Shown: in pieces, positions 1-64,000 of the stretch
Position numbering within the stretch: position 1 is the first letter of the stretch
Layout: each line of letters starts with the position of its first letter
Source of the DNA: Catellatospora vulcania
Lineage (GTDB): Bacteria; Actinomycetota; Actinomycetes; Mycobacteriales; Micromonosporaceae
Direction of reading: 5' to 3'
DNA: 64,000 nt
NCBI RefSeq assembly: GCF_009720385.1
Contig: NZ_WARX01000036.1
Coordinates: 1 to 64,000 of the forward strand
The notes under the pieces: generated by a model
What the model was told of the DNA's origin: nothing
Databases searched by the model: none
Seen by the model: the letters and a program-made list of their open reading frames with translations, nothing else
Made by a program: the position numbers and the translations under genes

Positions 1-932
1 CGCACCGGGTCCGCCGGCACGGGCAAGGCCGCGCCCGCCGCCGCCCCGGCCAGCGCGCCTGCGCTCGGGCGCGGCCCCAGCCCCAGCGCCGCCACAGCGA
101 TCAGGCCGATGTCGCCGGCGCGCAGGCCCAGGCGCAGTGCGCCGGTCAGCGACGCCCGGCCCGCCTCCCGGGCAGCCGGGCTGCCCGCGCCGCGCAGCCG
201 GGCCGTGCCGGAAGCGGCGAGCAGGCGGCCCGCCTGGGACGGCGTCCACCCGGCCCGCCCGGCGAACAGCGCGGCCTGCGCGTAATAGCCCGCGGCCAGG
301 TCGTACGCGCCGTCCTCGTCGGCGGCCGCCGCCGCGGTGGCCGACGCGGCGACCGCAGCGTCCAGCCGGGCAGCCCCGCCCAGCGCCGCCGCCTCGGCGG
401 TGTGGTGCGCCAGCTCCGGCAGGGTCGCCGAGCGCGTCCCGCCGAGCGCGCCCAGCCGGGTCAGCACCGCCGCGACGCGCTCGTGCAGTGCAGCCCGGGA
501 ACGTGCGCCGAGCGTGTCGTAGCAGACCTCACGGTCCAGCGCGCGCACGAAGCCGTACACCTGCGGGCCCTGCTCGCGGACCAGCCCGGCCTCGGCCGCG
601 TCGTCGAGCCCGCTCAGCACGTCCAGGCCGGGGCAGGCGCCCTCCAGGATGGCCAGGTCGAACTCGCGCCCGATCACGGCGGCCGCGGTCACCGTCTCGC
701 GCGCATGCGGGGCCAGCGAGCCCAGCGCGGCGCGCACCGGCTCGGCCAGTTCCTCGGGCCAGCGCAGCGGCAGCCGGTACAGCCCGTCCCCGTCGGCGTC
801 GATCTGGTCCGCGATCGCGGCCAGCACTGTCGGGTCCCCGTCGGTACGCCGCAGCAGCTGTTCCACGAGACGGGGCGCGACGGATCGGCCGGTGCGCTCC
901 CGCAGCAGCTCAGCGGCCTCTCGTCGATCCAC
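1..932 (-). CDS. Partial ATPase-domain regulator-like protein (3' end beyond window)
   Basis: About 310 codons run off the left edge. The GTG start at 932 is preceded by AGGGGAGG. The first 130 residues resemble the lid and winged-helix part that follows the P-loop domain in large LuxR/SARP-type AAA regulators, with the family-like stretch AAVIGREFDLAIL near residue 90. An alanine-rich, TPR-like helical region follows. No Walker A or B motif is present: the protein appears to begin after the nucleotide-binding core, so it may be a stand-alone effector/TPR derivative or a truncated gene. It is divergent from the proline-repeat gene across 164 bp. Family placement is inference from motif resemblance; no HTH or DNA-binding domain is visible in the part present. 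Confidence 0.6.
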   Translation of the reverse strand, partial: MDRREAAELLRERTGRSVAPRLVEQLLRRTDGDPTVLAAIADQIDADGDGLYRLPLRWPEELAEPVRAALGSLAPHARETVTAAAVIGREFDLAILEGACPGLDVLSGLDDAAEAGLVREQGPQVYGFVRALDREVCYDTLGARSRAALHERVAAVLTRLGALGGTRSATLPELAHHTAEAAALGGAARLDAAVAASATAAAAADEDGAYDLAAGYYAQAALFAGRAGWTPSQAGRLLAASGTARLRGAGSPAAREAGRASLTGALRLGLRAGDIGLIAVAALGLGPRPSAGALAGAAAGAALPVPADPV

Positions 933-1096
933 GACGCCTCCCCTCTCCGGGTCGGTACGCAGACACCCCCGGTGCAGAAGTTACGTACTCGCCGCGATGT
1001 GCGCAGTCCCCTAGCGGACCTAGCGTGAACTCACCTCGCAACGCCCCCGCACCAACGCCCCCGCCCGAACGTCCTCCCATCGAAAGGGAGCCTCCG

Positions 1097-2254
1097 ATGT
1101 CCCAGTTCCGCGATCTCATCGCCAGGATGGCGGTGGACCCGGAGTTCGCCCGGCACGCACGGGCCAATCCGGACGCCGTCGCCACCCAGTACGGCCTCAC
1201 CGCCGACGAGACGGACCAGCTGCGCGGCCTCGCCGACGCCTCGGCCGGCGCCGGGCCCACCGCCCTCGGCGTACGCCTGTCCAAGTCCGGCATCGGCACC
1301 GGCGGCCTCGGCAGCCTGATCCAGCCCGCCGATCTGACCCCGACCATCCCGGAGCTGCCGGAGCTGCCGGACGCGCCGGACGACCCGACGCCCCCGCCCC
1401 CGCCGCCGCCCCTCGCGCCGGTCGACCTGATCCCGCTCAGCCCCGAGGACCTCGTGCCGGACGCCGAGGAGGAGCCCCCGCCTCCGCCGCCGCTCCCGCT
1501 GCCGGACGCCATCCACCTGCCGCCGGACCTGGAACTCACCCCGCTTGACCCGGACCCCGAGCCCGACCCGATCATCCCGCCGCTTCACCTGCCGCCGGAC
1601 CTCGACCTGTCCCCGGACTTCCCGGAGCTGGAGCCCATCCCGGACCCGCCCGGCCCGTGGATCCCGCCGATCCACCTCCCGCCGGACCTCGACCTGTCCC
1701 CCGACTTCCCGGAGCTCGAGCCCATCCCGGACCCGCCCGGCCCATGGATCCCGCCGATCCACCTCCCGCCGGACCTCGACCTGTCCCCCGACTTCCCGGA
1801 GCTCGAGCCCGCCGAGCCCGCCGAGCCGGCGGAGCCCGCGCCGCCCCCGCCGGCACCCGAGCCCGAGCCCGCCCCCGAGCCCGCGCCCGCGCCTGAGCCG
1901 GCTCCCGACCCCGCTCCTGCACCGCCCGCTCCGGCCCCCGCGCCGGCCGCGGACCCGGTGGCCGCACCCGTCGAGGAGTCCGGCCCGGTCGTGGTCGTCG
2001 TGCAGTCGGGCGACCCCGCGGCGACCCCGCCGGCCGGCGACCCGGCCCAGGCCGGTGCCCCGCAGGCGGGTGCCCCCCTGGCCGGCGACCAGGCCGCCGC
2101 GAGCGAGAGCTCGGACGGCATCGGCACCGAGGAGCTGCTCATCGGCGGAGCCGGCCTGGCCGCGGGTGCGGTCGCGGGCGGTGTCGCCGGCGCGGTGGCG
2201 GGCAAGGTCTTCAAGTCCGACCAGGACGGGACCGAAGGCACCGCGACGGCCTGA
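1097..2254 (+). CDS. Proline-repeat protein with Nif11-leader-like N-terminus and Gly/Ala hydrophobic C-terminus
   Basis: 385 aa; ATG at 1097 follows AAGGGAG. Three regions are visible. Residues 1-50 form an amphipathic helical domain (FRDLIARMAVDPEFARHAR...) that looks like Nif11-type or similar small leader/helper domains. Residues about 85-320 are low-complexity Pro/Asp/Glu, including near-identical 29-residue units built on HLPPDLDLSPDFPELEP. The C-terminal 35 residues hold a Gly/Ala-rich hydrophobic segment (GGAGLAAGAVAGGVAGAVAG) followed by a short polar end, a possible membrane anchor. It is the first gene of a co-directional set with an FHA-M50 protease, a kinase and a pseudokinase, so it may be a substrate or scaffold of that system. 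The function is unknown; the leader resemblance is suggestive only. Confidence 0.8.
   Translation: MSQFRDLIARMAVDPEFARHARANPDAVATQYGLTADETDQLRGLADASAGAGPTALGVRLSKSGIGTGGLGSLIQPADLTPTIPELPELPDAPDDPTPPPPPPPLAPVDLIPLSPEDLVPDAEEEPPPPPPLPLPDAIHLPPDLELTPLDPDPEPDPIIPPLHLPPDLDLSPDFPELEPIPDPPGPWIPPIHLPPDLDLSPDFPELEPIPDPPGPWIPPIHLPPDLDLSPDFPELEPAEPAEPAEPAPPPPAPEPEPAPEPAPAPEPAPDPAPAPPAPAPAPAADPVAAPVEESGPVVVVVQSGDPAATPPAGDPAQAGAPQAGAPLAGDQAAASESSDGIGTEELLIGGAGLAAGAVAGGVAGAVAGKVFKSDQDGTEGTATA
1576..1809 (+). repeat. 87-bp coding tandem repeat (about 2.7 copies)
   Basis: In-frame 87-nt units, each encoding 29 residues from HLPPDLDLSPDFPELEP through PIPDPPGPWIPPI. Two are full-length and nearly identical at the DNA level; the third is cut short and runs into Glu-Pro-Ala repeats. 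Codon-level identity points to recent tandem duplication. Confidence 0.85.
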
Positions 2255-2461
2255 CCGTCCGCACCAGACATGCCGGGCAGCAGGGGTGTGCGCCCCCGTC
2301 GCACCTCTGCCGCCCGGCAGCCGCTCCCGCGGGCTTCCCACTCATCGACGAACCGCCTGAACGGATCACCGTCGTAAAGCAGTCAGCCGAGAGCGTGCAG
2401 CCGTTCGGCCGCCTATGATTCGGCTCGCCGCACGGCTCCATACCCCTTGAAAGGCCGAACG

Positions 2462-4192
2462 ATGTTGTGCCACGCCTGCCATGTGCACCTGCGGCGGGAC
2501 TACCCGTACTGCCTGCACTGCGGCACGCTGCGCAAGGGCGCCGTCGTGGACTCGTACGCGGCGCCGGAGCTGCGGTGGGCCGATGCCGCGGGAGAGCGGG
2601 TGTTCCCGCTGGTCAAGCCCGCCACCACCATCGGCCGGGCCCCCGACAACGACATCATGCTCGACGACGCCAGCGTCTCGCGCCATCACGCCCGGGTCGT
2701 CCGCAACGCCGAAGGCTTCCACCTGGAGGACCTCAACTCGTTCAACGGCACCACGATCGGCCGGCGCACGTTCCACGGCGACTGGGCCCCGCTGCCCGAT
2801 GAGTCCGAATTGCACATCGGTGACATACCGCTGCGATTCGCCCAACCGCGCTCGGCGGCGATCGGCTCCAAGACGATGGTGCGCGGCGTCGAGCACAGCA
2901 TCCTGCTGCCCGCCGGACAGCCCGAGACCGCGCCGACGGCCACCGGCCCGCTCACGGCCCGGCCCCGACGGCGCAGCGGCTGGGCCCTCAAGCAGGTGCC
3001 CGACATGCGCGGCGACCAGCAGTGGGTGCTGCGCAACACCCGCACCGGGCAGTATCTGCAACTCGACGAGCGCGACGTGTACCTGTGGCACCAGCTCGAC
3101 GGCGAGAACACGGTCCGCGACCTGCTCTTCGCGTACGCCCAGCGCTTCGGCGAGCTGGCGCTGCCGCGCATCGAGCGCACGCTGCGCACCTTCGCGGCGC
3201 TGGAGCTGGTGCGCGGAGTGCACGGCCAGCGCGAGGCCGACAAGCCGCCGCTGCTCAAGCGGTTCGGCCAGGCCGTGCTGAAGACGCTGCTGCGCATGGA
3301 GCTGTCGGTCAAGGGCCTGGACGGGGTCTTCACGAAGATGTACCGGGCGTTCGGCTGGCGCTTCTTCACCCGTACCGGCGTGTTCGGGCTCTGGTTCTGC
3401 ATCGTCGGCGGCATCTACGCGATGACCGTGGCCAGCGGAAGCCAGAACCTGTTCGACATCAACGGCGCCGGCATCTGGGGCGCGATCGCCATCGCCGCGG
3501 GCTACCTGTTCGCGCTGATCGTGCACGAGTCGGCGCACGCGCTGGCCGTGAAGTCCTATGGCCGCACCGTCACGCGCGGCGGGTTCATGCTGATGATGGG
3601 CATGCCGTTCGCGTTCGTGGACACCTCGGACATGTGGTTCGGCAGCCGCTGGTCGCGCATCGTGGTGACGCTGTCCGGGCCGCTGTCCACCGCGGCCATC
3701 GCCGGGATGCTCGCCGCGGTCGCCGCCTGGGTGCCCGCGCCGCAGGTGTCCGGCATCGCCTACCAGCTGGCCTTCGGCCTCTACCTGAACACGCTGTACA
3801 ACCTGAACCCGCTGATGCCGCTGGACGGTTACCAGGCGCTCGCGGACGGGCTGCGGCTGCCGCGCCTGCGCGAGGAGGCGTCGGCGTACTTCACCAAGGG
3901 CATCTGGTCCGACATCAAGGCGGGCCGCAAGCCCGGCATCAAGCAGATAGGCATGGCGGCGTACGGCTTCACCGCCGTCGTCGGCACCGGCCTGTTCGTG
4001 CTGCTGGGCTTCCTCGCCTGGCGCGACCGGCTCGGCGGGCTCGTCGAGGAGTACCTGCCGCCCGGTATCGACGTCCTGGTCATCGTGCTGGGCATCGGCC
4101 TGATCATGTTCCCGATCTGGTACCGGCTGTTCCGGAAGCTGACCGGCTTCATCAAGTCCCGTAAGGCCGCAACGGCGGAGGTGGCGGCATGA
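2462..4192 (+). CDS. FHA domain, PqqD-like domain and M50 (site-2-type) membrane metalloprotease
   Basis: 576 aa. ATG 2462 is chosen over the TTG at 2447 because GAAAGG lies 7 nt upstream of it. Order of parts: a zinc-ribbon-like N-terminus (CHACHVHL...CLHC); an FHA domain at about residues 38-105 with GRAPDND, SRHHA and NSFNGT signatures; a winged-helix PqqD/RRE-like region at about 180-260 (LDERDVYLWHQLDG, TVRDLL); then several membrane segments with HESAH at 355-359 and NPLMPLDG with Asp455, the two halves of an M50 zinc site. FHA domains read phosphothreonine, so the adjacent kinase could control protease targeting (inference). It resembles the peptide zinc metalloprotease class but has an added FHA module. 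It overlaps the kinase start by ATGA. Confidence 0.88.
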   Translation: MLCHACHVHLRRDYPYCLHCGTLRKGAVVDSYAAPELRWADAAGERVFPLVKPATTIGRAPDNDIMLDDASVSRHHARVVRNAEGFHLEDLNSFNGTTIGRRTFHGDWAPLPDESELHIGDIPLRFAQPRSAAIGSKTMVRGVEHSILLPAGQPETAPTATGPLTARPRRRSGWALKQVPDMRGDQQWVLRNTRTGQYLQLDERDVYLWHQLDGENTVRDLLFAYAQRFGELALPRIERTLRTFAALELVRGVHGQREADKPPLLKRFGQAVLKTLLRMELSVKGLDGVFTKMYRAFGWRFFTRTGVFGLWFCIVGGIYAMTVASGSQNLFDINGAGIWGAIAIAAGYLFALIVHESAHALAVKSYGRTVTRGGFMLMMGMPFAFVDTSDMWFGSRWSRIVVTLSGPLSTAAIAGMLAAVAAWVPAPQVSGIAYQLAFGLYLNTLYNLNPLMPLDGYQALADGLRLPRLREEASAYFTKGIWSDIKAGRKPGIKQIGMAAYGFTAVVGTGLFVLLGFLAWRDRLGGLVEEYLPPGIDVLVIVLGIGLIMFPIWYRLFRKLTGFIKSRKAATAEVAA

Positions 4193-5781
4193 GCCAGATC
4201 ATGTGGACCGTTCCCGGATACGTTGAGATCCGCGAGCTGGGGCGCGGCGCGTCCGGGCTGGTGGTGCTCGCCGAGCACGAGGCGACGCAGGTCAAGGTCG
4301 CCATCAAGTACCTGGCCGAGCACCTGCGCGACGACGAGAGCTTCATCCGCGCCTTCCGGGCCGAGGCCCGGGTCATGTCCGAGGTCGAGTCACCGCAGGT
4401 CGCGCGGCTGTACGAGTACATCGAGGCGCCCGGCGGCGCGGCGATCGTGATGGAGCTGGTCGACGGCGTCGCGCTGCGCGCGATCCTGCGCGAGCAGGGT
4501 CCCACCGAGCCCGAAGCCGCCCTGGTGGTGCTGAAGGGCTCGCTGCTCGGCCTGGCCGCCGCGCACGATCGTGGCGTCGTGCACCGCGACTACAAGCCCG
4601 AGAACGTGCTCGTCAACGGCGAGGGCCAGAGCAAGCTGGCCGACTTCGGCATCTCGGCGCGCAGCGGCCGGCAGGGCCCGCTCGCGGGTACGCCCTCGTA
4701 CATGGCCCCCGAGCAGTGGGCCGGCGCCCCCGCCAGCCCGTCGACCGACATCTACGCGGCGACCGCCACCTTCTTCGAGTGCCTGGCCGGGCAGCCGCCG
4801 TTCCGCGCCCCCGGCGACCTCCAGGGCCTGCGCCGCCAGCACGAGCAGGCGAATGTCCCGGTGGAGATGGTCCCCGAGGCCGTACGCGGCCTGGTGCGCC
4901 GCGGCCTGGCCAAGGACGCCAAGCAGCGCCCCAAGGACGCCGCGACGTTCCTGCGCGAGCTGGAGGCCGTCGCCGGAGCCGGTTACGGGCCGGAGTGGGA
5001 GGAGGAGGGCCGCAGCAAGCTGGCCCGCCGCGCGCTGCTCCTGGCGCTGCTTTTCCCGCTGGCCGCGGTGCAGGCCAACGCGACGGCCATCGGCACCACC
5101 ATCCTCGGCATGTCCCGCAAGGCGTTCACCCTGGCCGCCAGTGTCACCGCGGTGGTGCTGCTCCTGGGCGGCGCCGGTGCCGCGGCCCTGTGGCCGACCA
5201 GCGACACCCCGACGCCGCTGCCCAGCGCGAGCGCGGGCGAGTCGCCGCTGCCGAGCGAGTCGCCGTCGCCCTCCCCGTCGCCGAGCCCGTCGCCGTCGGA
5301 GAGCCCGTCGCCGTCGCCCTCCCCGTCGGAGGAGCCGGAGCCGAGCCCGAGCCCGAAGCCGTCCCCGTCGACCTCGCCGGCGACACCCGTCGCCCCGGTC
5401 GTCGCCTTCCTACGCCCGAGCACGTGCTGGGTGGTCAAGGGGATCTGCAACGGCACCGCGTCGGAGAACGCAAGCAAGGACTCCCGCACCACGGTCATCG
5501 TCAACACCGAAAACGCCGGCCGGTACCGCTACACGCTGCGGTTCACGGCGATCGACTACAACATGCAGCCGATCGGCACCATCCCGCAGAAGACCTTCCT
5601 GGTCACCGGCATCACGGACGGGACCAGCAAGACGGTCTCCACCACCGTCGACATGACCGGCCTGCTCTACTGCAACACCCAGATCCGGGTGACGATCGAG
5701 ACCACACGGGGCGGCCCGGCCATTCCCACGAAGGTCTACTCTGCACCCATCATTGAGAACGCTGACTGCATCATCGGCTGA
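4189..5781 (+). CDS. Transmembrane Ser/Thr protein kinase with extracytoplasmic domain
   Basis: 530 aa, starting inside the stop of the protease gene (ATGA), so translational coupling is likely. The kinase domain spans about residues 8-265, with the ATP-binding Lys in VAIKYL (K40), the catalytic loop HRDYKPEN (H132, D134), DFG at 152-154 and MAPEQ in the activation segment, so it looks active. Two hydrophobic stretches follow (about 280-300 and 308-336). A Ser/Pro-rich stalk of (SP)n repeats runs from about 345 to 395. The final 130 residues form a predicted outside domain with a few Cys (TCWVVKGICNG) and beta-rich sequence. The architecture is that of actinobacterial PknB-class receptors, but the outer domain is not PASTA. 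Likely partners are the FHA protein upstream and the pseudokinase downstream. Confidence 0.92.
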   Translation: MSQIMWTVPGYVEIRELGRGASGLVVLAEHEATQVKVAIKYLAEHLRDDESFIRAFRAEARVMSEVESPQVARLYEYIEAPGGAAIVMELVDGVALRAILREQGPTEPEAALVVLKGSLLGLAAAHDRGVVHRDYKPENVLVNGEGQSKLADFGISARSGRQGPLAGTPSYMAPEQWAGAPASPSTDIYAATATFFECLAGQPPFRAPGDLQGLRRQHEQANVPVEMVPEAVRGLVRRGLAKDAKQRPKDAATFLRELEAVAGAGYGPEWEEEGRSKLARRALLLALLFPLAAVQANATAIGTTILGMSRKAFTLAASVTAVVLLLGGAGAAALWPTSDTPTPLPSASAGESPLPSESPSPSPSPSPSPSESPSPSPSPSEEPEPSPSPKPSPSTSPATPVAPVVAFLRPSTCWVVKGICNGTASENASKDSRTTVIVNTENAGRYRYTLRFTAIDYNMQPIGTIPQKTFLVTGITDGTSKTVSTTVDMTGLLYCNTQIRVTIETTRGGPAIPTKVYSAPIIENADCIIG

Positions 5782-5796
5782 GAAGGACGCGCTGCG

Positions 5797-7407
5797 GTGA
5801 CCGACACCATCGGTGGCAAGTACACCCTGCTGGACGCAGGGCGGGCCGGACGGCTCGGCACGTGGCACACGGTGTCCACTGCGGAGGGCAAACAGCGCGG
5901 CGCGCTGCGCCTGGAGGACCGGGGCCTGACCGACCCGGCCGCGGCGCGGCGGCTCGCCGACGCGATCGGCGGACAGGCCGCACTGCGCGTGCCCGGCCTG
6001 CTCAACGTCATCGACCAGGTGACGGAGGGCCGGCACAGTTGGCTGATCACCAACGCCGCACCGTCGCCGACGGTGGCACAGGCCCTCGCGGCCGGGGTGA
6101 CCCTGCCGCCGTCCGTCGCCGCGCTGATCGCCACCGACACCGCGCAGACCCTGCTCCGGCTGCACCAGGCACAACTGGCGCACGGGGAGCTGAACGCGCA
6201 CGGCGTGGTGGTCAGCGCCGGGGGCGCGGCCCTGCTCTCCGAGGCCGGTTACGGGCACGCCGTGCTAGGCACGACCCCCGGCCCCGGCCATGACGCGGCC
6301 GGCTGGTCCCGGCTGCTGGCCCAGCTCGCCGACGCCTGCCACGACGCCGCCACCCAGCAGCTGCTGCGCCAGGCCGGGCAGCAGGCCGAGGCGGTCGGCG
6401 GCAGCGCGGGCCTGACCGCCGCGTTGAGCACGCTCAGCGCCGCCGCGCAGCAGATCCCCGGCTTCGGCGACCGTGCCGCCCTGAAGGCACTCGCCGCGCA
6501 GATGCACCCGCTGTCCAGCGCGCCCGTCTCCGCACCGCCGGTGTCCGCGCCCCCGGTGTCCGCACCGCCGTCCTCTGTACCGACCTACGCCGCACCGACC
6601 TACGCCGCACCGCCGGTCTCGGCACCGCCGGTGTCCGGGCCGCCTGCGGCCTCGCCGCCGCGTGGCGTGCCGGCCGCGGAGGAGACCATCCAGCTGGCCG
6701 GCGGCTCGCACTCCGCGCCGCCGCCGGTGCCGCCGCAGACGCCGCGCACCGCGCCGCCGACCGCGGTGATGCCGGTCGTGCCGCCGGACGGGGCGACCCG
6801 CCTCGGCAACCGCGCCGCCGAGGAGCAGCGCCAATCCGGGGCGTACCAGGTGGGCCGGGCCGCCCCGCCGCCCGCGCACCAGCCGCAGCAGGACGTGAAC
6901 CTCCGCTTCGGCCAGGGTGTGCCGCCCGCCCCGCCCGCCTGGCAGATGGCGTCCGCGCACACCGCCCCGCCGCCCCGCCGCAAGAAGTCGGTCGGCAAGC
7001 GCATCGCCGCGTTCTTCAGCGCCCTGACCACGGTCGCACTGCTGGTCATCGCCGGGTACGTCGGCTGGAACTGGTGGCAGGCGCAGAACAACGCGGTCCA
7101 GGTCACCAAGGTCACCGTCACGCCCGTCGTCCCGCCGGTCACCGCTGAATGCAACGTCAACGTGGACATCGTCGGCCTCATCGAGACCGACGGCCAGGCC
7201 GGGATCATCACGTACGAGTGGCTGCGCAACGACGGCGAGACCTCCGGCGCGCTGGAGCAGGCCGTCAAGAAGGGCGAGCGCAGCGTCCAGGTGCACCTGT
7301 TCTGGCGGTTCCAGGGCAAGGGCACCCGGGAGGCCGAAGCCACGCTGCGCATCCTGAAGCCCAGCGTGACCCAGGGCTCGTCGAAGTTCACGTACTCCTG
7401 CAAGTGA
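5797..7407 (+). CDS. Membrane-anchored pseudokinase-like protein
   Basis: 536 aa; GTG start with AGAAGGA upstream, 15 nt after the kinase stop. Residues 1-220 align by eye with a kinase fold, but key residues are replaced: the catalytic loop reads HGELNAHGVVV instead of HRDxKPEN, and the DFG position reads SEAGYG. It should therefore be catalytically dead. A Pro/Ala/Ser linker (repeats of APPVS and TYAAP) follows, then one transmembrane helix near residue 405 (AFFSALTTVALLVIAGYVGW) and a C-terminal outside domain of about 110 residues. The overall design mirrors the kinase upstream, suggesting a regulatory partner. Pseudokinase status is read directly from the motif losses; its role is inference. 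Confidence 0.82.
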   Translation: MTDTIGGKYTLLDAGRAGRLGTWHTVSTAEGKQRGALRLEDRGLTDPAAARRLADAIGGQAALRVPGLLNVIDQVTEGRHSWLITNAAPSPTVAQALAAGVTLPPSVAALIATDTAQTLLRLHQAQLAHGELNAHGVVVSAGGAALLSEAGYGHAVLGTTPGPGHDAAGWSRLLAQLADACHDAATQQLLRQAGQQAEAVGGSAGLTAALSTLSAAAQQIPGFGDRAALKALAAQMHPLSSAPVSAPPVSAPPVSAPPSSVPTYAAPTYAAPPVSAPPVSGPPAASPPRGVPAAEETIQLAGGSHSAPPPVPPQTPRTAPPTAVMPVVPPDGATRLGNRAAEEQRQSGAYQVGRAAPPPAHQPQQDVNLRFGQGVPPAPPAWQMASAHTAPPPRRKKSVGKRIAAFFSALTTVALLVIAGYVGWNWWQAQNNAVQVTKVTVTPVVPPVTAECNVNVDIVGLIETDGQAGIITYEWLRNDGETSGALEQAVKKGERSVQVHLFWRFQGKGTREAEATLRILKPSVTQGSSKFTYSCK

Positions 7408-7419
7408 CGCCCGGACACT

Positions 7420-7449
7420 GAGCCCACCCGCCGTTCAGCGGGTGGGCTC
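7420..7449. terminator. Bidirectional hairpin terminator
   Basis: Perfect 12-bp stem (GAGCCCACCCGC / GCGGGTGGGCTC) with a 6-nt loop, sitting between the convergent pseudokinase gene and the small Cys-containing gene. There is no T tract, as usual for high-GC actinobacteria. Confidence 0.7.
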
Positions 7450-7465
7450 GGTCGTCCCCGAGGCG

Positions 7466-7657
7466 CTAGGCGTCCGGGTCAAGCAGGTCGGCGAGGATGA
7501 GCTGCTCCACGGCGTACGCCCAGTCGGGGCAGCGGCTGCGCCGACAGTGCACGCACATGTCGGTCGCCGGATCGTCCCCGTGGACGGCGACGGCCTCCCA
7601 GTACCGCCTCGCCAGTTCTTCCGGGATCGGCGCGTGGCCGGGCGGAGGGCTGGTCAC
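7466..7657 (-). CDS. Small Cys-containing protein (63 aa)
   Basis: 63 aa; GTG start overlaps the upstream stop as GTGA, so the two small genes form a coupled pair. Contains a compact CVHCRRSRCPDW motif that could bind a metal, flanked by acidic helices (EELARRYWEAVAVHGDD). It resembles short actinobacterial zinc-ribbon-type proteins often found beside XRE/DUF397 genes, though I cannot name a family. No membrane segment. Confidence 0.6.
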   Translation of the reverse strand: MTSPPPGHAPIPEELARRYWEAVAVHGDDPATDMCVHCRRSRCPDWAYAVEQLILADLLDPDA

Positions 7658-7881
7658 ACGGACACCGCCTCGGCGTCGGCCCGGTGCCGAACGAGCCGCG
7701 GCGAATGGGTGCGTATCACCTGCTCACGCTGCATGCGGTGGGTGCATGCACCGCATACCGCACCGACCTTGCCGCCGCACGACATGCACCAGTTCGCCGC
7801 GTATCCGCGCAGCGCCCAGCCCGCCAGCATCGCCAGCACGACGACCGCGCCGAGCACGACGACAGCCACGTAGACTGCCAT
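7654..7881 (-). CDS. Small membrane protein with CxxC pairs (75 aa)
   Basis: 75 aa. One N-terminal transmembrane helix (VAVVVLGAVVVLAMLAGWAL) is followed by CMSC and CGAC motifs spaced like a zinc ribbon, then a basic tail. ATG at 7881 has GGAGGTGGTAC upstream. It is divergent from the XRE regulator with about 215 bp between them, and coupled to the next small gene by GTGA overlap. The family is unknown; the two CxxC pairs suggest a metal-binding cytoplasmic domain tethered to the membrane. Confidence 0.6.
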   Translation of the reverse strand: MAVYVAVVVLGAVVVLAMLAGWALRGYAANWCMSCGGKVGAVCGACTHRMQREQVIRTHSPRLVRHRADAEAVSV

Positions 7882-8033
7882 GTACCACCTCCGATGGAGT
7901 TGTGGAGGAGGCGGGGCGCCGGGGCCAACCAGTCAGCCCCGCCTCCGGCTTTGAACAGCACTCTTCGTCGCCGATCCTCGGACGGCAATGTCGCGATGAG
8001 CCTGTGTCTGTTGTGGACTACACTACTGATCGA

Positions 8034-8048
8034 TTCCTATATTAGGAA
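8034..8048. promoter_or_regulatory. Palindromic operator candidate upstream of XRE gene
   Basis: TTCCTA-TAT-TAGGAA, a perfect 15-bp palindrome in an unusually AT-rich patch (about 8005-8060), 48 bp upstream of the XRE start. Position and symmetry fit autoregulation by the HTH protein. No protein-binding evidence is available. Confidence 0.5.
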
Positions 8049-8095
8049 CCTAAGTTTGGCGATCCGTCTCGCGTGGCCCCAAGGAGAACAACCAC

Positions 8096-8926
8096 ATGGA
8101 CAACCCGACGATCCAGCGTCGGCGCCTGGGCCACGCACTTCGCCGTGCCCGCGAAGCCGCTGGCCGCACGCAAGAGGAGGCTGGCCGGACCATCGATGCG
8201 GCCGCTACGAAGATCAGCCGGATGGAACTCGGTCAGTCCGGCATCAAACTTCACGACCTCAACACGCTGCTGGACTTTTACGGGCTCGGTGATGAGCCCG
8301 CCGATGCCCTTCGCGAGCTGGCGCGTGCGGGCCGTCAGCGCGGCCGCTGGAGTGGCCGGAACGTTCCCGACTGGTTTCGCCAATATGTAGACCTGGAAGC
8401 TGCCGCGTCAGAAGTCCGCTGGTATCAGTCGGAGATCGTGCCAGGCATTATGCAAACCGAGGACTACATCCGAGCCATGAGTCCCGCCGATCCGGGCAAA
8501 ACCGACGATCATGTAGCTCTCCGGAAGGAGCGCCAGGAGCTACTGACGCGAGATGATGCGCCCGACTTCGCCGTAATCATCAGCGAGTCAGCGCTACACA
8601 GGCAGGTCGGCGGCATTGATGTGATGCATGCCCAGTTGCATCACCTCGCCCGAGCTGCAGCAGACCAGTTGATCACGCTTCAGGTACTGCCGTTCAACGC
8701 ATCGACGTACACGACATCGAGTTTCGGCTTCACCCTGCTCCGCTTCGAGCACGATGCCGGTTCCGATGTGGTTTACCTGGAGGATTACACGAATGCGTAT
8801 TACCTTGACGATCAGGAGACTGCGCGCGTCTACTCTAGGCTGTGGAGCCGGCTGAGCGCCGCTGCTCTCGGTCCGCGGGAGTCTGTGCGGCTGATCGAGC
8901 AGATCGCCGACGCACTCCGCAAGTAG
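8096..8926 (+). CDS. XRE-family HTH regulator with DUF5753
   Basis: 276 aa; AAGGAG precedes the ATG. The N-terminal HTH_31/XRE domain covers about residues 5-70 (LGHALRRAREAAGRTQEEAG... ISRMELGQ). DUF5753 occupies the rest, with the family hallmarks YQSEIVPGIMQTEDY and the ending LWSRLSAAALGPRESVRLI. These regulators are numerous in actinomycetes and pair with a downstream DUF397 protein, as here; known examples (WhiJ-like) influence development. Base composition is visibly lower in GC than the flanks, suggesting an accessory acquisition. Confidence 0.92.
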   Translation: MDNPTIQRRRLGHALRRAREAAGRTQEEAGRTIDAAATKISRMELGQSGIKLHDLNTLLDFYGLGDEPADALRELARAGRQRGRWSGRNVPDWFRQYVDLEAAASEVRWYQSEIVPGIMQTEDYIRAMSPADPGKTDDHVALRKERQELLTRDDAPDFAVIISESALHRQVGGIDVMHAQLHHLARAAADQLITLQVLPFNASTYTTSSFGFTLLRFEHDAGSDVVYLEDYTNAYYLDDQETARVYSRLWSRLSAAALGPRESVRLIEQIADALRK

Positions 8927-8944
8927 CACCGTTGGAGATGAGCA

Positions 8945-9151
8945 ATGACGAGTTCGGCTTTCGACCACGCGACATGGCGCAAGAGTTCCCGCAGTGACAA
9001 CAACGGCGGGCAGTGCGTCGAGGTGGCCATGGCGGAGATCGCCGTCAGTGTCCGTGACAGCAAGGACCCGAGCGGTGCAGTCCTCACCTTCACCTCCGAC
9101 GACTGGACCGCTTTCCTATCCGGGATCAAAGACGGCGAATTCGACCGCTGA
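8945..9151 (+). CDS. DUF397 protein
   Basis: 68 aa. Shows the DUF397 signature: TWRKSSRS near the start, GGQCVEVA in the middle, VRDSKDPSGAVLTF, and a C-terminal W-x-x-F motif (DWTAFLSGIKDGEFD). It lies 18 nt after the XRE-DUF5753 gene. Such pairs are proposed to act as regulator and antagonist, and toxin-antitoxin-like behaviour has been discussed for the family. GGAGATGAGCA provides the ribosome site. Confidence 0.92.
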   Translation: MTSSAFDHATWRKSSRSDNNGGQCVEVAMAEIAVSVRDSKDPSGAVLTFTSDDWTAFLSGIKDGEFDR

Positions 9152-9166
9152 CCATTGGAGCGGACG

Positions 9167-9682
9167 ATGCAGGTATCCCTTGTGCAGGGCGATATTACGA
9201 GCCAGGACATGGACGTGATCGTCAACGCGGCCAACTCGTCGCTGCTGGGCGGCGGCGGGGTGGACGGGGCGATCCACCGCAAGGGCGGGCCGGAGATCCT
9301 CGCCGAGTGCCGAGCGCTGCGCGCGTCCCACTACGGCCGGGGACTCGCGACCGGCCAGGCCGTCGCCACCACCGCCGGCAAGCTGCCCGCGCGCTGGGTC
9401 GTGCACACCGTCGGACCCGTTTACAGCGCCAACGAGGACCGGTCTGAGCTGCTCCGCGACTGTTACCGCAACGCACTTCGGGTGGCGGGCGAGCTGGGCG
9501 CGCGTACCGTCGCCTTCCCTCTCATCTCCTCGGGCGTCTACCGCTGGCCGGTCGACGACGCCGTACGCCAAGCCCTGGACGTGCTGGACACCGCCGAAAC
9601 CCCGATCGAGGCGGCAACCCTGGTCCTCTTCGACGACCCCACGTACCAAATCGCCCAATCCGTACGGCAGACCGGGGCGTGA
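9167..9682 (+). CDS. Macrodomain protein (ADP-ribose / O-acetyl-ADP-ribose hydrolase type)
   Basis: 171 aa. ATG 9167 is chosen over the upstream TTG because GGAG lies 6 nt before it. A single macrodomain: VQGDITSQDMDVIVNAANSS (ligand-binding Asn), GGGGVDGAIH, then PLISSGVYRWP (diphosphate-binding loop). These are MacroD-type signatures for removing ADP-ribose or hydrolysing O-acetyl-ADP-ribose. It follows the DUF397 gene after 15 nt, probably in the same transcript, an association that hints at stress or NAD-linked signalling. Its TGA stop is formed by the first bases of a dispersed palindromic repeat. Confidence 0.93.
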   Translation: MQVSLVQGDITSQDMDVIVNAANSSLLGGGGVDGAIHRKGGPEILAECRALRASHYGRGLATGQAVATTAGKLPARWVVHTVGPVYSANEDRSELLRDCYRNALRVAGELGARTVAFPLISSGVYRWPVDDAVRQALDVLDTAETPIEAATLVLFDDPTYQIAQSVRQTGA

Positions 9683-9782
9683 TCGCTATCTGCGTCAGAA
9701 GACGCGGTCCGACCCCACTTTCTGAACGCAGACAGCGATCGCTGTCTGCGTTCAGCAGATTCAGTCCGACTCCACAAAGTGA
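9681..9782. repeat. Family-1 palindrome plus adjacent half copy
   Basis: GATCGCTATCTGCGTCAGAA pairs imperfectly with the right arm ending GACAGCGATC at 9740. A second, truncated copy follows head-on from about 9735 (CGATCGCTGTCTGCGTTCAG). Same family as elements near 10.5, 25.2, 43.1 and 62.3 kb. The remaining bases to 10116 hold no convincing gene; only an in-frame open stretch of 66 codons on the minus strand was seen. Confidence 0.7.
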
Positions 9783-10116
9783 CCGGAAACCGCGATCAAG
9801 GCTTCACGCGTGCGCGGCGTGACATGCCGCGAGGGTCTGGTCGGCGCCGACGATCCTCAGCAGAGCCGGTCCCGTCGGACGATCAGCTCGCCGCCGATGC
9901 TGAAGGCACCGCGCCAGGCCGACACGGCACAGCACCGTGCTCCTGCAGCGAGCAGGTAAGACCTCGCACGGGAAGCCCGGCGGCGTTCGTCAGCCCCAGT
10001 TCGGCGAGCAGATCGGGGGTGAACGTGTCGGTGACCTTGAGGAGCACAACGCGCCGGCCGCCGTGGCCCGCGACGGCCACCGCAGCTCGGTTGAGGCGGC
10101 CGTCGCGGTTGATCCG

Positions 10117-10452
10117 TCAGTTGGCGACTTCGTAGCTGGTGCCGATCAGGGACCAGACCGCGGGGAGGTCCGAATTCTGGCAGGTGGCGTACGCCGACAG
10201 CTGGGTCGGCCGGTCACGCCAGCTTCCTGCGTGGCGCTCCGTCCACGAGCCCCCGGGATGGACGTACGCCGTGTACTCGCAGATGGCGACAGCCCGGAAC
10301 CGTCCGTAGCCGGTGGCACAGTAGGCCATCGCGGTATAGGAATTGGCGTATCCCGAGCTGCAGTTGGATGGAGCGGCGGAAGCCGGAGTCCCCGTGAGGA
10401 CACTTCCTGCCATCAGGCCTGCTGCCATGGCGATCCGCGTGACGCGTCGCAT
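10117..10452 (-). CDS. Small secreted protein
   Basis: 111 aa; ATG 10452 with GGGGAGCC upstream. Residues 1-27 form a Sec signal peptide (MRRVTRIAMAAGLMAGSVLT then ASA-A), giving a mature chain of about 84 residues with four Cys (CSSGY, YCATGYG, ICEYTAY, TCQNSD), probably two disulfides. No family is recognised. Codon use and the modest GC of the coding part differ slightly from the neighbours. It stands alone between two stretches of palindromic repeats. Confidence 0.7.
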   Translation of the reverse strand: MRRVTRIAMAAGLMAGSVLTGTPASAAPSNCSSGYANSYTAMAYCATGYGRFRAVAICEYTAYVHPGGSWTERHAGSWRDRPTQLSAYATCQNSDLPAVWSLIGTSYEVAN

Positions 10453-10544
10453 GTGGCTCCCCGTATTTCTATGAATGGATATGTGCGTCCTAGGGTCGCG
10501 GATCGACCGCCGCGAGTCAAGGGACGCTTTGGATGGACGGCGCA

Positions 10545-10611
10545 CATGATCGCTGATTGCGGGCCGAACGTCGGGCTGGACCGCAGGTTGTGACCGAAGA
10601 CAGCGATCATG
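10545..10611. repeat. Family-1 palindrome (degenerate)
   Basis: CATGATCGCTG and CAGCGATCATG form perfect 11-bp outer arms around a degenerate middle containing CTGGACCGCAG. It lies downstream of cobC and may serve as its terminator. Confidence 0.65.
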
Positions 10612-10616
10612 CCCTG

Positions 10617-11690
10617 CTACGGCTCCCCGTCGCCGCGCACCGCGCGGGTGAGGGCGGCGGTGAACGCGTCGGTGGTGGGTGCGTCGCGGATCGCGACGCG
10701 CAGCCAGTCCGGGCCCAGGCCGGGGAAGGTGTCGGCGCGGCGGACGGCGTAGCCCGCGTCGCGCAGGCGGGTGCGTACGCCCAGGCCGTCGGCGACCTTG
10801 AGGAGCACGAACGAGCTGGCCGGCGTGCCCGCGACGACCACCTCGGGCAGTTGCCGCAGCGCGGCGAGCAGGTGTTCGCGGCGTACGGTCAGCTCGTGGG
10901 CGATGCGCTCCTCGGCGGCGACGGCGTACGGGGTGGCGCAGGCGGCGGCAGCGGCGAGCGCGGGCGTCGAGACCGGCCACAGGGGCTGCACCGCGGCCAG
11001 GCGGCGGACCAGGTCCGGGGCGGCGAGCAGGTAGCCGACGCGCAGGCCCGCCAGCGCCCAGGTCTTGGTGAGGCTGCGGACGACGACCAGGCCGGGCAGG
11101 TCCCGCCGGGCGGCGAGGGAGTGCGGCTCGCCGGGGATGGTGTCGGCGAACGCCTCGTCGACGACCAGCACGCGGCCGGGCCGGGCCAGGCTCGCGACCG
11201 TCTGTGCGGGGTGTGCGACGGAGGTCGGGTTTGTCGGGTTGCCGAGCAGCACCAGGTCGGCGTCGTCCGGCACGGCGGCCGGGTCGAGGATGAACGGGTC
11301 GGGCAGCAGCACCCGGCCGACCCGGTGCCCGGCGGCGAGCAGCGCCGCTTCCGGCTCGGTGAACTGCGGGTGCACCACGACCGGGCGTCGTGCGTCGCGC
11401 AGGCCTTGGGCGAGCAGCGTGAACGCCTGGGCGGCGCCGGCGGTGAGCAGTACCTCGTCCGGGTCGCGGCCGTGCCGGGCGGCGATCGCGGCCCGTGCGG
11501 CGGTGCCGTCGGGGTAGGCGTCCAGGCGGGTTAGCGACTCCCGGATCGGTTCGGCGAGCCAGTCCGGCAGCGGGGCCTGCCGAACGTTCACCGCGAGGTC
11601 GACCAGACCGGGTGCGACCTCGACGTCGCCGTGATGCCCGAGGTCGTAGCCCTGCTCCGCGGCCCGCGGCGGCGCATCGTCAACGCTCAC
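10617..11690 (-). CDS. cobC: CobC-like PLP aminotransferase / threonine-phosphate decarboxylase family
   Basis: 357 aa. GTG 11690 is preceded by GGGAGGAGAC. Class I/II aminotransferase fold: LLGNPTNPTS (substrate/PLP loop), VLVVDEAFAD (PLP-binding Asp) and SLTKTWALAGLRVGYL (Schiff-base Lys). In cobalamin clusters this family supplies aminopropanol phosphate or acts as a HisC-like enzyme. The immediate upstream neighbour is cobD, and the start overlaps the cobD stop by 11 nt, supporting a cobalamin role. HisC-type activity cannot be excluded from sequence alone. Confidence 0.85.
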   Translation of the reverse strand: MSVDDAPPRAAEQGYDLGHHGDVEVAPGLVDLAVNVRQAPLPDWLAEPIRESLTRLDAYPDGTAARAAIAARHGRDPDEVLLTAGAAQAFTLLAQGLRDARRPVVVHPQFTEPEAALLAAGHRVGRVLLPDPFILDPAAVPDDADLVLLGNPTNPTSVAHPAQTVASLARPGRVLVVDEAFADTIPGEPHSLAARRDLPGLVVVRSLTKTWALAGLRVGYLLAAPDLVRRLAAVQPLWPVSTPALAAAAACATPYAVAAEERIAHELTVRREHLLAALRQLPEVVVAGTPASSFVLLKVADGLGVRTRLRDAGYAVRRADTFPGLGPDWLRVAIRDAPTTDAFTAALTRAVRGDGEP

Positions 11691-12738
11691 CGTCTCCTCC
11701 CGCCCTGCCCACCCGTCGTCGCGCGTTAAGAAGGGCACCTTCCTCTACGGAATCCGATAAGAAGGTGCCCTTCCTTCGTCCTAGGCGGGTGAGGGCGGCG
11801 AGGGAGGCGGCGGCCAGGCCGACGGCCGCGGAGAGCGTTGCGGCGCGGCGGATGTCGCGGGTGAGCGGGCCGGGGCCGTCGCCGAGGGTGGGGCGCGTTT
11901 CGGAGCGGCCGAAGTAGACGTTGGTGCCGCCCAGGCGTACTTCGAGGGCGCCCGCGAAGGCGGATTCGCACTGGCCGGAGTTGGGGCTGGGGTGGGCTCG
12001 GCCGTCGCGGCGCCAGATGCGGGCGGTGCGGGCCGGGGAGCCGGCCACCAGCGGGGCGGACGCGGTGGTCAGGGCGGCGGTGAGGCGGGACGGGAGCAGG
12101 TTCGCGGCGTCGTCGAGGCGGGCCGAGGCCGTGCCGAAGCGGGCGTAGCGGGGCGAGCGGTGGCCGACCATGGCGTCCAGGGTGTTGACGGCGCGGTAGC
12201 CGATCAGGCCGGGCAGCCCGGCCAGCGCGCCCCAGACCAGCGGGGCGACCTCGGCGTCGGAGGAGTTCTCGGCGATCGACTCGACGGTGGCGCGGGCCAG
12301 TTCCTTCTCGTCCAGCGTGGACGGGTCGCGGCCGCACAGGTGCGACAGGCGGGCGCGGGCCGCGGGCAGGTCGCCCCGTTCCAGCGCTCCGGCCATCAGG
12401 CCGCCCTCGCGGCGCAGGCTGCGCCCGCCGAGCACGGCCCAGGTCCCGGCCGCCACCAGCAGGGTACGCAGCACCGGCCGCCCCCGCGTGGCCCGCTGCG
12501 CCAGGACCGCCGCCGCCACCGGCACCCCGACGGCCAGCGTGGTGAACACGGCCCCGGCCCGGCGCGAGTCGGCGTACGTGTACCGCTCGACGACCTTCGC
12601 GAAGTTCCCGAACCCGGCGACGGGGTGCAGCCGGCGCGGGTCGCCGAGCGCGGCGTCGAGCGCCACTCCCGCCAGCAGGCCCAGCGCGTCGGCCCGCCGG
12701 GCCGTCCCCGTCCTGGCCGGGCGACGCCGGGAGGTCAC
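11680..12738 (-). CDS. cobD: CobD/CbiB adenosylcobinamide-phosphate synthase
   Basis: 352 aa. GTG at 12738 overlaps the ybjN-like stop (GTGA). Integral membrane enzyme that attaches the aminopropanol arm to adenosylcobyric acid. Family motifs: LDAALGDPRRLHPVAGFG near the start, ESIAENSSDAEVAPLVW, YRAVNTLDAMVGHRSPRYARFG, and PNSGQCESAFAGALEVRLGG. The last about 33 residues (from KGTFLSDSVEEG on) are not conserved and are encoded by a family-3 palindromic repeat plus flank, so the C-terminus has been altered by repeat insertion. Upstream of cobC. Confidence 0.93.
   Translation of the reverse strand: MTSRRRPARTGTARRADALGLLAGVALDAALGDPRRLHPVAGFGNFAKVVERYTYADSRRAGAVFTTLAVGVPVAAAVLAQRATRGRPVLRTLLVAAGTWAVLGGRSLRREGGLMAGALERGDLPAARARLSHLCGRDPSTLDEKELARATVESIAENSSDAEVAPLVWGALAGLPGLIGYRAVNTLDAMVGHRSPRYARFGTASARLDDAANLLPSRLTAALTTASAPLVAGSPARTARIWRRDGRAHPSPNSGQCESAFAGALEVRLGGTNVYFGRSETRPTLGDGPGPLTRDIRRAATLSAAVGLAAASLAALTRLGRRKGTFLSDSVEEGALLNARRRVGRAGGDGER
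11723..11780. repeat. Family-3 palindrome inside the cobD 3' end
   Basis: AAGAAGGGCACCTTCC and GAAGGTGCCCTTCCTT arms around a CTCTACGGAATCCG centre. It is read through in frame by cobD (about residues 320-339). Confidence 0.85.
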
Positions 12739-13286
12739 CGGCCGGGTTCCGGGAGCACGTCGGTGCCGGTGTCGAGGACGGACTCCGCCTCGGGTTCCGG
12801 CGGCGCGTCCATCAGGTGGCGGAAGGCGCGCAGGTTGTCGGTGGGCTCGCCGCGGCTGATGCGCCAGCGCCACTCGCGCTTGATCGCGGTGCTGAAGCCC
12901 AGTTCGAGGAGGGTGTCGAAGGACTCGTCGGCGGCGGTCAGCACCGCGCCGAGCAGCCGGTCGAGTTCCTCCGGGGTGATCGCACCCAGCGGCAGGCGGC
13001 CGGTCAGGTACACGTCGCCGACGGCGTCGACGGTGAACGCGACCCCGTACAGCTTCGCGTTGCGGCGCAGCAGCCACGCCCAGACGGCTTCGCGGTTCTC
13101 GTCGGGCTGGCGTACCACGAACGCCTCGATGCGCAGCGCGTGCTCGCCGACGATGAGGTTCACGTTCGTCTTGAGCTTGTGGGTGCCGGGCAGCGTCACC
13201 ACGTACGCGTGGGGGCCGGTGCGGTCCAGGGGCAGCTCGGCACAGGCCTGCTCGATCAGTTCGCAGGCCTCGGCGACCGTGGTCAT
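12735..13286 (-). CDS. YbjN-domain protein
   Basis: 183 aa, ATG 13286. Matches the actinobacterial YbjN family (putative sensory-transduction regulator, Rv0487-like): LPGTHKLKTNVNLIVGEHAL, FVVRQPDENREAVWAWLLRRN and GDVYLTGRLPLGAITPEELD are the conserved blocks. Soluble, no signal. It sits 15 nt after mshA, the same order I recall in mycobacteria, suggesting a functional link to mycothiol or redox physiology, but the molecular role is unknown. The C-terminal 20 residues are an acidic tail. Confidence 0.88.
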   Translation of the reverse strand: MTTVAEACELIEQACAELPLDRTGPHAYVVTLPGTHKLKTNVNLIVGEHALRIEAFVVRQPDENREAVWAWLLRRNAKLYGVAFTVDAVGDVYLTGRLPLGAITPEELDRLLGAVLTAADESFDTLLELGFSTAIKREWRWRISRGEPTDNLRAFRHLMDAPPEPEAESVLDTGTDVLPEPGR

Positions 13287-13301
13287 GAGGCTCCTAGCGG
13301 G

Positions 13302-14648
13302 TCACCACCGGGCGCAGCCGGCGAGTTCGAGCTGACGGCGGGACCGGTGCTCGGTCATCGCCTCACGATAGACGTCGAGCAGCCGGGCGGTCGTGTGGTC
13401 CCAGGAGAAGTCGTACGCGTGCTCGACCGCGCCCACGGCCAGCTCGTCGCGGCGGCCGGGCTCGGCGAGCAGCCGGTCCAGCACCCGCGCCCAGTCGGCC
13501 GCGCCGTGCCCGTCGACGAGCACGCCGCTGACCTCGTCGCGTACCGCGGTGACCAGCCCGCCGACGGCGGCGGCCACCACGGGCGTGCCGCAGGCCTGCG
13601 CCTCCAGCGCGACCAGCCCGAACGACTCGTTGTGCGAGGGCACCGCGACCAGGTCGGCGGCCCGGTACACGTCGGCCAGCCGGTCCCCGGCCTGCGGCGG
13701 CAGGAAGCGCATCCGGTCGCGCACGCCCAGCGACTCGGCCAGTTCGATCAGCGAGGTCGGGCGGTCCAGGCCGGAGCCGCTCGGGCCGCCGACGATCAGC
13801 GCGATGGCGTCGGGGTCGCGCAGCTCGGCCAGCGCACGGATGAGCACGTCGGGGGCCTTCAAGGGCTGGATACGTCCGACGAACGCGATGATCTTGGCAG
13901 CCGACGGCAGACCCAGGCGGGCGCGGGCGGCGAGGCGGTCGCCGGGGCGGAAACGGTCCAGGTCGACGCCGGGGGCGACCACGGCGACCCGCTCCAGCGG
14001 CGCGTTGTAGAGGTCGATCAGCTCGCGGGCCTCGGTCGGGGTGTTCGCGACCAGCCGGTCGGACTGCTCGACGACCTGCTCCTCGCCGACGACGCGGCCC
14101 ATCGGCTCGGCCCGGTCGCCCTCGGCCAGCTGCCGGTTCTTGACCTTGGCGAGGGTGTGCGCGGTGTGCACCAGCGGCACGCCCCAGCGGTCCTTGGCCA
14201 GCCAGCCGACCTGGCCGGAGAGCCAGTAGTGGGAGGCCAGCAGGTCGTAGTGGCCGGGCGGACGGGCCGCCTCGATGCCGAACACGCCGTGCGTGAACGC
14301 GCACAGCTGCGCGGGCAGGTCCTCCTTGGCCAGGCCCTCGTACGGGCCGGCGCTGATGTGGCGCACGGTCACGCCGGGGGCGAGTTCCGCCCGCGGGGGC
14401 AGGTCGCCGCCGGTGGTCCGGGTGAAGATCTCGACCTCGACACCCGCGTTGGCCAGGCGTTTGGACACCTCGACGATGTACACGTTCATGCCGCCCGCAT
14501 CCCCGGTGCCCGGTTGGTGCAGCGGAGAGGTGTGCACGGAGAGCGTGGCGATCCGCCTGGGCAGCCCCTGGGGGAGGGAACGAGAGTTCACGTGTCGATC
14601 AACAGCCGAGGGGCCGGGTGTCTTCCCGATCCGGGGCGTGATGCGCAT
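13302..14648 (-). CDS. mshA: MshA, D-inositol-3-phosphate N-acetylglucosaminyltransferase
   Basis: 448 aa. First committed enzyme of mycothiol synthesis: transfers GlcNAc from UDP-GlcNAc to inositol-3-phosphate. GT4/GT-B features: [20 protein letters not shown] at the N-terminus (diagnostic), [23 protein letters not shown] and the nucleotide-sugar motif [19 protein letters not shown]. Length fits the family. The true start is uncertain: no good ribosome site precedes ATG 14648, and GTG 14591 is an alternative. It is divergent from an SDR gene with 43 bp between starts. mshD lies 23 kb away. Confidence 0.95.
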
Positions 14649-14691
14649 CGCAGCCCGGATGATGGGACGTCACGGCGCTTAGGATCTGCTC

Positions 14692-15438
14692 ATGTCGTAC
14701 CAGAACATCGCCGTCGTCTCCGGGGCGTCCAGCGGCATCGGGGCCGCCACCGCCCGGCACCTGGCCGCCGCGGGCTACCACGTGCACGCCCTCGCCCGCC
14801 GCACCGACCGGGTCGAGGCCCTCGCCAAGGAGATCAACGGCACCGCCGTGACCTGCGACGTCACCGACGACTACGCGGTCGCCTCCTACGCGGCCACGCT
14901 GGACCGGGTGGACCTGCTGGTCAACAACGCGGGCGGCGCGGTCGGCGCGGACACCGTCGCCAACTCCAGCGTCGCCGACTGGCAGGCGATGTACGACGTG
15001 AACGTGCTGGGCACCCTCCGCCTGACCAAGGCCCTGCTCCCCGCCCTGATCGCCTCCGGCGCGGGCACCGTGGTCACCATCAGCTCCACCGCAGGCCTGA
15101 TCGTGTACGAGGGCGGCGGCGGCTACGCCGCAGCCAAACACGCCCAGACCGCCCTGGTCGAGACCCTCCGCCTCGAACTCTGCGGCGACCCCGTCCGCGT
15201 CGTCGAGATCGACCCCGGCATGGTCAAGACCGACGAGTTCGCCCTCAACCGCTTCGCCGGCGACGCCGCCCGCGCCGCCTCCGTCTACGCGGGCGTCGAC
15301 AAGCCCCTCACCGCCGACGACATCGCCGCCTGCGTCACCTGGTGCGCCACCCTCCCCCACCACATCAACATCGACCGCCTCGTGGTCCGCCCCCTCGCCC
15401 AGGCCGCCCAACACAAGGTCCACCGCGTAGGGGCCTAG
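14692..15438 (+). CDS. SDR-family NAD(P)-dependent oxidoreductase
   Basis: 248 aa. Classical short-chain dehydrogenase: GASSGIG nucleotide loop near residue 12, NNAG near 81, catalytic Ser in ISSTAG, and YAAAK (Tyr-x3-Lys). The C-terminal PGMVKTDEF loop is typical of the serine/3-hydroxy acid dehydrogenase-like branch. Its position beside mshA and ybjN matches the mycobacterial Rv0484c oxidoreductase neighbourhood. The substrate is not predictable. Confidence 0.92.
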   Translation: MSYQNIAVVSGASSGIGAATARHLAAAGYHVHALARRTDRVEALAKEINGTAVTCDVTDDYAVASYAATLDRVDLLVNNAGGAVGADTVANSSVADWQAMYDVNVLGTLRLTKALLPALIASGAGTVVTISSTAGLIVYEGGGGYAAAKHAQTALVETLRLELCGDPVRVVEIDPGMVKTDEFALNRFAGDAARAASVYAGVDKPLTADDIAACVTWCATLPHHINIDRLVVRPLAQAAQHKVHRVGA

Positions 15439-15452
15439 GCCCGGCCTCTCGG

Positions 15453-15513
15453 GTTGATCATGAACTTATGGCACGGTTCGACGGCGTGTCGCCGCCATAA
15501 CTTCATGATCAAC
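15453..15513. repeat. Family-2 palindrome (solitary copy)
   Basis: GTTGATCATGAACTTATGGC pairs with the right arm GCCATAACTTCATGATCAAC around a GACGGCGTGTC centre. The only unpaired member of the family in the window. Confidence 0.9.
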
Positions 15514-15530
15514 ACGGGGAGGGGAGGCAG

Positions 15531-16340
15531 GTGAAGCCGCAGGGGGAGATCACCAGAGGGACCACCAATCCGAATCGGCTGCGCCGGGTGGATCGGTGGA
15601 TCGCCTGGTGGTGTGCTCGCGCGCTGGCCGGCGCCGCCGATCCGCTGGTGGTGGACCTGGGTTACGGGGCCACACCGATCACGGCGGTCGAGTTGCGGGC
15701 GCGGCTGGGGCGGGTGCGCCCGGACGTGCGGGTCACCGGGCTGGAGATCGATCCGGTGCGGGTCGCGGCGGCGCAGGCCGCCGCGGACCCGCCGGGCCTG
15801 ACCTTCGCGCGGGGCGGCTTCGAGCTGGCCGGCCTGCGGCCCGTCGTGGTCCGGGCCTTCAACGTGCTGCGGCAGTACGACGAGAGCGCCGTCCCCGCCG
15901 CCTGGACCACGATGACCGGCAACCTGGCCCCGGGCGGCTGGCTCATCGAGGGCACCTGCGACGAGCTGGGCCGCCTCGGCAGCTGGGCGGCCCTGCCCGC
16001 CGGCGCGTCCACCCCGGCCACACTGACCCTGGCGGCGAAACTCTCCACCCTGGAGTCCCCGGCCACCTTCGCCGAGCGGCTGCCCAAGGCGCTGATCCAC
16101 CGCAACGTGCCGGGCGAGCCGGTGTACGACCTGCTGCGCACGCTCGACGAGGCCTGGCGGCACGCTGCGCCGCTGGCCGTCTTCGGCCCCCGTCAACGCT
16201 GGCAGGACGCGATCTCCCGCCTCAAAGCAGCCGGCTGGCCGGTGCTCGACCGTCCCGCCCGCTGGCGCCTCGGCGAGGTGACCCTCGCCTGGCCCGCTCC
16301 CGCAGTTTCGGGGAAAGTGCAGGAATCCCACCGCGGGTAG
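15531..16340 (+). CDS. Class I SAM-dependent methyltransferase
   Basis: 269 aa; GTG with GGGGAGGCAG upstream. SAM-binding motif I reads VVDLGYGATPITAVELR, motif II VTGLEIDPVRV, with an acidic residue before AAAQAAA; later NLAPGGWLIEGTCDELGRLG resembles post-motif III. The middle (FNVLRQYDESAVP) is typical of a small actinobacterial family of unknown substrate. The last 13 residues (AVSGKVQESHRG) and the TAG stop derive from a family-4 palindrome, so the native C-terminus has been replaced or extended. Confidence 0.85.
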   Translation: MKPQGEITRGTTNPNRLRRVDRWIAWWCARALAGAADPLVVDLGYGATPITAVELRARLGRVRPDVRVTGLEIDPVRVAAAQAAADPPGLTFARGGFELAGLRPVVVRAFNVLRQYDESAVPAAWTTMTGNLAPGGWLIEGTCDELGRLGSWAALPAGASTPATLTLAAKLSTLESPATFAERLPKALIHRNVPGEPVYDLLRTLDEAWRHAAPLAVFGPRQRWQDAISRLKAAGWPVLDRPARWRLGEVTLAWPAPAVSGKVQESHRG

Positions 16341-16363
16341 GGCCACTTTCCCCGAAACTGCGG
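16300..16363. repeat. Family-4 palindrome overlapping the methyltransferase 3' end
   Basis: CCGCAGTTTCGGGGAAAGTG and CACTTTCCCCGAAACTGCGG are perfect 20-bp arms around a 24-bp centre that contains the stop codon of the methyltransferase gene. A second copy is at 52.2 kb. Confidence 0.9.
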
Positions 16364-16419
16364 AACGGGCAGCGCGAAGCGGATGATCCCTTAGGGGCGG
16401 GCTGGTCGTTACGTCCGAT

Positions 16420-16575
16420 ATGAACCTTATCGGGGAGTTTTCGGCGTTGGTGGCGCACGGGCAGCAGCTGACCGTGCGGGCCAGTCCGCCGCTGTTCTGG
16501 GGGGTCGGGCTGCTGGTGCTGGGGGTTGTCCTGCTGGTGGCCGCGTTCGTGCTGGCGCGACGGTCCGCCGAGTGA
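16420..16575 (+). CDS. 51-aa single-span membrane protein
   Basis: ATG 16420, 51 codons: a short amphipathic N-terminus (MNLIGEFSALVAHGQQL), one strong transmembrane helix (LFWGVGLLVLGVVLLVAAFV) and a basic end (LARRSAE). Its stop overlaps the next start as GTGA, which argues for real, coupled translation. No family recognised. The ribosome site is weak (GGGGCGG far upstream). Confidence 0.55.
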   Translation: MNLIGEFSALVAHGQQLTVRASPPLFWGVGLLVLGVVLLVAAFVLARRSAE

Positions 16576-16667
16576 ACCGGGGCGACCTGATCCGCCTCGC
16601 CGTGCTGCTCGTCGTGTGCGGAGGTCTCGGCTGGCTCGCGGGCGGCCTGCGCCGCCCGCACCGCTGA
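16572..16667 (+). CDS. 31-aa single-span membrane micro-protein
   Basis: GTG at 16572 overlaps the preceding stop. 31 residues: RLAVLLVVCGGLGWLAGGL forms the hydrophobic helix, followed by RRPHR. Together with the 51-aa protein it looks like a two-component small membrane module; the partner and role are unknown. It is convergent with murB. Confidence 0.45.
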   Translation: MNRGDLIRLAVLLVVCGGLGWLAGGLRRPHR

Positions 16668-16732
16668 ACCCGGCCCGCGCACCGCTTGAAGCGGCACGCG
16701 CGTCGGTCCGGACACCTGTCGGGGCCTCCGGG

Positions 16733-17788
16733 TCAGAACTCGCAGCCGACCAGGACCGGCTCCGGGCGCAGCGTGACCCCCAGCCGGTCGTGGACCGCAT
16801 CACGGATCTCCGCGGCCAGTTCCAGCAGCTCGCCGGTGGTGCCGCCGCCGCGGTGCGTCAGCGCGAGCAGGTGCTTGGACGAGATCGCGGCTGCGCCGTG
16901 GGCGTAGCCGGGAGTGAAGCCGGCCTGCTCGATCAGCCACGCCGCGCTCACCTTCATCACCCCGTCCGCGCCCGGCCACGCCGGCGGCTCCGCGCCGTCG
17001 AGCCGCCGGCACAGCTCCGCGTACGCCGCGGCGCTCAGCACCGGGTTGGTGAAGAACGAGCCCACCGAGCTGGTGTCGGGGTCGCCCGGGTCGAGCACCA
17101 TGCCCTTGCTCCGGCGCAGCTCCAGCACCTGCTCGCGGACCTGCGCCAGCGGCGCCCGGTCATGCGGCCCGGTGCCGAGCGCGCGGGCCAGCTCGGCGTG
17201 CCCCACCGGGCCGGACAGCGGGTCGCGGCGCAGCCGGAACGTCACGTCGAGCACGATCCAGCGGTCGGTGTACTTGAACACGCTGTTGCGGTACTCGAAG
17301 CGGCAGTCGGCCGGGCTGAACACGGCGACCTCGCCCTCGGTGCGGTCGTACACCGTCACCGACTCGATGGTCTGCGACACGTCCTGCCCGTACGCGCCGA
17401 TGTTCTGGATCGGGGAGCCGCCGGTGGCGCCCGGGATGCCGGACAGGCACTCGACGCCGGCCAGCCCGTCGTCGACGGTCCGGGCGACGAAGTCGTCCCA
17501 CGGGTGACCCGCGGCGACGCGTACCGACACCTCGTCACCGTGCTCGCCGACCACCTCGACCCCGGAGGACCGGATCAGCAGCACGGCGCCGGGGAATCCG
17601 ACGTCGCCGATGACGACGTTGCTGCCCCCGCCGAGGACCAGCAGCGGCTCGCCGGTACGGGAGGCGGAGTGCGCGGCCGACACGATGTCGTCCGCGGACT
17701 CGGCCGTGACCAGCCGTCCGGCCGGGCCTCCCAGCCCTAGGGTGGTCAGGTCGGCGAGCGCGTGGCGGGCGGGACTATTGTCAGACAC
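16733..17788 (-). CDS. murB: MurB, UDP-N-acetylenolpyruvoylglucosamine reductase
   Basis: 351 aa; GTG start at 17788. FAD enzyme that reduces UDP-GlcNAc-enolpyruvate to UDP-MurNAc in peptidoglycan precursor synthesis. Motifs: LVLGGGSNVVIGD (FAD pyrophosphate loop), GLAGVECLSGIPGATGGSPIQNIGAYGQ, the FEYRNSVFK region, and the C-terminal catalytic segment SVGSFFTNP (Ser proton donor) and HRGGGTTGELLELA. Type I layout and normal length. Divergent from the mycothiol-dependent gene. Confidence 0.96.
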   Translation of the reverse strand: MSDNSPARHALADLTTLGLGGPAGRLVTAESADDIVSAAHSASRTGEPLLVLGGGSNVVIGDVGFPGAVLLIRSSGVEVVGEHGDEVSVRVAAGHPWDDFVARTVDDGLAGVECLSGIPGATGGSPIQNIGAYGQDVSQTIESVTVYDRTEGEVAVFSPADCRFEYRNSVFKYTDRWIVLDVTFRLRRDPLSGPVGHAELARALGTGPHDRAPLAQVREQVLELRRSKGMVLDPGDPDTSSVGSFFTNPVLSAAAYAELCRRLDGAEPPAWPGADGVMKVSAAWLIEQAGFTPGYAHGAAAISSKHLLALTHRGGGTTGELLELAAEIRDAVHDRLGVTLRPEPVLVGCEF

Positions 17789-17855
17789 GTCACCACACTA
17801 GTGCCGCCACTGATCCCGAATGACCAGGTGGGGAAGACGCGATGAGGACGAGGCC

Positions 17856-18614
17856 ATGAGAGCTCACGGCAGCAAGGAACTGTGGCTGGACTCGCTGCGC
17901 GCCGACGCGGCCGCGTTCCGGGCCGTCGCCGGCGAGGCCGAACTGACCGCGATCGTGCCCACGTGTCCGGACTGGACCGTGCTGAACCTCGTGCACCACC
18001 TGGGCGGGGTGTACCGGTGGGTGCGCAGCTTCGCCAGCCGCGGCATCACCAGCGCGCCCGACCCGGCGTCCCGGCGGCACGACTACCCGGGCGCGGACGA
18101 GACGCTGACCTGGTTCGACGAGGAGTGCAAGAGCCTGCTGGAGCTGCTCGACGCGCTCGACCCGCACATGCCGGCCTGGAACTGGGCCCCGCAGGCGAAG
18201 ACCGCCGACTTCTGGCACCGCCGGATGGCGCACGAGACCGCTGTGCACCGCTGGGACATGCAGATGTCGCAGGGCATGGCGGAGCCGCTCGACGACCGGC
18301 TGGCCGTCGACGGCATCACCGAGGTGCTGGACAGCTGGCTGCCCGCGGGCCGCCGCAAGGGCCCCACCGACCGGTACGGCGTCGTGCAGCTCACCGCGCC
18401 CGAGGAGGGCCAGGAGTGGTTCGTCCGGCTGCGCGGGGAGGGCATCGCCCTGCTCGACACCGACACCCTGCTCGACGCCGACGGCCCGGACACCCGGGTG
18501 CACGCGGCCGGCCCGGCCAGTGACCTGATGCTCGCCCTGTGGGGCCGGATCGGTTTCGACACGCTCGAGGTGAGCGGCGACGAGTCGCTGCTGACCTGCC
18601 TGCGTACCGGCTGA
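17856..18614 (+). CDS. Maleylpyruvate isomerase-family, mycothiol-dependent enzyme
   Basis: 252 aa; ATG 17856 follows GATGAGGACGAGG; an in-frame ATG at 17820 lacks a ribosome site. DinB/MDMPI fold: WTVLNLVHHLGGVYRW provides the first metal His, and FWHRRMAHETAVHRWDMQ the His/Glu/His of the second half; the C-terminal SCP2-like part starts near residue 165. The family uses mycothiol for isomerisation or conjugation, consistent with mshA and mshD in this window. The substrate is unknown. 12 nt upstream of the LacI regulator, so possibly co-transcribed. Confidence 0.88.
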   Translation: MRAHGSKELWLDSLRADAAAFRAVAGEAELTAIVPTCPDWTVLNLVHHLGGVYRWVRSFASRGITSAPDPASRRHDYPGADETLTWFDEECKSLLELLDALDPHMPAWNWAPQAKTADFWHRRMAHETAVHRWDMQMSQGMAEPLDDRLAVDGITEVLDSWLPAGRRKGPTDRYGVVQLTAPEEGQEWFVRLRGEGIALLDTDTLLDADGPDTRVHAAGPASDLMLALWGRIGFDTLEVSGDESLLTCLRTG

Positions 18615-18626
18615 GCGGCGGCGTCG

Positions 18627-19625
18627 ATGCCCCGGCCGACCCTCGAACAGGTCGCGCAGCGGGCCGGGGTGTCCCGGGCTACCGTGTCGCGCGTCGTCAA
18701 CGACTCCCCCACCGTCGCCGAGTCCATCCGCACCGCGGTGCGCCGGGCCATCGACGAGCTGGGGTACGTGCCCAACCAGGCCGCACGCAGCCTGGTCACC
18801 CAGCGCACCGACTCGTACGCGCTGATCCTGCCGGAGAGCCCGTCCCGGGTGTTCTCCGACGACCAGTTCTTCCCCGGCATCATCCGCGGCGTCAGCCAGG
18901 AGCTCGACTCCGCGGACAAGCAGCTGGTGCTGATGGTGGCGGGCTCGCAGGCCAGCCACGACCGCATCGAGCGGTACGCGCTGGCCCGGCACATCGACGG
19001 CGTGCTGATCGCCTCGATGCACGGCGCCGACCCGCTGCCCGGCACGCTGGCCCGGATGGGCATCCCGGTGCTGTGCGGCGGCCGCCCGCTCGGCCAGACC
19101 GGGGTGCCCTACGTCGAGGTCGACAACGTCAACGGCGGCCGGATGGCGGTGCGCCACCTGCTGGAGACCGGGCGCACCCGGATCGCCACCATCGCCGGCC
19201 CGCAGGACATGGTGGCCGGCATCGACCGGCTCACCGGATACCGCGAGGAGCTGCGCGGCAGCGACCGCCGCTCGATCGTGGCCGTCGGCGACTTCACCCG
19301 CGACTCCGGCGCGGTGGCCATGCGCCAGCTCCTGGAGGACGACCCCGACCTGGACGCCGTCTTCGTCGCCTCGGACCTGATGGCCCACGGCGCGCTCCAG
19401 GCCCTGCAGGCCGCGGGCCGCCGCGTGCCCGACGACGTCGCCGTGATCGGCTTCGACGACATCGCCCTGGCCCGCTACACCGAACCCCCGCTGAGCACGG
19501 TCCGCCAGCCCATCGTCGGCCAGGGCCGCGAAATGGCCCGCCAGCTCCTGCGCCTGGCCGCCGGCGAATCCATCGCCGACAGCGTCATCCTCCCCACGGA
19601 ACTCGTCATCCGCGGCACCACCTGA
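18627..19625 (+). CDS. LacI-family transcriptional regulator
   Basis: 332 aa. N-terminal HTH with LEQVAQRAGVSRATVSRVVN and the hinge LGYVPNQAARSL; periplasmic-binding-protein-like effector domain from about residue 60, with the family-typical GFDDIALARYTEPPLSTVRQP near the C-terminus. Controls sugar or other small-molecule genes; no sugar operon is adjacent, so the target is unclear. A family-3 hairpin follows the stop. Confidence 0.94.
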   Translation: MPRPTLEQVAQRAGVSRATVSRVVNDSPTVAESIRTAVRRAIDELGYVPNQAARSLVTQRTDSYALILPESPSRVFSDDQFFPGIIRGVSQELDSADKQLVLMVAGSQASHDRIERYALARHIDGVLIASMHGADPLPGTLARMGIPVLCGGRPLGQTGVPYVEVDNVNGGRMAVRHLLETGRTRIATIAGPQDMVAGIDRLTGYREELRGSDRRSIVAVGDFTRDSGAVAMRQLLEDDPDLDAVFVASDLMAHGALQALQAAGRRVPDDVAVIGFDDIALARYTEPPLSTVRQPIVGQGREMARQLLRLAAGESIADSVILPTELVIRGTT

Positions 19626-19631
19626 CCGAGC

Positions 19632-19687
19632 GAAGGAAGGGCACCTTCTTAACGCTATGCGTTGTAGAAGGTGCCCTTGTTAACGCT
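19632..19687. repeat. Family-3 palindrome
   Basis: GAAGGAAGGGCACCTTCTTA with an opposing arm GTAGAAGGTGCCCTTGTTAA, centre ACGCTATGCGTT. Lies between convergent genes and may double as a terminator. Nearly identical to the copy at 43.0 kb. Confidence 0.9.
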
Positions 19688-19770
19688 GCATGTGTCGTGA
19701 CCAGGCCGAACACGGCGGGCTCGCCGGGTCGGGTCTGGCCGGCGGGACGAGGCAGCCCGCTGCGCTCCGG

Positions 19771-21879
19771 TCAGCGGAGGGTCACGGTGGCCAGGACCGG
19801 GAAGTGGTCGCTGGCGGTGACCTGGTCGAGGACGGCGAAGTCGGTGAAGGCGACCTGTGGGGATCCGAAGACCCAGTCCACCCGGTTGGTGGGCCGGTCG
19901 GTCGGCGAGGTCCAGGCCGCGCCGTGACCGGTGGCGTCCTGCGCCGACACCCAGCCCGCGCCCGTGAACGAGCGCTGCTCGGGCCAGCTCGGCCAGAAGT
20001 TGAAGTCCCCGGCGATCAGCGTCGGCGCGGCCGGGTCGACCTGCGCCAGCAGGCTGTCGATCTGCGCCAGCCGGGTCGGCGTGTTCGGCTTGCGGTGGGT
20101 CAGGTGCGCGGTGACCACGTCGAGGCTGCGGCCATCGTGCAGGGTCAGTGTCGCCTTCAGATACGACCGCCACATCGGCCCCTGCCCGTACGGCAGCAGC
20201 CCGGTGCGCACCGAGCCGACCGGCAGCCGGGTCAGCAGCAGGTTGCCGAACTGCCCGTCCGCGGCCGGCGACCAGGTGAACGGCATACCCAGCTCACGGG
20301 ACAGGTACTCGGCCACGTCCACCCCGCCGCCGATGGCCCAGCCCCGGCTGACCTCCTGCAGCACCACCACATCCGGGTCGGCGGCCCGGATCGCCGCGGC
20401 GAGCTGCTGCGGGTTCGCCTGGCCGGACGCGTCGTCCCGGCCGTACTTGACGTTCCAGCTCAGCACCCGCAGCTCGGTGGTGCTCGCGAGGACGGGCTCG
20501 GCGGTAGGCCGGGTCGCGTGCATCAGCGCCGGGACCACCAGGGCGAGCGCGACTACCCCGGTGACCAGGGCGGGCCGTGCCACGAGCGGGCGCAGTTCCA
20601 CCCGCCAGCCGCCCGGGTGGAAGGGCCGCCGCCCCATCCCGGCGAGCCCGACGGCGACCGCGAGCGCGATCAGCAGCCACCGGTTGTCGAACGGCAGCGG
20701 CATGTCGTAGTGCACCTGGAACAGCAGCACGGGCAGCACCCAGACCAGCCCGTACGCCCAGTCGCCGCGATTGCCGGGGGCCGCGGCCGCCCGTGCGACG
20801 GCGACCGCCGCGGACAGCTGCGTCAGCGCGATGCCGAGCAGCACCCACGGGCCCGCGCCCCACCAGGCCAGGGCGAGGCCGCCGACCATCCCGGCGAGCG
20901 CCGCCGAGCCCGCGATCCAGTGGTCGGGCTCCGGGATCGCGTTCGTGCCGCCGTGCAGCGTCAGCCGGCGCACCAGCTCGATCGCGACCAGCAGCACCCC
21001 GATCAGGACGGCCAGGCACAGCTGCAGCGCGACCCCTGACTGCGACGCGGCGAACGCGGCGTTGCCCAGCGTCGTCGTCCACAGCGCGAGGTACCCGCCC
21101 AGCGCCCAGGTGCGCCCGTTGGCCGCGGGTGCCACCTCGGGCGCACGCGGCAGGACCAGCAGCGCCAGCGCCGCCAGCACCATGGCCGGCACCAGCAGCC
21201 CGGTGAGGTCGCCGCGGTGCCACAGCCCGTCCCAGGTCACCGAGAACGACCGCGCGGCCAGGTCGAGCACCCCACCGGCCAGCAGCCCGACCGTCACCGT
21301 CACCGGATCACCGAACCGGCGCACCGCCCCGGCCAGCGCGACCAGCCCCAGCACCGCCCCGAGCGCCACCACGACCAGCGTCGGCTCCAGATAAGGCGCA
21401 CCCCCGCCGATCCGCACCACCGCCAGCACCCCCACGGTCACCGCGAGGAAGGGCGCCTTCCTGACGCCATGGGTGGAGGAAGGGCCCCTTCTTAACGCCA
21501 GCAGCAGGCCGGGCAGGGCGAATACGGCCAGTGCGACGAGGGCGGCGTTGACGATGCCGATCGGCCCGGCCAGCTGGTCCAGCAGCGGCCCACAGGCACG
21601 CAGCGACTCTGCGGTGACGGCGAACAGCAGCGCGACGACCGCCACCCGCCGCCAGGAGGCGGCACGCGCTGCGCCAGCGGAGACGGTCCCGCCGGCGCCT
21701 TGGCGGAGTCCGGCTCCGGCAGGCCGGCGAGCCCGTTCGGCGTCGACGGTCCCGCTCGCGCCTTGGCGGAGACCGGCCTCGGCCGACTCGGCGTCAGCGG
21801 AGGCGACACCGCCGGACGGGAGGCGCTCGGGTGTGAGGCTGCCGGACGGTGCTGCGCCGGGGGCGGGGTGGCTGGGCAT
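19771..21879 (-). CDS. Polytopic membrane protein with C-terminal endonuclease/exonuclease/phosphatase domain
   Basis: 702 aa; ATG 21879 with AGGTAG, 5 nt after the EI24 stop. Residues 1-75 are low-complexity with a direct repeat (AGLRQGA-GTV twice). About 12 membrane helices follow (to about residue 455). The C-terminal EEP domain has VLSWNVKYG, VVLQEV, IAGDFNFWP and SDHFPV: the catalytic Asn, Glu, Asp/Asn and His set. Such fusions occur in actinobacteria and may act on lipids or phosphodiesters at the cell surface. A family-3 repeat lies within the gene at about residues 127-145 without breaking the frame. Confidence 0.85.
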   Translation of the reverse strand: MPSHPAPGAAPSGSLTPERLPSGGVASADAESAEAGLRQGASGTVDAERARRPAGAGLRQGAGGTVSAGAARAASWRRVAVVALLFAVTAESLRACGPLLDQLAGPIGIVNAALVALAVFALPGLLLALRRGPSSTHGVRKAPFLAVTVGVLAVVRIGGGAPYLEPTLVVVALGAVLGLVALAGAVRRFGDPVTVTVGLLAGGVLDLAARSFSVTWDGLWHRGDLTGLLVPAMVLAALALLVLPRAPEVAPAANGRTWALGGYLALWTTTLGNAAFAASQSGVALQLCLAVLIGVLLVAIELVRRLTLHGGTNAIPEPDHWIAGSAALAGMVGGLALAWWGAGPWVLLGIALTQLSAAVAVARAAAAPGNRGDWAYGLVWVLPVLLFQVHYDMPLPFDNRWLLIALAVAVGLAGMGRRPFHPGGWRVELRPLVARPALVTGVVALALVVPALMHATRPTAEPVLASTTELRVLSWNVKYGRDDASGQANPQQLAAAIRAADPDVVVLQEVSRGWAIGGGVDVAEYLSRELGMPFTWSPAADGQFGNLLLTRLPVGSVRTGLLPYGQGPMWRSYLKATLTLHDGRSLDVVTAHLTHRKPNTPTRLAQIDSLLAQVDPAAPTLIAGDFNFWPSWPEQRSFTGAGWVSAQDATGHGAAWTSPTDRPTNRVDWVFGSPQVAFTDFAVLDQVTASDHFPVLATVTLR
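21446..21498. repeat. Family-3 palindrome inside a coding region
   Basis: GAGGAAGGGCGCCTTCCTGA and GAGGAAGGGCCCCTTCTTAA-type arms. It is translated in the membrane EEP protein as the segment around RRGPSSTHGVRKAPF, between two membrane helices. Confidence 0.8.
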
Positions 21880-21884
21880 GGGCT

Positions 21885-22676
21885 CTACCTGTCGATCGGG
21901 AGGCCGAGGGAGCGGCGGGCGAGCAGGGTGCCGCCGGCGACCGCGGCGGGCATGATCAGCACCGCGCCGAACGGGATCAGGAAGCAGCAGAACACCGCGA
22001 CGCCGAAGCCCAGCGCGCTCGCCCGGTGCCTGCGCAGCGCCACCCGGCGGTCCGGCAGCCGCAGGCCGCGGCGGTTGAAGGCGACCGCGACGAGTTCCAG
22101 CGCCAGGAACCAGCCGCCCACGAACGCGCCGATCACCGGGATCACCGTCTGCCCGACCACGGGGATGAAACCACCGGCGAACAGCGGGATCGCGATCATC
22201 AGAGACACCGCCAGCAGCCGCAGCGCATCGAAGATGCTGCGGCGCAGCTCCTGGTGCCACGGCAGATCGACCGCATCGGGTACGCCGCCGAAGTCCTCCT
22301 CGACCGCAGCCCCGATCGCCTCGTAGAACGGGTCGCCGATCAGCAGCGTCACCGCGGTGAACGACACCACCGCGAAGAGCCCGCTGACACCCACCAGGGC
22401 GATCCCGGCCAGCAGCCGCACCGAAGAGCGCAGGTCTTCGGACCAGTCGTCGGCGAACCAGGTGACGGTGCCCGACAGCCCGTCAAGGTTGTAGAACAGC
22501 AGCGTGAACAGCCCTGCGAACAGCAGCAGGCTGAGCACCGCCGGGATCAGCCCCAGCAGGATCAGCTTCGGGCTGCGCACGTAGCGCCCGATGCCCCGCA
22601 GGAGCAGACGTACGCCGATGAAGAACTCTGAGACCGCTCGACCTGCCACGAACGGGGAGCCTAGCTCCCCGGTCAA
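21885..22676 (-). CDS. EI24/CysZ-like membrane protein
   Basis: 263 aa if TTG 22676 (TTGA overlap with the hydrolase stop) is the start; GTG 22649 is an alternative. EI24 domain: FFIGVRLLLRGIGRYVRSPK at the N-terminus, DPFYEAIGAAVEE in the middle and FIPVVGQTVIPVIGAFVGGW. Four or so membrane helices. CysZ proteins mediate sulfate uptake in proteobacteria; actinobacterial members are uncharacterised. Contiguous with the genes on both sides, suggesting an operon. Confidence 0.87.
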   Translation of the reverse strand: MTGELGSPFVAGRAVSEFFIGVRLLLRGIGRYVRSPKLILLGLIPAVLSLLLFAGLFTLLFYNLDGLSGTVTWFADDWSEDLRSSVRLLAGIALVGVSGLFAVVSFTAVTLLIGDPFYEAIGAAVEEDFGGVPDAVDLPWHQELRRSIFDALRLLAVSLMIAIPLFAGGFIPVVGQTVIPVIGAFVGGWFLALELVAVAFNRRGLRLPDRRVALRRHRASALGFGVAVFCCFLIPFGAVLIMPAAVAGGTLLARRSLGLPIDR

Positions 22677-23566
22677 CCGTTCAAGAAGCCGGAAACCCGT
22701 TCCCGCAGGTCAACGCGTTCGTGCCAGAGCACCGACGGGCGGTTGTAGATGTGCAGGGTCGCGTCCGGCAGCACGGCTGCCAACTCCTCGGCGACCGAGG
22801 CCGGGTGCAGGTCGTCGCCGATGCAGCCGATGACCAGCACCTGGGCGCTGACGTCCCGGAGCAGGTTCACGTCCGGCACCGGCACCTGGTCGGGCAGGGT
22901 GAGCAGGCCGCTGCTCAGACCGGTGTTCATCAGCGTGTTGAGGCGCTGGCGCACGTACGCCCAGCCGGACGCGCCGTTGCGCGCCGACGGCGGGATCTCC
23001 TCGACCACCGCGTTGGCGACGGCCGGCAGGTCACCGCTGTTGATCGCCTCCAGCAGGTTGACCAGCCGGCGGCGGGCCGCCTCGGGCCGCGGCCGGTCGA
23101 GCACCGCGGGCAGGAACAGCACCACCTTCTCGAACCGGTCCGGGGTCTCGGCCAGCAGCCGGCACAGCGCGCCCGCGCCCAGGCTCACCCCGAGGGCCCG
23201 GGTGGCGCCCGTCATGTCGGCGATCGCGCGCAGGTCGCGGGCCAGGTCGCCGTAGTCCCAGGAGCCGCGCGGCGAGCTGGACTCGCCGTGGCCGCGGAAC
23301 TGGAAGAACACCCGCTTGCCGGTGACGGCGCTGCCGAGCGGCCGGGTCTCGGCGATGCCGTGGCCGAGCCCGTGCGCGAAGACGGTGACCGGCTCGCCGA
23401 CGCCGGTGCTGAGCCGCTCCAGCTGTACGCCGTGCGGGGTGTCGACGATCTCGGTGGGCAGCGCGGGCGGGGCCGGGCGGCCCGTGTTCGGGGCGGAGTT
23501 GCGCGGCTTGCCGAGGCGTCGGGGGAATCCGTCCGGCGGGGGCGGCCAGCGCAGATCGTTGATCAC
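22673..23566 (-). CDS. Alpha/beta hydrolase
   Basis: 297 aa, GTG start. Alpha/beta-hydrolase fold: VFAHGLGHG (oxyanion loop), FQFRGHGESS, nucleophile elbow GVSLGAG, VLVIGCIGDDLHP (acid residue) and a late His region (NRPSVLWHERVDL). The specific substrate is unknown. It lies 4 nt downstream of the DUF2516 gene and overlaps the EI24 start, so it probably belongs to the hbhA-region transcript. Confidence 0.86.
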   Translation of the reverse strand: MINDLRWPPPPDGFPRRLGKPRNSAPNTGRPAPPALPTEIVDTPHGVQLERLSTGVGEPVTVFAHGLGHGIAETRPLGSAVTGKRVFFQFRGHGESSSPRGSWDYGDLARDLRAIADMTGATRALGVSLGAGALCRLLAETPDRFEKVVLFLPAVLDRPRPEAARRRLVNLLEAINSGDLPAVANAVVEEIPPSARNGASGWAYVRQRLNTLMNTGLSSGLLTLPDQVPVPDVNLLRDVSAQVLVIGCIGDDLHPASVAEELAAVLPDATLHIYNRPSVLWHERVDLRERVSGFLNG

Positions 23567-23570
23567 CAGG

Positions 23571-23858
23571 TCACCAGGGTCCCTCGGCGGCCTCGCGCAG
23601 GCCGCGGCGCACGTCCAGCAGGTAGTACGCGGCGAGGCCGGCGCCGATGTACGCGAAGATGCCGAAGCCCGCGAAGGCGGTCAGCAGGACCAGCAGGCCC
23701 ATCACGAGCATCCAGCCGACCTTGGGCATGGTGCCGATCGCGGGGAACGCCTCCTTGCGCCGGATCACGCAGTCCCCGAAGGCCCAGAGCAGGACCCCGA
23801 GGATCAAAATCCACAGGATGATGTTGATCCAGCTCTGGATGACGAACGCAGCAGGCAT
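23571..23858 (-). CDS. DUF2516 membrane protein
   Basis: 95 aa with three hydrophobic segments: SWINIILWILILGVLLWAFG, VGWMLVMGLLVLLTAF and GIFAYIGAGLAAYYLLDVR. This matches the DUF2516 family (Rv0476-like). Its place downstream of the HbhA-like gene repeats the mycobacterial order. ATG 23858. Function unknown. Confidence 0.9.
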   Translation of the reverse strand: MPAAFVIQSWINIILWILILGVLLWAFGDCVIRRKEAFPAIGTMPKVGWMLVMGLLVLLTAFAGFGIFAYIGAGLAAYYLLDVRRGLREAAEGPW

Positions 23859-23968
23859 GGCTCACAGCTTAGAACCATCGAGCCCGGCATCCCAGCGGTG
23901 ACGACGCCGGATACGTCTCGTCGCGGCGTGCCGACCGGTCGATCGGCTCACCGCGACGAGATCGGTTG

Positions 23969-24499
23969 TCACTTCGAGGCGCGCGGCGGCTTCTTCGCGG
24001 CGGGCTTGGCGGCCGGGGGCACGTCCTCGGACGGCTTGTCCCCGGACTTGGCCTCAGCCTTGGTCTCAGCCTTGGTCTCCGCCGTGTGGGCGGAGGCGGT
24101 CTCGGTCTTCGGCTCGAAGCCCGGCGTCGCGGGCTCCGTGAACGCCTGCTCGCCGCGGGCGACCAGGGCGTCGTAGAGCTTCGTGGCCTTCTCCGCCGCG
24201 GTCTGCGTGCCGGCGACGATGCTGTCGCGGATCTGCGCGGCGTCGACCTTCGAGGTGAACTCGGCGGCCTTGCTGGTGGCGAAGGCGCCGTACTCGTTGG
24301 CCTTGGCCTTCCACTGCGGCACGTCGGTCTTGGCGGCCTGGTCGGCGAACTCCGCGGCCTTGTCGCGCAGCTTGTCGGCCAGCTCGGGCAGCTTGCGCAG
24401 CTGCTCGTACGCCATGTCGCCGACGCCCGCCGCGGCGTAGAACGCGCTCGGGTAGGTGCGGTCGTCGGTCTTGTTCGACTTGCTCGACGTCTGGGTCAT
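23969..24499 (-). CDS. hbhA: Heparin-binding hemagglutinin (HbhA)-like protein
   Basis: 176 aa. ATG 24499 is favoured because GGAGGAACA lies about 9 nt upstream; a GTG at 24505 is in frame. N-terminal half is a long coiled-coil-forming helix (YAAAGVGDMAYEQLRKLPEL, KAAEFADQAAK); the C-terminal third is Lys/Ala/Pro-rich (KAETKAEAK, PAAKKPPRASK), as in HbhA where this tail binds heparin and membranes. In mycobacteria HbhA is an adhesin that also organises lipid inclusions; here a role in membrane or lipid domains is more plausible than adhesion. Coupled to the XRE regulator upstream. Confidence 0.85.
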   Translation of the reverse strand: MTQTSSKSNKTDDRTYPSAFYAAAGVGDMAYEQLRKLPELADKLRDKAAEFADQAAKTDVPQWKAKANEYGAFATSKAAEFTSKVDAAQIRDSIVAGTQTAAEKATKLYDALVARGEQAFTEPATPGFEPKTETASAHTAETKAETKAEAKSGDKPSEDVPPAAKPAAKKPPRASK

Positions 24500-24501
24500 G
24501 G

Positions 24502-24972
24502 TCACTGTTCCTCCTGTGCCTGCTTACGCACGGCCTTCTTGACCGCCTTCTTGACCGCCGGCTTCTTCGCCGTGGCAACGGTCGGCTCCGCCGGGTCCGC
24601 CGCGGGGGCGGCCTGCGGGGTGGCGGCCTCTTCGGCGCGCGCGTTCTCGCGTACGAACGTCTCGTAGATCTGCGTGAGTGACTGTTTCTGCGCGACCGTC
24701 AGCAGCGGGTCGGCCGCGACGGCGGTCGGCACGCCCTGGTGGTCGTCAGAGCCGAGCAGCCCGGCCTTGAGGTACATGGCCGGGGTGGAGACCCGCAGCG
24801 CCGCAGCCAGCTGCGCCAGGACCTCAGCGGACGGCTTGCGCAGCCCGCGTTCGATCTGGCTGAGGTACGGATTGCTGATGTTGGCCTGCTCGGCCAGCTG
24901 CCGCAGGGAGATGCGGGCGTTCTCCCGCAAGTCCTTGATGAAGGCGCCGATGTCGGGACTCTGCACGTCCAC
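24502..24972 (-). CDS. XRE-family regulator upstream of hbhA (Rv0474-like)
   Basis: 156 aa from GTG 24972; GTG 24966 and an upstream in-frame start are possible. HTH at about residues 5-65: LRENARISLRQLAEQANIS and PYLSQIERGLRKPSAEVL. The C-terminus ends in Lys/Ala repeats (KKPAVKKAVKKAVRKQ), reminiscent of the HbhA tail next door. It overlaps or abuts hbhA, likely autoregulating the pair; an AT-rich GCTAGCAA/TTGCTAAC inverted repeat lies just upstream. Confidence 0.9.
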   Translation of the reverse strand: MDVQSPDIGAFIKDLRENARISLRQLAEQANISNPYLSQIERGLRKPSAEVLAQLAAALRVSTPAMYLKAGLLGSDDHQGVPTAVAADPLLTVAQKQSLTQIYETFVRENARAEEAATPQAAPAADPAEPTVATAKKPAVKKAVKKAVRKQAQEEQ

Positions 24973-24988
24973 CAAGCTACCCACGACT

Positions 24989-25016
24989 GCTAGCAACAGC
25001 AAGCATATTGCTAACT
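24989..25016. promoter_or_regulatory. Candidate operator/promoter of the hbhA regulator operon
   Basis: GCTAGCAA and TTGCTAAC form a near-perfect inverted repeat in an AT-rich patch containing GCATATTGC, immediately upstream of the XRE gene start. Confidence 0.4.
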
Positions 25017-25095
25017 GCGCGCTAGCGACCTACGCCACGCCGCAAACCACCCCATCCCCGACCCACCCCAGCTCCCGGGCTCCCGCCCCCAGCTG

Positions 25096-25155
25096 GTTGA
25101 TCATGAACTTATGGCACGGGTCACCGGCGTGTCCCCGCCACAACTTCATGATCAC
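25096..25155. repeat. Family-2 palindrome, left member of a pair
   Basis: GTTGATCATGAACTTATGGC then CACGGGTCACCGGCGTG and CACAACTTCATGATCAC. Plus orientation; partner at 25277. Together they bound a 239-bp unit that encloses a family-1 palindrome. Confidence 0.9.
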
Positions 25156-25183
25156 CTCTGCTCGCCCGCGAGCCGCTGGCGGT

Positions 25184-25244
25184 GATCGCTGTTTGTGGTC
25201 AGAAACTGCGGTCGGACCGCAGCTTCTGACCACAAACGGCGATC
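25184..25244. repeat. Family-1 palindrome inside a family-2 pair
   Basis: GATCGCTGTTTGTGGTCAGA and TCTGACCACAAACGGCGATC arms plus an inner CTGCGGTC/GACCGCAG: nearly perfect over 61 bp. Confidence 0.9.
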
Positions 25245-25276
25245 TTTCCGATGCCACGGGCCGGCCCAGCAGTCGA

Positions 25277-25334
25277 TCATGAAGTTAGGGTGACGACACG
25301 CCGTCGAGCCGTGCCATAAGTTCATGATCAACGC
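25277..25334. repeat. Family-2 palindrome, right member of a pair
   Basis: Inverse orientation of the copy at 25096: starts GATCATGAAGTTAGG and ends GCCATAAGTTCATGATCAAC. The stretch 25335-25416 before the asparaginase stop shows only GC-rich low-complexity sequence. Confidence 0.9.
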
Positions 25335-25416
25335 GGCGCAACGCGGCGGCGCAGCGTGGCGCGGCGTGGCAGGGCACGGCGCGGCCCTGGTGTGGCCTGG
25401 CGTGGCGGAGGCTGGG

Positions 25417-26364
25417 TTACCAGAGGGGGTGGAGGGCGCCTACGCGGCGGCCGCCGCCGAGGAGGGCGGGTTCGGCGAGGACGGGGGCGTCGACGGGGAC
25501 GCCGAGGCGGCGCAGGGCGGTGATCATGATGGGGCCGCGGGCGCGGGCGGCGCCGTCGTCGATCTTCACGGCCACCGCGCCCTTGCCGGGGACGGCAGCG
25601 GCCCAGACGCCCTCGGCACCGACCTTGCTGACCAGGCCGGGCACGGCTCGCATGAGCTGGGCGTCCTCGCGGTTGGTGCCGCTGACCAGCTCCGGGTATG
25701 CCCGCATGGCATCGGCGACCGAGCGCTCCAGTGACCCGGGCACACCCTCGGCGAGCCGCCGGAACGCGGTGGCCAGGCCGGTCAGCGACAGCGCGAGCAC
25801 GGGCGCGCCGCAGCCGTCGACGCCCATCGCGGCCGCGGACTCGCCCGCGAACTCCTCGATGGTCTCGTTGAGGCCCTGCTGCAGCGGATGGTCGGGCTGG
25901 AAGTAGTCCTCCAGGCCCCAGCCGGCGGCACGGCAGGTGAGCAGCATCCCCGAGTGCTTGCCGGAGCAGTTCATGTAGACCCGCTGCGGGGTGCCCCCGC
26001 TGGCGATCTTCGCAGCGTCGTCCAGGGGCAGGTCGGGCGGGCAGCGCAGGGCGGCCTCGGTGAGCCCGCCACTGCGCAGCAGCGCGCGTACCCGGGCGAC
26101 GTGGAAGTCCTCGCCGTAGTGGCTGGCGGCGACCAGGGCCAGGTCGGCCGGGTCGGCCAGGCGCAGCCCGGCCCGCAGCATGCCGATGGCCTGCATGGGC
26201 TTGTTGGAGGAGCGCGCGAAGATCGGCCCGGTGACGTCACCGGCGGACGCGACCGGGTGGCCGGCGGCGTCCAGGACGATCACCGACCCGCGGTGCCAGC
26301 CCTCGACGAAACCGCTGCGTTCCACCTCGACGAGCGGTACGCCGCCCTCGTAAACCTTGCCCAT
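25417..26364 (-). CDS. Asparaginase (thermolabile Rhizobium-type, asparaginase II family)
   Basis: 315 aa, ATG 26364. Hallmarks of the R. etli-type asparaginase fold, unrelated to E. coli AnsB: RSSNKPMQAIGML (Ser-Ser-Asn-Lys catalytic block), NCSGKHSGMLLTC (Ser-x-x-Lys tandem) and VDGCGAPVLALSLTGLA. Predicted cytoplasmic conversion of asparagine to aspartate and ammonia. It stands alone between a repeat cluster and the BKACE gene, 29 nt downstream of the latter on the same strand. Confidence 0.93.
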   Translation of the reverse strand: MGKVYEGGVPLVEVERSGFVEGWHRGSVIVLDAAGHPVASAGDVTGPIFARSSNKPMQAIGMLRAGLRLADPADLALVAASHYGEDFHVARVRALLRSGGLTEAALRCPPDLPLDDAAKIASGGTPQRVYMNCSGKHSGMLLTCRAAGWGLEDYFQPDHPLQQGLNETIEEFAGESAAAMGVDGCGAPVLALSLTGLATAFRRLAEGVPGSLERSVADAMRAYPELVSGTNREDAQLMRAVPGLVSKVGAEGVWAAAVPGKGAVAVKIDDGAARARGPIMITALRRLGVPVDAPVLAEPALLGGGRRVGALHPLW

Positions 26365-26393
26365 GGTAAGGAACGCTACCGGGGTTTCACATT

Positions 26394-27230
26394 TCAGCGC
26401 GGCGGGATCCCCAGGAGGTTGCGTGCCTCACCCGGCGTCAGCGGCGGGCGCTGCGCCAACCGGGCGAATGCGGACGCACGGGCGACCAGCTGGGCGTTGG
26501 ACTCGACCGGCTGGCCCTTGGCGTAGGTGACCGTGTCCTCCATGCCGACCCGCAGGTGGCCGCCCGCGCCGAGCGCGGTGAGCAGCACCGGCAGGGTGAA
26601 CCGGCCGATGCCGGTGGCGGAGAACGTGGTGCCCTCGGGCAGCTCGCGCAGGGCCTGCTGGCAGGCGACCAGGGCGGCGGCGGTGCCGGGCATGCCACCG
26701 GGCACGCCCATCACGAAGTCGACGTGCACGTGGCCGCCGGCGGGCAGGCCGTACTTGTCGAGCAGCCGCTGCAGCGCCCACAGCTGCCCCAGGTCGAAGA
26801 TCTCGTACTCGGGCACGACGCCGCGTTCCTGCATCCGGGTGTGCAGGCCGACGATGAACTCCCAGCGGTTCATGAAGACGTCGTCGCCGAAGTTGACGGT
26901 GCCCATGGTGCAGCTGGCCATGTCCGGGCCGGCGTCGAGCACGGCCAGGCGGGCGGACTCCGGGTCGTGCACCGAGCCGCCGCTGGACAGCTGCACGATC
27001 AGGTCGGTGCTCGACCGCAGCGCGGCGACGGTCTCGCGCAGCCGGACGGGATCCAGGCTCGGCTTGGCCTCGTCGTCGCGGATGTGCACGTGGATCACGC
27101 TCGCGCCGACGGCCTCGCACTCCTTGGCGGTGGCGACCAGCTCGTCCAGCGTCACCGGCAGGGCGGGGACGTCAGCCTTGGCGGATTCCGCGCCGGTGGG
27201 CGCGACGGTGATCAGAGTCCCGTTCGTCAT
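26394..27230 (-). CDS. BKACE / 3-keto-5-aminohexanoate cleavage-family enzyme (DUF849)
   Basis: 278 aa. Zn-dependent beta-keto acid cleavage enzyme fold: ASVIHVHIRDDEAKPSLDP (metal His pair), IVQLSSGGS, DMASCTMGTVNFGDDVFMN and GHVHVDFVMGVPGGMPG. These condense a beta-keto acid with acetyl-CoA to give acetoacetate and an acyl-CoA; the substrate differs by member, so lysine catabolism is not assumed. ATG 27230. Same strand as asparaginase and YgfZ with short gaps. Confidence 0.92.
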   Translation of the reverse strand: MTNGTLITVAPTGAESAKADVPALPVTLDELVATAKECEAVGASVIHVHIRDDEAKPSLDPVRLRETVAALRSSTDLIVQLSSGGSVHDPESARLAVLDAGPDMASCTMGTVNFGDDVFMNRWEFIVGLHTRMQERGVVPEYEIFDLGQLWALQRLLDKYGLPAGGHVHVDFVMGVPGGMPGTAAALVACQQALRELPEGTTFSATGIGRFTLPVLLTALGAGGHLRVGMEDTVTYAKGQPVESNAQLVARASAFARLAQRPPLTPGEARNLLGIPPR

Positions 27231-27250
27231 GGGCGCATCCTGTCATATTT

Positions 27251-28318
27251 CTAGTCAGGGTCGATAGCAGCCGTAGATTCTCCCGCGGTGAGGGGGGTGT
27301 CGCCGGAAATATTGCGCTTGATGACCGCAAGCGCGATCGGCCCGAGTTCCGCGTGGCGGGCCGCGGTGCCGACGAATCCGACGGTACGGCCATTCGCCGT
27401 GATCTCGGTGCCACGCGCCGGGAGTTCGTCGGTGAGGATGCCGTCGAGGTGCAGCAGGCGCAGCGCGCGGGGCGGCTTGCCGAGGTGGTGCACCCGGGCC
27501 ACCGTCTCCTGGCCGCGGTAGCAGCCCTTCTCCAGGTGCACCGCGGCGGCGGTCAGGTCCACCTCCGACGGCAGCGTCCGGTGATCGGTGTCCACGCCCA
27601 CCCGGGCCTGCTTCGCGGCGGCCCGCACCGCTTCGTACGCCCACAGCCCCGCGGGCGGCAGGTCCAGCGTGGCGAGCGTGGCCGATGCGCTCTCGGCGGG
27701 CAGCAGCAGATCCAGCACGGGCACGTCGCCGAGGGCGTGCCGGCGGACGAAACCGCCGCCGGGCAGCGGGGTCAGCGCGTACACCGTGGTCGGCCGCGGC
27801 GGCAGCGCGCCGGTGGCGAACTTGGGCCCCGGCACCTCCAGCACGTCCGGCTCGGCGGGCACGGCCACACCCAGTTTCGCGGCGGCGGCGAGCGCGCCGG
27901 GGCCGACCAGGCTGTGTACGACCAGGTCGGCGGGCTTGATCTCGACCTGGGTGAAGAAGCGCATCTTGGTCAGGAAGGCGACCAGGGCGTCGACGCTGCC
28001 CGGCTCGACGTCCACCCAGAGCGTGCCATCGAGCTCGGAGACCCACAGCTCGTGCTCGATGTGCCCGTTCGGGGACAGCACCAGCGTCCTGGTCCCCTGG
28101 CCGTCGGCGAGCGCGGTCAGGTGCTGCGAGGTGAGGTTGTGCAGGAAGCTCAGCCGCTCGGGGCCGGTCAGCGCCAGCACCCCGCGGTGCGAGCGGTCCA
28201 CCAGCCCCGCCCCGGTAAGCAGCGTCCGCTGCTCGCGGTTCGGGTCGCCGTGGTGCGCCGCGACGGCGGCGTCGGCGGAGTCCGGGTCGAAATGACTTAC
28301 CAGCACGGTCGTACCCAT
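27251..28318 (-). CDS. ygfZ: YgfZ/GcvT folate-binding protein
   Basis: 355 aa. ATG 28318 overlaps the Fur-type stop (ATGA). Tetrahydrofolate-binding, GcvT-like protein that supports Fe-S cluster repair. The diagnostic KGCYRGQE motif is at about residue 255, with LVDRSHRGVLALTGPERLSFLHNLTSQ near the N-terminus. Coupling to a Fur-family gene and divergence from pabC reproduces the Rv0811c-Rv0812 arrangement. Confidence 0.92.
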   Translation of the reverse strand: MGTTVLVSHFDPDSADAAVAAHHGDPNREQRTLLTGAGLVDRSHRGVLALTGPERLSFLHNLTSQHLTALADGQGTRTLVLSPNGHIEHELWVSELDGTLWVDVEPGSVDALVAFLTKMRFFTQVEIKPADLVVHSLVGPGALAAAAKLGVAVPAEPDVLEVPGPKFATGALPPRPTTVYALTPLPGGGFVRRHALGDVPVLDLLLPAESASATLATLDLPPAGLWAYEAVRAAAKQARVGVDTDHRTLPSEVDLTAAAVHLEKGCYRGQETVARVHHLGKPPRALRLLHLDGILTDELPARGTEITANGRTVGFVGTAARHAELGPIALAVIKRNISGDTPLTAGESTAAIDPD

Positions 28319-28740
28319 CACGCACAGCTCCCGCATAGTCCGAACAAGGCCACGTGCCCGATGTCCATCCGGAAGCCGCGCTGCGACAGCAGCCGCTCCG
28401 CGAGCGGGGCCAGCTCGCTCTGCTCCAGCTCGGTGACCGTGTCGCAGTTGCGGCACACCAGGTGCACGTGCTGCACGACCGCCGCGTCGTGGTACGTCGG
28501 CGCGCCGTGCGACAGGTGCACGTGGGTGACCAGCCCGAGTTCCTCCAGCAGCTCCAGGGTGCGGTACACGGTGGTGATGTTCACCCCGGAGGCCACCTCG
28601 CACACGGCGGCGTGCACCTGTTCCGGGGTCGCGTGGACGAGCTGGCGCACGGCGTCGAGCACCAGCTGCCGCTGGGGGGTGAGCCGCAGACCGCGATCCC
28701 GGAGGAGTTCGGCCAGCTCGGCGGAGCCTTGTTCGGGCAT
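28318..28740 (-). CDS. Fur-family metal-responsive regulator
   Basis: 140 aa, ATG 28740. Winged helix with RGLRLTPQRQLVLDAV and VNITTVYRTLELLEELGLV; metal/zinc residues in HDAAVVQHVHLVCRNCDTV (HxH, CxxC) and a terminal CGSC pair. Could be Fur, Zur or a redox-sensing member; the two CxxC pairs form the structural zinc site common to all. Coupled to ygfZ, an Fe-S maintenance gene, which favours iron or oxidative control (inference). Confidence 0.92.
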   Translation of the reverse strand: MPEQGSAELAELLRDRGLRLTPQRQLVLDAVRQLVHATPEQVHAAVCEVASGVNITTVYRTLELLEELGLVTHVHLSHGAPTYHDAAVVQHVHLVCRNCDTVTELEQSELAPLAERLLSQRGFRMDIGHVALFGLCGSCA

Positions 28741-28851
28741 CGTCCGATCATAGTTCGGCACACCGGAGCGCCTCCGCCCGCGCACGGTGACCCCGAACGC
28801 ACCGGTGGGAGGGCCGCGAGGACGGTCCGGGGGCCGCGTAGCATTCCGGCC

Positions 28852-29733
28852 GTGGTGCAGCCTGTTCTTGTGGTCCAGGGCCTTGGTGTGGTGCCGGCCG
28901 AAACTCCCGTGCTCCGGGCCGACGATCTCGGCGTGCTGCGCGGTGACGGGGTCTTCGAGACCATGCACGTGCGGCCCGACGGGCGCGGCGGCGTGCAGCC
29001 GTGGCTGATCGGCGAGCACCTGGCCCGGATGGCCCGCTCGGCCGCCCGGATGGAGCTGGCCCTGCCCGCCGAGTCCGTGCTGCGCGAGCTGGCCGCGCTG
29101 GCCTGCGCGCAGTGGCCGGCCGACGTCGAGGGCGCGCTGCGCCTGGTCTGCACCCGCGGCACGGAGGCGACGGCCGCCACCGGCGGCCCGGTCACCTGCT
29201 TCGCCACCGTGAACCCGATCGGTGCGGCGACCCTGGCCGCCCGCCGCGACGGCATCACCGTTACCACGATCTCGCTGGGCTACCCGGCCGATGCCCGCAC
29301 CTCGGCGCCGTGGCTGCTGGGCGGCGTGAAGTCGCTGTCGTACGCCATCAACATGGCCTCGCAGCGCTGGGCACTCGCGCAGGGGGTGGACGACGCGCTG
29401 TGGGTCTCCGAGGACGGCTACGCGCTGGAGGGTCCGACCTCGACGCTGGTCTGGCTGACCGGCGGCACGCTGTGCACGGTGCCCGTGGAGACCACCGGCA
29501 TCCTGCCCGGCACGACCGCCCGGCACCTGCTCGACACCGCCGGCGACCTCGGCTGGACCGCCGCGGAGCGCATGGTGACACCCGCCGAGCTGGCCGCCGT
29601 CGACGGCGTGTGGCTGCTGTCCAGCGTGCGCGGCGTCGCCGAGCTGCGGGCGATCGACGGCGCCGCCACGGCTCCGTCGGCGCACACCGAGAAGCTGCGC
29701 GCGTACCTGGGCTTCACGAACCTGGGTTACTGA
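28852..29733 (+). CDS. pabC: Aminodeoxychorismate lyase / class IV aminotransferase (PabC-like)
   Basis: 293 aa from GTG 28852 (GTG 28855 is equally possible). Fold-type IV PLP enzyme: RGDGVFETMHVR near residue 30, GGVKSLSYAINM with the Schiff-base Lys near 163, then EGPTSTLVWL and TTGILPGTTAR for PLP phosphate binding. In this context (next to ygfZ) it is the Rv0812-type enzyme that makes 4-aminobenzoate for folate, matching the folate-binding YgfZ partner. D-amino acid transaminase activity is the main alternative. Confidence 0.88.
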   Translation: MVQPVLVVQGLGVVPAETPVLRADDLGVLRGDGVFETMHVRPDGRGGVQPWLIGEHLARMARSAARMELALPAESVLRELAALACAQWPADVEGALRLVCTRGTEATAATGGPVTCFATVNPIGAATLAARRDGITVTTISLGYPADARTSAPWLLGGVKSLSYAINMASQRWALAQGVDDALWVSEDGYALEGPTSTLVWLTGGTLCTVPVETTGILPGTTARHLLDTAGDLGWTAAERMVTPAELAAVDGVWLLSSVRGVAELRAIDGAATAPSAHTEKLRAYLGFTNLGY

Positions 29734-29764
29734 ACGATCCCTCAGGTGACGTAGCCTGCGGAGC

Positions 29765-30940
29765 ATGACCTCGCAGGCGTATCTCATCGACGCGGTCCGC
29801 ACCCCGTTCGGCCGCCACAAGGGCGGGCTGTCCGGCGTACGCACCGACGACCTCGCGGCCGCGCCCCTGGTCGCGCTGCTCAAGCGGCACCCCGAGCTGG
29901 ACCCGGCGCTGATCGAGGACATCATCCTCGGTGACGCCAACGGCGCCGGCGAGGACAACCGCAACGTGGCCCGGATGGCGGCGCTGCTCGCGGGCCTGCC
30001 CGTGACGGTGCCGGGCGTGACCGTCAACCGGCTGTGCGCCGCCGGAGCCGAGGCCATCGTGCAGGCGTCCCGGGCGGTCCGGGCCGGGGACAGCGACCTG
30101 GTCGTCGCCGGTGGCGTGGAGAGCATGAGCCGGGCCCCGTTCGTGATGGCCAAGCCCGACAGCGCGTTCCCCGGCGAGGCGAAGCTGTGGAACACGCAGC
30201 TCGGCTGGCGCATGGTCAACCCGCTGATGCCCGACGACTGGACCGTGCCGCTGGGTGTGGCCGCCCAGCAGGTGGCGCAGGAGTTCGGCATCGGCCGCGA
30301 GGCGCAGGACGCCTGGGCGCTGCGCTCGCAGCAGCGCGCCGCCGCGGCCTGGGCGCAGGGCCGCTTCGACGACCGGGTGGTCGAGGTCGCCGGGGTGACC
30401 CGCGACGAGTCGGTCCGCCCCGACACGAGCGCCGCCGCGCTGGCCAAGCTGCGCCCCGCGTTCACCCCCGACGGCACGGTCACCGCGGGCAACTCCTCCC
30501 CCGTCAACGACGGGGCAGCCGCGACCCTGATCGGCTCGGCCGCCGCCGTCGAGCGCCTCGGCGTACAGCCGCTGGGCCGGATCGTGGCGAGCACCGTCGC
30601 GGGCGTGTCGCCGGAGCGCTTCTCGACCGGCCCGGTCCCCGCGATCCGGGCCCTGCTGGCCAAGGCGAAACTCGGCTTCGGCGACATCGCCGCCTGGGAG
30701 CTGAACGAGGCCTTCGCCGCGATGGTGCTCAGCTGCCTGCACGAGCTGCCGGAGATCGACCCCGAGCTGGTCAACGTCGACGGCGGCGCGATCGCGTACG
30801 GCCACCCGCTGGGCGCGTCCGCGCCCCGGGTCGTCATGGACCTGTGCCACACGCTGCGCCGCCAGGGCGGCGGCTACGGCATCGCGGCGGCCTGCATCGG
30901 CGTCGGCCAGGGACAGGCGGTGCTGGTCCATGTCGACTAA
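29765..30940 (+). CDS. Acetyl-CoA acyltransferase (thiolase)
   Basis: 391 aa. Degradative-type thiolase: nucleophile Cys91 in VNRLCAAGAEAI (usually CGSG/CSSG, so the Ala-Ala pair is a mild variant), VVAGGVESMSRAP, NEAFAAM, GGAIAYGHPLGASAPR (His) and CIGVGQGQAV (second Cys). The N-terminal part (DAVRTPFGRHKGGLSGVRTD) is most like beta-ketoadipyl-CoA thiolase PcaF, but no other pca gene is nearby. 11-nt overlap with the Nudix gene. Confidence 0.93.
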   Translation: MTSQAYLIDAVRTPFGRHKGGLSGVRTDDLAAAPLVALLKRHPELDPALIEDIILGDANGAGEDNRNVARMAALLAGLPVTVPGVTVNRLCAAGAEAIVQASRAVRAGDSDLVVAGGVESMSRAPFVMAKPDSAFPGEAKLWNTQLGWRMVNPLMPDDWTVPLGVAAQQVAQEFGIGREAQDAWALRSQQRAAAAWAQGRFDDRVVEVAGVTRDESVRPDTSAAALAKLRPAFTPDGTVTAGNSSPVNDGAAATLIGSAAAVERLGVQPLGRIVASTVAGVSPERFSTGPVPAIRALLAKAKLGFGDIAAWELNEAFAAMVLSCLHELPEIDPELVNVDGGAIAYGHPLGASAPRVVMDLCHTLRRQGGGYGIAAACIGVGQGQAVLVHVD

Positions 30941-31511
30941 CCCGTTCGACCTGCTGCCGCCCGAGCAGCGGGCCCGGTTCGAAGCGCTGGCCCGCGAGTT
31001 CGCCGAGTCAGGCCGGGAGCCCGCGACGCCCCGCGAGGCGTCCACCGTGGTGCTGATCCGCCCGGACCGCACGATCTTCCTGATCCGGCGGATGCGCGCG
31101 ATGGCGTTCGGCGGCATGTGGGCGTTCCCCGGCGGCTCCCTGGAGGCCGGCGAGACCCCGGCCGACGCCGCGGTCCGCGAGATCGAGGAGGAGACCGGGG
31201 TGACCCTGCTGCCGGCCGCGCTGACGCCGTGGCACCGCTGGCTGACCCCGGTCTTCGAGCCGCGCCGCTTCGACACCTGGTTCTTCCTGGCCGCCATGCC
31301 CGACGGCCAGGACGCCGCCCTGCCCGAGTTCGAGGCCGACAAGGCCCGCTGGCTGACCCCCGAGGAAGCGATCACCGAGCACGAGTCCGGCGAACTGCCG
31401 ATGCTCCCGCCCACCCTGGTCACCTTGCAAGAGCTTGCAGCGTACCCCTCAGTCGCGGACATGCTCACCACCCACCGCGACGTCACCACCCCCTACATGC
31501 CCACCCTCTGA
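30930..31511 (+). CDS. Nudix hydrolase
   Basis: 193 aa, ATG 30930 inside the thiolase 3' end. The Nudix box GGSLEAGETPADAAVREIEE-ETGV fits the GX5EX7REUXEEXGU consensus. WHRWLTPVFEPRRFDTWFF resembles NUDT7/19-type CoA diphosphatases or actinobacterial NTP pyrophosphatases. Coupling to a thiolase suggests action on CoA esters or free CoA (inference). Confidence 0.93.
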   Translation: MSTNPFDLLPPEQRARFEALAREFAESGREPATPREASTVVLIRPDRTIFLIRRMRAMAFGGMWAFPGGSLEAGETPADAAVREIEEETGVTLLPAALTPWHRWLTPVFEPRRFDTWFFLAAMPDGQDAALPEFEADKARWLTPEEAITEHESGELPMLPPTLVTLQELAAYPSVADMLTTHRDVTTPYMPTL

Positions 31512-31539
31512 CCCGCCCCACCCACGCTCCCACCTGGCG

Positions 31540-31598
31540 CAACTCTTAAAGACTTGCGGCCTCAGGACTGTCCTGAGGCCGCAAGTCTTTAAGAGTTG
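31540..31598. terminator. 59-bp perfect palindrome, bidirectional terminator candidate
   Basis: 29-bp arms starting CAACTCTTAAAGACTTGCGG and ending with the exact reverse complement, with a single T at the centre. Lies between convergent Nudix and pstB genes. The TTAAAGAC/GTCTTTAA ends give short U-rich tails in both directions. Confidence 0.8.
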
Positions 31599-31622
31599 TC
31601 GCAGGGCGGCGGGCCGGGCTGG

Positions 31623-32465
31623 TCAGCCGAAGCGGCCGGTGATGTAGTCCTCGGTGCGCTTGTCGGCCGGGTTGGTGAAGATGCGGCCGGTGTCGTTGAA
31701 CTCGACCAGGCGGCCGTGGCGCACGCCGGCCTCGTCCAGCTCCGCGGTGAAGAACGCCGTGTGGTGGCTGACGCGGGCGGCCTGCTGCATGTTGTGGGTC
31801 ACGATCACGATGGTGTACGTGCCCGCCAGGTCGTGCATCAGGTCCTCGATCTTGCCGGTGGCGATCGGGTCGAGTGCGGAGCACGGCTCGTCCATGAGGA
31901 TCACCTCGGGCTTGACCGCGATGGCGCGCGCGATGCAGAGCCGCTGCTGCTGGCCGCCGGACAGGGCCAGGCCGCTGGTCTTCAGCTTGCCCTTGACCTC
32001 GTCCCACAGGGCCGCGCCGCGCAGCGCCTGCTCGACGCGGTCGTCCATGTTGTCCTTGATGCCGTTGATCTTCAGGCCGTAGGCCACGTTCTCGTAGATG
32101 GACTTCGGGAACGGGTTCGGCTTCTGGAAGACCATGCCGATGCGGCGGCGCACCTGGATCGGGTCGACGTCCGCGGCGTACAGGTCCTGGCCGTGGAACG
32201 TGATTTTGCCGGCCACCCGGGCACCCGCCACCAGGTCGTTCATCCGGTTGAGCGAGCGCAGCACGGTGCTCTTGCCGCAGCCTGACGGGCCGATGAGCGC
32301 GGTGATCTGGTGCTCGCGGACCGCCATGGTGGTGCCCCGTACGGCTTCGTAGTTGCCGTAGAAGACGCTGACATTCTCCAGCTGCATCACCGGCGTTGCG
32401 GACGCGACGGGCATGGCGGGCACGGCTCCCGGAAGAAGGGTGGACAGGGTGAAGTCGCTGCTCAT
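31623..32465 (-). CDS. pstB: PstB phosphate ABC transporter ATPase
   Basis: 280 aa. ATG 32465 is preferred because GAGGATGACC precedes it; ATG 32474 overlaps the pstA stop. Walker A GPSGCGKS, signature LSGGQQQR, Walker B VILMDEP, H-loop VTHN, and the PstB-specific NRMNDLV and [19 protein letters not shown]. Energises Pi import with PstSCA. The N-terminal 25 residues are a nonconserved extension. Confidence 0.97.
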
Positions 32466-32476
32466 GGTGGTCATCC

Positions 32477-33391
32477 TCAACGTTCCTTGATCGCGAAGCG
32501 GCTGGAGATCATGCGGGCCGCGACGGTGAACAGGAGCACGATCACCATCAGCGTGAGTGCCGCGCCCCAGGCACGGTCCTGTGCCGCCGGGAACGGCTCG
32601 CCGGCGTTCTTGAAGATCTGGGCGGCCAGGGTGGTGTTGGCCCCGTCCAGGCTCCAGTTCGAGGAGAAGATCGTGCCGGCCACCAGCACGACCGGCGCGG
32701 TCTCGCCCGCGGCCCGCGCGATGGCCAGCATCACGCCGCTGACGATGCCGGAGATCGCCGCGGGCAGCACCACGGAGACGGTGGTCTTCCAGCGCCGGGC
32801 GCCGAGCGCGGCGCTGGCCTGGCGCAGCTCGTCCGGCACCAGGCGAAGCATCTCCTCGGAGCTGCGGATGATGACCGGGAGCATGAGGCAGCCCAGGGCG
32901 AGCGCGGCCGCGAAGCCGGACTGCTCCTTCACCACCAGCACGTACGAGACGTAGATGAACAGGCCCATGACGACCGAGGGCACGCCCGTCATGACGTCGG
33001 CCATGGTCCGGATGAGCCGGGCCAGCGCGTTCTGCTTGCCGTACTCGTTGAGGTAGATCGAGCCGAGCACCCCGAGCGGGATGGCCATGGCGGCCGCGGC
33101 ACCGGTGATGACCAGCGTGCCGGCCACGGCGGGGCCCATGCCGCCACCGGCCCGGCGGGCCGAGTTGGGGATGTCCTCGATGAGGAAGTCCCAGCTGATC
33201 AGCGCGATGCCCCGGCTGGTCACGTGGAAGATCACCAGGCCCAGCGGGATGAGCGCGACCAGCAGCGCCAGCCCCATGAGCGACTTGCTGAAGCCGTCGG
33301 TCAGCCGGCGGCGCAGCGGCAGCGCGGAGCGGCGCAGGTCCGCCGGCACCGGGGCGGCGGCCGCCGCCGGACGAGTAGCAGTGGTGGTCAT
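32477..33391 (-). CDS. pstA: PstA phosphate permease subunit
   Basis: 304 aa with six predicted helices and an EAA loop ([20 protein letters not shown]). Motifs [15 protein letters not shown] and [14 protein letters not shown] are usual for PstA. Overlaps pstB and is preceded by a 23-codon mini-ORF bridging from pstC. Confidence 0.96.
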
Positions 33392-33459
33392 GGCTTCTCC
33401 TCGCTTCGCTCGTCGGCGCCGCTGCCGGGCGTCATGATTCGCTCGCTGAGCCCGCTCAT
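33388..33459 (-). CDS. 23-codon bridging ORF between pstC and pstA
   Basis: The start overlaps the pstC stop (ATGA) and the stop overlaps the pstA start (ATGA), so ribosomes could pass from pstC through it into pstA. Peptide: [20 protein letters not shown] followed by EKP. No membrane or known domain. It may be a repeat-derived spacer kept open for translational coupling rather than a functional peptide. Confidence 0.45.
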
Positions 33460-34442
33460 GCCGCAGCTCCCCTCATCCGGATCTCCGCCCGGCGTACGAC
33501 GAAGCGGGCGACCAGGTTGACCAGCACCGTGATGACGAACAGCACCACACCCATGCCGATCAGGGCCGAGGTGAACACCCCGGTGGACTCGCCCCACTGG
33601 TCGACGATGATGGCCGGCAGCGCGTAGCCGCTCTCGAAGAGGTTCGCGGTGATCTGCACCGAGCTGCCGATGACCAGGGCGACCGCGATGGTCTCGCCCA
33701 TCGCGCGGCCGAGGCCGAGGATGACCGCGCCGACCACGCCCCCGAAGCTGTGCGGCAGCACCGCGCCCTTGATCATCTCCCAGCGGGTGGCGCCGAGCGC
33801 CCAGGCTGCCTGCTTGTCGGAGTCGGGCACGGTCGCGAAGACCTCGCGGGCGATCGACGTGATGATCGGGACGATCATGATGGCGAGGATCAGGCCCGCG
33901 GTCATGAAGGTGCGCCCGCTGCTGCGCGGCTCGCCGAACAGCGACCCGAGCACCGGAATGCCGCCCAGCACGTCGTGCAGCCAGGTGTACACCGGACCGA
34001 GGGCCGGCGCCACGACCAGGATTCCCCAGAGGCCGAAAACCACCGACGGCACGGCGGCCAGCAGGTCGATGAGCGTGACGATGGCGGTGCGGATGCGGCG
34101 CGGCGCCAGCTCGGTCAGGAAGAGCGCGATGCCGACCGAGACGGGGACCGCGACGATCACGGCGATGGCGGAGACGACCAGCGTGCCGTAGAGGAAGGCC
34201 AGCGTGCCGTAGACCGGCTTGCCCGGGCCGTCGCCGTCGGGGTCGTTGGGGATCCAGGTCGAGCTGGTGAAGAAGTCGGCGGAGAAGGCCGGATACGCCT
34301 GCTTCACCATGGTGATCAGGATCAACGCCAGGATCACCAGCACCGCGAAGCCCGCGGAAACGCACAAGGCCCAGAAGAGACGGTCGGCGTGCCTGCCGCG
34401 GTCTTTCCGGGTCAGCTGAGCGGATTTGTCTAGGATTGTCAT
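33456..34442 (-). CDS. pstC: PstC phosphate permease subunit
   Basis: 328 aa, ATG 34442. Six-helix permease with the EAA loop (GATRWEMIKGAVLPHSFGG) and PstC-typical TLLYGTLVVSAIAVIVAVPVS-like start and GRAMGETIAVALVIG near the C-terminus. It pairs with PstA in the membrane. Separated from pstS by 89 bp containing a strong hairpin. Confidence 0.96.
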   Translation of the reverse strand: MTILDKSAQLTRKDRGRHADRLFWALCVSAGFAVLVILALILITMVKQAYPAFSADFFTSSTWIPNDPDGDGPGKPVYGTLAFLYGTLVVSAIAVIVAVPVSVGIALFLTELAPRRIRTAIVTLIDLLAAVPSVVFGLWGILVVAPALGPVYTWLHDVLGGIPVLGSLFGEPRSSGRTFMTAGLILAIMIVPIITSIAREVFATVPDSDKQAAWALGATRWEMIKGAVLPHSFGGVVGAVILGLGRAMGETIAVALVIGSSVQITANLFESGYALPAIIVDQWGESTGVFTSALIGMGVVLFVITVLVNLVARFVVRRAEIRMRGAAA

Positions 34443-34470
34443 CTCTACTCCGAGGGGTGGCCTGGCGAGG

Positions 34471-34507
34471 CCGGTGCGGCGGATCCGGGAGGGAGCCGCC
34501 GCACCGG
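34471..34507 (-). promoter_or_regulatory. Intra-operon hairpin between pstS and pstC
   Basis: CCGGTGCGGCGG and CCGCCGCACCGG form a perfect 12-bp stem with a 13-nt loop. Its position fits partial termination or 3'-end protection that raises PstS above the permease subunits. Confidence 0.6.
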
Positions 34508-34531
34508 GGTGGAGCTCAGGTCAGATCAGCT

Positions 34532-35608
34532 TCAGCTGACCTTGTCCAGCTGGGCGAGCGCCTTGGCCTGCAGCTCGGTCGGCAGCACCGCGTAGTTCAC
34601 CTCGGCGGCGATGGCCTTGCCGTCGGTCAGCACGTACTTGACGAAAGCCTTGACCAGCTCGGCCTTCTTCGGGTCGCCGTACTTCGGCTTGACCAGCAGG
34701 TAGGTCGGCGCGGTGATCGGGTACGTGGCCGCACCGGCCGCGTTCAGCGGGTTGAAGGTCAGGTCGTCCTTGACCTCGGCGCCGGCGAGCGCCGCGGTGG
34801 CACCCTCCAGCGTCGGGAGCACGTACTGCCCGTCCTTGTTCTTGATCGCGGCGAACGCCAGGCCGGAGTCCTTGGCGTCGCTCAGGTCGACGTAGCCGAT
34901 ACCGCCGTCAGCGGCCTTGATCAGCTGCGCCACACCGGTGTTCTTGGCGCCGGCCTGGGTGTCGGCCGGCCACGCGACGGTGTCGCCGCTGCCCAGCTTC
35001 CACGCGTCGGCCGCGGCGGCGGCCAGGTACTTGGTGAAGTTGTTGGTGGTGCCCGAGCCGTCCGAGCGGTGCGCCACGGAGATGGCGGTGGCCGGCAGGG
35101 TCACGCCCGGGTTGTCCGCGACGATCTCCGGCGCGTTCCAGGTCTTGATCTCACGCTGGAAGATCTTGGCCAGGGTGACCGGGCTCAGCTGCAGCTTGTC
35201 GACACCCTTGAGGTTGTACGACACGGTGATCGGCGCGGCGACGGTCGGGATGTAGAGGTAGGAGCCGGCGGCCACGCCGTCGGTGTCCTTGACCGTGCTG
35301 TCGGTGCCGGCGAAGTCGACCAGGCCGGAGCCGTACTCCTTCTTGCCCGCACCCGAGCCGATCGAGTTGTAGGTCACCTTGAAGTTCGGAGCGGCATCCT
35401 TCAGGGAGAGGATGACCTCCTGGTAGTAGGTGTTCGGGAAGCTCGCGCCCGACGCCTTCAGTTCACCGGAAAGGGAAGCCAGGCCGCTGGCGTCAGCGCT
35501 GGCGGAGGGGTCCGTGGTGGTGTCGCCCTTCGAGGAACAACCGGCAAGAGCAAGCGCAGCGATCGCGACGCCCGCAAGCACGCGCCGAGAGAGCACGGTT
35601 CGGTTCAC
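34532..35608 (-). CDS. pstS: PstS phosphate-binding lipoprotein
   Basis: 358 aa; GTG start. Lipoprotein signal with lipobox LALAGC (Cys at about residue 24). Phosphate-binding motifs: GSGAGKKEY, DFAGTDS, and HRSDGSGTTNNFTKYL, which together bind Pi by hydrogen bonds. Captures phosphate outside the membrane for PstCAB. Upstream lies a GTTCACC direct-repeat PHO box. Confidence 0.97.
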   Translation of the reverse strand: MNRTVLSRRVLAGVAIAALALAGCSSKGDTTTDPSASADASGLASLSGELKASGASFPNTYYQEVILSLKDAAPNFKVTYNSIGSGAGKKEYGSGLVDFAGTDSTVKDTDGVAAGSYLYIPTVAAPITVSYNLKGVDKLQLSPVTLAKIFQREIKTWNAPEIVADNPGVTLPATAISVAHRSDGSGTTNNFTKYLAAAAADAWKLGSGDTVAWPADTQAGAKNTGVAQLIKAADGGIGYVDLSDAKDSGLAFAAIKNKDGQYVLPTLEGATAALAGAEVKDDLTFNPLNAAGAATYPITAPTYLLVKPKYGDPKKAELVKAFVKYVLTDGKAIAAEVNYAVLPTELQAKALAQLDKVS

Positions 35609-35697
35609 TTCAGGGGTGCCTTCCTAGTCAGGGATAACGGCCGTCGCCGGCCTGACCCCGACATTGCACGGCCGAGGTAGACGGATATCCCGTCTCA

Positions 35698-35715
35698 GGT
35701 GAACGCAGGGTGAAC
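35698..35715 (-). promoter_or_regulatory. PHO box upstream of pstS
   Basis: Read on the coding strand: GTTCACC-CTGC-GTTCACC, two perfect heptamers with 11-nt periodicity, 90 nt before pstS. This matches the PhoP direct-repeat unit known from Streptomyces, so phosphate-starvation induction is expected. Confidence 0.85.
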
Positions 35716-35774
35716 AGGCAAAACAGGACCGGTGACGGCTCCATCAGCAAGGCGTGGCCGGGAAGTGAACGCGG

Positions 35775-37346
35775 TCACACCGCCCCGTCCAGGTCTGCCA
35801 GCGACAGCCCGCCATCGGTGGCCACCGTCCCGACCAGGGCGAGGCTGCCGTCCCGTACGTCCCACACCAGCACCCGCTGGTTCACCCCGGGCGTCGCGCC
35901 CGACCCGCCGGCGCAGCACAGCAGCACGCGCCGCCGGTCCAGCCAGCCCAGCAGCGTCACCCCGCCGGTCATCTCGGCGTCGGCCGCCAGCATCCGCAGC
36001 ACCCTGGCCGAGCCGGGTTCGAGCACGGCCACGGCGACCCCGGCCCGCCAGTCGGCCCGCACCGGCAGCCCCATCGGCTCGCACAGGCGCGCGACCAGCC
36101 CGCCCACGCCCACGACCGCGAAACCCGGGCCCATGAACTGCCCCAACCGCCCGGCACCGGGTCCGCTGACCGCGACGGTGCCCTCGCTGTGGTCGCGGCC
36201 GTCGAACTCCCAGGTGCGCACCCGCGGCGGCGCCGTGATCGGGTCCCCGGCCGAGAGCAGCTCCAGCACCGAGGACGGAGCATCCTGACCGTTCTGGCGG
36301 CGCGGCGCGATCGCGTCGCGTGCCCCCACCGGCACCGGCAGCAGCCGCCCGGTGTCGACCTCAAGAAGCTTGTCGACGCCGAGCAGCAGGTGTCGCGGCC
36401 CGAGCCAGATGGTCACGGGCGACTCCGGCCCGACGTCGTGGCGGCGGGCCCGGCCCGTGGCCATCTCGATCACCCACAGCTCGTCGGACGTCACCACCGC
36501 CGCCCGCGAACCGTCCGGGGCCAGCGCCCCCGCGGACAGCAGCGCGGCGGCCTCCGCCGGGAGCCTGTCGACCCTGCGCCACTCGCCGTCCGCGCCCAGC
36601 ACCACCAGCGGGCCCTCGCCGCCGCCCGTGACGGCGGCGTCGAGCACGGCGAGCACCCGCGGCGTCGGCTGCCGGCTCAGTACCGGCAGCCTGCCCGGGT
36701 CACCGGGTGCGAGGTCCCGCGGCAGCTTCGCGACCAGGGCCGTCCGGAGCGTGAGTTGTCGCGCCACCGGAGGCACCTCGTCCACTCCGTCCAGCACGGC
36801 CGGACCGGTGGGCAGGGCGGGCAGCGGTTGCAGGCCCTCCTCGCGACCGGTGGTCAGCGCCCGGATCCCTGCCGCGCCGAGGGCGACCGCGCCGACCGCG
36901 CCCGCGATCAGCAACCGGCGGCGGGTGGTGGCCCGGCCGCGCCGCCACAGCGCGGCCGCCTCCTGCTCGACGCTCACCGGCGGGGCGTGCCCGGCACGGC
37001 GCGACGGCGGCGTGCGGTCCAGTTCCAGCCGCACCCGGTGCGGGGGCGCGGCGTCGGCGACCTCCCGGGCGAAGAGCCGTTGCAGCAGCCGATCCGCGGC
37101 CGCGCCGGGCGGGGCGTGGTGCTCCGCGTCGTTGCCGCGCAGCCGCGACCAGCGCATGGCGACCAGGCCGAGCAGGTCCCGGGCCAGCGCGGCGGCCTGC
37201 GGCCCGTCTCCGGTGAGCTGCCTGGCGGCGTGCTCCAGCGGCGGCAGCCGGCGGGCCACCCAGTCGGTGAAGTCGGCGGGGGCGGCGGCCTGCCTGCTCG
37301 CCTCGTCCCGCTGCGACAGCACGTCGGGCGGCTCCTGCTCGAACAC
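35775..37346 (-). CDS. Membrane-anchored protein with propeller-like outside domain
   Basis: 523 aa, GTG 37346. N-terminal 140 residues are helical and Arg/Ala-rich (FTDWVARRLPPLEHAARQLT, VAMRWSRLRGNDAEH), resembling the cytoplasmic part of actinobacterial anti-sigma or sigma-associated proteins. One transmembrane helix sits at about 145-165 (RRRLLIAGAVGAVALGAAGI). The remainder is repetitive beta-rich sequence (VVLGADGEWRRVD, ELWVIEMATGRARRHDV, VLVWDVRDGSLALV) like a WD/LpqB-type propeller. No enzyme motif. The role is unknown; it may sense or organise envelope components. Not part of the pst operon (90 bp upstream of the PHO box, same strand). Confidence 0.75.
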   Translation of the reverse strand: MFEQEPPDVLSQRDEASRQAAAPADFTDWVARRLPPLEHAARQLTGDGPQAAALARDLLGLVAMRWSRLRGNDAEHHAPPGAAADRLLQRLFAREVADAAPPHRVRLELDRTPPSRRAGHAPPVSVEQEAAALWRRGRATTRRRLLIAGAVGAVALGAAGIRALTTGREEGLQPLPALPTGPAVLDGVDEVPPVARQLTLRTALVAKLPRDLAPGDPGRLPVLSRQPTPRVLAVLDAAVTGGGEGPLVVLGADGEWRRVDRLPAEAAALLSAGALAPDGSRAAVVTSDELWVIEMATGRARRHDVGPESPVTIWLGPRHLLLGVDKLLEVDTGRLLPVPVGARDAIAPRRQNGQDAPSSVLELLSAGDPITAPPRVRTWEFDGRDHSEGTVAVSGPGAGRLGQFMGPGFAVVGVGGLVARLCEPMGLPVRADWRAGVAVAVLEPGSARVLRMLAADAEMTGGVTLLGWLDRRRVLLCCAGGSGATPGVNQRVLVWDVRDGSLALVGTVATDGGLSLADLDGAV

Positions 37347-37492
37347 GCCGCCTCCTGACCGCCCGCATCACCGCGTCGCTCGCCGTGTCGTGGCCGCAGC
37401 CTCGCGCGGGGGCACGAGGCCGAAGGACCCACGGGCCGGAGACCCGCACCCTTAGATGGTGATGGATCTCACAGGATTGCGGAAGAGGTCGT

Positions 37493-38434
37493 TCAGGCGC
37501 GCTGGAAGAGCACGTCGGTGGACCAGCGCGCGAAGCCCAGCCGCTGGTAGAGCGCGGTCGCCGCGGTGTTGGACTCATCGACGTACAGCATCACCTGGTC
37601 CAGGCCCTGAGCCCGCAGGTGGCGCAGCCCGGCGGCGGTCAGCGCGCGGCCCAGGCCGGAGCCGTGCGCGGACGGGTCGACCCCGAGCACGTACACCTCG
37701 CCGATCGGGTCGTGGTGGTGTGCGTCCTCGGCGTCACGGCGCAGCTCACCGTGCACCTTGGTCCAGTGGAAACCGGCCAGCGCGCCGTCGCGCTCGGCGA
37801 GCAGGAAGCCCGCCGGGTCGAACCACGGCTCGGCCATCCGCACGTGCAGGTCGCGCAGGGTCCACCGGCCCTGCTCCGGGTGGTCGGCGAAGGCGCGCGC
37901 GTTGAGCGCCAGCCAGGCCTCGTCGTCCGCACCCGGCCGGAACGGGCGCAGCACCACGCCCGCGGGCAGGTCGGGCTGGGGCACCTCGGCGAACAGCGAG
38001 CGCCTCATCTGCCACAGCACCCGGGCCCGGCGGAAGCCCAGTGACAGCGCCAGCGCGCCGGCCGACGGGTGGTCGCCGTGGGCCCACAGCCGCAGCCGGC
38101 CGGCCGGGTCGGCTTCGGCCGCCGCGTCGATGGCGGCCTTGACCAGGGCCCGGCCCAGGCCGTGGCGGCGGCGCAGCGGATGCACGACCAGCTCCGCGGA
38201 GGGCCCGTCGACCGCGTCCGTGGTGTCCACGTGGGCGTAGCCGGCCAGTTCGCCGTCGGGCGTGCGGGCGATGACGTGCACCGCCGGGGCTTCGCCACCG
38301 TGCCGCAGGTGCAGCACCGTGTGCTCGGACAGCGGGTATGCGCCGTCGGTGTCCCCCGCCGCGCGTGCCAGCTCGACAACGGCGGAGACCTCGTCCGGTG
38401 TGAGCCGGTCGCGCCGCTCGGCATACCCGATCAT
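37493..38434 (-). CDS. mshD: MshD mycothiol synthase
   Basis: 313 aa, ATG 38434. Two GNAT domains in tandem; the final mycothiol step acetylates Cys-GlcN-Ins with acetyl-CoA. Acetyl-CoA loops: RRRHGLGRALVKAAID in the N-half and AHGSGLGRALTAAGLRHL in the C-half; the active half has LYVDESNTAATALYQRLGF. FHWTKVH is a recognised MshD block. Follows glnR, as in mycobacteria. Confidence 0.95.
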   Translation of the reverse strand: MIGYAERRDRLTPDEVSAVVELARAAGDTDGAYPLSEHTVLHLRHGGEAPAVHVIARTPDGELAGYAHVDTTDAVDGPSAELVVHPLRRRHGLGRALVKAAIDAAAEADPAGRLRLWAHGDHPSAGALALSLGFRRARVLWQMRRSLFAEVPQPDLPAGVVLRPFRPGADDEAWLALNARAFADHPEQGRWTLRDLHVRMAEPWFDPAGFLLAERDGALAGFHWTKVHGELRRDAEDAHHHDPIGEVYVLGVDPSAHGSGLGRALTAAGLRHLRAQGLDQVMLYVDESNTAATALYQRLGFARWSTDVLFQRA

Positions 38435-38541
38435 GGCGTCAGCGTAGCCGGGAGTCGTGAAATCGCCGCCGCGGTCGCGCCGTGAGACGGAACATGCCCG
38501 CGGCGGGAGCCACGGGCATGTCGCGTCGAAGAGCTTTCGGG

Positions 38542-39288
38542 TCAGATCGTGGGCAGGTCCGCGAGCAGTTGCTCGGTGGCGGCGTCCAGCGGGTCGCGGT
38601 CGGCCAGCTGCTGGCGCGAGGACGGCACCACGAACTTGTAGCCGACCTGGCGCACGGTGCCGATCATGGCTTCGTACTCGGAGCCGAGTTTGGCGCGCAG
38701 CCGCCGCACGTGCACGTCGACGGTGCGGGTGCCGCCGAAGTAGTCGTAGCCCCACACCTCGCGCAGCAGCTGGTCGCGGGTGAAGACCCGGCCCGGGTGC
38801 TGCGCCAGGAACTTCAGCAGCTCGAACTCCTTGTAGGTGAGGTCGAGCGGGCGTCCCTTGAGCTTCGCCGCATAGGTGTCGGGGTCGATGGTCAGCTCGC
38901 CGCCGCGGATGAGGCCGCCGGCGGCGGCGGTCGCGGAGTTGAGGCGGCCCACGGCCATGCGCAGCCGGGCCTCGACCTCGGCAGGGCCGGCGGAGGCCAG
39001 GATGACGTCGTCGACGCCCCAGTCGGCGTTGATCGCGACCAGGCCCGCCTCGGTGACCACGGCGATCAGCGGCACGCCGATGCCGGTCGCGTGCAGCATC
39101 CGGCAGGTGGCACGGGCCTCGGACAGTTCAGAGCGCGCATCGACCAGCACGGCGTCCGGGCTGGGGGTCGACACCAGGGTGCGCACGTCGCGGGGCGCGG
39201 TGCGCACGGTGTGCGGGAGCAGGTCGAGCGCGGGAAGCACGGCGGATGGTTCACCGGCGCGTGCGGTCACCAGGAGCAGAATTTCCAC
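38542..39288 (-). CDS. glnR: GlnR-type nitrogen-response regulator (OmpR-like)
   Basis: 248 aa; GTG 39288 with GGAGGCGATCC. N-terminal atypical receiver ([40 protein letters not shown]): Asp in LVDAR is present but the usual acidic pocket is incomplete, as in orphan GlnR. C-terminal winged helix: [38 protein letters not shown] and [15 protein letters not shown]. Global regulator of nitrogen assimilation; no cognate kinase is adjacent, as expected. The gene pair glnR-mshD supports the identification over MtrA or PhoP. Confidence 0.92.
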
Positions 39289-39568
39289 GGATCGCCTCCG
39301 TCCTCGCGGCAAAGGGCCGCGCGAGCAGCACATGGGGGGCGTGGCTGGCCTCACGTCGGTCCCGGCGTCGCTGACGGGCGGGTAAAGCATGAGCATAGTC
39401 GAGTACATAAGAAATACCAGGAGGCCATGTCTTTGTCACTCACCGCGCGTGATCGAAGGCAATTGTTTCGGTCATCTTTCGCGCGTGTTTCGGACGCCGC
39501 GCCCAGCTCGGGAAGGTTCCCACCCCGGTGAGGTGCGCTCTGGGGGGTAGAGGTGGCACGATCGTTGC

Positions 39569-40669
39569 GTGCTCGGTTCCCCTCCCGACGACAGCGTCCG
39601 TAATCGCAGGTCATCCGGCCCCCAGTTCGACGGGCCGCACCGGCCCGGCCCTGGCCCGGCCGGCCGTGGCCCTGCGCCCGTTCCCGTGCCCGCGAGCCGC
39701 GGCGCGGCCGAACGGGGTGCCGAACCGGGCCCGCGTTCCCGGCGCGACGAGGCGGTGAAGAGCAAGGACCGGCGGCGCGCCCGCGGCGGCGACGAACCCG
39801 AGCCCGAGAGCGAGGACGGCCCCGCGGTCGAGATCGTCCCCGTGCGCCGGCTGCTGTCGGCGGCCGTGGCCGGCTTCGCGCTGCTGCTCGGCGTGGGCCT
39901 GGTGATGGGCGCGCAGACCGCCGGCGTGGGCACCGGCCGCATCCCGTACGCCGTGGTGATCCTCGGCGCGCAGCTGCTCTACGTCTTCGCCACCACCATG
40001 GCGATCCGCCCGCCCGGGGCGAAGGTCGTCGCCACGGTCGGCGTGCTGGCGGCGATCAGCGCCGACCTCGCGGCGATCCTGAGCGACGTCGCCTCGGTGG
40101 CCCCGCTCGGCCTCATCGCGGCGGGCGGCCTGGTCGCGGGCGCGGTCGGGCAGATGGTGCGCTACGAGGGACGCGTTCGCGTCTCCGAGTCGCTCGGCTC
40201 GACGGTGGTCATCGTGCTCGGTGTGGTCTCGTTCGCCACATTGATTGTTTTGACTCGCCTCCCGGCGGGCACACAGGCCATTGTGGTCTGCCTCATCGCC
40301 AGCGGCATCGCCTTGAGCGTCGCCCGGCTCACCGACGTCTTCGCGCCGTACCCGCGCCTGGCCGACCAGGTCCCGCGCGGCTCGGCGGGCATCGTGATCG
40401 GCGCGATGCTCGGCACCGGCGTGGCCGCCCTCATCGGCCGCTACCTGGTGCCGTTCACGCCCAGCGATGCCGCGTTGATCGGCATGGCGGCGGCCGGGGC
40501 GGCCGTGCTGGCCGACCTCACCATCGGCTTCGCCGAGGCGGGGCGGGAACTGGCCGGCGAGGCGCCGACCATGTGGCTGGCCCGGCACATGCAGGGCCCG
40601 CTGGCCGGCTTCGCGCTGGCAGCCCCGGTCGCATACGTGATCAGCGTGTTCTTCCTGGTGCCCGCATGA
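39569..40669 (+). CDS. Polytopic membrane protein, unknown function
   Basis: 366 aa from GTG 39569; GTG 39755 is a plausible later start that would remove a Pro/Arg-rich leader. Eight or so helices (LLSAAVAGFALLLGVGLVMG, PYAVVILGAQLLYVFATTMA, TLIVLTRLPAGTQAIVVCLI ...). No transporter signature is recognised. It overlaps the LmeA-like gene by ATGA, so the two may cooperate in envelope biogenesis. Confidence 0.78.
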   Translation: MLGSPPDDSVRNRRSSGPQFDGPHRPGPGPAGRGPAPVPVPASRGAAERGAEPGPRSRRDEAVKSKDRRRARGGDEPEPESEDGPAVEIVPVRRLLSAAVAGFALLLGVGLVMGAQTAGVGTGRIPYAVVILGAQLLYVFATTMAIRPPGAKVVATVGVLAAISADLAAILSDVASVAPLGLIAAGGLVAGAVGQMVRYEGRVRVSESLGSTVVIVLGVVSFATLIVLTRLPAGTQAIVVCLIASGIALSVARLTDVFAPYPRLADQVPRGSAGIVIGAMLGTGVAALIGRYLVPFTPSDAALIGMAAAGAAVLADLTIGFAEAGRELAGEAPTMWLARHMQGPLAGFALAAPVAYVISVFFLVPA

Positions 40670-41373
40670 GGAAGTTCCTCACGATCACCGCGGTCGTGCT
40701 CGTCGTGCTCGGGGTGCTGGTCGTGGTCGGCGACCGGGTCGGCGCGCACTACGCGGAACGTGAGATCGCCGCCCGGGTCTCCGCGCGGATGCAGGACCAG
40801 GGAGTCACCTCGACCCCGCCCGAGGTGGAGATCCAGGGCTTCCCGTTCCTGACCCAGGTCGCGGCCGGCAAGTACACCGAGATCGACATCACCATGCGCG
40901 ACCTGAAGGGCGGCCAGCTGCCCCTGCCGCTGCTGAACGTGGCGGCGCACAACGTCGAGGCGCCGCTGTCGCAGCTCATGGACGGCACCGCCCGGCCGGT
41001 GGCGGCGCGGGTGAACGGCGACGCCACGGTGTCCTACGCCAGCCTGGTCGAGGCCAGCGGCCTGACCGGGATCTCGCTGACCTCGGCCGGCTCCAACGAC
41101 GTGCGGGTCACCGGCAAGGTGCCGATCATCGGCGAGGTCACCGGCACCGCCGAGGTCACCGTCGTGGACGGCAGCCACGTGCGGCTGCGCGTGACCTCGC
41201 TCAAGGGCGCCGCCGGCTCGGTCAGCCAAACGATCATCAATGCCTACAAGGACCGGCTCGCGGTGACCCTGACCCTGCCGAAGCTGCCGTTCAACCTCGA
41301 ACTGACCGATGTCCAGACGGAGTCGACCGGCCTCATCGTCTCCTTCACCGCCAAGGACGTCGAGCTGGCCTGA
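40666..41373 (+). CDS. lmeA: LmeA-like DUF2993 protein
   Basis: 235 aa. ATG overlaps the upstream stop. One N-terminal hydrophobic segment (LTITAVVLVVLGVLVVVGDR; signal or anchor), then the DUF2993 beta-rich lipid-binding domain (EVEIQGFPFLTQVAAGKYTEID; LPKLPFNLELTDVQTESTGLIV). LmeA (Rv0817c) elongates lipomannan mannan chains in mycobacteria and binds phosphoinositides; the neighbourhood glnR-mshD-sulfurtransferase supports orthology. A 13-bp hairpin follows. Confidence 0.85.
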   Translation: MRKFLTITAVVLVVLGVLVVVGDRVGAHYAEREIAARVSARMQDQGVTSTPPEVEIQGFPFLTQVAAGKYTEIDITMRDLKGGQLPLPLLNVAAHNVEAPLSQLMDGTARPVAARVNGDATVSYASLVEASGLTGISLTSAGSNDVRVTGKVPIIGEVTGTAEVTVVDGSHVRLRVTSLKGAAGSVSQTIINAYKDRLAVTLTLPKLPFNLELTDVQTESTGLIVSFTAKDVELA

Positions 41374-41380
41374 CGGCCGC

Positions 41381-41416
41381 GTGGATCACCATCTGCACTC
41401 CCGGATGGTGATCCAC
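41381..41416 (+). terminator. Terminator hairpin after lmeA
   Basis: GTGGATCACCATC and GATGGTGATCCAC: perfect 13-bp stem, 10-nt loop. Isolates the lmeA transcript from the sulfur operon leader. Confidence 0.7.
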
Positions 41417-41478
41417 CGTTCCCGGATGGTGGACGACACATTCCCGAAATGACAGCGCTGCTGGTAGGGTCACCAACT

Positions 41479-41556
41479 ATGAGTCCGCTGCTTACCAAGC
41501 GGCGCGCGGTCGACCTGTGCCGCGTGGCCACGTGCCTGTGTCGCCCCGTCATCTGA
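41479..41556 (+). CDS. Cys-containing leader peptide (25 aa) of the sulfurtransferase operon
   Basis: ATG-initiated ORF: MSPLLTKRRAVDLCRVATCL followed by CRPVI. Cys at 14, 19 and 21 near the end. The LLTKRR-VDLCRVA pattern matches leader peptides I recall upstream of actinobacterial sulfur-assimilation genes, where stalling at Cys codons regulates the downstream operon. An 8-bp hairpin (CGATCACG/CGTGATCG, 41579-41598) follows; the remaining bases to 41802 are a structured untranslated leader. Confidence 0.8.
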   Translation: MSPLLTKRRAVDLCRVATCLCRPVI

Positions 41557-41802
41557 CGGCGGCACAGTTTGCGCACCTCGATCACGATTCCGTGATCGTC
41601 AGCAGCTCTGTCAACTGACTCGCATCGCCCGCTCATCGCTGAGCCGGCCGCCCCCGCAAGTCAGCCAGCCGCCGTCGCCCTGTATTCGGTGAATCCCCTG
41701 TGGACCCGTACGCGGCGACGTTTTTCTTTCTCCCGCTCGCGCTCCCGGTGGCGTCACCCGCACAGACGTTCATCCACCAGCCACATCTCAAGGGAGAACT
41801 TC

Positions 41803-42651
41803 ATGAGTCGCGAATCCGCCCTCGTCTCGGCCGACTGGGCCGAGAAGAACATCGCCGCACCCGGCGTGGTGTTCGTCGAGGTCGACGAGGACACCACCGC
41901 CTACGACGGTGGCCACATCGCCGGCGCGATCAAGCTGGACTGGCGCCAGGACCTGCAGGACCCGGTGCGCCGTGACTTCGTGAACAAGGAGCAGTTCGAG
42001 GCCCTGCTGTCCTCGCGCGGCATCGGCAACGACGACACCGTCGTGCTGTACGGCGGCAACAACAACTGGTTCGCCGCGTACGCCTACTGGTACTTCAAGC
42101 TCTACGGCCACGGCGACGTGAAGCTGCTCGACGGCGGCCGCAAGAAGTGGGAGCTGGACGCCCGCCCGCTGTCCAAGGACGAGGTCAAGCGCCCCGCGAC
42201 CCAGTACGTCGCGCAGGAGCAGGACCTGTCGATCCGCGCCTTCCGCGACGACGTGGTCAAGGCCATCGGCGTGCAGAACCTGATCGACGTGCGCTCGCCC
42301 GACGAGTACGCGGGCCGCCTGCTCGCCCCCGCTCACCTGCCGCAGGAGCAGGCGCAGCGGGCCGGCCACATCCCCACCGCGCTCAGCGTGCCGTGGTCCA
42401 AGGCCGCGAACGAGGACGGCACCTTCAAGTCCGACAGCGAGCTGGCCGAGCTGTACGCGGCCGCCGGCATCGACGACAGCAAGGACACCATCGCGTACTG
42501 CCGCATCGGCGAGCGCTCCTCGCACACCTGGTTCGTGCTGCAGGAGATCCTCGGCAAGGCGAACGTGAAGAACTACGACGGATCCTGGACCGAGTACGGC
42601 TCGCTGGTCGGCGTGCCGGTGGCACTGGGCGACGAGCCCGGGAAGGCGTGA
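41803..42651 (+). CDS. cysA2: Thiosulfate sulfurtransferase (CysA2/SseA-like rhodanese)
   Basis: 282 aa; AGGGAGAACTTC precedes the ATG. Two rhodanese domains: inactive N-half (WAEKNIAAPGVVFVEVDED) and active C-half with LIDVRSPDEYAG and the catalytic loop CRIGERSS (Cys233). Transfers sulfane sulfur from thiosulfate to acceptors such as cyanide or proteins. Paired with DUF1416 as in Rv0815c-Rv0814c, and under the Cys leader peptide upstream. Confidence 0.95.
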   Translation: MSRESALVSADWAEKNIAAPGVVFVEVDEDTTAYDGGHIAGAIKLDWRQDLQDPVRRDFVNKEQFEALLSSRGIGNDDTVVLYGGNNNWFAAYAYWYFKLYGHGDVKLLDGGRKKWELDARPLSKDEVKRPATQYVAQEQDLSIRAFRDDVVKAIGVQNLIDVRSPDEYAGRLLAPAHLPQEQAQRAGHIPTALSVPWSKAANEDGTFKSDSELAELYAAAGIDDSKDTIAYCRIGERSSHTWFVLQEILGKANVKNYDGSWTEYGSLVGVPVALGDEPGKA

Positions 42652-42656
42652 TCACC

Positions 42657-42989
42657 ATGACCGCACAGACTGCTTCGACTGTCGCGGCCGGCTGCGCCGC
42701 GCCCGACCAGGCCGCCCCGCTGCCGCTCAGCGTCGACCTGGACAAGGAGACCGTCATCACCGGCACCGTCCAGGCCGCCGGCGGCGACCCGGTCGCGGGG
42801 GCGTACGTGCGCCTGCTCGACCGCAGCGGCGAGTTCACCGCCGAGGTCGTCACCTCGCCGGCGGGCCAGTTCCGCTTCTTCGCCGCGCCTGGCACCTGGC
42901 AGCTGCGCGCCCTGTCCCGCTTCGGCAACGGCGACGCCACCGTCACCGCCGACCGCGGCGTCAACGAGGTCTCCCTCGCCGTCGCCTAA
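42657..42989 (+). CDS. DUF1416 protein (SseC-like)
   Basis: 110 aa, 5 nt after the sulfurtransferase. DUF1416 with a carboxypeptidase-regulatory-like beta-sandwich: VITGTVQAAGGDPVAGAYVR, GEFTAEVVTSPAGQFRFF and LRALSRFGNG. N-terminal CAAPDQ has the only Cys. A small partner conserved with CysA2-type sulfurtransferases; role in sulfur transfer unproven. Confidence 0.92.
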   Translation: MTAQTASTVAAGCAAPDQAAPLPLSVDLDKETVITGTVQAAGGDPVAGAYVRLLDRSGEFTAEVVTSPAGQFRFFAAPGTWQLRALSRFGNGDATVTADRGVNEVSLAVA

Positions 42990-43000
42990 GCCTTGACCAA

Positions 43001-43053
43001 AGGAAGGGCACCTTCTTAACGCTATGCGTTGTGGAAGGTGCCCTTCTTAACGC
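43001..43053. repeat. Family-3 palindrome
   Basis: AGGAAGGGCACCTTCTTAAC and GTGGAAGGTGCCCTTCTTAA around GCTATGCGTT; nearly identical to the 19.6-kb copy. Confidence 0.9.
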
Positions 43054-43125
43054 CTGCCGCCAGGATTGGCAGGTGGAGGCCCTGCCGTGCCGCCGGCGCA
43101 GAGTCGCTCGCCGGCGGGCCGGGGC

Positions 43126-43192
43126 GAAGATCGCTGTTTTGGGTCAGAAACTGCGGTCTGACCTGACTTTCTGACCCGAAACAGCGATCTTC
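43126..43192. repeat. Family-1 palindrome (best-preserved copy)
   Basis: GAAGATCGCTGTTTTGGGTC pairs with GACCCGAAACAGCGATCTTC (one mismatch), inner AGAAACTGCGG with the opposing CTTTCT. Confidence 0.9.
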
Positions 43193-43253
43193 GGCCGCCA
43201 GCGGCCCACGGCCGGGGCCACCGCGACACGCCCGGCGGCACGCGCGTGGCAGC

Positions 43254-43781
43254 ATGAACGGCGTGACCATCGACGCGCCCGCTCCTGAGGCGGCTGAGCA
43301 GCCTCAGTCGACGCCGCCCGCCCGCCGCAACCTGTGGCGCGCCCTCGTCGCCGCCTGGGCCCTCCTGCTGGTCGGGCTTGCCGTCTGGTCCGCCCGCAAC
43401 GACCCGCCGTCGCTGCGCGACCAGACCACCGTGGCCTCGGCCAAGGCCACCATCGAAGAGATCGTCGGCCAGGTCACCGCCGTCGTCCCGGCCGGCTCCA
43501 CGATCCAGGACAAGGGGTACGCCGAGAAGACGTGCCGCCTGTCCGCCGCCCGCGACGGCGTCTCGGTGGTCCGCACGCTGACCGTCTCCGGCCCGGTGGG
43601 CAACGAGTCCGCCACGGTCGAGGCGCTCGCCGCGGCGCTCCCCGACGCCCTCACCCGGCCCGCTGACGGCCCCAAGGAGGGCTTCTACTACGACGCGGGC
43701 AACTACGTGGCGGTACACGGCAAGGTCACCGGCGAGGGCACCGTGGCCGTGGACCTCAGCTCCGGCTGCCGCGTCCCCTGA
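43254..43781 (+). CDS. Membrane-anchored hypothetical protein
   Basis: 175 aa. A Pro/Ala-rich N-terminus, one transmembrane helix at about 28-46 (LWRALVAAWALLLVGLAVWS), then an outside alpha/beta domain with two Cys (TCRLSAARDG, SGCRVP) likely disulfide-bonded. No family named. It is flanked by repeats on both sides and not obviously in an operon. Confidence 0.7.
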   Translation: MNGVTIDAPAPEAAEQPQSTPPARRNLWRALVAAWALLLVGLAVWSARNDPPSLRDQTTVASAKATIEEIVGQVTAVVPAGSTIQDKGYAEKTCRLSAARDGVSVVRTLTVSGPVGNESATVEALAAALPDALTRPADGPKEGFYYDAGNYVAVHGKVTGEGTVAVDLSSGCRVP

Positions 43782-43851
43782 CCCGGCGCCCGAGCCTGGG
43801 CGCGCCACGCCGAAGCATCGCGGCTTCCGCCCGGCTCACCCGCGCCGACCC

Positions 43852-43940
43852 GTTGAGAAGGCGCCCTTCCTCCACGGATAGCGATGTGCAGAGCTGCTGC
43901 TCGTCTCGCTGACGCGAGCCGACGATGCCCTTCCTTCGTC
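43852..43940. repeat. Degenerate family-3 element
   Basis: GAGAAGGCGCCCTTCCTCCA at the left and GCCCTTCCTTCGTC at the right, separated by unrelated sequence (TCTCGCTGACGCGAGCC). The right end provides the TGA of the DsrE-like gene. Confidence 0.6.
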
Positions 43941-44301
43941 AGTAGACGAGGGCTTGGGCGTCGTCGGAGAGGGCTTCCTCGACGAAGACCGCGGCGCCGG
44001 CTATCCGGATGCCGGGGATGACGTCGTCGGGCGTGATCTCCCGGCGCGCGGCGCACTGGGTGCACAGGGTGACGGTGCCGGCGGCCAGGATCGCGTCGAG
44101 CAGATCCGGCAGCGGGGCGGAGTGCGGCAGCTCGAACTCGGCGGCGCGGCCGGGCAGGGCGAACCAGCTCGCCTCGCCGGTCAGCCACAGCGACACCTGA
44201 GCGCCGGCCGCCACGGCGGTCGCGGCCACGGTGAACGCCTGCGCGCACCGCTCCGGCGCGTCGGCTCCGGCGGTCGTCTTCACGATGAGTTTGCGTGCCA
44301 C
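43939..44301 (-). CDS. DsrE-family protein
   Basis: 120 aa from GTG 44301 (GTG 44319 possible). DsrE/DsrF-like fold: ARKLIVKTTAGADAPERCAQAF, QVSLWLTGEASWFALPG and VTLCTQCAARREI, with the Cys pair (CTQC) typical of sulfur-handling members. Fits the neighbouring sulfurtransferase genes. Confidence 0.82.
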   Translation of the reverse strand: MARKLIVKTTAGADAPERCAQAFTVAATAVAAGAQVSLWLTGEASWFALPGRAAEFELPHSAPLPDLLDAILAAGTVTLCTQCAARREITPDDVIPGIRIAGAAVFVEEALSDDAQALVY

Positions 44302-44349
44302 GTCCGACAGCTTATGCACGAGCCCGGGCGCGCCTCATAGGATCTACCC

Positions 44350-44454
44350 GTGGTCACCGAGATCGGGTTCGTCAGCCTGCTGGTCGCCGGGTTCGGCGCG
44401 CTTGCCGGCGGCCTGGCCTATGTGGCCGTCAAAATCTCGCGCGGCCGCTGGTGA
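44350..44454 (+). CDS. 34-aa single-span membrane micro-protein
   Basis: GTG 44350. Hydrophobic helix GFVSLLVAGFGALAGGLAYV then VAVKISRGRW. No upstream Shine-Dalgarno is obvious. It lies divergent from the DsrE-like gene and 105 bp before the FABP gene. Family unknown; plausibility comes from the coherent helix and basic end. Confidence 0.4.
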   Translation: MVTEIGFVSLLVAGFGALAGGLAYVAVKISRGRW

Positions 44455-44559
44455 GAGTGCCTGCCCGCACGCGGGTGGGCGGAGCTGCCCCGGTGCGACA
44501 CCGGTGCGGCGGGCCAGGGCCGACGAGTTCCGCAGTCGCGAACGAAGAGGGTTGAAACG

Positions 44560-45153
44560 GTGAGTACTGAAGAGAATCCGCTGCAGCCGCCACCGTGGCT
44601 GAACGCGCCGCCGGTCGACCCGTACCCCTACGAGGAGACCCACGACCTGCGTACGGGACCGGACCTGCACGGCGACCTGCTGGACCTGCTGCCCTTCGTC
44701 GGCGTGTGGCGGGGCCGCGGCCGCGGCGGCTACCCGTCGATCGAGGACTTCGACTACGCGCAGGAGATCCGGATCAGCCACGACGGCCGGCCGTTCCTGT
44801 TCTACGAGTCGAAGGCGTGGATCCTCGACGCTGAGTCCAAGCCGGTGCGTCCCGGTGGCCGTGAGGTCGGCTGGTGGCGGCCGTCGGGCAAGGACGGCGA
44901 CGAGCTGGAGGCCATCATGACCAACCCGACCGGGATCATGGAGCTCTACCTCGGCAAGGTCGAGGTGAACCCGCCCCGGATCGAGATGGTCACCGACTTC
45001 GTGGCGCGCACGTCGACGGCCAAGGAGGTCACCGCGGGGCACCGGCTCTACGGCATCGTCGAGGGCGCGCTGCTGTACGCCCAGGACATGGCCGCGGTCG
45101 GCGAAGGCCTGACGCCGCACCTCAGCGCGCGCCTGATCCGCGTCGGCGGCTGA
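44560..45153 (+). CDS. FABP/nitrobindin family protein (peroxynitrite isomerase type)
   Basis: 197 aa; AAGAGGGTTG precedes the GTG. Ten-stranded barrel with LPFVGVWRGRGRGGYP (GxWxGxG heme-binding entry) and a C-terminal His region (PHLSARLIRVGG). Rv0813c-type nitrobindin; binds heme and detoxifies peroxynitrite. Linked in actinobacteria with cysA2/sseC, as here. Confidence 0.93.
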   Translation: MSTEENPLQPPPWLNAPPVDPYPYEETHDLRTGPDLHGDLLDLLPFVGVWRGRGRGGYPSIEDFDYAQEIRISHDGRPFLFYESKAWILDAESKPVRPGGREVGWWRPSGKDGDELEAIMTNPTGIMELYLGKVEVNPPRIEMVTDFVARTSTAKEVTAGHRLYGIVEGALLYAQDMAAVGEGLTPHLSARLIRVGG

Positions 45154-45274
45154 GCTGTCATATGCGGAGCCCGCTCCGCGGCCTTGGTCGGTCGTCCATC
45201 CTGCGCTGCGCTCCGGACAGACACCGGGCGGCCGCTGCGACGGGCTCCTTACTGAACCGGTGTAGCTTCGGGTC

Positions 45275-46240
45275 GTGACTGATCAGATTCGTTGGGGCGT
45301 TCTCGCCACGGGCGGTATCGCCGCACGCTTCGCGCGCGAGCTGGCCCAGGTGCCCGGCACCGAACTGGCGGCAGTGGGCTCGCGGACAGCGTCGTCCGCG
45401 CAGGCCTTCGCCGCCGAGCACGGGGCGGCGCGTAGCCACGGCTCGTGGGAGGCGCTGGCCGCCGACCCGGACGTGGACATCATCTACATCGCGACCCCGC
45501 ACTCGCACCACCACGCGGCGGCTTCGCTGTGCCTGCGGGCCGGCAAGCCGTTGCTGGTGGAGAAGGCCTTCACGCTGGACCTCGCGCAGGCTCAGGACCT
45601 CGTGACCATCGCCCGGGAACGCGAGCTGTTCCTGATGGAGGCGTTCTGGACGCGGACCCTGCCCTCGACGCTGAAGATCGTGGAGCTGATCGCGGACGGC
45701 GCGATCGGCGAGGTCGTCTCGGTGCAGGCCGCGTTCGGCATCGGGCTCGATCCGGCTCCGGAGCACCGGCTGCGCAACCCGGAGCTGGGCGGCGGCGCCC
45801 TGCTGGACCTGGGCGTGTACCCGATCGGCTTCGCGCAGCTGCTGCTCGGCGAGCCGAACCAGATCCGCGCGTGGGCGCACCTGTTCCCCGAGGGCACCGA
45901 CGCCCGCACCAGCATCTCGCTGGGCTTCCCGTCCGGCGCGGTGGCGTCGCTGTACTGCGGCATCAACGGCGACGTACGCAACGCCACGATCGTGGGCACC
46001 CAGGGCCGGATCGAACTCCCCTGGGGCTTCCACGCCGCCGACCGCTTCGTCCTGCACCGCCACGGCGCAGACCCCGAGGAGCTCACAACGGCCCCCTCGG
46101 GACTGCACTTCGAGGCCGCCGAGGCCACCCGCTGCCTGCGCGCAGGCCAGCTCGAATCCGACCTGGTCCCCCTGTCCTCAACGCTGTCCGTCATGCGCAC
46201 CCTGGACGCCGTCCGCGCCCAGATCGGCGTCACCTACTGA
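45275..46240 (+). CDS. Gfo/Idh/MocA-family oxidoreductase
   Basis: 321 aa, GTG start. NAD(P)-binding N-domain: IRWGVLATGGIAARFARELA (GxGxxA variant), DVDIIYIATPHSHHHAAAS and the catalytic EKAFTLD (Lys of the EKP/EKA motif). C-domain LLDLGVYPIGFAQLLLGEP. Acts on sugars or cyclitols or trans-dihydrodiols; substrate not predictable. No partner genes nearby. Confidence 0.9.
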   Translation: MTDQIRWGVLATGGIAARFARELAQVPGTELAAVGSRTASSAQAFAAEHGAARSHGSWEALAADPDVDIIYIATPHSHHHAAASLCLRAGKPLLVEKAFTLDLAQAQDLVTIARERELFLMEAFWTRTLPSTLKIVELIADGAIGEVVSVQAAFGIGLDPAPEHRLRNPELGGGALLDLGVYPIGFAQLLLGEPNQIRAWAHLFPEGTDARTSISLGFPSGAVASLYCGINGDVRNATIVGTQGRIELPWGFHAADRFVLHRHGADPEELTTAPSGLHFEAAEATRCLRAGQLESDLVPLSSTLSVMRTLDAVRAQIGVTY

Positions 46241-46248
46241 CAGCAAAA

Positions 46249-46325
46249 GCGACGATCTTGCGCGTACGGTGGGTGCGACACGCCCTTTCCGGGCGAATCG
46301 GCAACCGTTCGCGCAAGATCGTCGC
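46249..46325. repeat. Long imperfect palindrome between convergent genes
   Basis: GCGACGATCTTGCGCG and CGCGCAAGATCGTCGC are perfect 16-bp outer arms; the middle pairs partially (GCCC/GGGC). Located between the oxidoreductase and pit stops, so possibly a bidirectional terminator or another repeat family. Confidence 0.65.
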
Positions 46326-46345
46326 GATCTTGTAGGGCGGGGCCG

Positions 46346-47407
46346 TCAGAAGATGGGGCGGACCAGGACGTAGGCGATGAGGGCGGCCACGGCCGCGCCG
46401 GGGAAGGTGAGGACCCAGGCGGTCATGATGTTGCCGGCGACGCCCCAGCGGACGGCCGAGAACTTCTTGGTCGCGCCGACACCCATGATCGCCGAGGTGA
46501 TGGTGTGCGTCGTCGAGATCGGCAGGCCGTACGCCGCCGCGGTGAACAGCACGCTGCTGGCCACGGTCTCGGCGGCGAAGCCGGCCATCGGGTCCAGGTG
46601 GATGACCCGGCGGCCCAGGGTGCGGATGATGCGCCAGCCGCCCGCGTAGGTGCCCAGCGCCAGCACCGTCGCCGAGGTCCAGAACACCCACTCCGGGATG
46701 GTGTCGTTCGAGCTCTGGAACCCGCCGGTGTAGAGCGCCAGCACGATGATGCCCATGGTCTTGGCGGCGTCCTGCATGCCGTGGCCGACCGACATCGCGA
46801 TCGCCGACAGCGACTGCATGAACCGGAAGAACCGGTTGAGCGGCGTGGGCTGCAGCAGCCGTCCCGACTTCTTCTTGGACAGCCACTTGGCCAGCAGGTA
46901 CACCGCCCACAGCAGGGCCAGCATGAACACCGCGCCCAGGATGAAGCCGGTGGCCGGAGACACGATCATCGGCAGGACGACCTTCTCCAGGATGCCGCCC
47001 CACAGCACCTCGCCCTGCACGCCGAACGCGATCGCGGCGAGCATCGCCCCGACCAGGCCGCCGATCAGCGCGTGCGACGACGAGGAGGGAATGCCGTAGT
47101 ACCAGGTCAGCAGGTTCCAGGCGATGGCCCCGACGACGCCGGCGAACACGATGCCCAGACCGGCCTCGCCCTCCGGCGGCGTGATGATGCCGCTGCCGAC
47201 GGTCTTGGCGACCTGGGCGCCGAAGTGCGCGCCGACGAAGTTGCCGAGCGCGGCGATGCCCAGCGCGATCCGCGGGGTCAGCGCCCGGGTCGAGACACTG
47301 GTGGCGATGGCGTTCGCGGCGTCGTGGAAGCCGTTGGTGTAGTCGAACACCATGGCCGCGATGATGACCGCGAGCACCGGGATGAGGAGCTCGTTCACGT
47401 CACGCAC
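46346..47407 (-). CDS. Pit-family inorganic phosphate transporter
   Basis: 353 aa, about ten helices. Signature duplicated motifs: FDYTNGFHDAANAIATSVST and GHGMQDAAKTMGIIVLALY, with GVGATKKFSAVRWGVAGNIM. Low-affinity, proton-coupled uptake of metal-phosphate. 33 nt after the PhoU-like gene, the standard pair. The gene pair lies below a GTTCACC direct repeat at 48.19 kb. Confidence 0.94.
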   Translation of the reverse strand: MRDVNELLIPVLAVIIAAMVFDYTNGFHDAANAIATSVSTRALTPRIALGIAALGNFVGAHFGAQVAKTVGSGIITPPEGEAGLGIVFAGVVGAIAWNLLTWYYGIPSSSSHALIGGLVGAMLAAIAFGVQGEVLWGGILEKVVLPMIVSPATGFILGAVFMLALLWAVYLLAKWLSKKKSGRLLQPTPLNRFFRFMQSLSAIAMSVGHGMQDAAKTMGIIVLALYTGGFQSSNDTIPEWVFWTSATVLALGTYAGGWRIIRTLGRRVIHLDPMAGFAAETVASSVLFTAAAYGLPISTTHTITSAIMGVGATKKFSAVRWGVAGNIMTAWVLTFPGAAVAALIAYVLVRPIF

Positions 47408-47440
47408 CCCCGCCGGGGAGGCCGGCGATGAGGCCGCGCA

Positions 47441-48067
47441 TCAGGACTCCTTGACGGCGATGGTCTCGACGGTGTTCGCCACGTGCTCGAAGGCGTCGCA
47501 GGCGGCCTCCAGCTCGTCGGCGACCTCCTTCATCTTCAGCACGGTCAGCGCGTCGTACTCGCCGCTGAACAGCCGGACCAGCAGCATGCGGTAGGTGCGG
47601 TCGCCGTCGTTCTCCAGGCGGTTGCACTCGACCCAGTAGTCCTTGAGGCCCTTCATCTGCTTGAGCCGCGGCATGGCCAGCGCGGTGACCTTGGCCTGCT
47701 GGTCCAGCACGTCGATCATCTCGATCATCTCGCGCGGCAGCGCCGGGAGCTTGGTCAGGCCGTACAGGTAGACCAGGTTGCCCACGGCCTCCAGGTGGTC
47801 CATGACGTCGTCGAGACCGGAGCCGAGGCGGTAGATGTCCTCGCGGTCGAACGGCGTGATGAACGTGGAGTTGATCTTGTTGTACAGCTCGTGCGTGATC
47901 TGGTCGCTGTCGTGCTCGACATCGGCCAGCCGCTCGCTGACCGACTGCACGTCAGCGCCGGGCAGCGCCAGCTCGGAGAGCAGCTCCGTGCCCCGCACCA
48001 GGTTCTGGGCGGCACGGGAGAACATCTCGTAGAAGGCGCCCTCTTGGGGGCGGAGTGAAAACTTCAC
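47441..48067 (-). CDS. DUF47 PhoU-like Pit accessory protein
   Basis: 208 aa; GTG 48067 with AAAGGTG upstream. All-helical PhoU-related protein: FYEMFSRAAQNLVRGTELL, HDSDQITHELYNKINSTFITPF-type motif with the E/D-x-x-x-D metal pattern (DREDIYRLGSGLDDVMDHLE). Modulates the Pit transporter by binding metals and the membrane. First gene of the pair. Confidence 0.93.
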   Translation of the reverse strand: MKFSLRPQEGAFYEMFSRAAQNLVRGTELLSELALPGADVQSVSERLADVEHDSDQITHELYNKINSTFITPFDREDIYRLGSGLDDVMDHLEAVGNLVYLYGLTKLPALPREMIEMIDVLDQQAKVTALAMPRLKQMKGLKDYWVECNRLENDGDRTYRMLLVRLFSGEYDALTVLKMKEVADELEAACDAFEHVANTVETIAVKES

Positions 48068-48182
48068 CGCAAGCACCTTTGGTTTGGTGGTGTCATCCGG
48101 ACGGTCTAGTCGGGGGAATGCTAAGCACTGTTACCCGGCCTTCAAGACCCGGTCACCTTGCGCCTTCTGCCCTTCATGGCCT

Positions 48183-48200
48183 GTTCACCTGCCGTTCACC
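48183..48200. promoter_or_regulatory. PHO-box-like direct repeat at the ppk2/pit junction
   Basis: GTTCACC-TGCC-GTTCACC on the plus strand, 11-nt periodicity, same spacing as upstream of pstS. It overlaps the stop codon of the PPK2 gene and lies about 115 nt upstream of the PhoU-like gene. Orientation is opposite to that gene's transcription. Confidence 0.7.
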
Positions 48201-49126
48201 TTCGGCGCGCTGCCCGTTTCCTCACGTTCCAGCCTTTTCGTCTCGGCTTGGGGGTCGAAGCCGGCCGGCGGATAACTCAGATCCAGGCGTTTCAAGGCAT
48301 CGAGCATGAGGTGCGCCACGGCCCAGTCGCGGTACCACTTCCGGTCCGCCGGGACCACATGCCAGGGGGCGTGATCAGTCCCACACCGCCGGATCGCGTC
48401 CTGGTAGGCCTGCTGGTAGGCCGGCCAGTAGGCACGGTTGTCGACGTCGTCCGGGTTGTACTTCCAGTACTTCGTCGGATCGCGCAGGCGCTCCAGCAGG
48501 CGGCGGCGCTGCTCCTCGTACGAGATGTGCAGCATCACCTTGACCAGCGAGAACCCGCTGTCGACAAGCTCACGTTCGAAGTTGTTGATCTTGTAGTAGC
48601 GAGGCTTCCACACCCGCGCGGGGGCCAGCTCCCTTACCCGCACCACCAGCACGTCCTCGTAGTGCGAGCGGTTGAAGACGCCGACGTATCCCGGCAGCGG
48701 CAGCGCCCGGCGGATCCGCCACAGGAAGTCGTGCTGGCGCTCCTCCGCCGTCGGCGGCCCGAACGCGGTGATCCGCAGACCCTCCGGGTTCATCGCGCCG
48801 GCCACCTTCTTGACCGTGCCGTCCTTGCCCCCGCAGTCCATCGCCTGCAGCACGAGCAGCACCCGGCGCTGATCGGCCGGATTGCACTTGGCGTTCGCGA
48901 ACAGCATCTCCTGCTGCCGCGCCAACTCCTGCCCCAGCGTCACCAGCTCCGCCCGCGCCCACCCCTTCGGATCGCGCCGCACACCCTTGCGATCGGGCAG
49001 CCCAGGCGTCCCCGCCGGATCTATCGCGCCGAGGTCCACCCCCGACCCGACCTGGAGCAATTCGGACACGTCCGCCACATTCCGATCATTGCGCACAACC
49101 CGCCCCCCACGCCGCCCATCCCCCAA
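48185..49126 (-). CDS. PPK2-family polyphosphate kinase
   Basis: 313 aa from ATG 49126 (GTG 49078 is an alternative start). P-loop: LQAMDCGGKDGTVKKVAGAM (Walker A with the PPK2 GGKDG variant), VFNRSHYEDVLVVRV (Walker B), and a lid with YEEQRRRLLERLRDPTKYWK. Transfers phosphate between polyphosphate and nucleotides. Lies just upstream of phoU-like/pit, fitting polyphosphate storage when Pi is imported. The Cys in MDCGG replaces the more common Ala. Confidence 0.93.
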   Translation of the reverse strand: MGDGRRGGRVVRNDRNVADVSELLQVGSGVDLGAIDPAGTPGLPDRKGVRRDPKGWARAELVTLGQELARQQEMLFANAKCNPADQRRVLLVLQAMDCGGKDGTVKKVAGAMNPEGLRITAFGPPTAEERQHDFLWRIRRALPLPGYVGVFNRSHYEDVLVVRVRELAPARVWKPRYYKINNFERELVDSGFSLVKVMLHISYEEQRRRLLERLRDPTKYWKYNPDDVDNRAYWPAYQQAYQDAIRRCGTDHAPWHVVPADRKWYRDWAVAHLMLDALKRLDLSYPPAGFDPQAETKRLEREETGSAPKVNGR

Positions 49127-49146
49127 CTTCCACCCCGCCCTACCCC

Positions 49147-49206
49147 GTTGATCATGAACTTATGGCACGGCTCGACGGCGTGTCATGCCCACAACCTCAT
49201 GATCAC
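49147..49206. repeat. Family-2 palindrome, left member of a pair
   Basis: GTTGATCATGAACTTATGGC...CACAACCTCATGATCAC. Paired with the inverted copy at 49431; they enclose a 40-bp tandem array. Confidence 0.9.
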
Positions 49207-49385
49207 CTAGCGACCGCGATCGCCCGACCACCGCGACCGGGATCACCCAGCTACCGCGACCGCGATCCCCTGGCGACCGGGGTCACCCGTCTACCGCGAC
49301 CGCGATCCCCTGGCGACCGGGGTCATCCAGCTACCGCGACCGCGATCACCTAGCGACCGAGGTACCCAGCCACCGCGACCGCGGC
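49206..49385. repeat. 40-bp tandem array between paired palindromes
   Basis: About four units of CTACCGCGACCGCGATCCCC followed by TGGCGACCGGGGTCACCCGT, at 49251, 49291 and 49331 with a degenerate leading copy from about 49211. Units differ by a few bases. No coding potential is consistent across the units. Confidence 0.85.
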
Positions 49386-49430
49386 GAGCCGGCGGCACCC
49401 GACCCGGGTCGGCCGGCGCGCGGCGTTGGC

Positions 49431-49488
49431 GATCATGAAGTTAGGCGCGCGGCACGCCGGTGAGCCGTGCCATAAGTTCATGATCAAC
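49431..49488. repeat. Family-2 palindrome, right member of a pair
   Basis: Inverse of the 49147 copy: GATCATGAAGTTAGG ... GCCATAAGTTCATGATCAAC. Confidence 0.9.
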
Positions 49489-49503
49489 CCGGGGAGGGGG
49501 CGG

Positions 49504-49995
49504 TCAGGGGGAGACGTGGGCGAGCCAGCGGTGGAAGTGGGTGGTGAAGGGTTCCTGGTCGGTGCGGACGGCGTGGAGGAGCCACTGGGCGGCGGCGCGG
49601 GCCTGCTGGACGACCTCGTCGGGGTAGTTGAACTTGGCCTGGTGGGCGGCGAACTCGTCCTCGTCGACCAGCTGCACCTCGCCGGTGAGGCGGATCTTGC
49701 GTACGTCGAGGTCGAGGTCGGTGACGGTGACGGTGTCGTCGTTCCAGGTGGCGGGGGTGGTGATGTCGCAGTAGAGCGAGGTGTTGCGGGGGGCGGCGTT
49801 GAACATGGCCGTCCACCAGCCGGTGTGCGGGACGAGGACCACGCCGGGGATCTCGTAGACCTTGCCGGTGTCGCTGACCGTGCCGCTCGGGATGCCCAGC
49901 CAGGTGCCGTGCTCGTCGCGGCCGAGCAGGGTGGCCGGGAAGGCCCGGTGCGCACTCCCGTCGAACTTTCGGATCTCGACCCGTACGACGCCCAT
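49504..49995 (-). CDS. DUF402 protein
   Basis: 163 aa; ATG 49995 with GAGGTAG upstream. DUF402 (FomD-like) barrel: VYEIPGVVLVPHTGWWTAMF, YCDITTPATWNDDTVTVTDLDLDVRK and DEDEFAAHQAKFNYPDEV. Members include nucleoside diphosphate/CMP-phosphonate hydrolases; the exact substrate here is unknown. Divergent from the helicase gene with about 150 bp between. Confidence 0.88.
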   Translation of the reverse strand: MGVVRVEIRKFDGSAHRAFPATLLGRDEHGTWLGIPSGTVSDTGKVYEIPGVVLVPHTGWWTAMFNAAPRNTSLYCDITTPATWNDDTVTVTDLDLDVRKIRLTGEVQLVDEDEFAAHQAKFNYPDEVVQQARAAAQWLLHAVRTDQEPFTTHFHRWLAHVSP

Positions 49996-50144
49996 CCGAC
50001 TACCTCGTTTCACGGCGGTGGCGTACACCCTCGCACCACCGCGCAACGATGCGGGGGTGACGCAAGTCGCGCCCACAAGCCGCCATGGTCCCAAATCCGG
50101 CGGCGCGGTGGAAGACCGTCGGTGCCAGCCGGTACGGTCATTCG

Positions 50145-52163
50145 GTGCCGCCGAAGAAGAAGCGAACACGTGACCACAGCGCCCTCGACCTGCTCGAGGC
50201 CGCTGTCGGCGCGGTGCCCGGCGGCTCGGCCCGGCCCGGCCAGCAGGCCATGACCGCAGCCATCACCACCGCCATCGAGTCCGGCGACCACCTGCTGGTG
50301 CAGGCCGGCACCGGCACCGGCAAGTCATTGGCCTACCTCGCCCCGGCGCTGACCGTGGACGGCCCTGTCGTCATCTCGACGGCGACGCTGGCGCTGCAGT
50401 CGCAGCTGGTCGAGAAGGACCTGCCCCGCATCGGCAAGGCGATCGCCCCACTGCTCGGCCGCGAACCGACGTTCGCCCTGCTCAAGGGGCGTCACCACTA
50501 CGTGTGTCTGGCGAAGCTGGAGCACTCCGACGAGCAGGACCCGCAGGACTCGCTGTTCGACGCCGGCTCCAGCGGCAGCGGCGTGAAGTGGCTCGGCGAG
50601 TCCGGCCGGCTGGGCAAGCAGATCGAGCGCATCCGCGACTGGGCGATGGAGAGCGACACCGGCGACCGTGACGAGCTCGACCCGGGTGTCGACGACACGG
50701 CCTGGCGGATGGTGTCGACCCCGGCGCGCGAGTGCGTCGGAGCCTCCCGCTGCTCGTACGGGCCGGAGTGCTTCGCGGAGCTGTCCCGGGCCCGCGCCCG
50801 CGAGGCCGACGTGGTGGTCACCAACCACTCGCTGCTGTCGGTGGACATGATGGCCGGCCGGCACATCGTGCCCGAGCACAACCTTCTGATCATCGACGAG
50901 GCGCACGAGCTGGCCGACCGGGTCTCCAGCGCGGCCCAGGCCGAGCTGACCCCGGACACGGTGGACCGCACCGCCCGCGCGGCGCGCCCGTTCGTCGAGG
51001 GCGAGGAGTACCAGTCCCTGCTCGAGGCGGCCGACGCGCTGACCGTCGGGCTGGCCGAGACCCCGGCCGGGCGGGTGACCGGCAAGCTGCCCGCAGGCAT
51101 CGTCGAGGCGTGCACCCTGCTCGACGGGGCGACCCGGCGCGGGCTGTCCCGGATCGGCGAGATCAAGGCCGACGACCCGGACCCGGTGCGCAAGCAGCAG
51201 GCCAAGGCGCTGCTCGACGAGGTCTCCAAGACCGCGCAGCGGCTGCTGGAGGACAACGAGCACGACGTCGTCTGGGTGGAGCACGAGCCGCGCCGGGCCC
51301 TGGTGGTCGCGCCGCTGTCGGTCGCCGGGCTGCTCGGCGAGAAGCTGTACGAGGACCGCACCGTCATCGCCACCTCGGCCACGCTGACCCTGGGCGGCAA
51401 CTTCGACACCCTCGCCCGCTCCCTGGGCCTGCCGGTGAGCAGCAAGCCCCCCGCCGCCAAACCGGGCGCGGAGCCCGTGTACGCCTCCGGGCCGGGCTGG
51501 AAGTCGCTCGACGTCGGTTCCCCGTTCGACTACCCGAAGCAGGGCATCCTCTACGTCGCCGCGCACCTGCCCCGGCCCGCCGCGTCGGGCCTGCCGGACG
51601 CGGCCGGGGCGGAGCTGCTGGCGCTGGTCGAGGCGCTCGGCGGGCGTACCCTCGGGCTCTTCTCCTCCCGCAAGGCCGCGCAGCAGGCCGCGGAGCTGCT
51701 CCGGGCGAAGACGAACCTGGCCGTGCTGCTCCAGGGTGACGAAGCGCTGCCGCTGCTGGTCCGCAAGTTCCGGGAGGACCGCAACAGCTGCCTGCTCGGC
51801 GTCATGTCGCTGTGGCAGGGCGTGGATGTGCCCGGTGACGCCTGCCAACTGGTCGTCATCGACCGGCTGCCGTTCCCGCGCCCGGACGAGCCGCTGGCCT
51901 CGGCCCGGTCGGCCGCGGTCGACGCGGGCGGCGGCTCGGGCTTCGCCGCGGTGAGCGTCCCGATCGCGGCGATCCGGCTGGCCCAGGGCGTCGGTCGCCT
52001 GATCCGCTCCACCTCGGACAAGGGCGTCGTCGCCGTGCTCGACTCCCGCCTGGAAACGGCCCGCGGCTACGGCTCGTTCCTGCGCGCCAGCCTCCCGCCC
52101 TTCTGGTACACGACGAAACAGGAAATCGTCCTCAAATCCCTGAAACGCCTCAGCGAGAGCTGA
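50145..52163 (+). CDS. DinG/XPD-like ATP-dependent DNA helicase
   Basis: 672 aa; GTG start. SF2 helicase with Fe-S domain: Walker A QAGTGTGKS (K60), DEAH at 251-254, motif VI QGVGRLIRS near the C-terminus. Fe-S Cys set: HHYVCLAK and CVGASRCSYGPECF (four Cys). 5'-3' unwinding in repair or R-loop/replication restart; XPD-like actinobacterial members are usually annotated DinG. Stand-alone gene. Confidence 0.94.
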   Translation: MPPKKKRTRDHSALDLLEAAVGAVPGGSARPGQQAMTAAITTAIESGDHLLVQAGTGTGKSLAYLAPALTVDGPVVISTATLALQSQLVEKDLPRIGKAIAPLLGREPTFALLKGRHHYVCLAKLEHSDEQDPQDSLFDAGSSGSGVKWLGESGRLGKQIERIRDWAMESDTGDRDELDPGVDDTAWRMVSTPARECVGASRCSYGPECFAELSRARAREADVVVTNHSLLSVDMMAGRHIVPEHNLLIIDEAHELADRVSSAAQAELTPDTVDRTARAARPFVEGEEYQSLLEAADALTVGLAETPAGRVTGKLPAGIVEACTLLDGATRRGLSRIGEIKADDPDPVRKQQAKALLDEVSKTAQRLLEDNEHDVVWVEHEPRRALVVAPLSVAGLLGEKLYEDRTVIATSATLTLGGNFDTLARSLGLPVSSKPPAAKPGAEPVYASGPGWKSLDVGSPFDYPKQGILYVAAHLPRPAASGLPDAAGAELLALVEALGGRTLGLFSSRKAAQQAAELLRAKTNLAVLLQGDEALPLLVRKFREDRNSCLLGVMSLWQGVDVPGDACQLVVIDRLPFPRPDEPLASARSAAVDAGGGSGFAAVSVPIAAIRLAQGVGRLIRSTSDKGVVAVLDSRLETARGYGSFLRASLPPFWYTTKQEIVLKSLKRLSES

Positions 52164-52200
52164 CCCGGCGGCCTCGACCCGCGCCGCCGACGACGTCCGG

Positions 52201-52261
52201 CAGTTTCGGGGAAACTGCTGCTATCGACCGCCGGATTCCCGCAGTTTCCCCGAAACTGCGG
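52201..52261. repeat. Family-4 palindrome
   Basis: CAGTTTCGGGGAAACTGC and GCAGTTTCCCCGAAACTG arms, each itself nearly palindromic. Between the convergent helicase and DUF5685 genes; copy two of the family. Confidence 0.9.
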
Positions 52262-52300
52262 AGCCGGCGCGGGCGCCGGCGCGGGGGCGGGGGTGGGGGG

Positions 52301-53473
52301 TCAGCAGTCGCAGTCGCAGCAGTCGCAGTGTTTGCAGAGTCTGCAGCAGTCGCAGGCGTCGCAGCAGTTGCCGCAGTCGCCGCAGCTGGCGCACCAGCCC
52401 TCGCGGGGCAGGCCGCGCCACGGGCCGGGGTAGGGGTCGCGGCAGCAGACCTGGCAGGTGCAGCACATCCAGCTCGCGACTGCGCAGCCGAAGATCGGCC
52501 CGCGGGTGCTCGGCGGCAGCTCCACCTGCGGCCACCAGCATGAGCCGCTGCCCGGCGGCTTGGGCGCCTTCGGTTGGCGGCCCTTCTTGCCGGGCTGGAT
52601 GACCGGTGGGTAGTACTGCGGGTCCGCGCCCGCGAAGGTGCGCTCGATGGCGTGCTCGACCTCGTGCACGAGCAGCCGGTGCACCAGCTTCGCGTCGGTG
52701 AAGGCCACCTCGTCCAGGGCCAGCCGGATGCCCGCCGCCGCGTCCCGCGCCAGCACCCCGGCCTGCGCGAACGACGACCCGGTCGCGAGCAGCGGGTTCC
52801 ACGCCCCGGCGGCCCGGTCGGCGGCGAGGTCCTCGACCGCGTCGAGCAGGTGGGCTATCCGGCCGAAGAAACGTCCCGCCTCGGCCAGCGGTTCGGCGTT
52901 GCCGGGGCGCCCGGCGAGCACCGCGGTGTGCGCGAACGCGGCGGCGGTGGCGAGTTCGGTGGGCTCGGTGACGGTGAGCAGCGACCCGCCCAGCGTGACG
53001 GCCCGCTCGACCTCCCGCTGGCCGTGCACCGCGGCCAGCAGCACCCCGGTGTCCAGGCCAAGGTCCAGACCGGACCGGTGGGCTCGGGCCGCCCAGCGTC
53101 GCGCGACCAGGCGCGCGCCCGCGGCGACCGGGCGGCGGGCGTACGCGCCGTCGCCGTCCGCGGCGTGGTCGGATAGCTTGGCCGAGGCCAGCACCAGGGA
53201 GACCGTCGCGGCCAGGCGTGCGCCCGTGCCGTCGGCCACGGCCGCGGTGCGCATGCCGCGCAGCGGGCACGGCCCGGCGGTACGCCGTTGCAGGGTCGTC
53301 AGCTGCGCCTGGGTCAGCGCGGAGATGATCAGGCCGTCGTAGTTGGTGACGATGCGGGCCGCCTGGCCGTGCTCGTCACGCAGCGCCAGGCACAGCCCGC
53401 ACAGGTGGCCGAGCCACTCGCTGTGCAGGCGGTCGGGGAGGCTGTGCGCGCAGGGGCGAATGATGCCGAACAC
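52301..53473 (-). CDS. DUF5685 protein with extreme Cys-rich C-terminal tail
   Basis: 390 aa. N-terminal DUF5685 signature MFGIIRPCAHSLP and HLCGLCLALRDEHGQAARI; a helical middle with HEVEHAIERTF. The last about 75 residues hold roughly 25 Cys: SWMCCTCQVCCRDP, then CASCGDCGNCCDAC and a final CDCCDCDC run. It resembles a metallothionein-like or multinuclear metal-binding tail. The C-terminus is encoded by short GCAGTC repeats, which may make it length-variable. Function unknown. Confidence 0.85.
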   Translation of the reverse strand: MFGIIRPCAHSLPDRLHSEWLGHLCGLCLALRDEHGQAARIVTNYDGLIISALTQAQLTTLQRRTAGPCPLRGMRTAAVADGTGARLAATVSLVLASAKLSDHAADGDGAYARRPVAAGARLVARRWAARAHRSGLDLGLDTGVLLAAVHGQREVERAVTLGGSLLTVTEPTELATAAAFAHTAVLAGRPGNAEPLAEAGRFFGRIAHLLDAVEDLAADRAAGAWNPLLATGSSFAQAGVLARDAAAGIRLALDEVAFTDAKLVHRLLVHEVEHAIERTFAGADPQYYPPVIQPGKKGRQPKAPKPPGSGSCWWPQVELPPSTRGPIFGCAVASWMCCTCQVCCRDPYPGPWRGLPREGWCASCGDCGNCCDACDCCRLCKHCDCCDCDC

Positions 53474-53554
53474 GGGCGCAGCCTAGGCCACGCTGTCACC
53501 CCGCCCCAGGGGCCGCCGACCCTCCGGACATCGGTCCTGATCACAGCGCCGCGC

Positions 53555-53669
53555 CGGAATGCGGCCGCAGCTACAGGTGCAGACCGGTCGCCCCGAATGC
53601 GGCCGCAGCTACAGGTGCAGACCGGTGGCCCGGAACGCGGCCGCGGTCACAGGTACAGACCGGTGGCGT
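53555..53669. repeat. 38-39-bp tandem duplication of the groES-like 3' end
   Basis: Three units of GAATGCGGCCGCAGCTACAG followed by GTGCAGACCGGT. The third overlaps the last codons and stop of the GroES-like gene; the first two lie downstream as noncoding duplicates. Confidence 0.85.
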
Positions 53670-53988
53670 CGGGCTCCACCCGCGAGGCGGCCACCGCGTG
53701 CACGTCGCGTTCGCGCAGCAGCACGTACGCCTCCCCGTGCAGTTCCACCTCGGAGCGCTCGTCCGGGTCGAACAGCACCCGGTCGCCGACCTGGATCGCG
53801 CGCACGTGCGGGCCGACGCCGACGGCGGTGGCCCAGGACAGCCGCGTGCCGACCGAGGCGGTGGCCGGGATCACCAGGCCCGCGGACGAGCGCCGCTCCC
53901 CCTCGGCCGCCTCCTGCTTGACCAGGACCCGGTCGTGCAGCAGGCGGATCGGCAGGCCGGTCTCGGCGGTGGCTGGATTGAGTGTCAC
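53647..53988 (-). CDS. GroES-family co-chaperonin-like protein
   Basis: 113 aa, GTG 53988. Cpn10 fold: LPIRLLHDRVLVKQEAAEGE, GLVIPATAS (mobile loop region), VQVGDRV-type IQVGDRVLFDPDERSEVELHGEAYVLLRERDV. No groEL is adjacent, so this is a divergent or orphan GroES paralogue, as seen in several actinobacteria. Its 3' end is tandemly duplicated downstream. Divergent from the AI-2E gene. Confidence 0.9.
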   Translation of the reverse strand: MTLNPATAETGLPIRLLHDRVLVKQEAAEGERRSSAGLVIPATASVGTRLSWATAVGVGPHVRAIQVGDRVLFDPDERSEVELHGEAYVLLRERDVHAVAASRVEPDATGLYL

Positions 53989-54069
53989 GCCGGTCAGGGT
54001 ACTTCCCCGATGGTGCGGTGGTCGCAGGCGACTAACGTGGTGATGTTGCCTGTGCCCGGGAGGACACCA

Positions 54070-55329
54070 GTGGGTCGTTTGGACAACTTCAAGGCGAACG
54101 TGCGGCGCGCCTACGAGGCGAGCCGTGCCAGCGCCCGCGCCAAGCGCGAGCAGGAGGAGCGCGAGCGCGTCGACGCCGAGCAGCCGCTGCCCGAGCCGGC
54201 CGAGCCCGAGCTGATGCATGCCTCCACGGCCAGCCGCGACGACGTCGACGTGCCGTACGCGCTGCGCATCGGCGGGGCCTGGGCCTGGCGCATCATCGTG
54301 CTCGGCTTCCTGCTGGTCTACCTGCTGCAGTTCCTCGGCAAGATCAGCATCGTCATCGTGCCGGTGCTGATCGCCATGCTGCTGGCCGCGCTGCTGGCGC
54401 CCGCCGTGCGCTGGCTGAACCACATCCGGGTGCACCGGTCGCTGGCCACCGCGATCGTGGTGCTGGTCGGGCTGGCCGCGGTCGCCGGCACGCTGACCAT
54501 GGTGATCAACCAGTTCGTCAACGGGCTGCCCGACCTGACCAAGAACGCGGCGGAGGGCGTGCAGCAGATCCAGACCTGGCTCAAGAACGGCCCGCTGCAC
54601 CTGACCGACGCGCAGCTGGGCAGTGCGATCGACTCGGTCACCAAGAGCATCACGACGAACAAGGAAGCCCTGACCACCGGCGCGATCACCACCGCGACGA
54701 CCGTGTTCGAGGTCCTCAGCGGCCTGTTCCTGGTGATCTTCACGCTCTTCTTCTTCCTGCGTGACGGCCGCGTCATCTGGCGCTTCCTGCTGCGCCTGGT
54801 GCCCAACCAGGCCCGCGAGCCGCTGGACCGGGCCGGGGTCGCCGCGTGGGCTTCGCTGGGCGCTTACGTGCGGGCCACCGTGCTGGTCGCGTTCATCGAC
54901 GCGGTCGGCATCGGCATCGCGCTGGCCATCCTGCGGGTGCCGTTCGCGCTGCCGCTGGCCGCGCTGGTGTTCCTCGGCGCGTTCATCCCGATCGTCGGCG
55001 CCACCCTGTCCGGTGCGGTCGCGGTGCTGGTCGCCCTGGTCACCAACGGCCCGCTGACGGCGCTGCTGGTGCTGGCCGCGGTCATTGCCATCCAGCAGAT
55101 CGAGGGCCACCTGCTCCAGCCGCTGATCATGGGCCGGGCGGTGGCCATCCACCCGCTCGCCGTGATCCTCGGCATCGCCGCGGGGGTGGTGCTGGCCGGG
55201 ATCGTGGGCGCGCTGATCGCCGTACCGCTGATCGCGGTCCTCAACACGGCGATTCGGCAGCTGGCCGGACGCCCGCAGCCGGAACCGGATTCGGTGATCG
55301 TCAAGGCGCCGCCCGTGCCCACCGCCTGA
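54070..55329 (+). CDS. AI-2E family transporter
   Basis: 419 aa; GGGAGGACACCA precedes the GTG. N-terminal Arg-rich cytoplasmic part, then eight or so helices of the PerM/AI-2E exporter family: LLAPAVRWLNHIRVHRSLAT, LFFFLRDGRVIWRFLLRLVP, FIPIVGATLSGAVAVLVAL and IEGHLLQPLIMGRAVAIHPL (a family hallmark). Substrate unknown; members export AI-2 or act as Na+/H+ antiporters. Confidence 0.93.
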   Translation: MGRLDNFKANVRRAYEASRASARAKREQEERERVDAEQPLPEPAEPELMHASTASRDDVDVPYALRIGGAWAWRIIVLGFLLVYLLQFLGKISIVIVPVLIAMLLAALLAPAVRWLNHIRVHRSLATAIVVLVGLAAVAGTLTMVINQFVNGLPDLTKNAAEGVQQIQTWLKNGPLHLTDAQLGSAIDSVTKSITTNKEALTTGAITTATTVFEVLSGLFLVIFTLFFFLRDGRVIWRFLLRLVPNQAREPLDRAGVAAWASLGAYVRATVLVAFIDAVGIGIALAILRVPFALPLAALVFLGAFIPIVGATLSGAVAVLVALVTNGPLTALLVLAAVIAIQQIEGHLLQPLIMGRAVAIHPLAVILGIAAGVVLAGIVGALIAVPLIAVLNTAIRQLAGRPQPEPDSVIVKAPPVPTA

Positions 55330-55341
55330 GGCACGAAACGA

Positions 55342-55377
55342 GAAGGGCTCCGCCGGTATCGACCGGCGGAGCCCTTC
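55342..55377. terminator. Strong bidirectional terminator
   Basis: GAAGGGCTCCGCCGGT-ATCG-ACCGGCGGAGCCCTTC: a perfect 16-bp stem with a tetraloop and TTCTTCG tail, between convergent AI-2E and PrsW genes. Confidence 0.92.
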
Positions 55378-55395
55378 TTCGTCGCGGCAGCGGCG

Positions 55396-56823
55396 TCAGG
55401 ACGCCTGCGGCGGGTAATACGGCTGCGGCGGGTACGGGTACCCCGGCTGCGGGTACGCCGGGTACGCGGGTGCGGGCGGGGGCAGCAGCACCGGCACCGG
55501 CACCACGGGCTCGGCGGGCATGGGCACCGTGCGGGTCACCCCGTCCGGGAACGTCATCCGGTACGCCGTCCCGTCGAAGAAGGACGGCGGCACCTGCGGG
55601 TCGCGGCCCACGAACATTGCCCGCGTGCCACTGACCACCATCAGCAGATCGCGCTCCTCCGCGACGCTGCGGGCCTGGTCGGCGGGGTTCTCGTCAAGGC
55701 CGCGGTTCATGCCGTCGCGCACCAGCGCCAGCCGCGTCGCGGCGAACTGGAACTCCTTCATCGCCTTGCGGCCCGGCTCCCCGGCGACGCGCTTGGCCCA
55801 GACCCGGGCGGCGTGCCGCCGGGCCAGCGTGCCCATCGCCGCCACCTCGGGCGGGGTGAGCCAGCCCGCCGTGGCGTACGCGGGCAGCACCTGCAACGCC
55901 AGGCGGCCCTCCCGGGCTCGTACCCACAGCGCGACGCCGATCGCCGTCAGGAACACCGGCACCATGACCGCGATGTAGCCGTACAGGAAGAAGTAGGGGC
56001 TGATCTCGGCGGACAGGGTCGCCATCAGGTTCCACGAGCCGTGCAGCATCATCGCCAGCAGCAGCCCGCCCACCGGCGCGCACCAGCGCACCCAGCTGCT
56101 GGCCGAGCGCGCCGCGATGCCGATGCCGATGCCGGTCATCGAGGTGAACAGCGGGTGCGCGAACCCGGAGATCAGGATGCGGCCCAGGAACATGCCGAAG
56201 ACAAGCTGCGCCCCGGAGTACGGGCCCCACTGCTCGTTGCCCGCGTAGAAGCCGTGCCCGCCCAGGTAGAGGATGTTCTCCACCATCGCGAAGCCGACCC
56301 CGGACAGGCCGCAGTAGACGATGCCGTCGGTGATGCCGGACAGCTCGCGGCGGCGGCGCCAGAGGATCCACAGCGGGAACGCCGCCTTGCCCAGCTCCTC
56401 GATGAACGGCGCGACGACCGTGGCGACCACCGCGTCGGGCAGCGTGACCACGTTCAGCCAACCGGTGAAGAAGGAGTTGACGCCGAGCGCCAGCAGCGTC
56501 GCCGGGAACGCGCCCCACAGGAAGCTGATCACCAGCAGTCGCGGCGGCTCGGGTTCGTACCGGTCTAGCCAGAGGAAGGCTGCGATCAGCACCGGCACCG
56601 GCAGCAGCGCCGCGGACAGGCCGACCGCGAACGCGAGCGGCCCGATCTTCCAGCCCAGGTAGCCGAGCATGCCCAGGGCCGAGCCGCCGACCACGACGAT
56701 CGCGAGCAGCAGCGGCAGCCAGCGCCGCGGGCGCTTGAGCGGCAGTGTCGGCTCCGGCAGCAGCGGCGGCAGGCCCAGCCCGGCCGTGCCGGGTGCGGTC
56801 CCAGGAGTCGGGAGGTCGGACAT
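55396..56823 (-). CDS. PrsW-family intramembrane metalloprotease
   Basis: 475 aa. About ten helices. Catalytic-type motifs: VVAPFIEELGKAAFPLW (EExxK), GFAHPLFTSMTGIGIG (His) and MMLHGSWNLMA (His). In Bacillus, PrsW cleaves an anti-sigma factor; the actinobacterial homologue's substrate is unknown. The N-terminus is Pro-rich; the C-terminal 60 residues are Pro/Tyr-rich (PAYPQPGYPYPPQPYYPP). Confidence 0.93.
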   Translation of the reverse strand: MSDLPTPGTAPGTAGLGLPPLLPEPTLPLKRPRRWLPLLLAIVVVGGSALGMLGYLGWKIGPLAFAVGLSAALLPVPVLIAAFLWLDRYEPEPPRLLVISFLWGAFPATLLALGVNSFFTGWLNVVTLPDAVVATVVAPFIEELGKAAFPLWILWRRRRELSGITDGIVYCGLSGVGFAMVENILYLGGHGFYAGNEQWGPYSGAQLVFGMFLGRILISGFAHPLFTSMTGIGIGIAARSASSWVRWCAPVGGLLLAMMLHGSWNLMATLSAEISPYFFLYGYIAVMVPVFLTAIGVALWVRAREGRLALQVLPAYATAGWLTPPEVAAMGTLARRHAARVWAKRVAGEPGRKAMKEFQFAATRLALVRDGMNRGLDENPADQARSVAEERDLLMVVSGTRAMFVGRDPQVPPSFFDGTAYRMTFPDGVTRTVPMPAEPVVPVPVLLPPPAPAYPAYPQPGYPYPPQPYYPPQAS

Positions 56824-56856
56824 GGGCGCAGCCTACCTCCGCTATGCTCGGCGAAA

Positions 56857-57024
56857 GGTCACGAGTGTCAGCCGCTCTCACATTCGCCTGCGCAAGCAGT
56901 CGAAAGTGTCGAAAGATGGAGCAAAGCCCCGGCTTGCTGACCGGCAACCCTCTGTAGTTCGCGGTGGGGTGCCCCGGGTGATGACCGGGCCCAGCCCGTT
57001 GTCGTGCTGGGCAAGCGCGGACCC
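56857..57024 (+). ncRNA. SAM-IV-type riboswitch
   Basis: Characteristic elements in order: GGTCACGAGTGTCAGC (56857-56872), AAGCCCCGGCTTGCTGACCG (from about 56924), GGCAACCCTC, GCGGTGGGGTGCCCC, GGGTGATGACC, a GCCCAGC/GCTGGGC hairpin and GCAAGCGCGGACC. P1 is GGTCA/TGACC and P2 GTCAGC/GCTGAC. From memory of the Streptomyces consensus, this is SAM-IV; there is a 48-nt insertion (56873-56920) between the two P2 strands that I do not recall in the consensus. Likely controls the downstream class V aminotransferase in response to S-adenosylmethionine. Confidence 0.82.
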
Positions 57025-57122
57025 ATGCCTCCGCCAGTGGCCCGTCCTGACGACCGCCTGCACGGCGGAACGCCGAGGACTTCCACCGGCGGCCCAGGGG
57101 TCCCAGACCCCGGAGGTGCCCC

Positions 57123-58397
57123 ATGACCGCTATCGCCCAACGACCCTGCAGCGCCGTCGAGGCAGCCGAGGTCACGCCCTTGCGCGTGGCCGCAGCCGAG
57201 CTGACCGTGCTCGGCGTGCCCGGCCAGATCAACCTCGACTACGCCGCCACCGCTCCCTGCCTGCGGGCCGCCGCCGACGCGGTCAGCGCACTGCTGCCCT
57301 GGTACGGCTCGGTGCACCGGGGCGCGGGGGCCCTGTCGCAGCGCTGCACGCTGGAGTACGAACGCGCCCGGCAGACGGTCGGCGACTTCGTCGGCGCGCG
57401 CGAGACCGACCACGTCGTGTTCACCCGCAACACGACCGACGCGCTGAACCTGCTGGCGCACGTGCTGCCCGCGGGCACCACGGTCATCACGTACGCCGGT
57501 GAGCACCACGCCAACCTGCTGCCCTGGTCCAACGCGGTGCGCCTGCCGGTGCCGGGCTCGCCCGACGCCGCGGTGCGCTACCTGGCCGCCGCGCTGGCCG
57601 AGGTGCGCCGCGGCAACGCCGACGGCGAGATCCTGGTCGCCGTCACCGGTGCCAGCAACGTCACCGGCGAGCTGTGGCCGGTCGCGCAGCTGGCCCTGAT
57701 CGCGCACCGGTTCGGCGCGCGGATCGTGCTCGACGCGGCGCAGCTCGCCCCGCACGTGCCGGTCGACCTGACCGCGCTCGACGTCGATTATGTGGCGCTG
57801 TCCGGGCACAAGCTCTACGCGCCGTTCGGCGCGGGCGTGCTCGTCGGCCGCGGCGACTGGCTCGACACCGCCCAGCCCTACCTGGCCGGCGGCGGCGCGA
57901 CCAGCGGCGTCGGCGACGCCACCCACGACGTGCGGTGGACCACCGGCCCGGCCCGGCACGAGGCGGGCACGCCCAACCTGCTCGGCGCGGTGGCGCTGGC
58001 CGCCGTGTGCGCCACCTTGGAGGCCGCCGACCGGTACGCGCTGCACGCCGAGGAGCAGCGCCTGCTGGGCAGGCTCCGGGCCGGGCTGGCCGAGCTGCCC
58101 GACGTGGCGGAGCTGCGCACCTTCGACGCCGACGCGGCCCGGATCGGCGTGGTCTCCTTCGCCGTGCGCGGCCGCGACTCCGCCGAGATCGCCCAGCGGC
58201 TGGCCCGCGAGCACAACATCGGCGTGCGCGACGGCCTGTTCTGCGCCCACCCGCTGGCCCGCCGCCTGCTCGGCGAGGCGTCGGTGCGGGCCGGCTGGGA
58301 CGGCGTGCCAGCCACCGCGCTGCGCGCCAGCATCGGCATCGGCACCACCGACGCCGACGTGGACACGTTCGTCGCCGCGCTGCGCGCCATCGTCTGA
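57123..58397 (+). CDS. Class V aminotransferase / cysteine-desulfurase-like enzyme
   Basis: 424 aa; GGAGGTGCCCC precedes the ATG. Fold-type I PLP enzyme: NLDYAATAPCLRAAADAV, VFTRNTTDALNLLAHVLP, YAGEHHANLLPW, IVLDAAQLAPH and the Schiff-base Lys in ALSGHKLYAPFGAGVLVGR. Closest by eye to SufS/IscS-type or selenocysteine-lyase-like enzymes, though no clear catalytic Cys loop is obvious. A SAM-IV riboswitch upstream places it in sulfur or methionine metabolism. Confidence 0.9.
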   Translation: MTAIAQRPCSAVEAAEVTPLRVAAAELTVLGVPGQINLDYAATAPCLRAAADAVSALLPWYGSVHRGAGALSQRCTLEYERARQTVGDFVGARETDHVVFTRNTTDALNLLAHVLPAGTTVITYAGEHHANLLPWSNAVRLPVPGSPDAAVRYLAAALAEVRRGNADGEILVAVTGASNVTGELWPVAQLALIAHRFGARIVLDAAQLAPHVPVDLTALDVDYVALSGHKLYAPFGAGVLVGRGDWLDTAQPYLAGGGATSGVGDATHDVRWTTGPARHEAGTPNLLGAVALAAVCATLEAADRYALHAEEQRLLGRLRAGLAELPDVAELRTFDADAARIGVVSFAVRGRDSAEIAQRLAREHNIGVRDGLFCAHPLARRLLGEASVRAGWDGVPATALRASIGIGTTDADVDTFVAALRAIV

Positions 58398-58463
58398 CCT
58401 AGCGCCACGTCGCCTGAACCCGCGCCAAGGCAACGGCCGGTGGCCCGTTCCGGGTCACCGGCC

Positions 58464-59678
58464 TTAATCGCTCTTCGGCGCGGCGGCGCCCTCTTCGCCA
58501 TTCGGCGGCGCGGCGCCGCCCTCTTCGCCCTTCGGCACGGCACCGGTCTCCGCACGGCTCAACCGATACGGGTCGATCCGACCGACGGCTCTCCTGATCT
58601 GCCGCTCCGCGTCCTCACGCGACAGCTGGGCGGCCTGCAGCAGGTCCGTCGCCGTCGAGCGCACCTGCGCGAACACCACCTCGCCGGAGAACCCCAGACC
58701 CGCCTGATGGGCCTCCCGGGCCTCCCGAACGGCGTGCACCGCGGCCTGCGCCGCCTGCTCCGGCTCGATCGCGTCGGCCAGCTCGCGGCGCAGCGACGAC
58801 ACCGACCGCGCCAGCGCGTGCACGGCGGCGACCAGGGAGGCCGGCACCGGTTCGCCGTCGCGGATCATCGACACGATGCGGCGTACCAGCACCCGGCTGT
58901 TGCGCAGCGAGCGCGCCAGATGGTCCGCGGCCTCGATGTATGCCGACAGCAGGCCGTGCTTGCCCCAGTGCAGCGGGGCGATGGTCGCCAGCTCCTTGCT
59001 CGTCTTCAGCGACTCGCCGAACGACCGCAGGTGCGACTCCGCCTCCCGCATGCGGTCCAGCGCCTCCTGCGCCACCGCCGCGTCGCCGTGCGCCAGCGCC
59101 TCGGCCGCCTCGTCGAGCCCGTCGGCGAGCGCGTCCATCAGCGGCCCGACCGCCCGCTTCACCTCGGTCAGCGGGTTCAGCGGCAGCAGTAGCGCCATCA
59201 CCAGCAGCGCGATGCCGCCGCCGACGACCGCGTCGACGAAGCGGCTGAGGTAGTAGTCGCTGGTGATCGGCAGCAGCGTGGCGACCAGGATGCCGGACGA
59301 GGCCGCCTGGCTCACCAGCGACGCCGAGCCGCCGATGAAGATGGCCAGGTTGATCGCGAGCAGCACCACCAGCGACACCTGCCAGGCGCCCCGGCCGATC
59401 ACCAGGATCAGCAGCTCGCCGAGCAGGATGCCGACCGCGTTGCCGGCCACGATCTCGGCCGCGCGCCGCATCCGCTGCCCCACCGAGATGGCCAGCGTGA
59501 CCACGGCCGCGATCGGCGCGAAGAACGGCTGGAAGTGGCCGAGCAGGTCGTGCGCCACGTACCAGGCCAGCCCCGCCGCGACCGCGGCCTGCACGGACAG
59601 GATGACGCTGCCGCGCACCCGCCGCACCCGGTCGCGCAGCGTGACCCGCGTGCGGCGGCCCAGCTCGGCGGCGTCCAT
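58464..59678 (-). CDS. FUSC/aromatic-acid-exporter-like membrane protein
   Basis: 404 aa from ATG 59678 (GTG 59681 adjacent). FUSC-type: six N-terminal helices (VQAAVAAGLAWYVAHDLLGH, FFAPIAAVVTLAISVGQRMR...), then a long cytoplasmic helical domain (AADHLARSLRNSRVLVRRIV). C-terminal low-complexity repeat (PKGEEGGAAPPNGEEGAAAP). Possible aromatic-compound export; substrate unknown. Confidence 0.87.
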   Translation of the reverse strand: MDAAELGRRTRVTLRDRVRRVRGSVILSVQAAVAAGLAWYVAHDLLGHFQPFFAPIAAVVTLAISVGQRMRRAAEIVAGNAVGILLGELLILVIGRGAWQVSLVVLLAINLAIFIGGSASLVSQAASSGILVATLLPITSDYYLSRFVDAVVGGGIALLVMALLLPLNPLTEVKRAVGPLMDALADGLDEAAEALAHGDAAVAQEALDRMREAESHLRSFGESLKTSKELATIAPLHWGKHGLLSAYIEAADHLARSLRNSRVLVRRIVSMIRDGEPVPASLVAAVHALARSVSSLRRELADAIEPEQAAQAAVHAVREAREAHQAGLGFSGEVVFAQVRSTATDLLQAAQLSREDAERQIRRAVGRIDPYRLSRAETGAVPKGEEGGAAPPNGEEGAAAPKSD

Positions 59679-59735
59679 CACCTAACTGTGGCCTACCCCG
59701 CACCGCGAGCCGGACGGATGCGCCAAGATTTGGCC

Positions 59736-60371
59736 ATGGCCACCGAGACGACCCCGCTCACCGCCGACCGGTTCGCCGCCACGGCCCGCGCCGCCGGGGC
59801 CACCGGTCCCGACAGCGTGCTGGCCGAGGTCGGCACCGAGCTGATCAACCGGTGGTCGGAGCCGCAGCGGCACTACCACACCGTGGAACACCTGGCCGCG
59901 TGCCTGGAACTGGTCGGCGACGAGCCGGCGGTCGCGCTGGCGGTGTGGGGCCACGACGCGGTCTACGACCCGACGGCGGCGGACAACGAGGAACGCAGCG
60001 CCGTGCTCACCGCCGAGCTGCTGACCGAGTGCCGGCTGCCGATCGCGGTGATCGAGGAGGTCACCCGCCTGGTACGCCTCACCGCCGGCCACTCGGTGGC
60101 CCCCGGCGACCGCAACGGTGCCCTGCTGGCCGACGCCGACCTGGCCGTCCTCGCCGCCCCGTGGCCCGACTACGTGCACTACGTGGCCGCCGTCCGCGCC
60201 GAGTACGCCCACGTCCCCGACGAGCTGTGGCGCATCGGCCGCAGCACCGTCCTGCAGTCCCTGCTGGCCTTACCCACCCTCTACCACCACACCCCCCACC
60301 TGGAGTCCCCCGCCCGCGCCAACCTCCGCCGCGAACTGTCCTCCCTCACCCCGACCCCACCCCCGGGTTGA
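59736..60371 (+). CDS. HD-superfamily metal-dependent phosphohydrolase
   Basis: 211 aa from ATG 59736; ATG 59718 is in frame. HD fold: RHYHTVEHLAACLE (H...H), VWGHDAVYDPTAADNEERSA (HD), RLTAGHSVAPGDRNGALLADADLAVL (conserved acid). Likely nucleotide phosphohydrolase. The TGA stop lies in the first bases of a family-2 palindrome. Confidence 0.9.
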   Translation: MATETTPLTADRFAATARAAGATGPDSVLAEVGTELINRWSEPQRHYHTVEHLAACLELVGDEPAVALAVWGHDAVYDPTAADNEERSAVLTAELLTECRLPIAVIEEVTRLVRLTAGHSVAPGDRNGALLADADLAVLAAPWPDYVHYVAAVRAEYAHVPDELWRIGRSTVLQSLLALPTLYHHTPHLESPARANLRRELSSLTPTPPPG

Positions 60372-60426
60372 TCATGAACTTATGGCACGGGTCAGCGGCG
60401 TGCCGCCGACACAACTTCATGATCAC
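60367..60426. repeat. Family-2 palindrome, left member of a pair
   Basis: GTTGATCATGAACTTATGGC ... CACAACTTCATGATCAC; partner at 60482. Supplies the stop codon of the HD-hydrolase gene. Confidence 0.9.
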
Positions 60427-60481
60427 CTTCGCGTGCCACCATCCGGTCGGCCGGCGGGCAACAGAGGCAGGCAGCTCCATC

Positions 60482-60539
60482 GATCATGAGGTTGTGGCCA
60501 CGACACGCCGCCGAGCCGTGCCATAAGTTCATGATCAAC
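60482..60539. repeat. Family-2 palindrome, right member of a pair
   Basis: Inverse orientation: GATCATGAGGTTGTGGCCAC ... GCCATAAGTTCATGATCAAC. Supplies the stop codon of the DUF4031 gene. Confidence 0.9.
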
Positions 60540-60819
60540 GCGGAGGGGCGGGTGCTGCGCGGGTGAGGTGCTTGGGGATGCGGAGGTTGGCGGCGCGGAG
60601 CATGCGGGCGATGTCGCGGGAGGTGGCGTAGCGGGCGCCGAGCCACAGGGCGACCGGGACGCGCTCGGCGGGGATGTCGTAGTGGTCGCGGTCGAAGCCG
60701 CGGCGGGGAGCACCCAGCAACTCGGCGAACACGTGCAGTTCCGCCAGCGACACGTCGCTGACCAGATGCGCCCACAGCCGGCCGTGCGCGGGCCAGACCG
60801 GGCTGTCGACATGGATCAC
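60535..60819 (-). CDS. DUF4031 protein
   Basis: 94 aa; GTG 60819. Short family with an IHVDSPVWPAHGRLWAHLVSD start and LHVFAELLGAPRRGFDRDHYDIP; catalytic role unknown, sometimes near HD hydrolases. TGA derived from the right family-2 palindrome. Divergent from the GlcD-like gene by 22 bp. Confidence 0.88.
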   Translation of the reverse strand: MIHVDSPVWPAHGRLWAHLVSDVSLAELHVFAELLGAPRRGFDRDHYDIPAERVPVALWLGARYATSRDIARMLRAANLRIPKHLTRAAPAPPR

Positions 60820-60841
60820 GCGTCCACGCTAGCGTGCGAAG

Positions 60842-62230
60842 GTGACCTTCCTCGACGAGCTGACGGCTGCTCTGTGCCCCGACCGCGTGATCACCGATCA
60901 CGACCTGCTGATCTCGTACCGGCGTGACGAGGCGGATCTCTGCGACGCGGGTATGCCGCTGGCAGTCGTACGCCCGGAGGAGACCGCCCAGGTCGCCGCC
61001 GCGATGGCGATCGCTGCGCGGCACGGCGTGCCCGTGGTGCCGCAGGGCGCGCGGACCGGGCTGGCGGGCGGCGCGAACGCCGTCGACGGCTGCCTGGTCA
61101 TGTCGATGCTCGCCATGAACCGCATCGTCGACCTCGACATCGCCAACCGGGTCGCCACCGTCCAACCGGGAGTGGTCAACGCGGTGCTGGCCCGTGCCGC
61201 GCTCGCCGAAGGGCTGCGCTACCCGCCGGACCCGGGCTCGTGGGAGTCGAGCACGATCGGCGGCAACGTCGCCACCAACGCGGGCGGCATGTGCTGCGTG
61301 AAGTACGGCGTCACCACCGAGTACGTGCTCGGCCTGGAGGTCGTGCTCGCCGACGGGCGCGTGCTGCGCACCGGCCGCCGCACCCCGAAGGGCGTCGCCG
61401 GATACGACCTGACCAGGCTGTTCGTGGGGTCCGAGGGCACCCTCGGCGTCATCACCGAGATCACCGTGGCGCTGCGGCCGGCCGCCGAGGAGTCGCTGAC
61501 CATGGTCGCGGTCTTCCCGACCACGGCCGCTGCGGGCGACGCGGTGAACCGGATCTTCGCGGCGGGGCTGTCCCCCAGCCTGCTGGAGCTGCTGGACCGG
61601 GTGCATCTGGAGGCGCTGGAGGCATACCGGCCGATGGGGCTGGACACCTCGGCCGCCGCGCTGCTGCTGGCCGCGGTGGACACCGGGTCGCGGGCCGCCG
61701 CGGACCTGGAGGCCATCGCCGAGCTGGCCAGGCAGGCCGGGGCGAGCGACGTCTGGCAGGCCACCGACGCGACCGAGGCCGCCGAGCTGCTGCAGGCCCG
61801 CCGCCTGGCGCACCCGGCGATGGAGCATCTGGCCCTCTCGCTGTACGAGCACGGCGGGCTGATCATCGACGACATCGCGGTGCCGCGCACCCGGCTGGCG
61901 GAGCTGCTCGACGACATCGTGGAGATCGCCGCCAAGCACGACGTGCCGGTCGGCGTGGTCGGCCACGCGGGCGACGGCAACCTGCACCCGAACATCGTGG
62001 TGGACCGCGCCGACCCGGCCAGCGTCGCGGCAGGCCAGCGCGTCTTCGACGAGATCATGGAGCGCGGCCTGGCGCTGGGCGGCACCTGCACCGGCGAACA
62101 CGGCGTCGGCCTGCTCAAGCGCGACTGGCTGGCCACCGAGCTGGGCGAGGTAGGCGTCGACGTCCAGCGCGCCATCAAGTCCGCCCTGGACCCGACCAAC
62201 CTCCTGAACCCCGGCAAGGTCCTGCGCTGA
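60842..62230 (+). CDS. FAD-linked oxidase (GlcD/lactate dehydrogenase-like)
   Basis: 462 aa; GTG start. FAD-binding-4 domain: VVPQGARTGLAGGANAVDGC, YPPDPGSWESSTIGGNVATNAGG and KYGVTTEYVLGLEVVLADG. C-terminal cap with GHAGDGNLHPNIVVDRAD and TCTGEHGVGLLKRDWLATEL. Oxidises glycolate, D-lactate or a related 2-hydroxy acid; no GlcE/GlcF partner is present, so substrate uncertain. Confidence 0.93.
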   Translation: MTFLDELTAALCPDRVITDHDLLISYRRDEADLCDAGMPLAVVRPEETAQVAAAMAIAARHGVPVVPQGARTGLAGGANAVDGCLVMSMLAMNRIVDLDIANRVATVQPGVVNAVLARAALAEGLRYPPDPGSWESSTIGGNVATNAGGMCCVKYGVTTEYVLGLEVVLADGRVLRTGRRTPKGVAGYDLTRLFVGSEGTLGVITEITVALRPAAEESLTMVAVFPTTAAAGDAVNRIFAAGLSPSLLELLDRVHLEALEAYRPMGLDTSAAALLLAAVDTGSRAAADLEAIAELARQAGASDVWQATDATEAAELLQARRLAHPAMEHLALSLYEHGGLIIDDIAVPRTRLAELLDDIVEIAAKHDVPVGVVGHAGDGNLHPNIVVDRADPASVAAGQRVFDEIMERGLALGGTCTGEHGVGLLKRDWLATELGEVGVDVQRAIKSALDPTNLLNPGKVLR

Positions 62231-62250
62231 CCCCGCCGGTCGGGCCGGGT

Positions 62251-62317
62251 GATGATCGCTGTCTCGTGTCATGATCTGCGGTCCGGCCGCAGATCATGAC
62301 ACGGAACGCCGATCATG
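62251..62317. repeat. Family-1 palindrome
   Basis: GATGATCGCTGTCTCGTGTC and GACACGGAACGCCGATCATG, with an inner ATGATCTGCGG/CCGCAGATCAT perfect hairpin. Lies between the convergent GlcD-like and glpD genes. Confidence 0.85.
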
Positions 62318-62339
62318 ACTGCCGGCGCCGACCCTAGGG

Positions 62340-64000
62340 TCAGACGGCGGTGAGGCGGGCGGCGTCGGCGGCGGCGTCGTCGGGCATGCGCTGGGATTCG
62401 CGTTCGGCGTCGACGCGGGCCAGGTAGGCGCTGATCTCGGATGCGGTGGTGGCGGGAGACCAGCCGAGGACGGGGGCCATGAGCTCGGCGGTGCGGCGGG
62501 CCGTCTGGACGCCGCGGTGGGCGGTCTCGATGGAGATCCGGGTACGCCGGGCGAGCACGTCGACGACGTGCAGCGCGCCCTCGTGGCGGGCCGCGTAGAC
62601 GACCTCGGCGGACAGGTGCTCCGGTGCGCCGGGCAGCGGATCGGCCAGCGAGCGGTCCTCGTCGATCAGCGCGAGCAGCTCGGTGGTGAGCGTGCCGTAG
62701 CGCTCCAGCAGGTGCTCCACCGCCCCGACGCTCAGCTCGTGGCGGCGGGCCAGGTCGGCGCGGTCACGCCACATCGCCTCGTAGCCGTCGGCCCCGAGCA
62801 GCGGCAGGTCGGCCGTGCCGCTGTGCCGCACGTCGCCGAGCCGCCGGACCGCCTTGTCGATCACGTCCTGGGCCATCACCCGGTACGTGGTGAACTTGCC
62901 GCCCGCCACCAGCAGCAACCCGAGCAGAGGCTCGACGACGGCGTGCTCGCGGGACAGCGCCGACGTCGAGTCCGACTCCCCCCGCAGCAGCGGACGCAGG
63001 CCCGCGTACACCCCTTCGATGTCCTCGCGGCGCAGCGGCCGGTCGAGCACCTCGTTGACGTGCGACAGCAGGTAGTCGATGTCCTTTGCGGACGCGGCCG
63101 GGTGCGCGCGGTCGAGCTGCCAGTCGGTGTCGGTGGTGCCGATGATCCAGTGCCCGCCCCACGGGATGACGAACAGCACGCTGGACGCGGTACGCAGGAT
63201 CAGGCCGACCTCGCCGGTGATCGCCGAACGGGGCACCACCAGGTGCACGCCCTTGGAGGCGCGCACCCGGAAGCCGACCCGCGCGTCGGGCAGCCAGGAC
63301 GAGACGTCGTCGCTCCACACGCCGGTCGCCGCGACGACGGTCTTCGCGCGCACGTCGAACTCCTCGACGCCGTCGCTGACCCGTACGCCGGTCACCTGGC
63401 GGGCCTGCCGGAGCAGGCCGACGGCCTTGACGCCGGTCAGCACGGCCGCGCCGAGGCTGGCCGCGGTGCGGGCCACCGTCACCACGAACCGGGCGTCGTC
63501 GACCTGCCCGTCGTAGTAGCGGATCGCGCCGGCCAGGCCCTGTTCGCGCAGCGACGGGAACAGGCGGCGGGCGCCGTGCTGGGTCAGGTGCTTGTGCAGC
63601 GGCATGCCGCGCCCGCCGCCGACCAGGCCCGCGAAGGCGTCGTAGAGCGCCACCCCGGCCCCGTAGTAGAGGCGGTGCCAGGCCCGCTTGGCCACCCCGG
63701 CCACGCCGGGCGTTTCAGCAGGCAGCGGGACCAGGAACGGCACCGGCCGCACCAGGTGCGGGGCGAGCCGCGTGGCGAGCAGGCCGCGCTCCCGCAGCGC
63801 CTCGTGCACCAGCGGGAACTCCAGCTGTTCCAGGTAGCGCAGGCCGCCGTGGATCAGCTTGGACGAGCGCGAGGACGTGCCCGCGGCGAGGTCGCTCGCC
63901 TCGATCAGGGCCACGCGCAGGCCGCGGGACGCGGCGTCCAGCGCCGCGCCGACGCCGGTCACCCCGCCGCCGACGACCAGGACATCGAACTCTTCGTCGC
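62340..64000 (-). CDS. glpD: GlpD-type glycerol-3-phosphate dehydrogenase, 5' end beyond window
   Basis: About 553 residues present; the start lies past 64000. Dinucleotide-binding VLVVGGGVTGVGAALDAASR near the visible N-terminus, SRSSKLIHGGLRYLEQLEF, YYDGQVDDARFVV and KGVHLVVPRSAI; C-terminal helical domain from about residue 390 (YEAMWRDRADLARRHELSVG). FAD enzyme oxidising glycerol-3-phosphate to DHAP and feeding electrons to quinones at the membrane. Confidence 0.94.
   Translation of the reverse strand, partial: DEEFDVLVVGGGVTGVGAALDAASRGLRVALIEASDLAAGTSSRSSKLIHGGLRYLEQLEFPLVHEALRERGLLATRLAPHLVRPVPFLVPLPAETPGVAGVAKRAWHRLYYGAGVALYDAFAGLVGGGRGMPLHKHLTQHGARRLFPSLREQGLAGAIRYYDGQVDDARFVVTVARTAASLGAAVLTGVKAVGLLRQARQVTGVRVSDGVEEFDVRAKTVVAATGVWSDDVSSWLPDARVGFRVRASKGVHLVVPRSAITGEVGLILRTASSVLFVIPWGGHWIIGTTDTDWQLDRAHPAASAKDIDYLLSHVNEVLDRPLRREDIEGVYAGLRPLLRGESDSTSALSREHAVVEPLLGLLLVAGGKFTTYRVMAQDVIDKAVRRLGDVRHSGTADLPLLGADGYEAMWRDRADLARRHELSVGAVEHLLERYGTLTTELLALIDEDRSLADPLPGAPEHLSAEVVYAARHEGALHVVDVLARRTRISIETAHRGVQTARRTAELMAPVLGWSPATTASEISAYLARVDAERESQRMPDDAAADAARLTAV

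What the first reader, a model, noticed from the sequence alone, without database searches (positions are those of the whole stretch)
1097..7407. Coupled FHA-M50 protease, Ser/Thr kinase, pseudokinase and proline-repeat protein: a possible phospho-controlled intramembrane signalling system
Four co-directional genes with short or overlapping junctions combine a phosphothreonine reader (FHA) fused to a PqqD/RRE-like winged helix and an M50 site-2-type protease, an active receptor kinase, a mirrored dead kinase with its own outside domain, and a repeat protein whose first 50 residues resemble a small leader domain and whose C-terminus could span a membrane. The sequence shows the domains and coupling; that the repeat protein is the protease substrate and that the kinase gates cleavage is inference. 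I know of no described system with this exact set.
Basis: partly seen in the sequence, partly recalled or inferred. Interest (0 to 1): 0.78.

Follow-up and report, generated by a model that had tools for sequence, protein, structure and literature searches.

The report
Leader-guided membrane protease with kinases
A conserved bacterial gene set pairs large proteins carrying a peptide-antibiotic-style N-terminal address tag with a membrane protease that has a probable tag-binding domain and a phospho-reader domain, beside one active and one dead kinase; how it works is inferred from sequence and untested.

Summary
In detail: four co-directional genes at 1097-7407. A (385 aa) has an NHLP/Os1348-clan-like leader, repeats and a C-terminal hydrophobic segment. 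B is zinc ribbon-FHA-PqqD/RRE-like-M50. C is a kinase with intact motifs; D a pseudokinase with TM helix and conserved outer domain. The set is conserved: of 35 loci with enough flank, A is in 33, C in 30, D in 34, all four in 30 (near-duplicates included), in Micromonosporaceae, Streptomyces and others. A proteins share a leader and a motif ([LV]xxRx[STN][KRQ], 52/52) and run from 92 to about 3,100 aa. The motif resembles the L(X)4L strand by which NHLP leaders bind RREs (PMC12455567, passages). A second, cNMP-type M50 class also has leader genes nearby (15/20; 6/10 among loci not picked for a leader). Best reading: B is an RRE-guided membrane leader peptidase for large proteins, gated by C/D through FHA. 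Domains, motifs and conservation are shown; docking, cleavage and gating are inferred. Searches found no description.

The parts
3..932 (-). partial LuxR/GerE-type regulator, divergent to A; runs off the contig start
   Evidence: two full-length relatives scanned carry GerE, one also a sub-cut-off AAA_16 match; divergent neighbour in many Micromonosporaceae loci
1097..2254 (+). A: leader-bearing proline-rich repeat protein, 385 aa
1097..1270 (+). NHLP/Os1348-clan-like leader of A (residues 1-58)
   Evidence: 28.7 bits, below cut-off 40; 20/20 rows of A3 match at E<=0.01
1265..1294 (+). docking-like motif LGVRLSKSGI (residues 57-66)
   Evidence: pattern in 52/52 A proteins of the gene sets, 0.37 expected by shuffling; L(X)4L-like in 32/35; absent from the orphan leaders L110 and L111
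1574..1810 (+). 87-bp tandem repeat, 2.7 copies
2135..2191 (+). C-terminal glycine-rich hydrophobic segment of A (residues 347-365)
   Evidence: seen only in Micromonosporaceae A proteins
2462..4192 (+). B: zinc ribbon-FHA-PqqD/RRE-like-M50 protease, 576 aa
2462..2539 (+). N-terminal CxxC..CxxC zinc-ribbon-like segment of B
   Evidence: sequence; present in 19 of 20 rows of A1
2624..2821 (+). FHA domain of B (residues 55-120); G58 R59, S73 H76, N95 G96 invariant
3020..3193 (+). PqqD/RRE-like domain of B (residues 187-244)
   Evidence: Pfam 20.0 bits, below cut-off; 19/20 at E<=0.01; bbb-aaa order in the AF2 model at 174-246, block pLDDT 61-80
3524..3538 (+). HESAH zinc motif of M50
   Evidence: H355, E356, A358, H359 invariant in 20
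3806..3829 (+). NPLMPLDG second M50 motif
   Evidence: N449, P450, L451, P453, D455, G456 invariant in 20
4189..5781 (+). C: Ser/Thr kinase with hydrophobic segments, Ser/Pro stalk and C-terminal Cys-containing domain
4219..4935 (+). kinase domain of C (residues 11-249)
   Evidence: Pkinase E 3e-44
5797..7407 (+). D: pseudokinase, linker, one TM helix, beta-sandwich outer domain
5797..6519 (+). pseudokinase domain of D (residues 1-241)
   Evidence: AF2 model; Foldseek top hits include PknA, Stk1 and PknI kinase domains
6796..6813 (+). conserved TRLGNR (T-x-[LM]-[GA]-x-R) in the D linker
   Evidence: 31/33 linkers, 0.5 expected by shuffling; absent in L103, L104
6901..6918 (+). conserved LRFGQG motif in the D linker
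   Evidence: 32/33 linkers, 0.0 expected by shuffling; absent in L125
7003..7059 (+). TM helix of D
7102..7401 (+). D outer domain with invariant C452 and C535

Best explanation
B is a membrane-embedded leader peptidase for protein-sized substrates. Its cytosolic PqqD/RRE-like domain docks the N-terminal NHLP-clan leader of A, with the conserved LxxRLSKSxL stretch adding a strand to the RRE sheet; its M50 site then cuts A close to the leader and frees the variable C-terminal part. The FHA domain makes this conditional: kinase C, responding through its C-terminal domain, phosphorylates a threonine (the conserved T-x-L-G-x-R in the D linker is the best candidate, or C itself), and the FHA-phosphothreonine bond brings B and D together, as FhaA does with the MviN pseudokinase. 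Shown by sequence: the domains, the active-site motifs, the dead D kinase, the leader family, the conserved gene set. Inferred: docking, cleavage and its site, phosphorylation, gating, and where A goes.
For: Gene set kept together: 35 loci with >2.6 kb upstream and >5.5 kb downstream of the M50 part, A in 33, C in 30, D in 34, all four in 30; the two without A (L103, L147) have A and C 20-30 kb away on the same contig (L106, L107). The B stop reads ATGA in 32 and GTGA in 8 of 44 (GTGA is expected often by chance, and C starts were not checked one by one). Of 200 family genomes, 30 have the leader and all 30 are among the 105 with a PqqD-M50 homologue. Leader profile: NH_RiPP_Os17 in 20/20; it hits the solved 85-residue 'nitrile hydratase alpha chain' 6lk7 at E 1.5e-5 and the RiPP precursor SonA/LigA domain at about 0.01. 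Docking-like motif 52/52. The nearest profile of the RRE-M50 part is the daptide protease, described as an RRE-dependent intramembrane peptidase that removes the leader (PMC10036551, passages). NHLP-RRE binding by helix 1 plus L(X)4L is published (PMC12455567, passages). A second M50 class (cNMP domain in 17/20), homologous over B residues 160-564 (hhalign 100%), has a leader gene on the same strand nearby in 15/20. MviN-FhaA: PMC12599244 (passages); pseudokinase YukC with FHA of YukB: PMC9600267 (passages).
Against: No cleavage or binding data. PqqD, M50 and leader hits in the window proteins are each below curated cut-offs. In class 2, Pfam PqqD matched 0 of 20 at E<=0.01, and 10 of the 20 loci had been picked because their genome had a leader hit; among the other 10 a leader gene was found in 6 (L067, L069, L079-L082). 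Best hit of the leader profile in the PDB was an unrelated-looking 20-residue match (8vd6, E 1.2e-6, no stretch passing alone). Three Catenulisporales MAG loci show no C or D, and two of them (short contigs) no A; the third's A is a 92-aa protein 8 kb away. The two most remote B genomes have only weak leader matches, 16-18 bits. Neighbours were only partly annotated, so an exporter is neither shown nor excluded; an MFS gene lies upstream in Catellatospora. The D-linker Thr has no textbook FHA +3 residue (recalled), and its phosphorylation is a guess. D is reduced to TM plus outer domain in two Actinomycetospora loci.
Confidence: 0.5

Rival explanations
1. Docking without cleavage of A: the leader tethers large A proteins to the membrane through B's RRE, and M50 cuts another partner (for example D, C or an unlinked protein).
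For: A proteins share the leader but no common membrane segment to be cut (listed in 12/35); leader and RRE-M50 genes are kept together.
Against: The nearest profile of the RRE-M50 part is a leader-removing protease (PMC10036551, passages), and the zinc motifs are invariant in 20/20.
Confidence: 0.2
2. One reading: regulated intramembrane proteolysis in which B cuts the C-terminal membrane segment of A under kinase control, releasing a cytosolic signal.
For: TM-like C-terminal segment in 12 of 13 Micromonosporaceae A proteins; M50 motifs; FHA and kinase present.
Against: The segment was not seen in any of the 22 A proteins listed outside that family (3 of them not judgeable) although the gene set persists in most.
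Confidence: 0.12
3. A true RiPP pathway making a small modified peptide cut out of A.
For: NHLP-clan leader and RRE-like domain; short stand-alone leader proteins of 91-104 aa exist elsewhere in these genomes.
Against: A proteins in the set run up to about 3,100 aa; no modifying enzyme stood out, but neighbours were only partly annotated.
Confidence: 0.08
4. An anti-phage defence module (kinase as sensor).
For: C matches PD-T4-6 kinase models in PADLOC (218 bits), D weakly (24 bits).
Against: A and B match no PADLOC model at E<=0.001; many PADLOC kinase models match C, so the hit looks generic.
Confidence: 0.05

Closest known systems
Daptide leader protease MpaP (NF041824, PMC10036551)
   Same: RRE fused to an intramembrane peptidase that works on leader-bearing precursors; B residues 179-525 match its profile.
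   Different: Score 136.6 against a cut-off of 300; FHA and zinc ribbon added; substrates are large proteins, not short peptides with a C-terminal Thr. Daptide enzymes were not searched for systematically nearby.
NHLP / Os1348-clan RiPP precursors (NF038399; PMC2887384)
   Same: Same leader clan (20/20 chosen leaders at E<=0.01) followed by an L(X)4L-like motif.
   Different: Window leader is below the curated cut-off; what follows is a protein of 92 to about 3,100 aa rather than a short core; the conserved neighbours are kinases.
PknB-MviN(pseudokinase)-FhaA complex of mycobacteria
   Same: Kinase, membrane pseudokinase and FHA partner; in MviN the phosphorylated C-terminal tail of the pseudokinase recruits FHA (PMC12599244, passages); FhaA-Rv3910 structure 3oun is among the FHA matches.
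   Different: Here the FHA domain is fused to a protease, and D carries an outer beta-sandwich (that MviN is a flippase is recalled).
YukC/EssB pseudokinase of type VIIb secretion (PMC9600267, passages)
   Same: Pseudokinase-TM-extracellular domain protein whose pseudokinase part copurifies with an FHA region.
   Different: The FHA there belongs to an ATPase; no protease or leader protein. No sequence comparison with D was made.
YydH/LiaK epipeptide maturation metalloprotease (NF058609)
   Same: B residues 318-460 match, E 4.1e-8.
   Different: 33.2 bits against a cut-off of 225.

Membership tests
Site-2 (M50) intramembrane protease | HExxH and NPxxPLDG motifs in a protein with membrane helices | tested here: met
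   Motif residues invariant in 20/20; five hydrophobic segments. The window protein alone scores below the Pfam cut-off.
RRE / PqqD-like leader-binding domain | PqqD-family match and bbb-aaa order | tested here: inconclusive
   19/20 at E<=0.01 but 20.0 bits against 23.4 in the window; AF2 gives three strands then three helices with modest confidence; class 2 gives no PqqD match (0/20); binding not tested.
NHLP/Os1348-clan leader (NF038399) | score above the curated cut-off of 40 bits | tested here: not met
   28.7 and 34.0 bits for the window protein; related at E 2.3e-8, and 20/20 chosen leaders match at E<=0.01.
Daptide biosynthesis protease (NF041824) | score above 300 bits | tested here: not met
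   136.6 bits.
Daptide pathway | short precursors with ELExMEAP motif and C-terminal Thr | tested here: not met
   A is 385 aa, ends in ...GTATA and has no such motif in its translation; features from PMC10036551 (passages).
FHA domain | GR, SxxH, NG residues (recalled as the phosphothreonine-binding set) | tested here: met
   All invariant in 20/20; Pfam 56.6 bits. Binding not tested.
Active Hanks-type kinase (C) | VAIK, HRD, DFG | tested here: met
   Present in the window and in the other C rows except that L144 lacks VA[IV]K. Activity not tested.
Pseudokinase (D) | kinase fold without catalytic residues | tested here: met
   Fold: (PknA, E 1e-8). Window D has no VA[IV]K, HRD or DFG. In relatives no D row has VA[IV]K; the letters DFG occur in two (within HGDFG, L103, L147) and HRD letters in six Streptomyces ORFs at positions not checked.
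MviN/FhaA-type phospho-pseudokinase complex | phosphothreonine in the pseudokinase tail bound by FHA | not testable with these tools
   A conserved Thr motif exists in the D linker (31/33); phosphorylation unknown.

The most novel reading that the evidence does not exclude
RiPP-style leader/RRE recognition has been turned into a general maturation route for large, even giant (about 3,100 aa), repetitive proteins, carried out by a membrane protease whose activity is switched by a kinase-pseudokinase-FHA relay in one branch and by a cNMP-type domain in another.
Probability: 0.35. Interest if true: 0.85.

Novelty: new variant of a known kind. Interest (0 to 1): 0.66.

Why it matters
If right, leader-guided processing, known from peptide natural products, also governs very large bacterial proteins and is under Ser/Thr-kinase control. 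It gives a concrete substrate family and a mechanism for a group of FHA-M50 proteases for which I found no description, and a role for a membrane pseudokinase. It also offers a simple rule to find substrates: NHLP-clan leader plus LxxRLSKS beside an RRE-M50 gene.

Tried and rejected
C-terminal membrane segment of A as the common substrate: rejected as general (12/35; simple hydropathy, not a dedicated predictor). A first FHA-ligand pattern in the D linker ([DE]xT[VTIML]x[LIV]) was present in Catellatospora, Hamadaea and Longispora but in only 1 of 12 Streptomyces linkers listed, so it was replaced by T-x-[LM]-[GA]-x-R, a pattern chosen after looking at the sequences; the same is true of the A motif. 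Defence module: kinase hits only. Foldseek and VIA on B were filled by FHA matches, so they say nothing on the RRE or M50 folds. Actinobacterial pseudokinase families ActPs1-3: read in PMC12599244; I had no profiles to test D against them. Promoter and terminator scan gave nothing above shuffles. Not tried: coevolution of leader and RRE, trees, systematic annotation of neighbours, whether the orphan short leader proteins are substrates of B.

Paper searches: 22, 23, 25, 59, 60, 61, 85 (open-licence PMC papers only); aimed at an FHA-M50-kinase system and listed none. Papers seen: passages of PMC10036551, PMC12455567 (abstract 71), PMC2887384, PMC12710340, PMC7470986, PMC3989709, PMC9600267, PMC12599244 (abstract 87; sections 6, 7, 9 in 89-91).

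Limits of the counts. Gene calls in relatives come from my own codon-usage script, which missed A genes under antisense ORFs in Streptomyces and genes in L101/L122; six-frame searches were used for the counts. The HMMs were built from these same families, so many rows match by construction (in class 2, seven of the fifteen leader rows: L071, L072, L074-L078). The 44 class-1 loci include close species (11 Catellatospora with the window, 16 Streptomyces records) and two assemblies of S. diastatochromogenes, one with broken frames (L148, left as it is). In one search, four duplicate loci (L134, L142, L146, L147) were dropped and D proteins of 180 aa or less (L139, L140, L149) were left out by a length filter; D of L099/L123 and L101/L122 were not in the set; the two L108 proteins were given on the wrong strand; repeated rightly. 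The class-2 N-terminal motif was undercounted (15/20) and recounted with a looser pattern (19/20).
Full report
The window holds four genes on the + strand at 1097-7407. A is 385 aa: a 58-residue leader, a proline-rich region with 2.7 copies of an 87-bp repeat and a glycine-rich hydrophobic C-terminus. B is 576 aa: a CxxC-type zinc ribbon, an FHA domain, a PqqD/RRE-like domain and an M50 protease. C is a kinase with the catalytic motifs, D a pseudokinase without them. B and C overlap by 4 nt. The AF2 model of D has a kinase-like domain, a TM helix and a beta-sandwich outer domain (pLDDT 73.8), and PknA, Stk1 and PknI kinase domains are among the top Foldseek hits. The AF2 model of B is weaker (pLDDT 66.4, pTM 0.42) but shows three strands then three helices at 174-246, the order expected of PqqD.

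Conservation. In 200 genomes of the family, 105 have a homologue of B (E<=1e-20), of which 21 are the close type (52% identity or more) and the rest mostly lie in ORFs of about 1,000-1,370 aa. The leader (single 58-aa query) is found in 30 of the 200, and all 30 are among the 105. A scan of named genomes with two peptide patterns gave 44 loci, 37 of them of the FHA-M50 type (L114-L150); contigs of the same-genus genomes reappear there as Catellatospora, so the window's genus is taken to be Catellatospora. The type also occurs in Hamadaea, Catelliglobosispora, Rhizocola, Longispora, 16 Streptomyces records, two Actinomycetospora, three Catenulisporales MAGs, a Jatrophihabitans MAG and one Chloroflexi MAG (46% identity; a MAG may be misbinned). 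In 396 genomes across the phylum, 4 have B at E<=1e-60 and 21 have a leader match at E<=1e-3, many of them weak. In the two most distant B genomes the gene after B has a weak leader match of 16-18 bits.

Gene-set count (44 class-1 loci): A in 34, C in 37, D (pseudokinase or outer domain) in 40, all in 31. Of the 35 with enough flank: 33, 30, 34 and 30. L103 and L147 have A and C at a second site on the same contig (L106, L107). Three Catenulisporales MAG loci lack C and D in the sequence held (L141, L143, L145), and L143 and L145 also A; the A counted for L141 is a 92-aa protein 8 kb away. Two Actinomycetospora loci have D as TM plus outer domain only, and their A proteins are 2,216 and about 3,120 aa. 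The Chloroflexi MAG locus has five leader-bearing ORFs, B and D, and no C above threshold. The B stop reads ATGA in 32 of 44 and GTGA in 8.

What A proteins share. All 52 scanned have [LV]xxRx[STN][KRQ] shortly after the leader (0.37 expected by shuffling). In 32 of 35 from named genomes, the residue after Arg and the one five further on are both L, I, V, M or F, as in the L(X)4L motif that, with helix 1, binds an NHLP leader to an RRE in MprE7-MprC (PMC12455567, passages). The pattern was drawn from these sequences, so the shuffle figure describes conservation, not an independent test; two orphan leader proteins outside the gene set (L110, L111) lack it. The leader profile, from 20 leaders that I chose, matches the NHLP clan in 20/20 and, in the PDB, nitrile-hydratase 6lk7 (E 1.5e-5) and LigA/SonA domains (about 0.01); the top row there was a 20-residue match to 8vd6 that I take as chance. 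Beyond that the proteins differ: proline-rich, glycine-rich, or with thrombospondin-3-like Asp repeats (TSP_3 16.8 bits, below its cut-off 25).

Second class. The ~1,100-aa homologues share the RRE and M50 region with B (hhalign probability 100%, B 160-564) and carry a cNMP-binding-like domain in 17/20 where class 1 has FHA; Pfam PqqD itself matched none of the 20, though one member weakly hit a RiPP-binding protein, ApyI (E 0.0021). A leader gene lies nearby on the same strand in 15 of 20 loci. Ten of these loci were picked because or 68 had shown a leader in that genome (9 of 10 have it beside the M50 gene); of the other ten, six have it. Leader protein plus RRE-M50 thus looks like a frequent, not constant, core, with a varying cytosolic switch domain.

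D linker. In an otherwise variable linker, T-x-[LM]-[GA]-x-R is found in 31 of 33 and [LVI]RFGxG in 32 of 33. By analogy with MviN, whose phosphorylated tail recruits FhaA (PMC12599244, passages), the Thr is a candidate FHA ligand. This is inference. YukC/EssB, a pseudokinase-TM-extracellular protein that copurifies with an FHA region (PMC9600267, passages), is a second parallel.

Mechanism and confidence. The most likely reading is an RRE-guided leader peptidase for large proteins under kinase-FHA control (0.5). RRE-dependent leader removal by the daptide protease (PMC10036551, passages) is the main precedent. Docking, cleavage, its site, phosphorylation and the fate of A are not shown.

Noticed in passing
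L108:7244-7558 (G000:C1 about 1147357-1147557): A second, short (104-105 aa) leader protein elsewhere in the same genome with the same RLSKSG motif, beside a phosphate transporter (PHO4, 100 bits) and a DUF47/PhoU-like gene; a relative in L109. Other short leader proteins in L110 and L111, without the motif.
   Followed up: partly
N-termini of class-2 M50 proteins, e.g. L075:7727: V[ED]x[RH]xx[VFL]WxxLxG-type stretch (mostly VETRxSVWEALAG) at the start of the protease in 19 of 20, resembling the VExRxS motif of its leader protein; possibly a built-in pseudo-leader.
   Followed up: partly
L140:592-9954 and L139:3316-9966: Leader-bearing proteins of about 3,120 and 2,216 aa in Actinomycetospora, ending in PWNW.
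   Followed up: partly
L149:5807-21711: Chloroflexi MAG with five leader-bearing ORFs around one FHA-M50 gene; one contains an OCRE-domain match.
   Followed up: partly
window 9167-9682: Macro-domain gene downstream of D (144 bits; the L089 neighbour is also Macro); a gene of 169-171 aa follows D in several Catellatospora loci.
   Followed up: partly
window 8096-8926: HTH_31-DUF5753 regulator between D and the macro-domain gene.
   Followed up: no
L066, L070, L076, L077 near the M50 gene: A 71-aa cysteine-rich protein MLCWFC.. lies next to class-2 M50 genes, reminiscent of the zinc-ribbon start MLCHAC of B (weak C5HCH match).
   Followed up: partly
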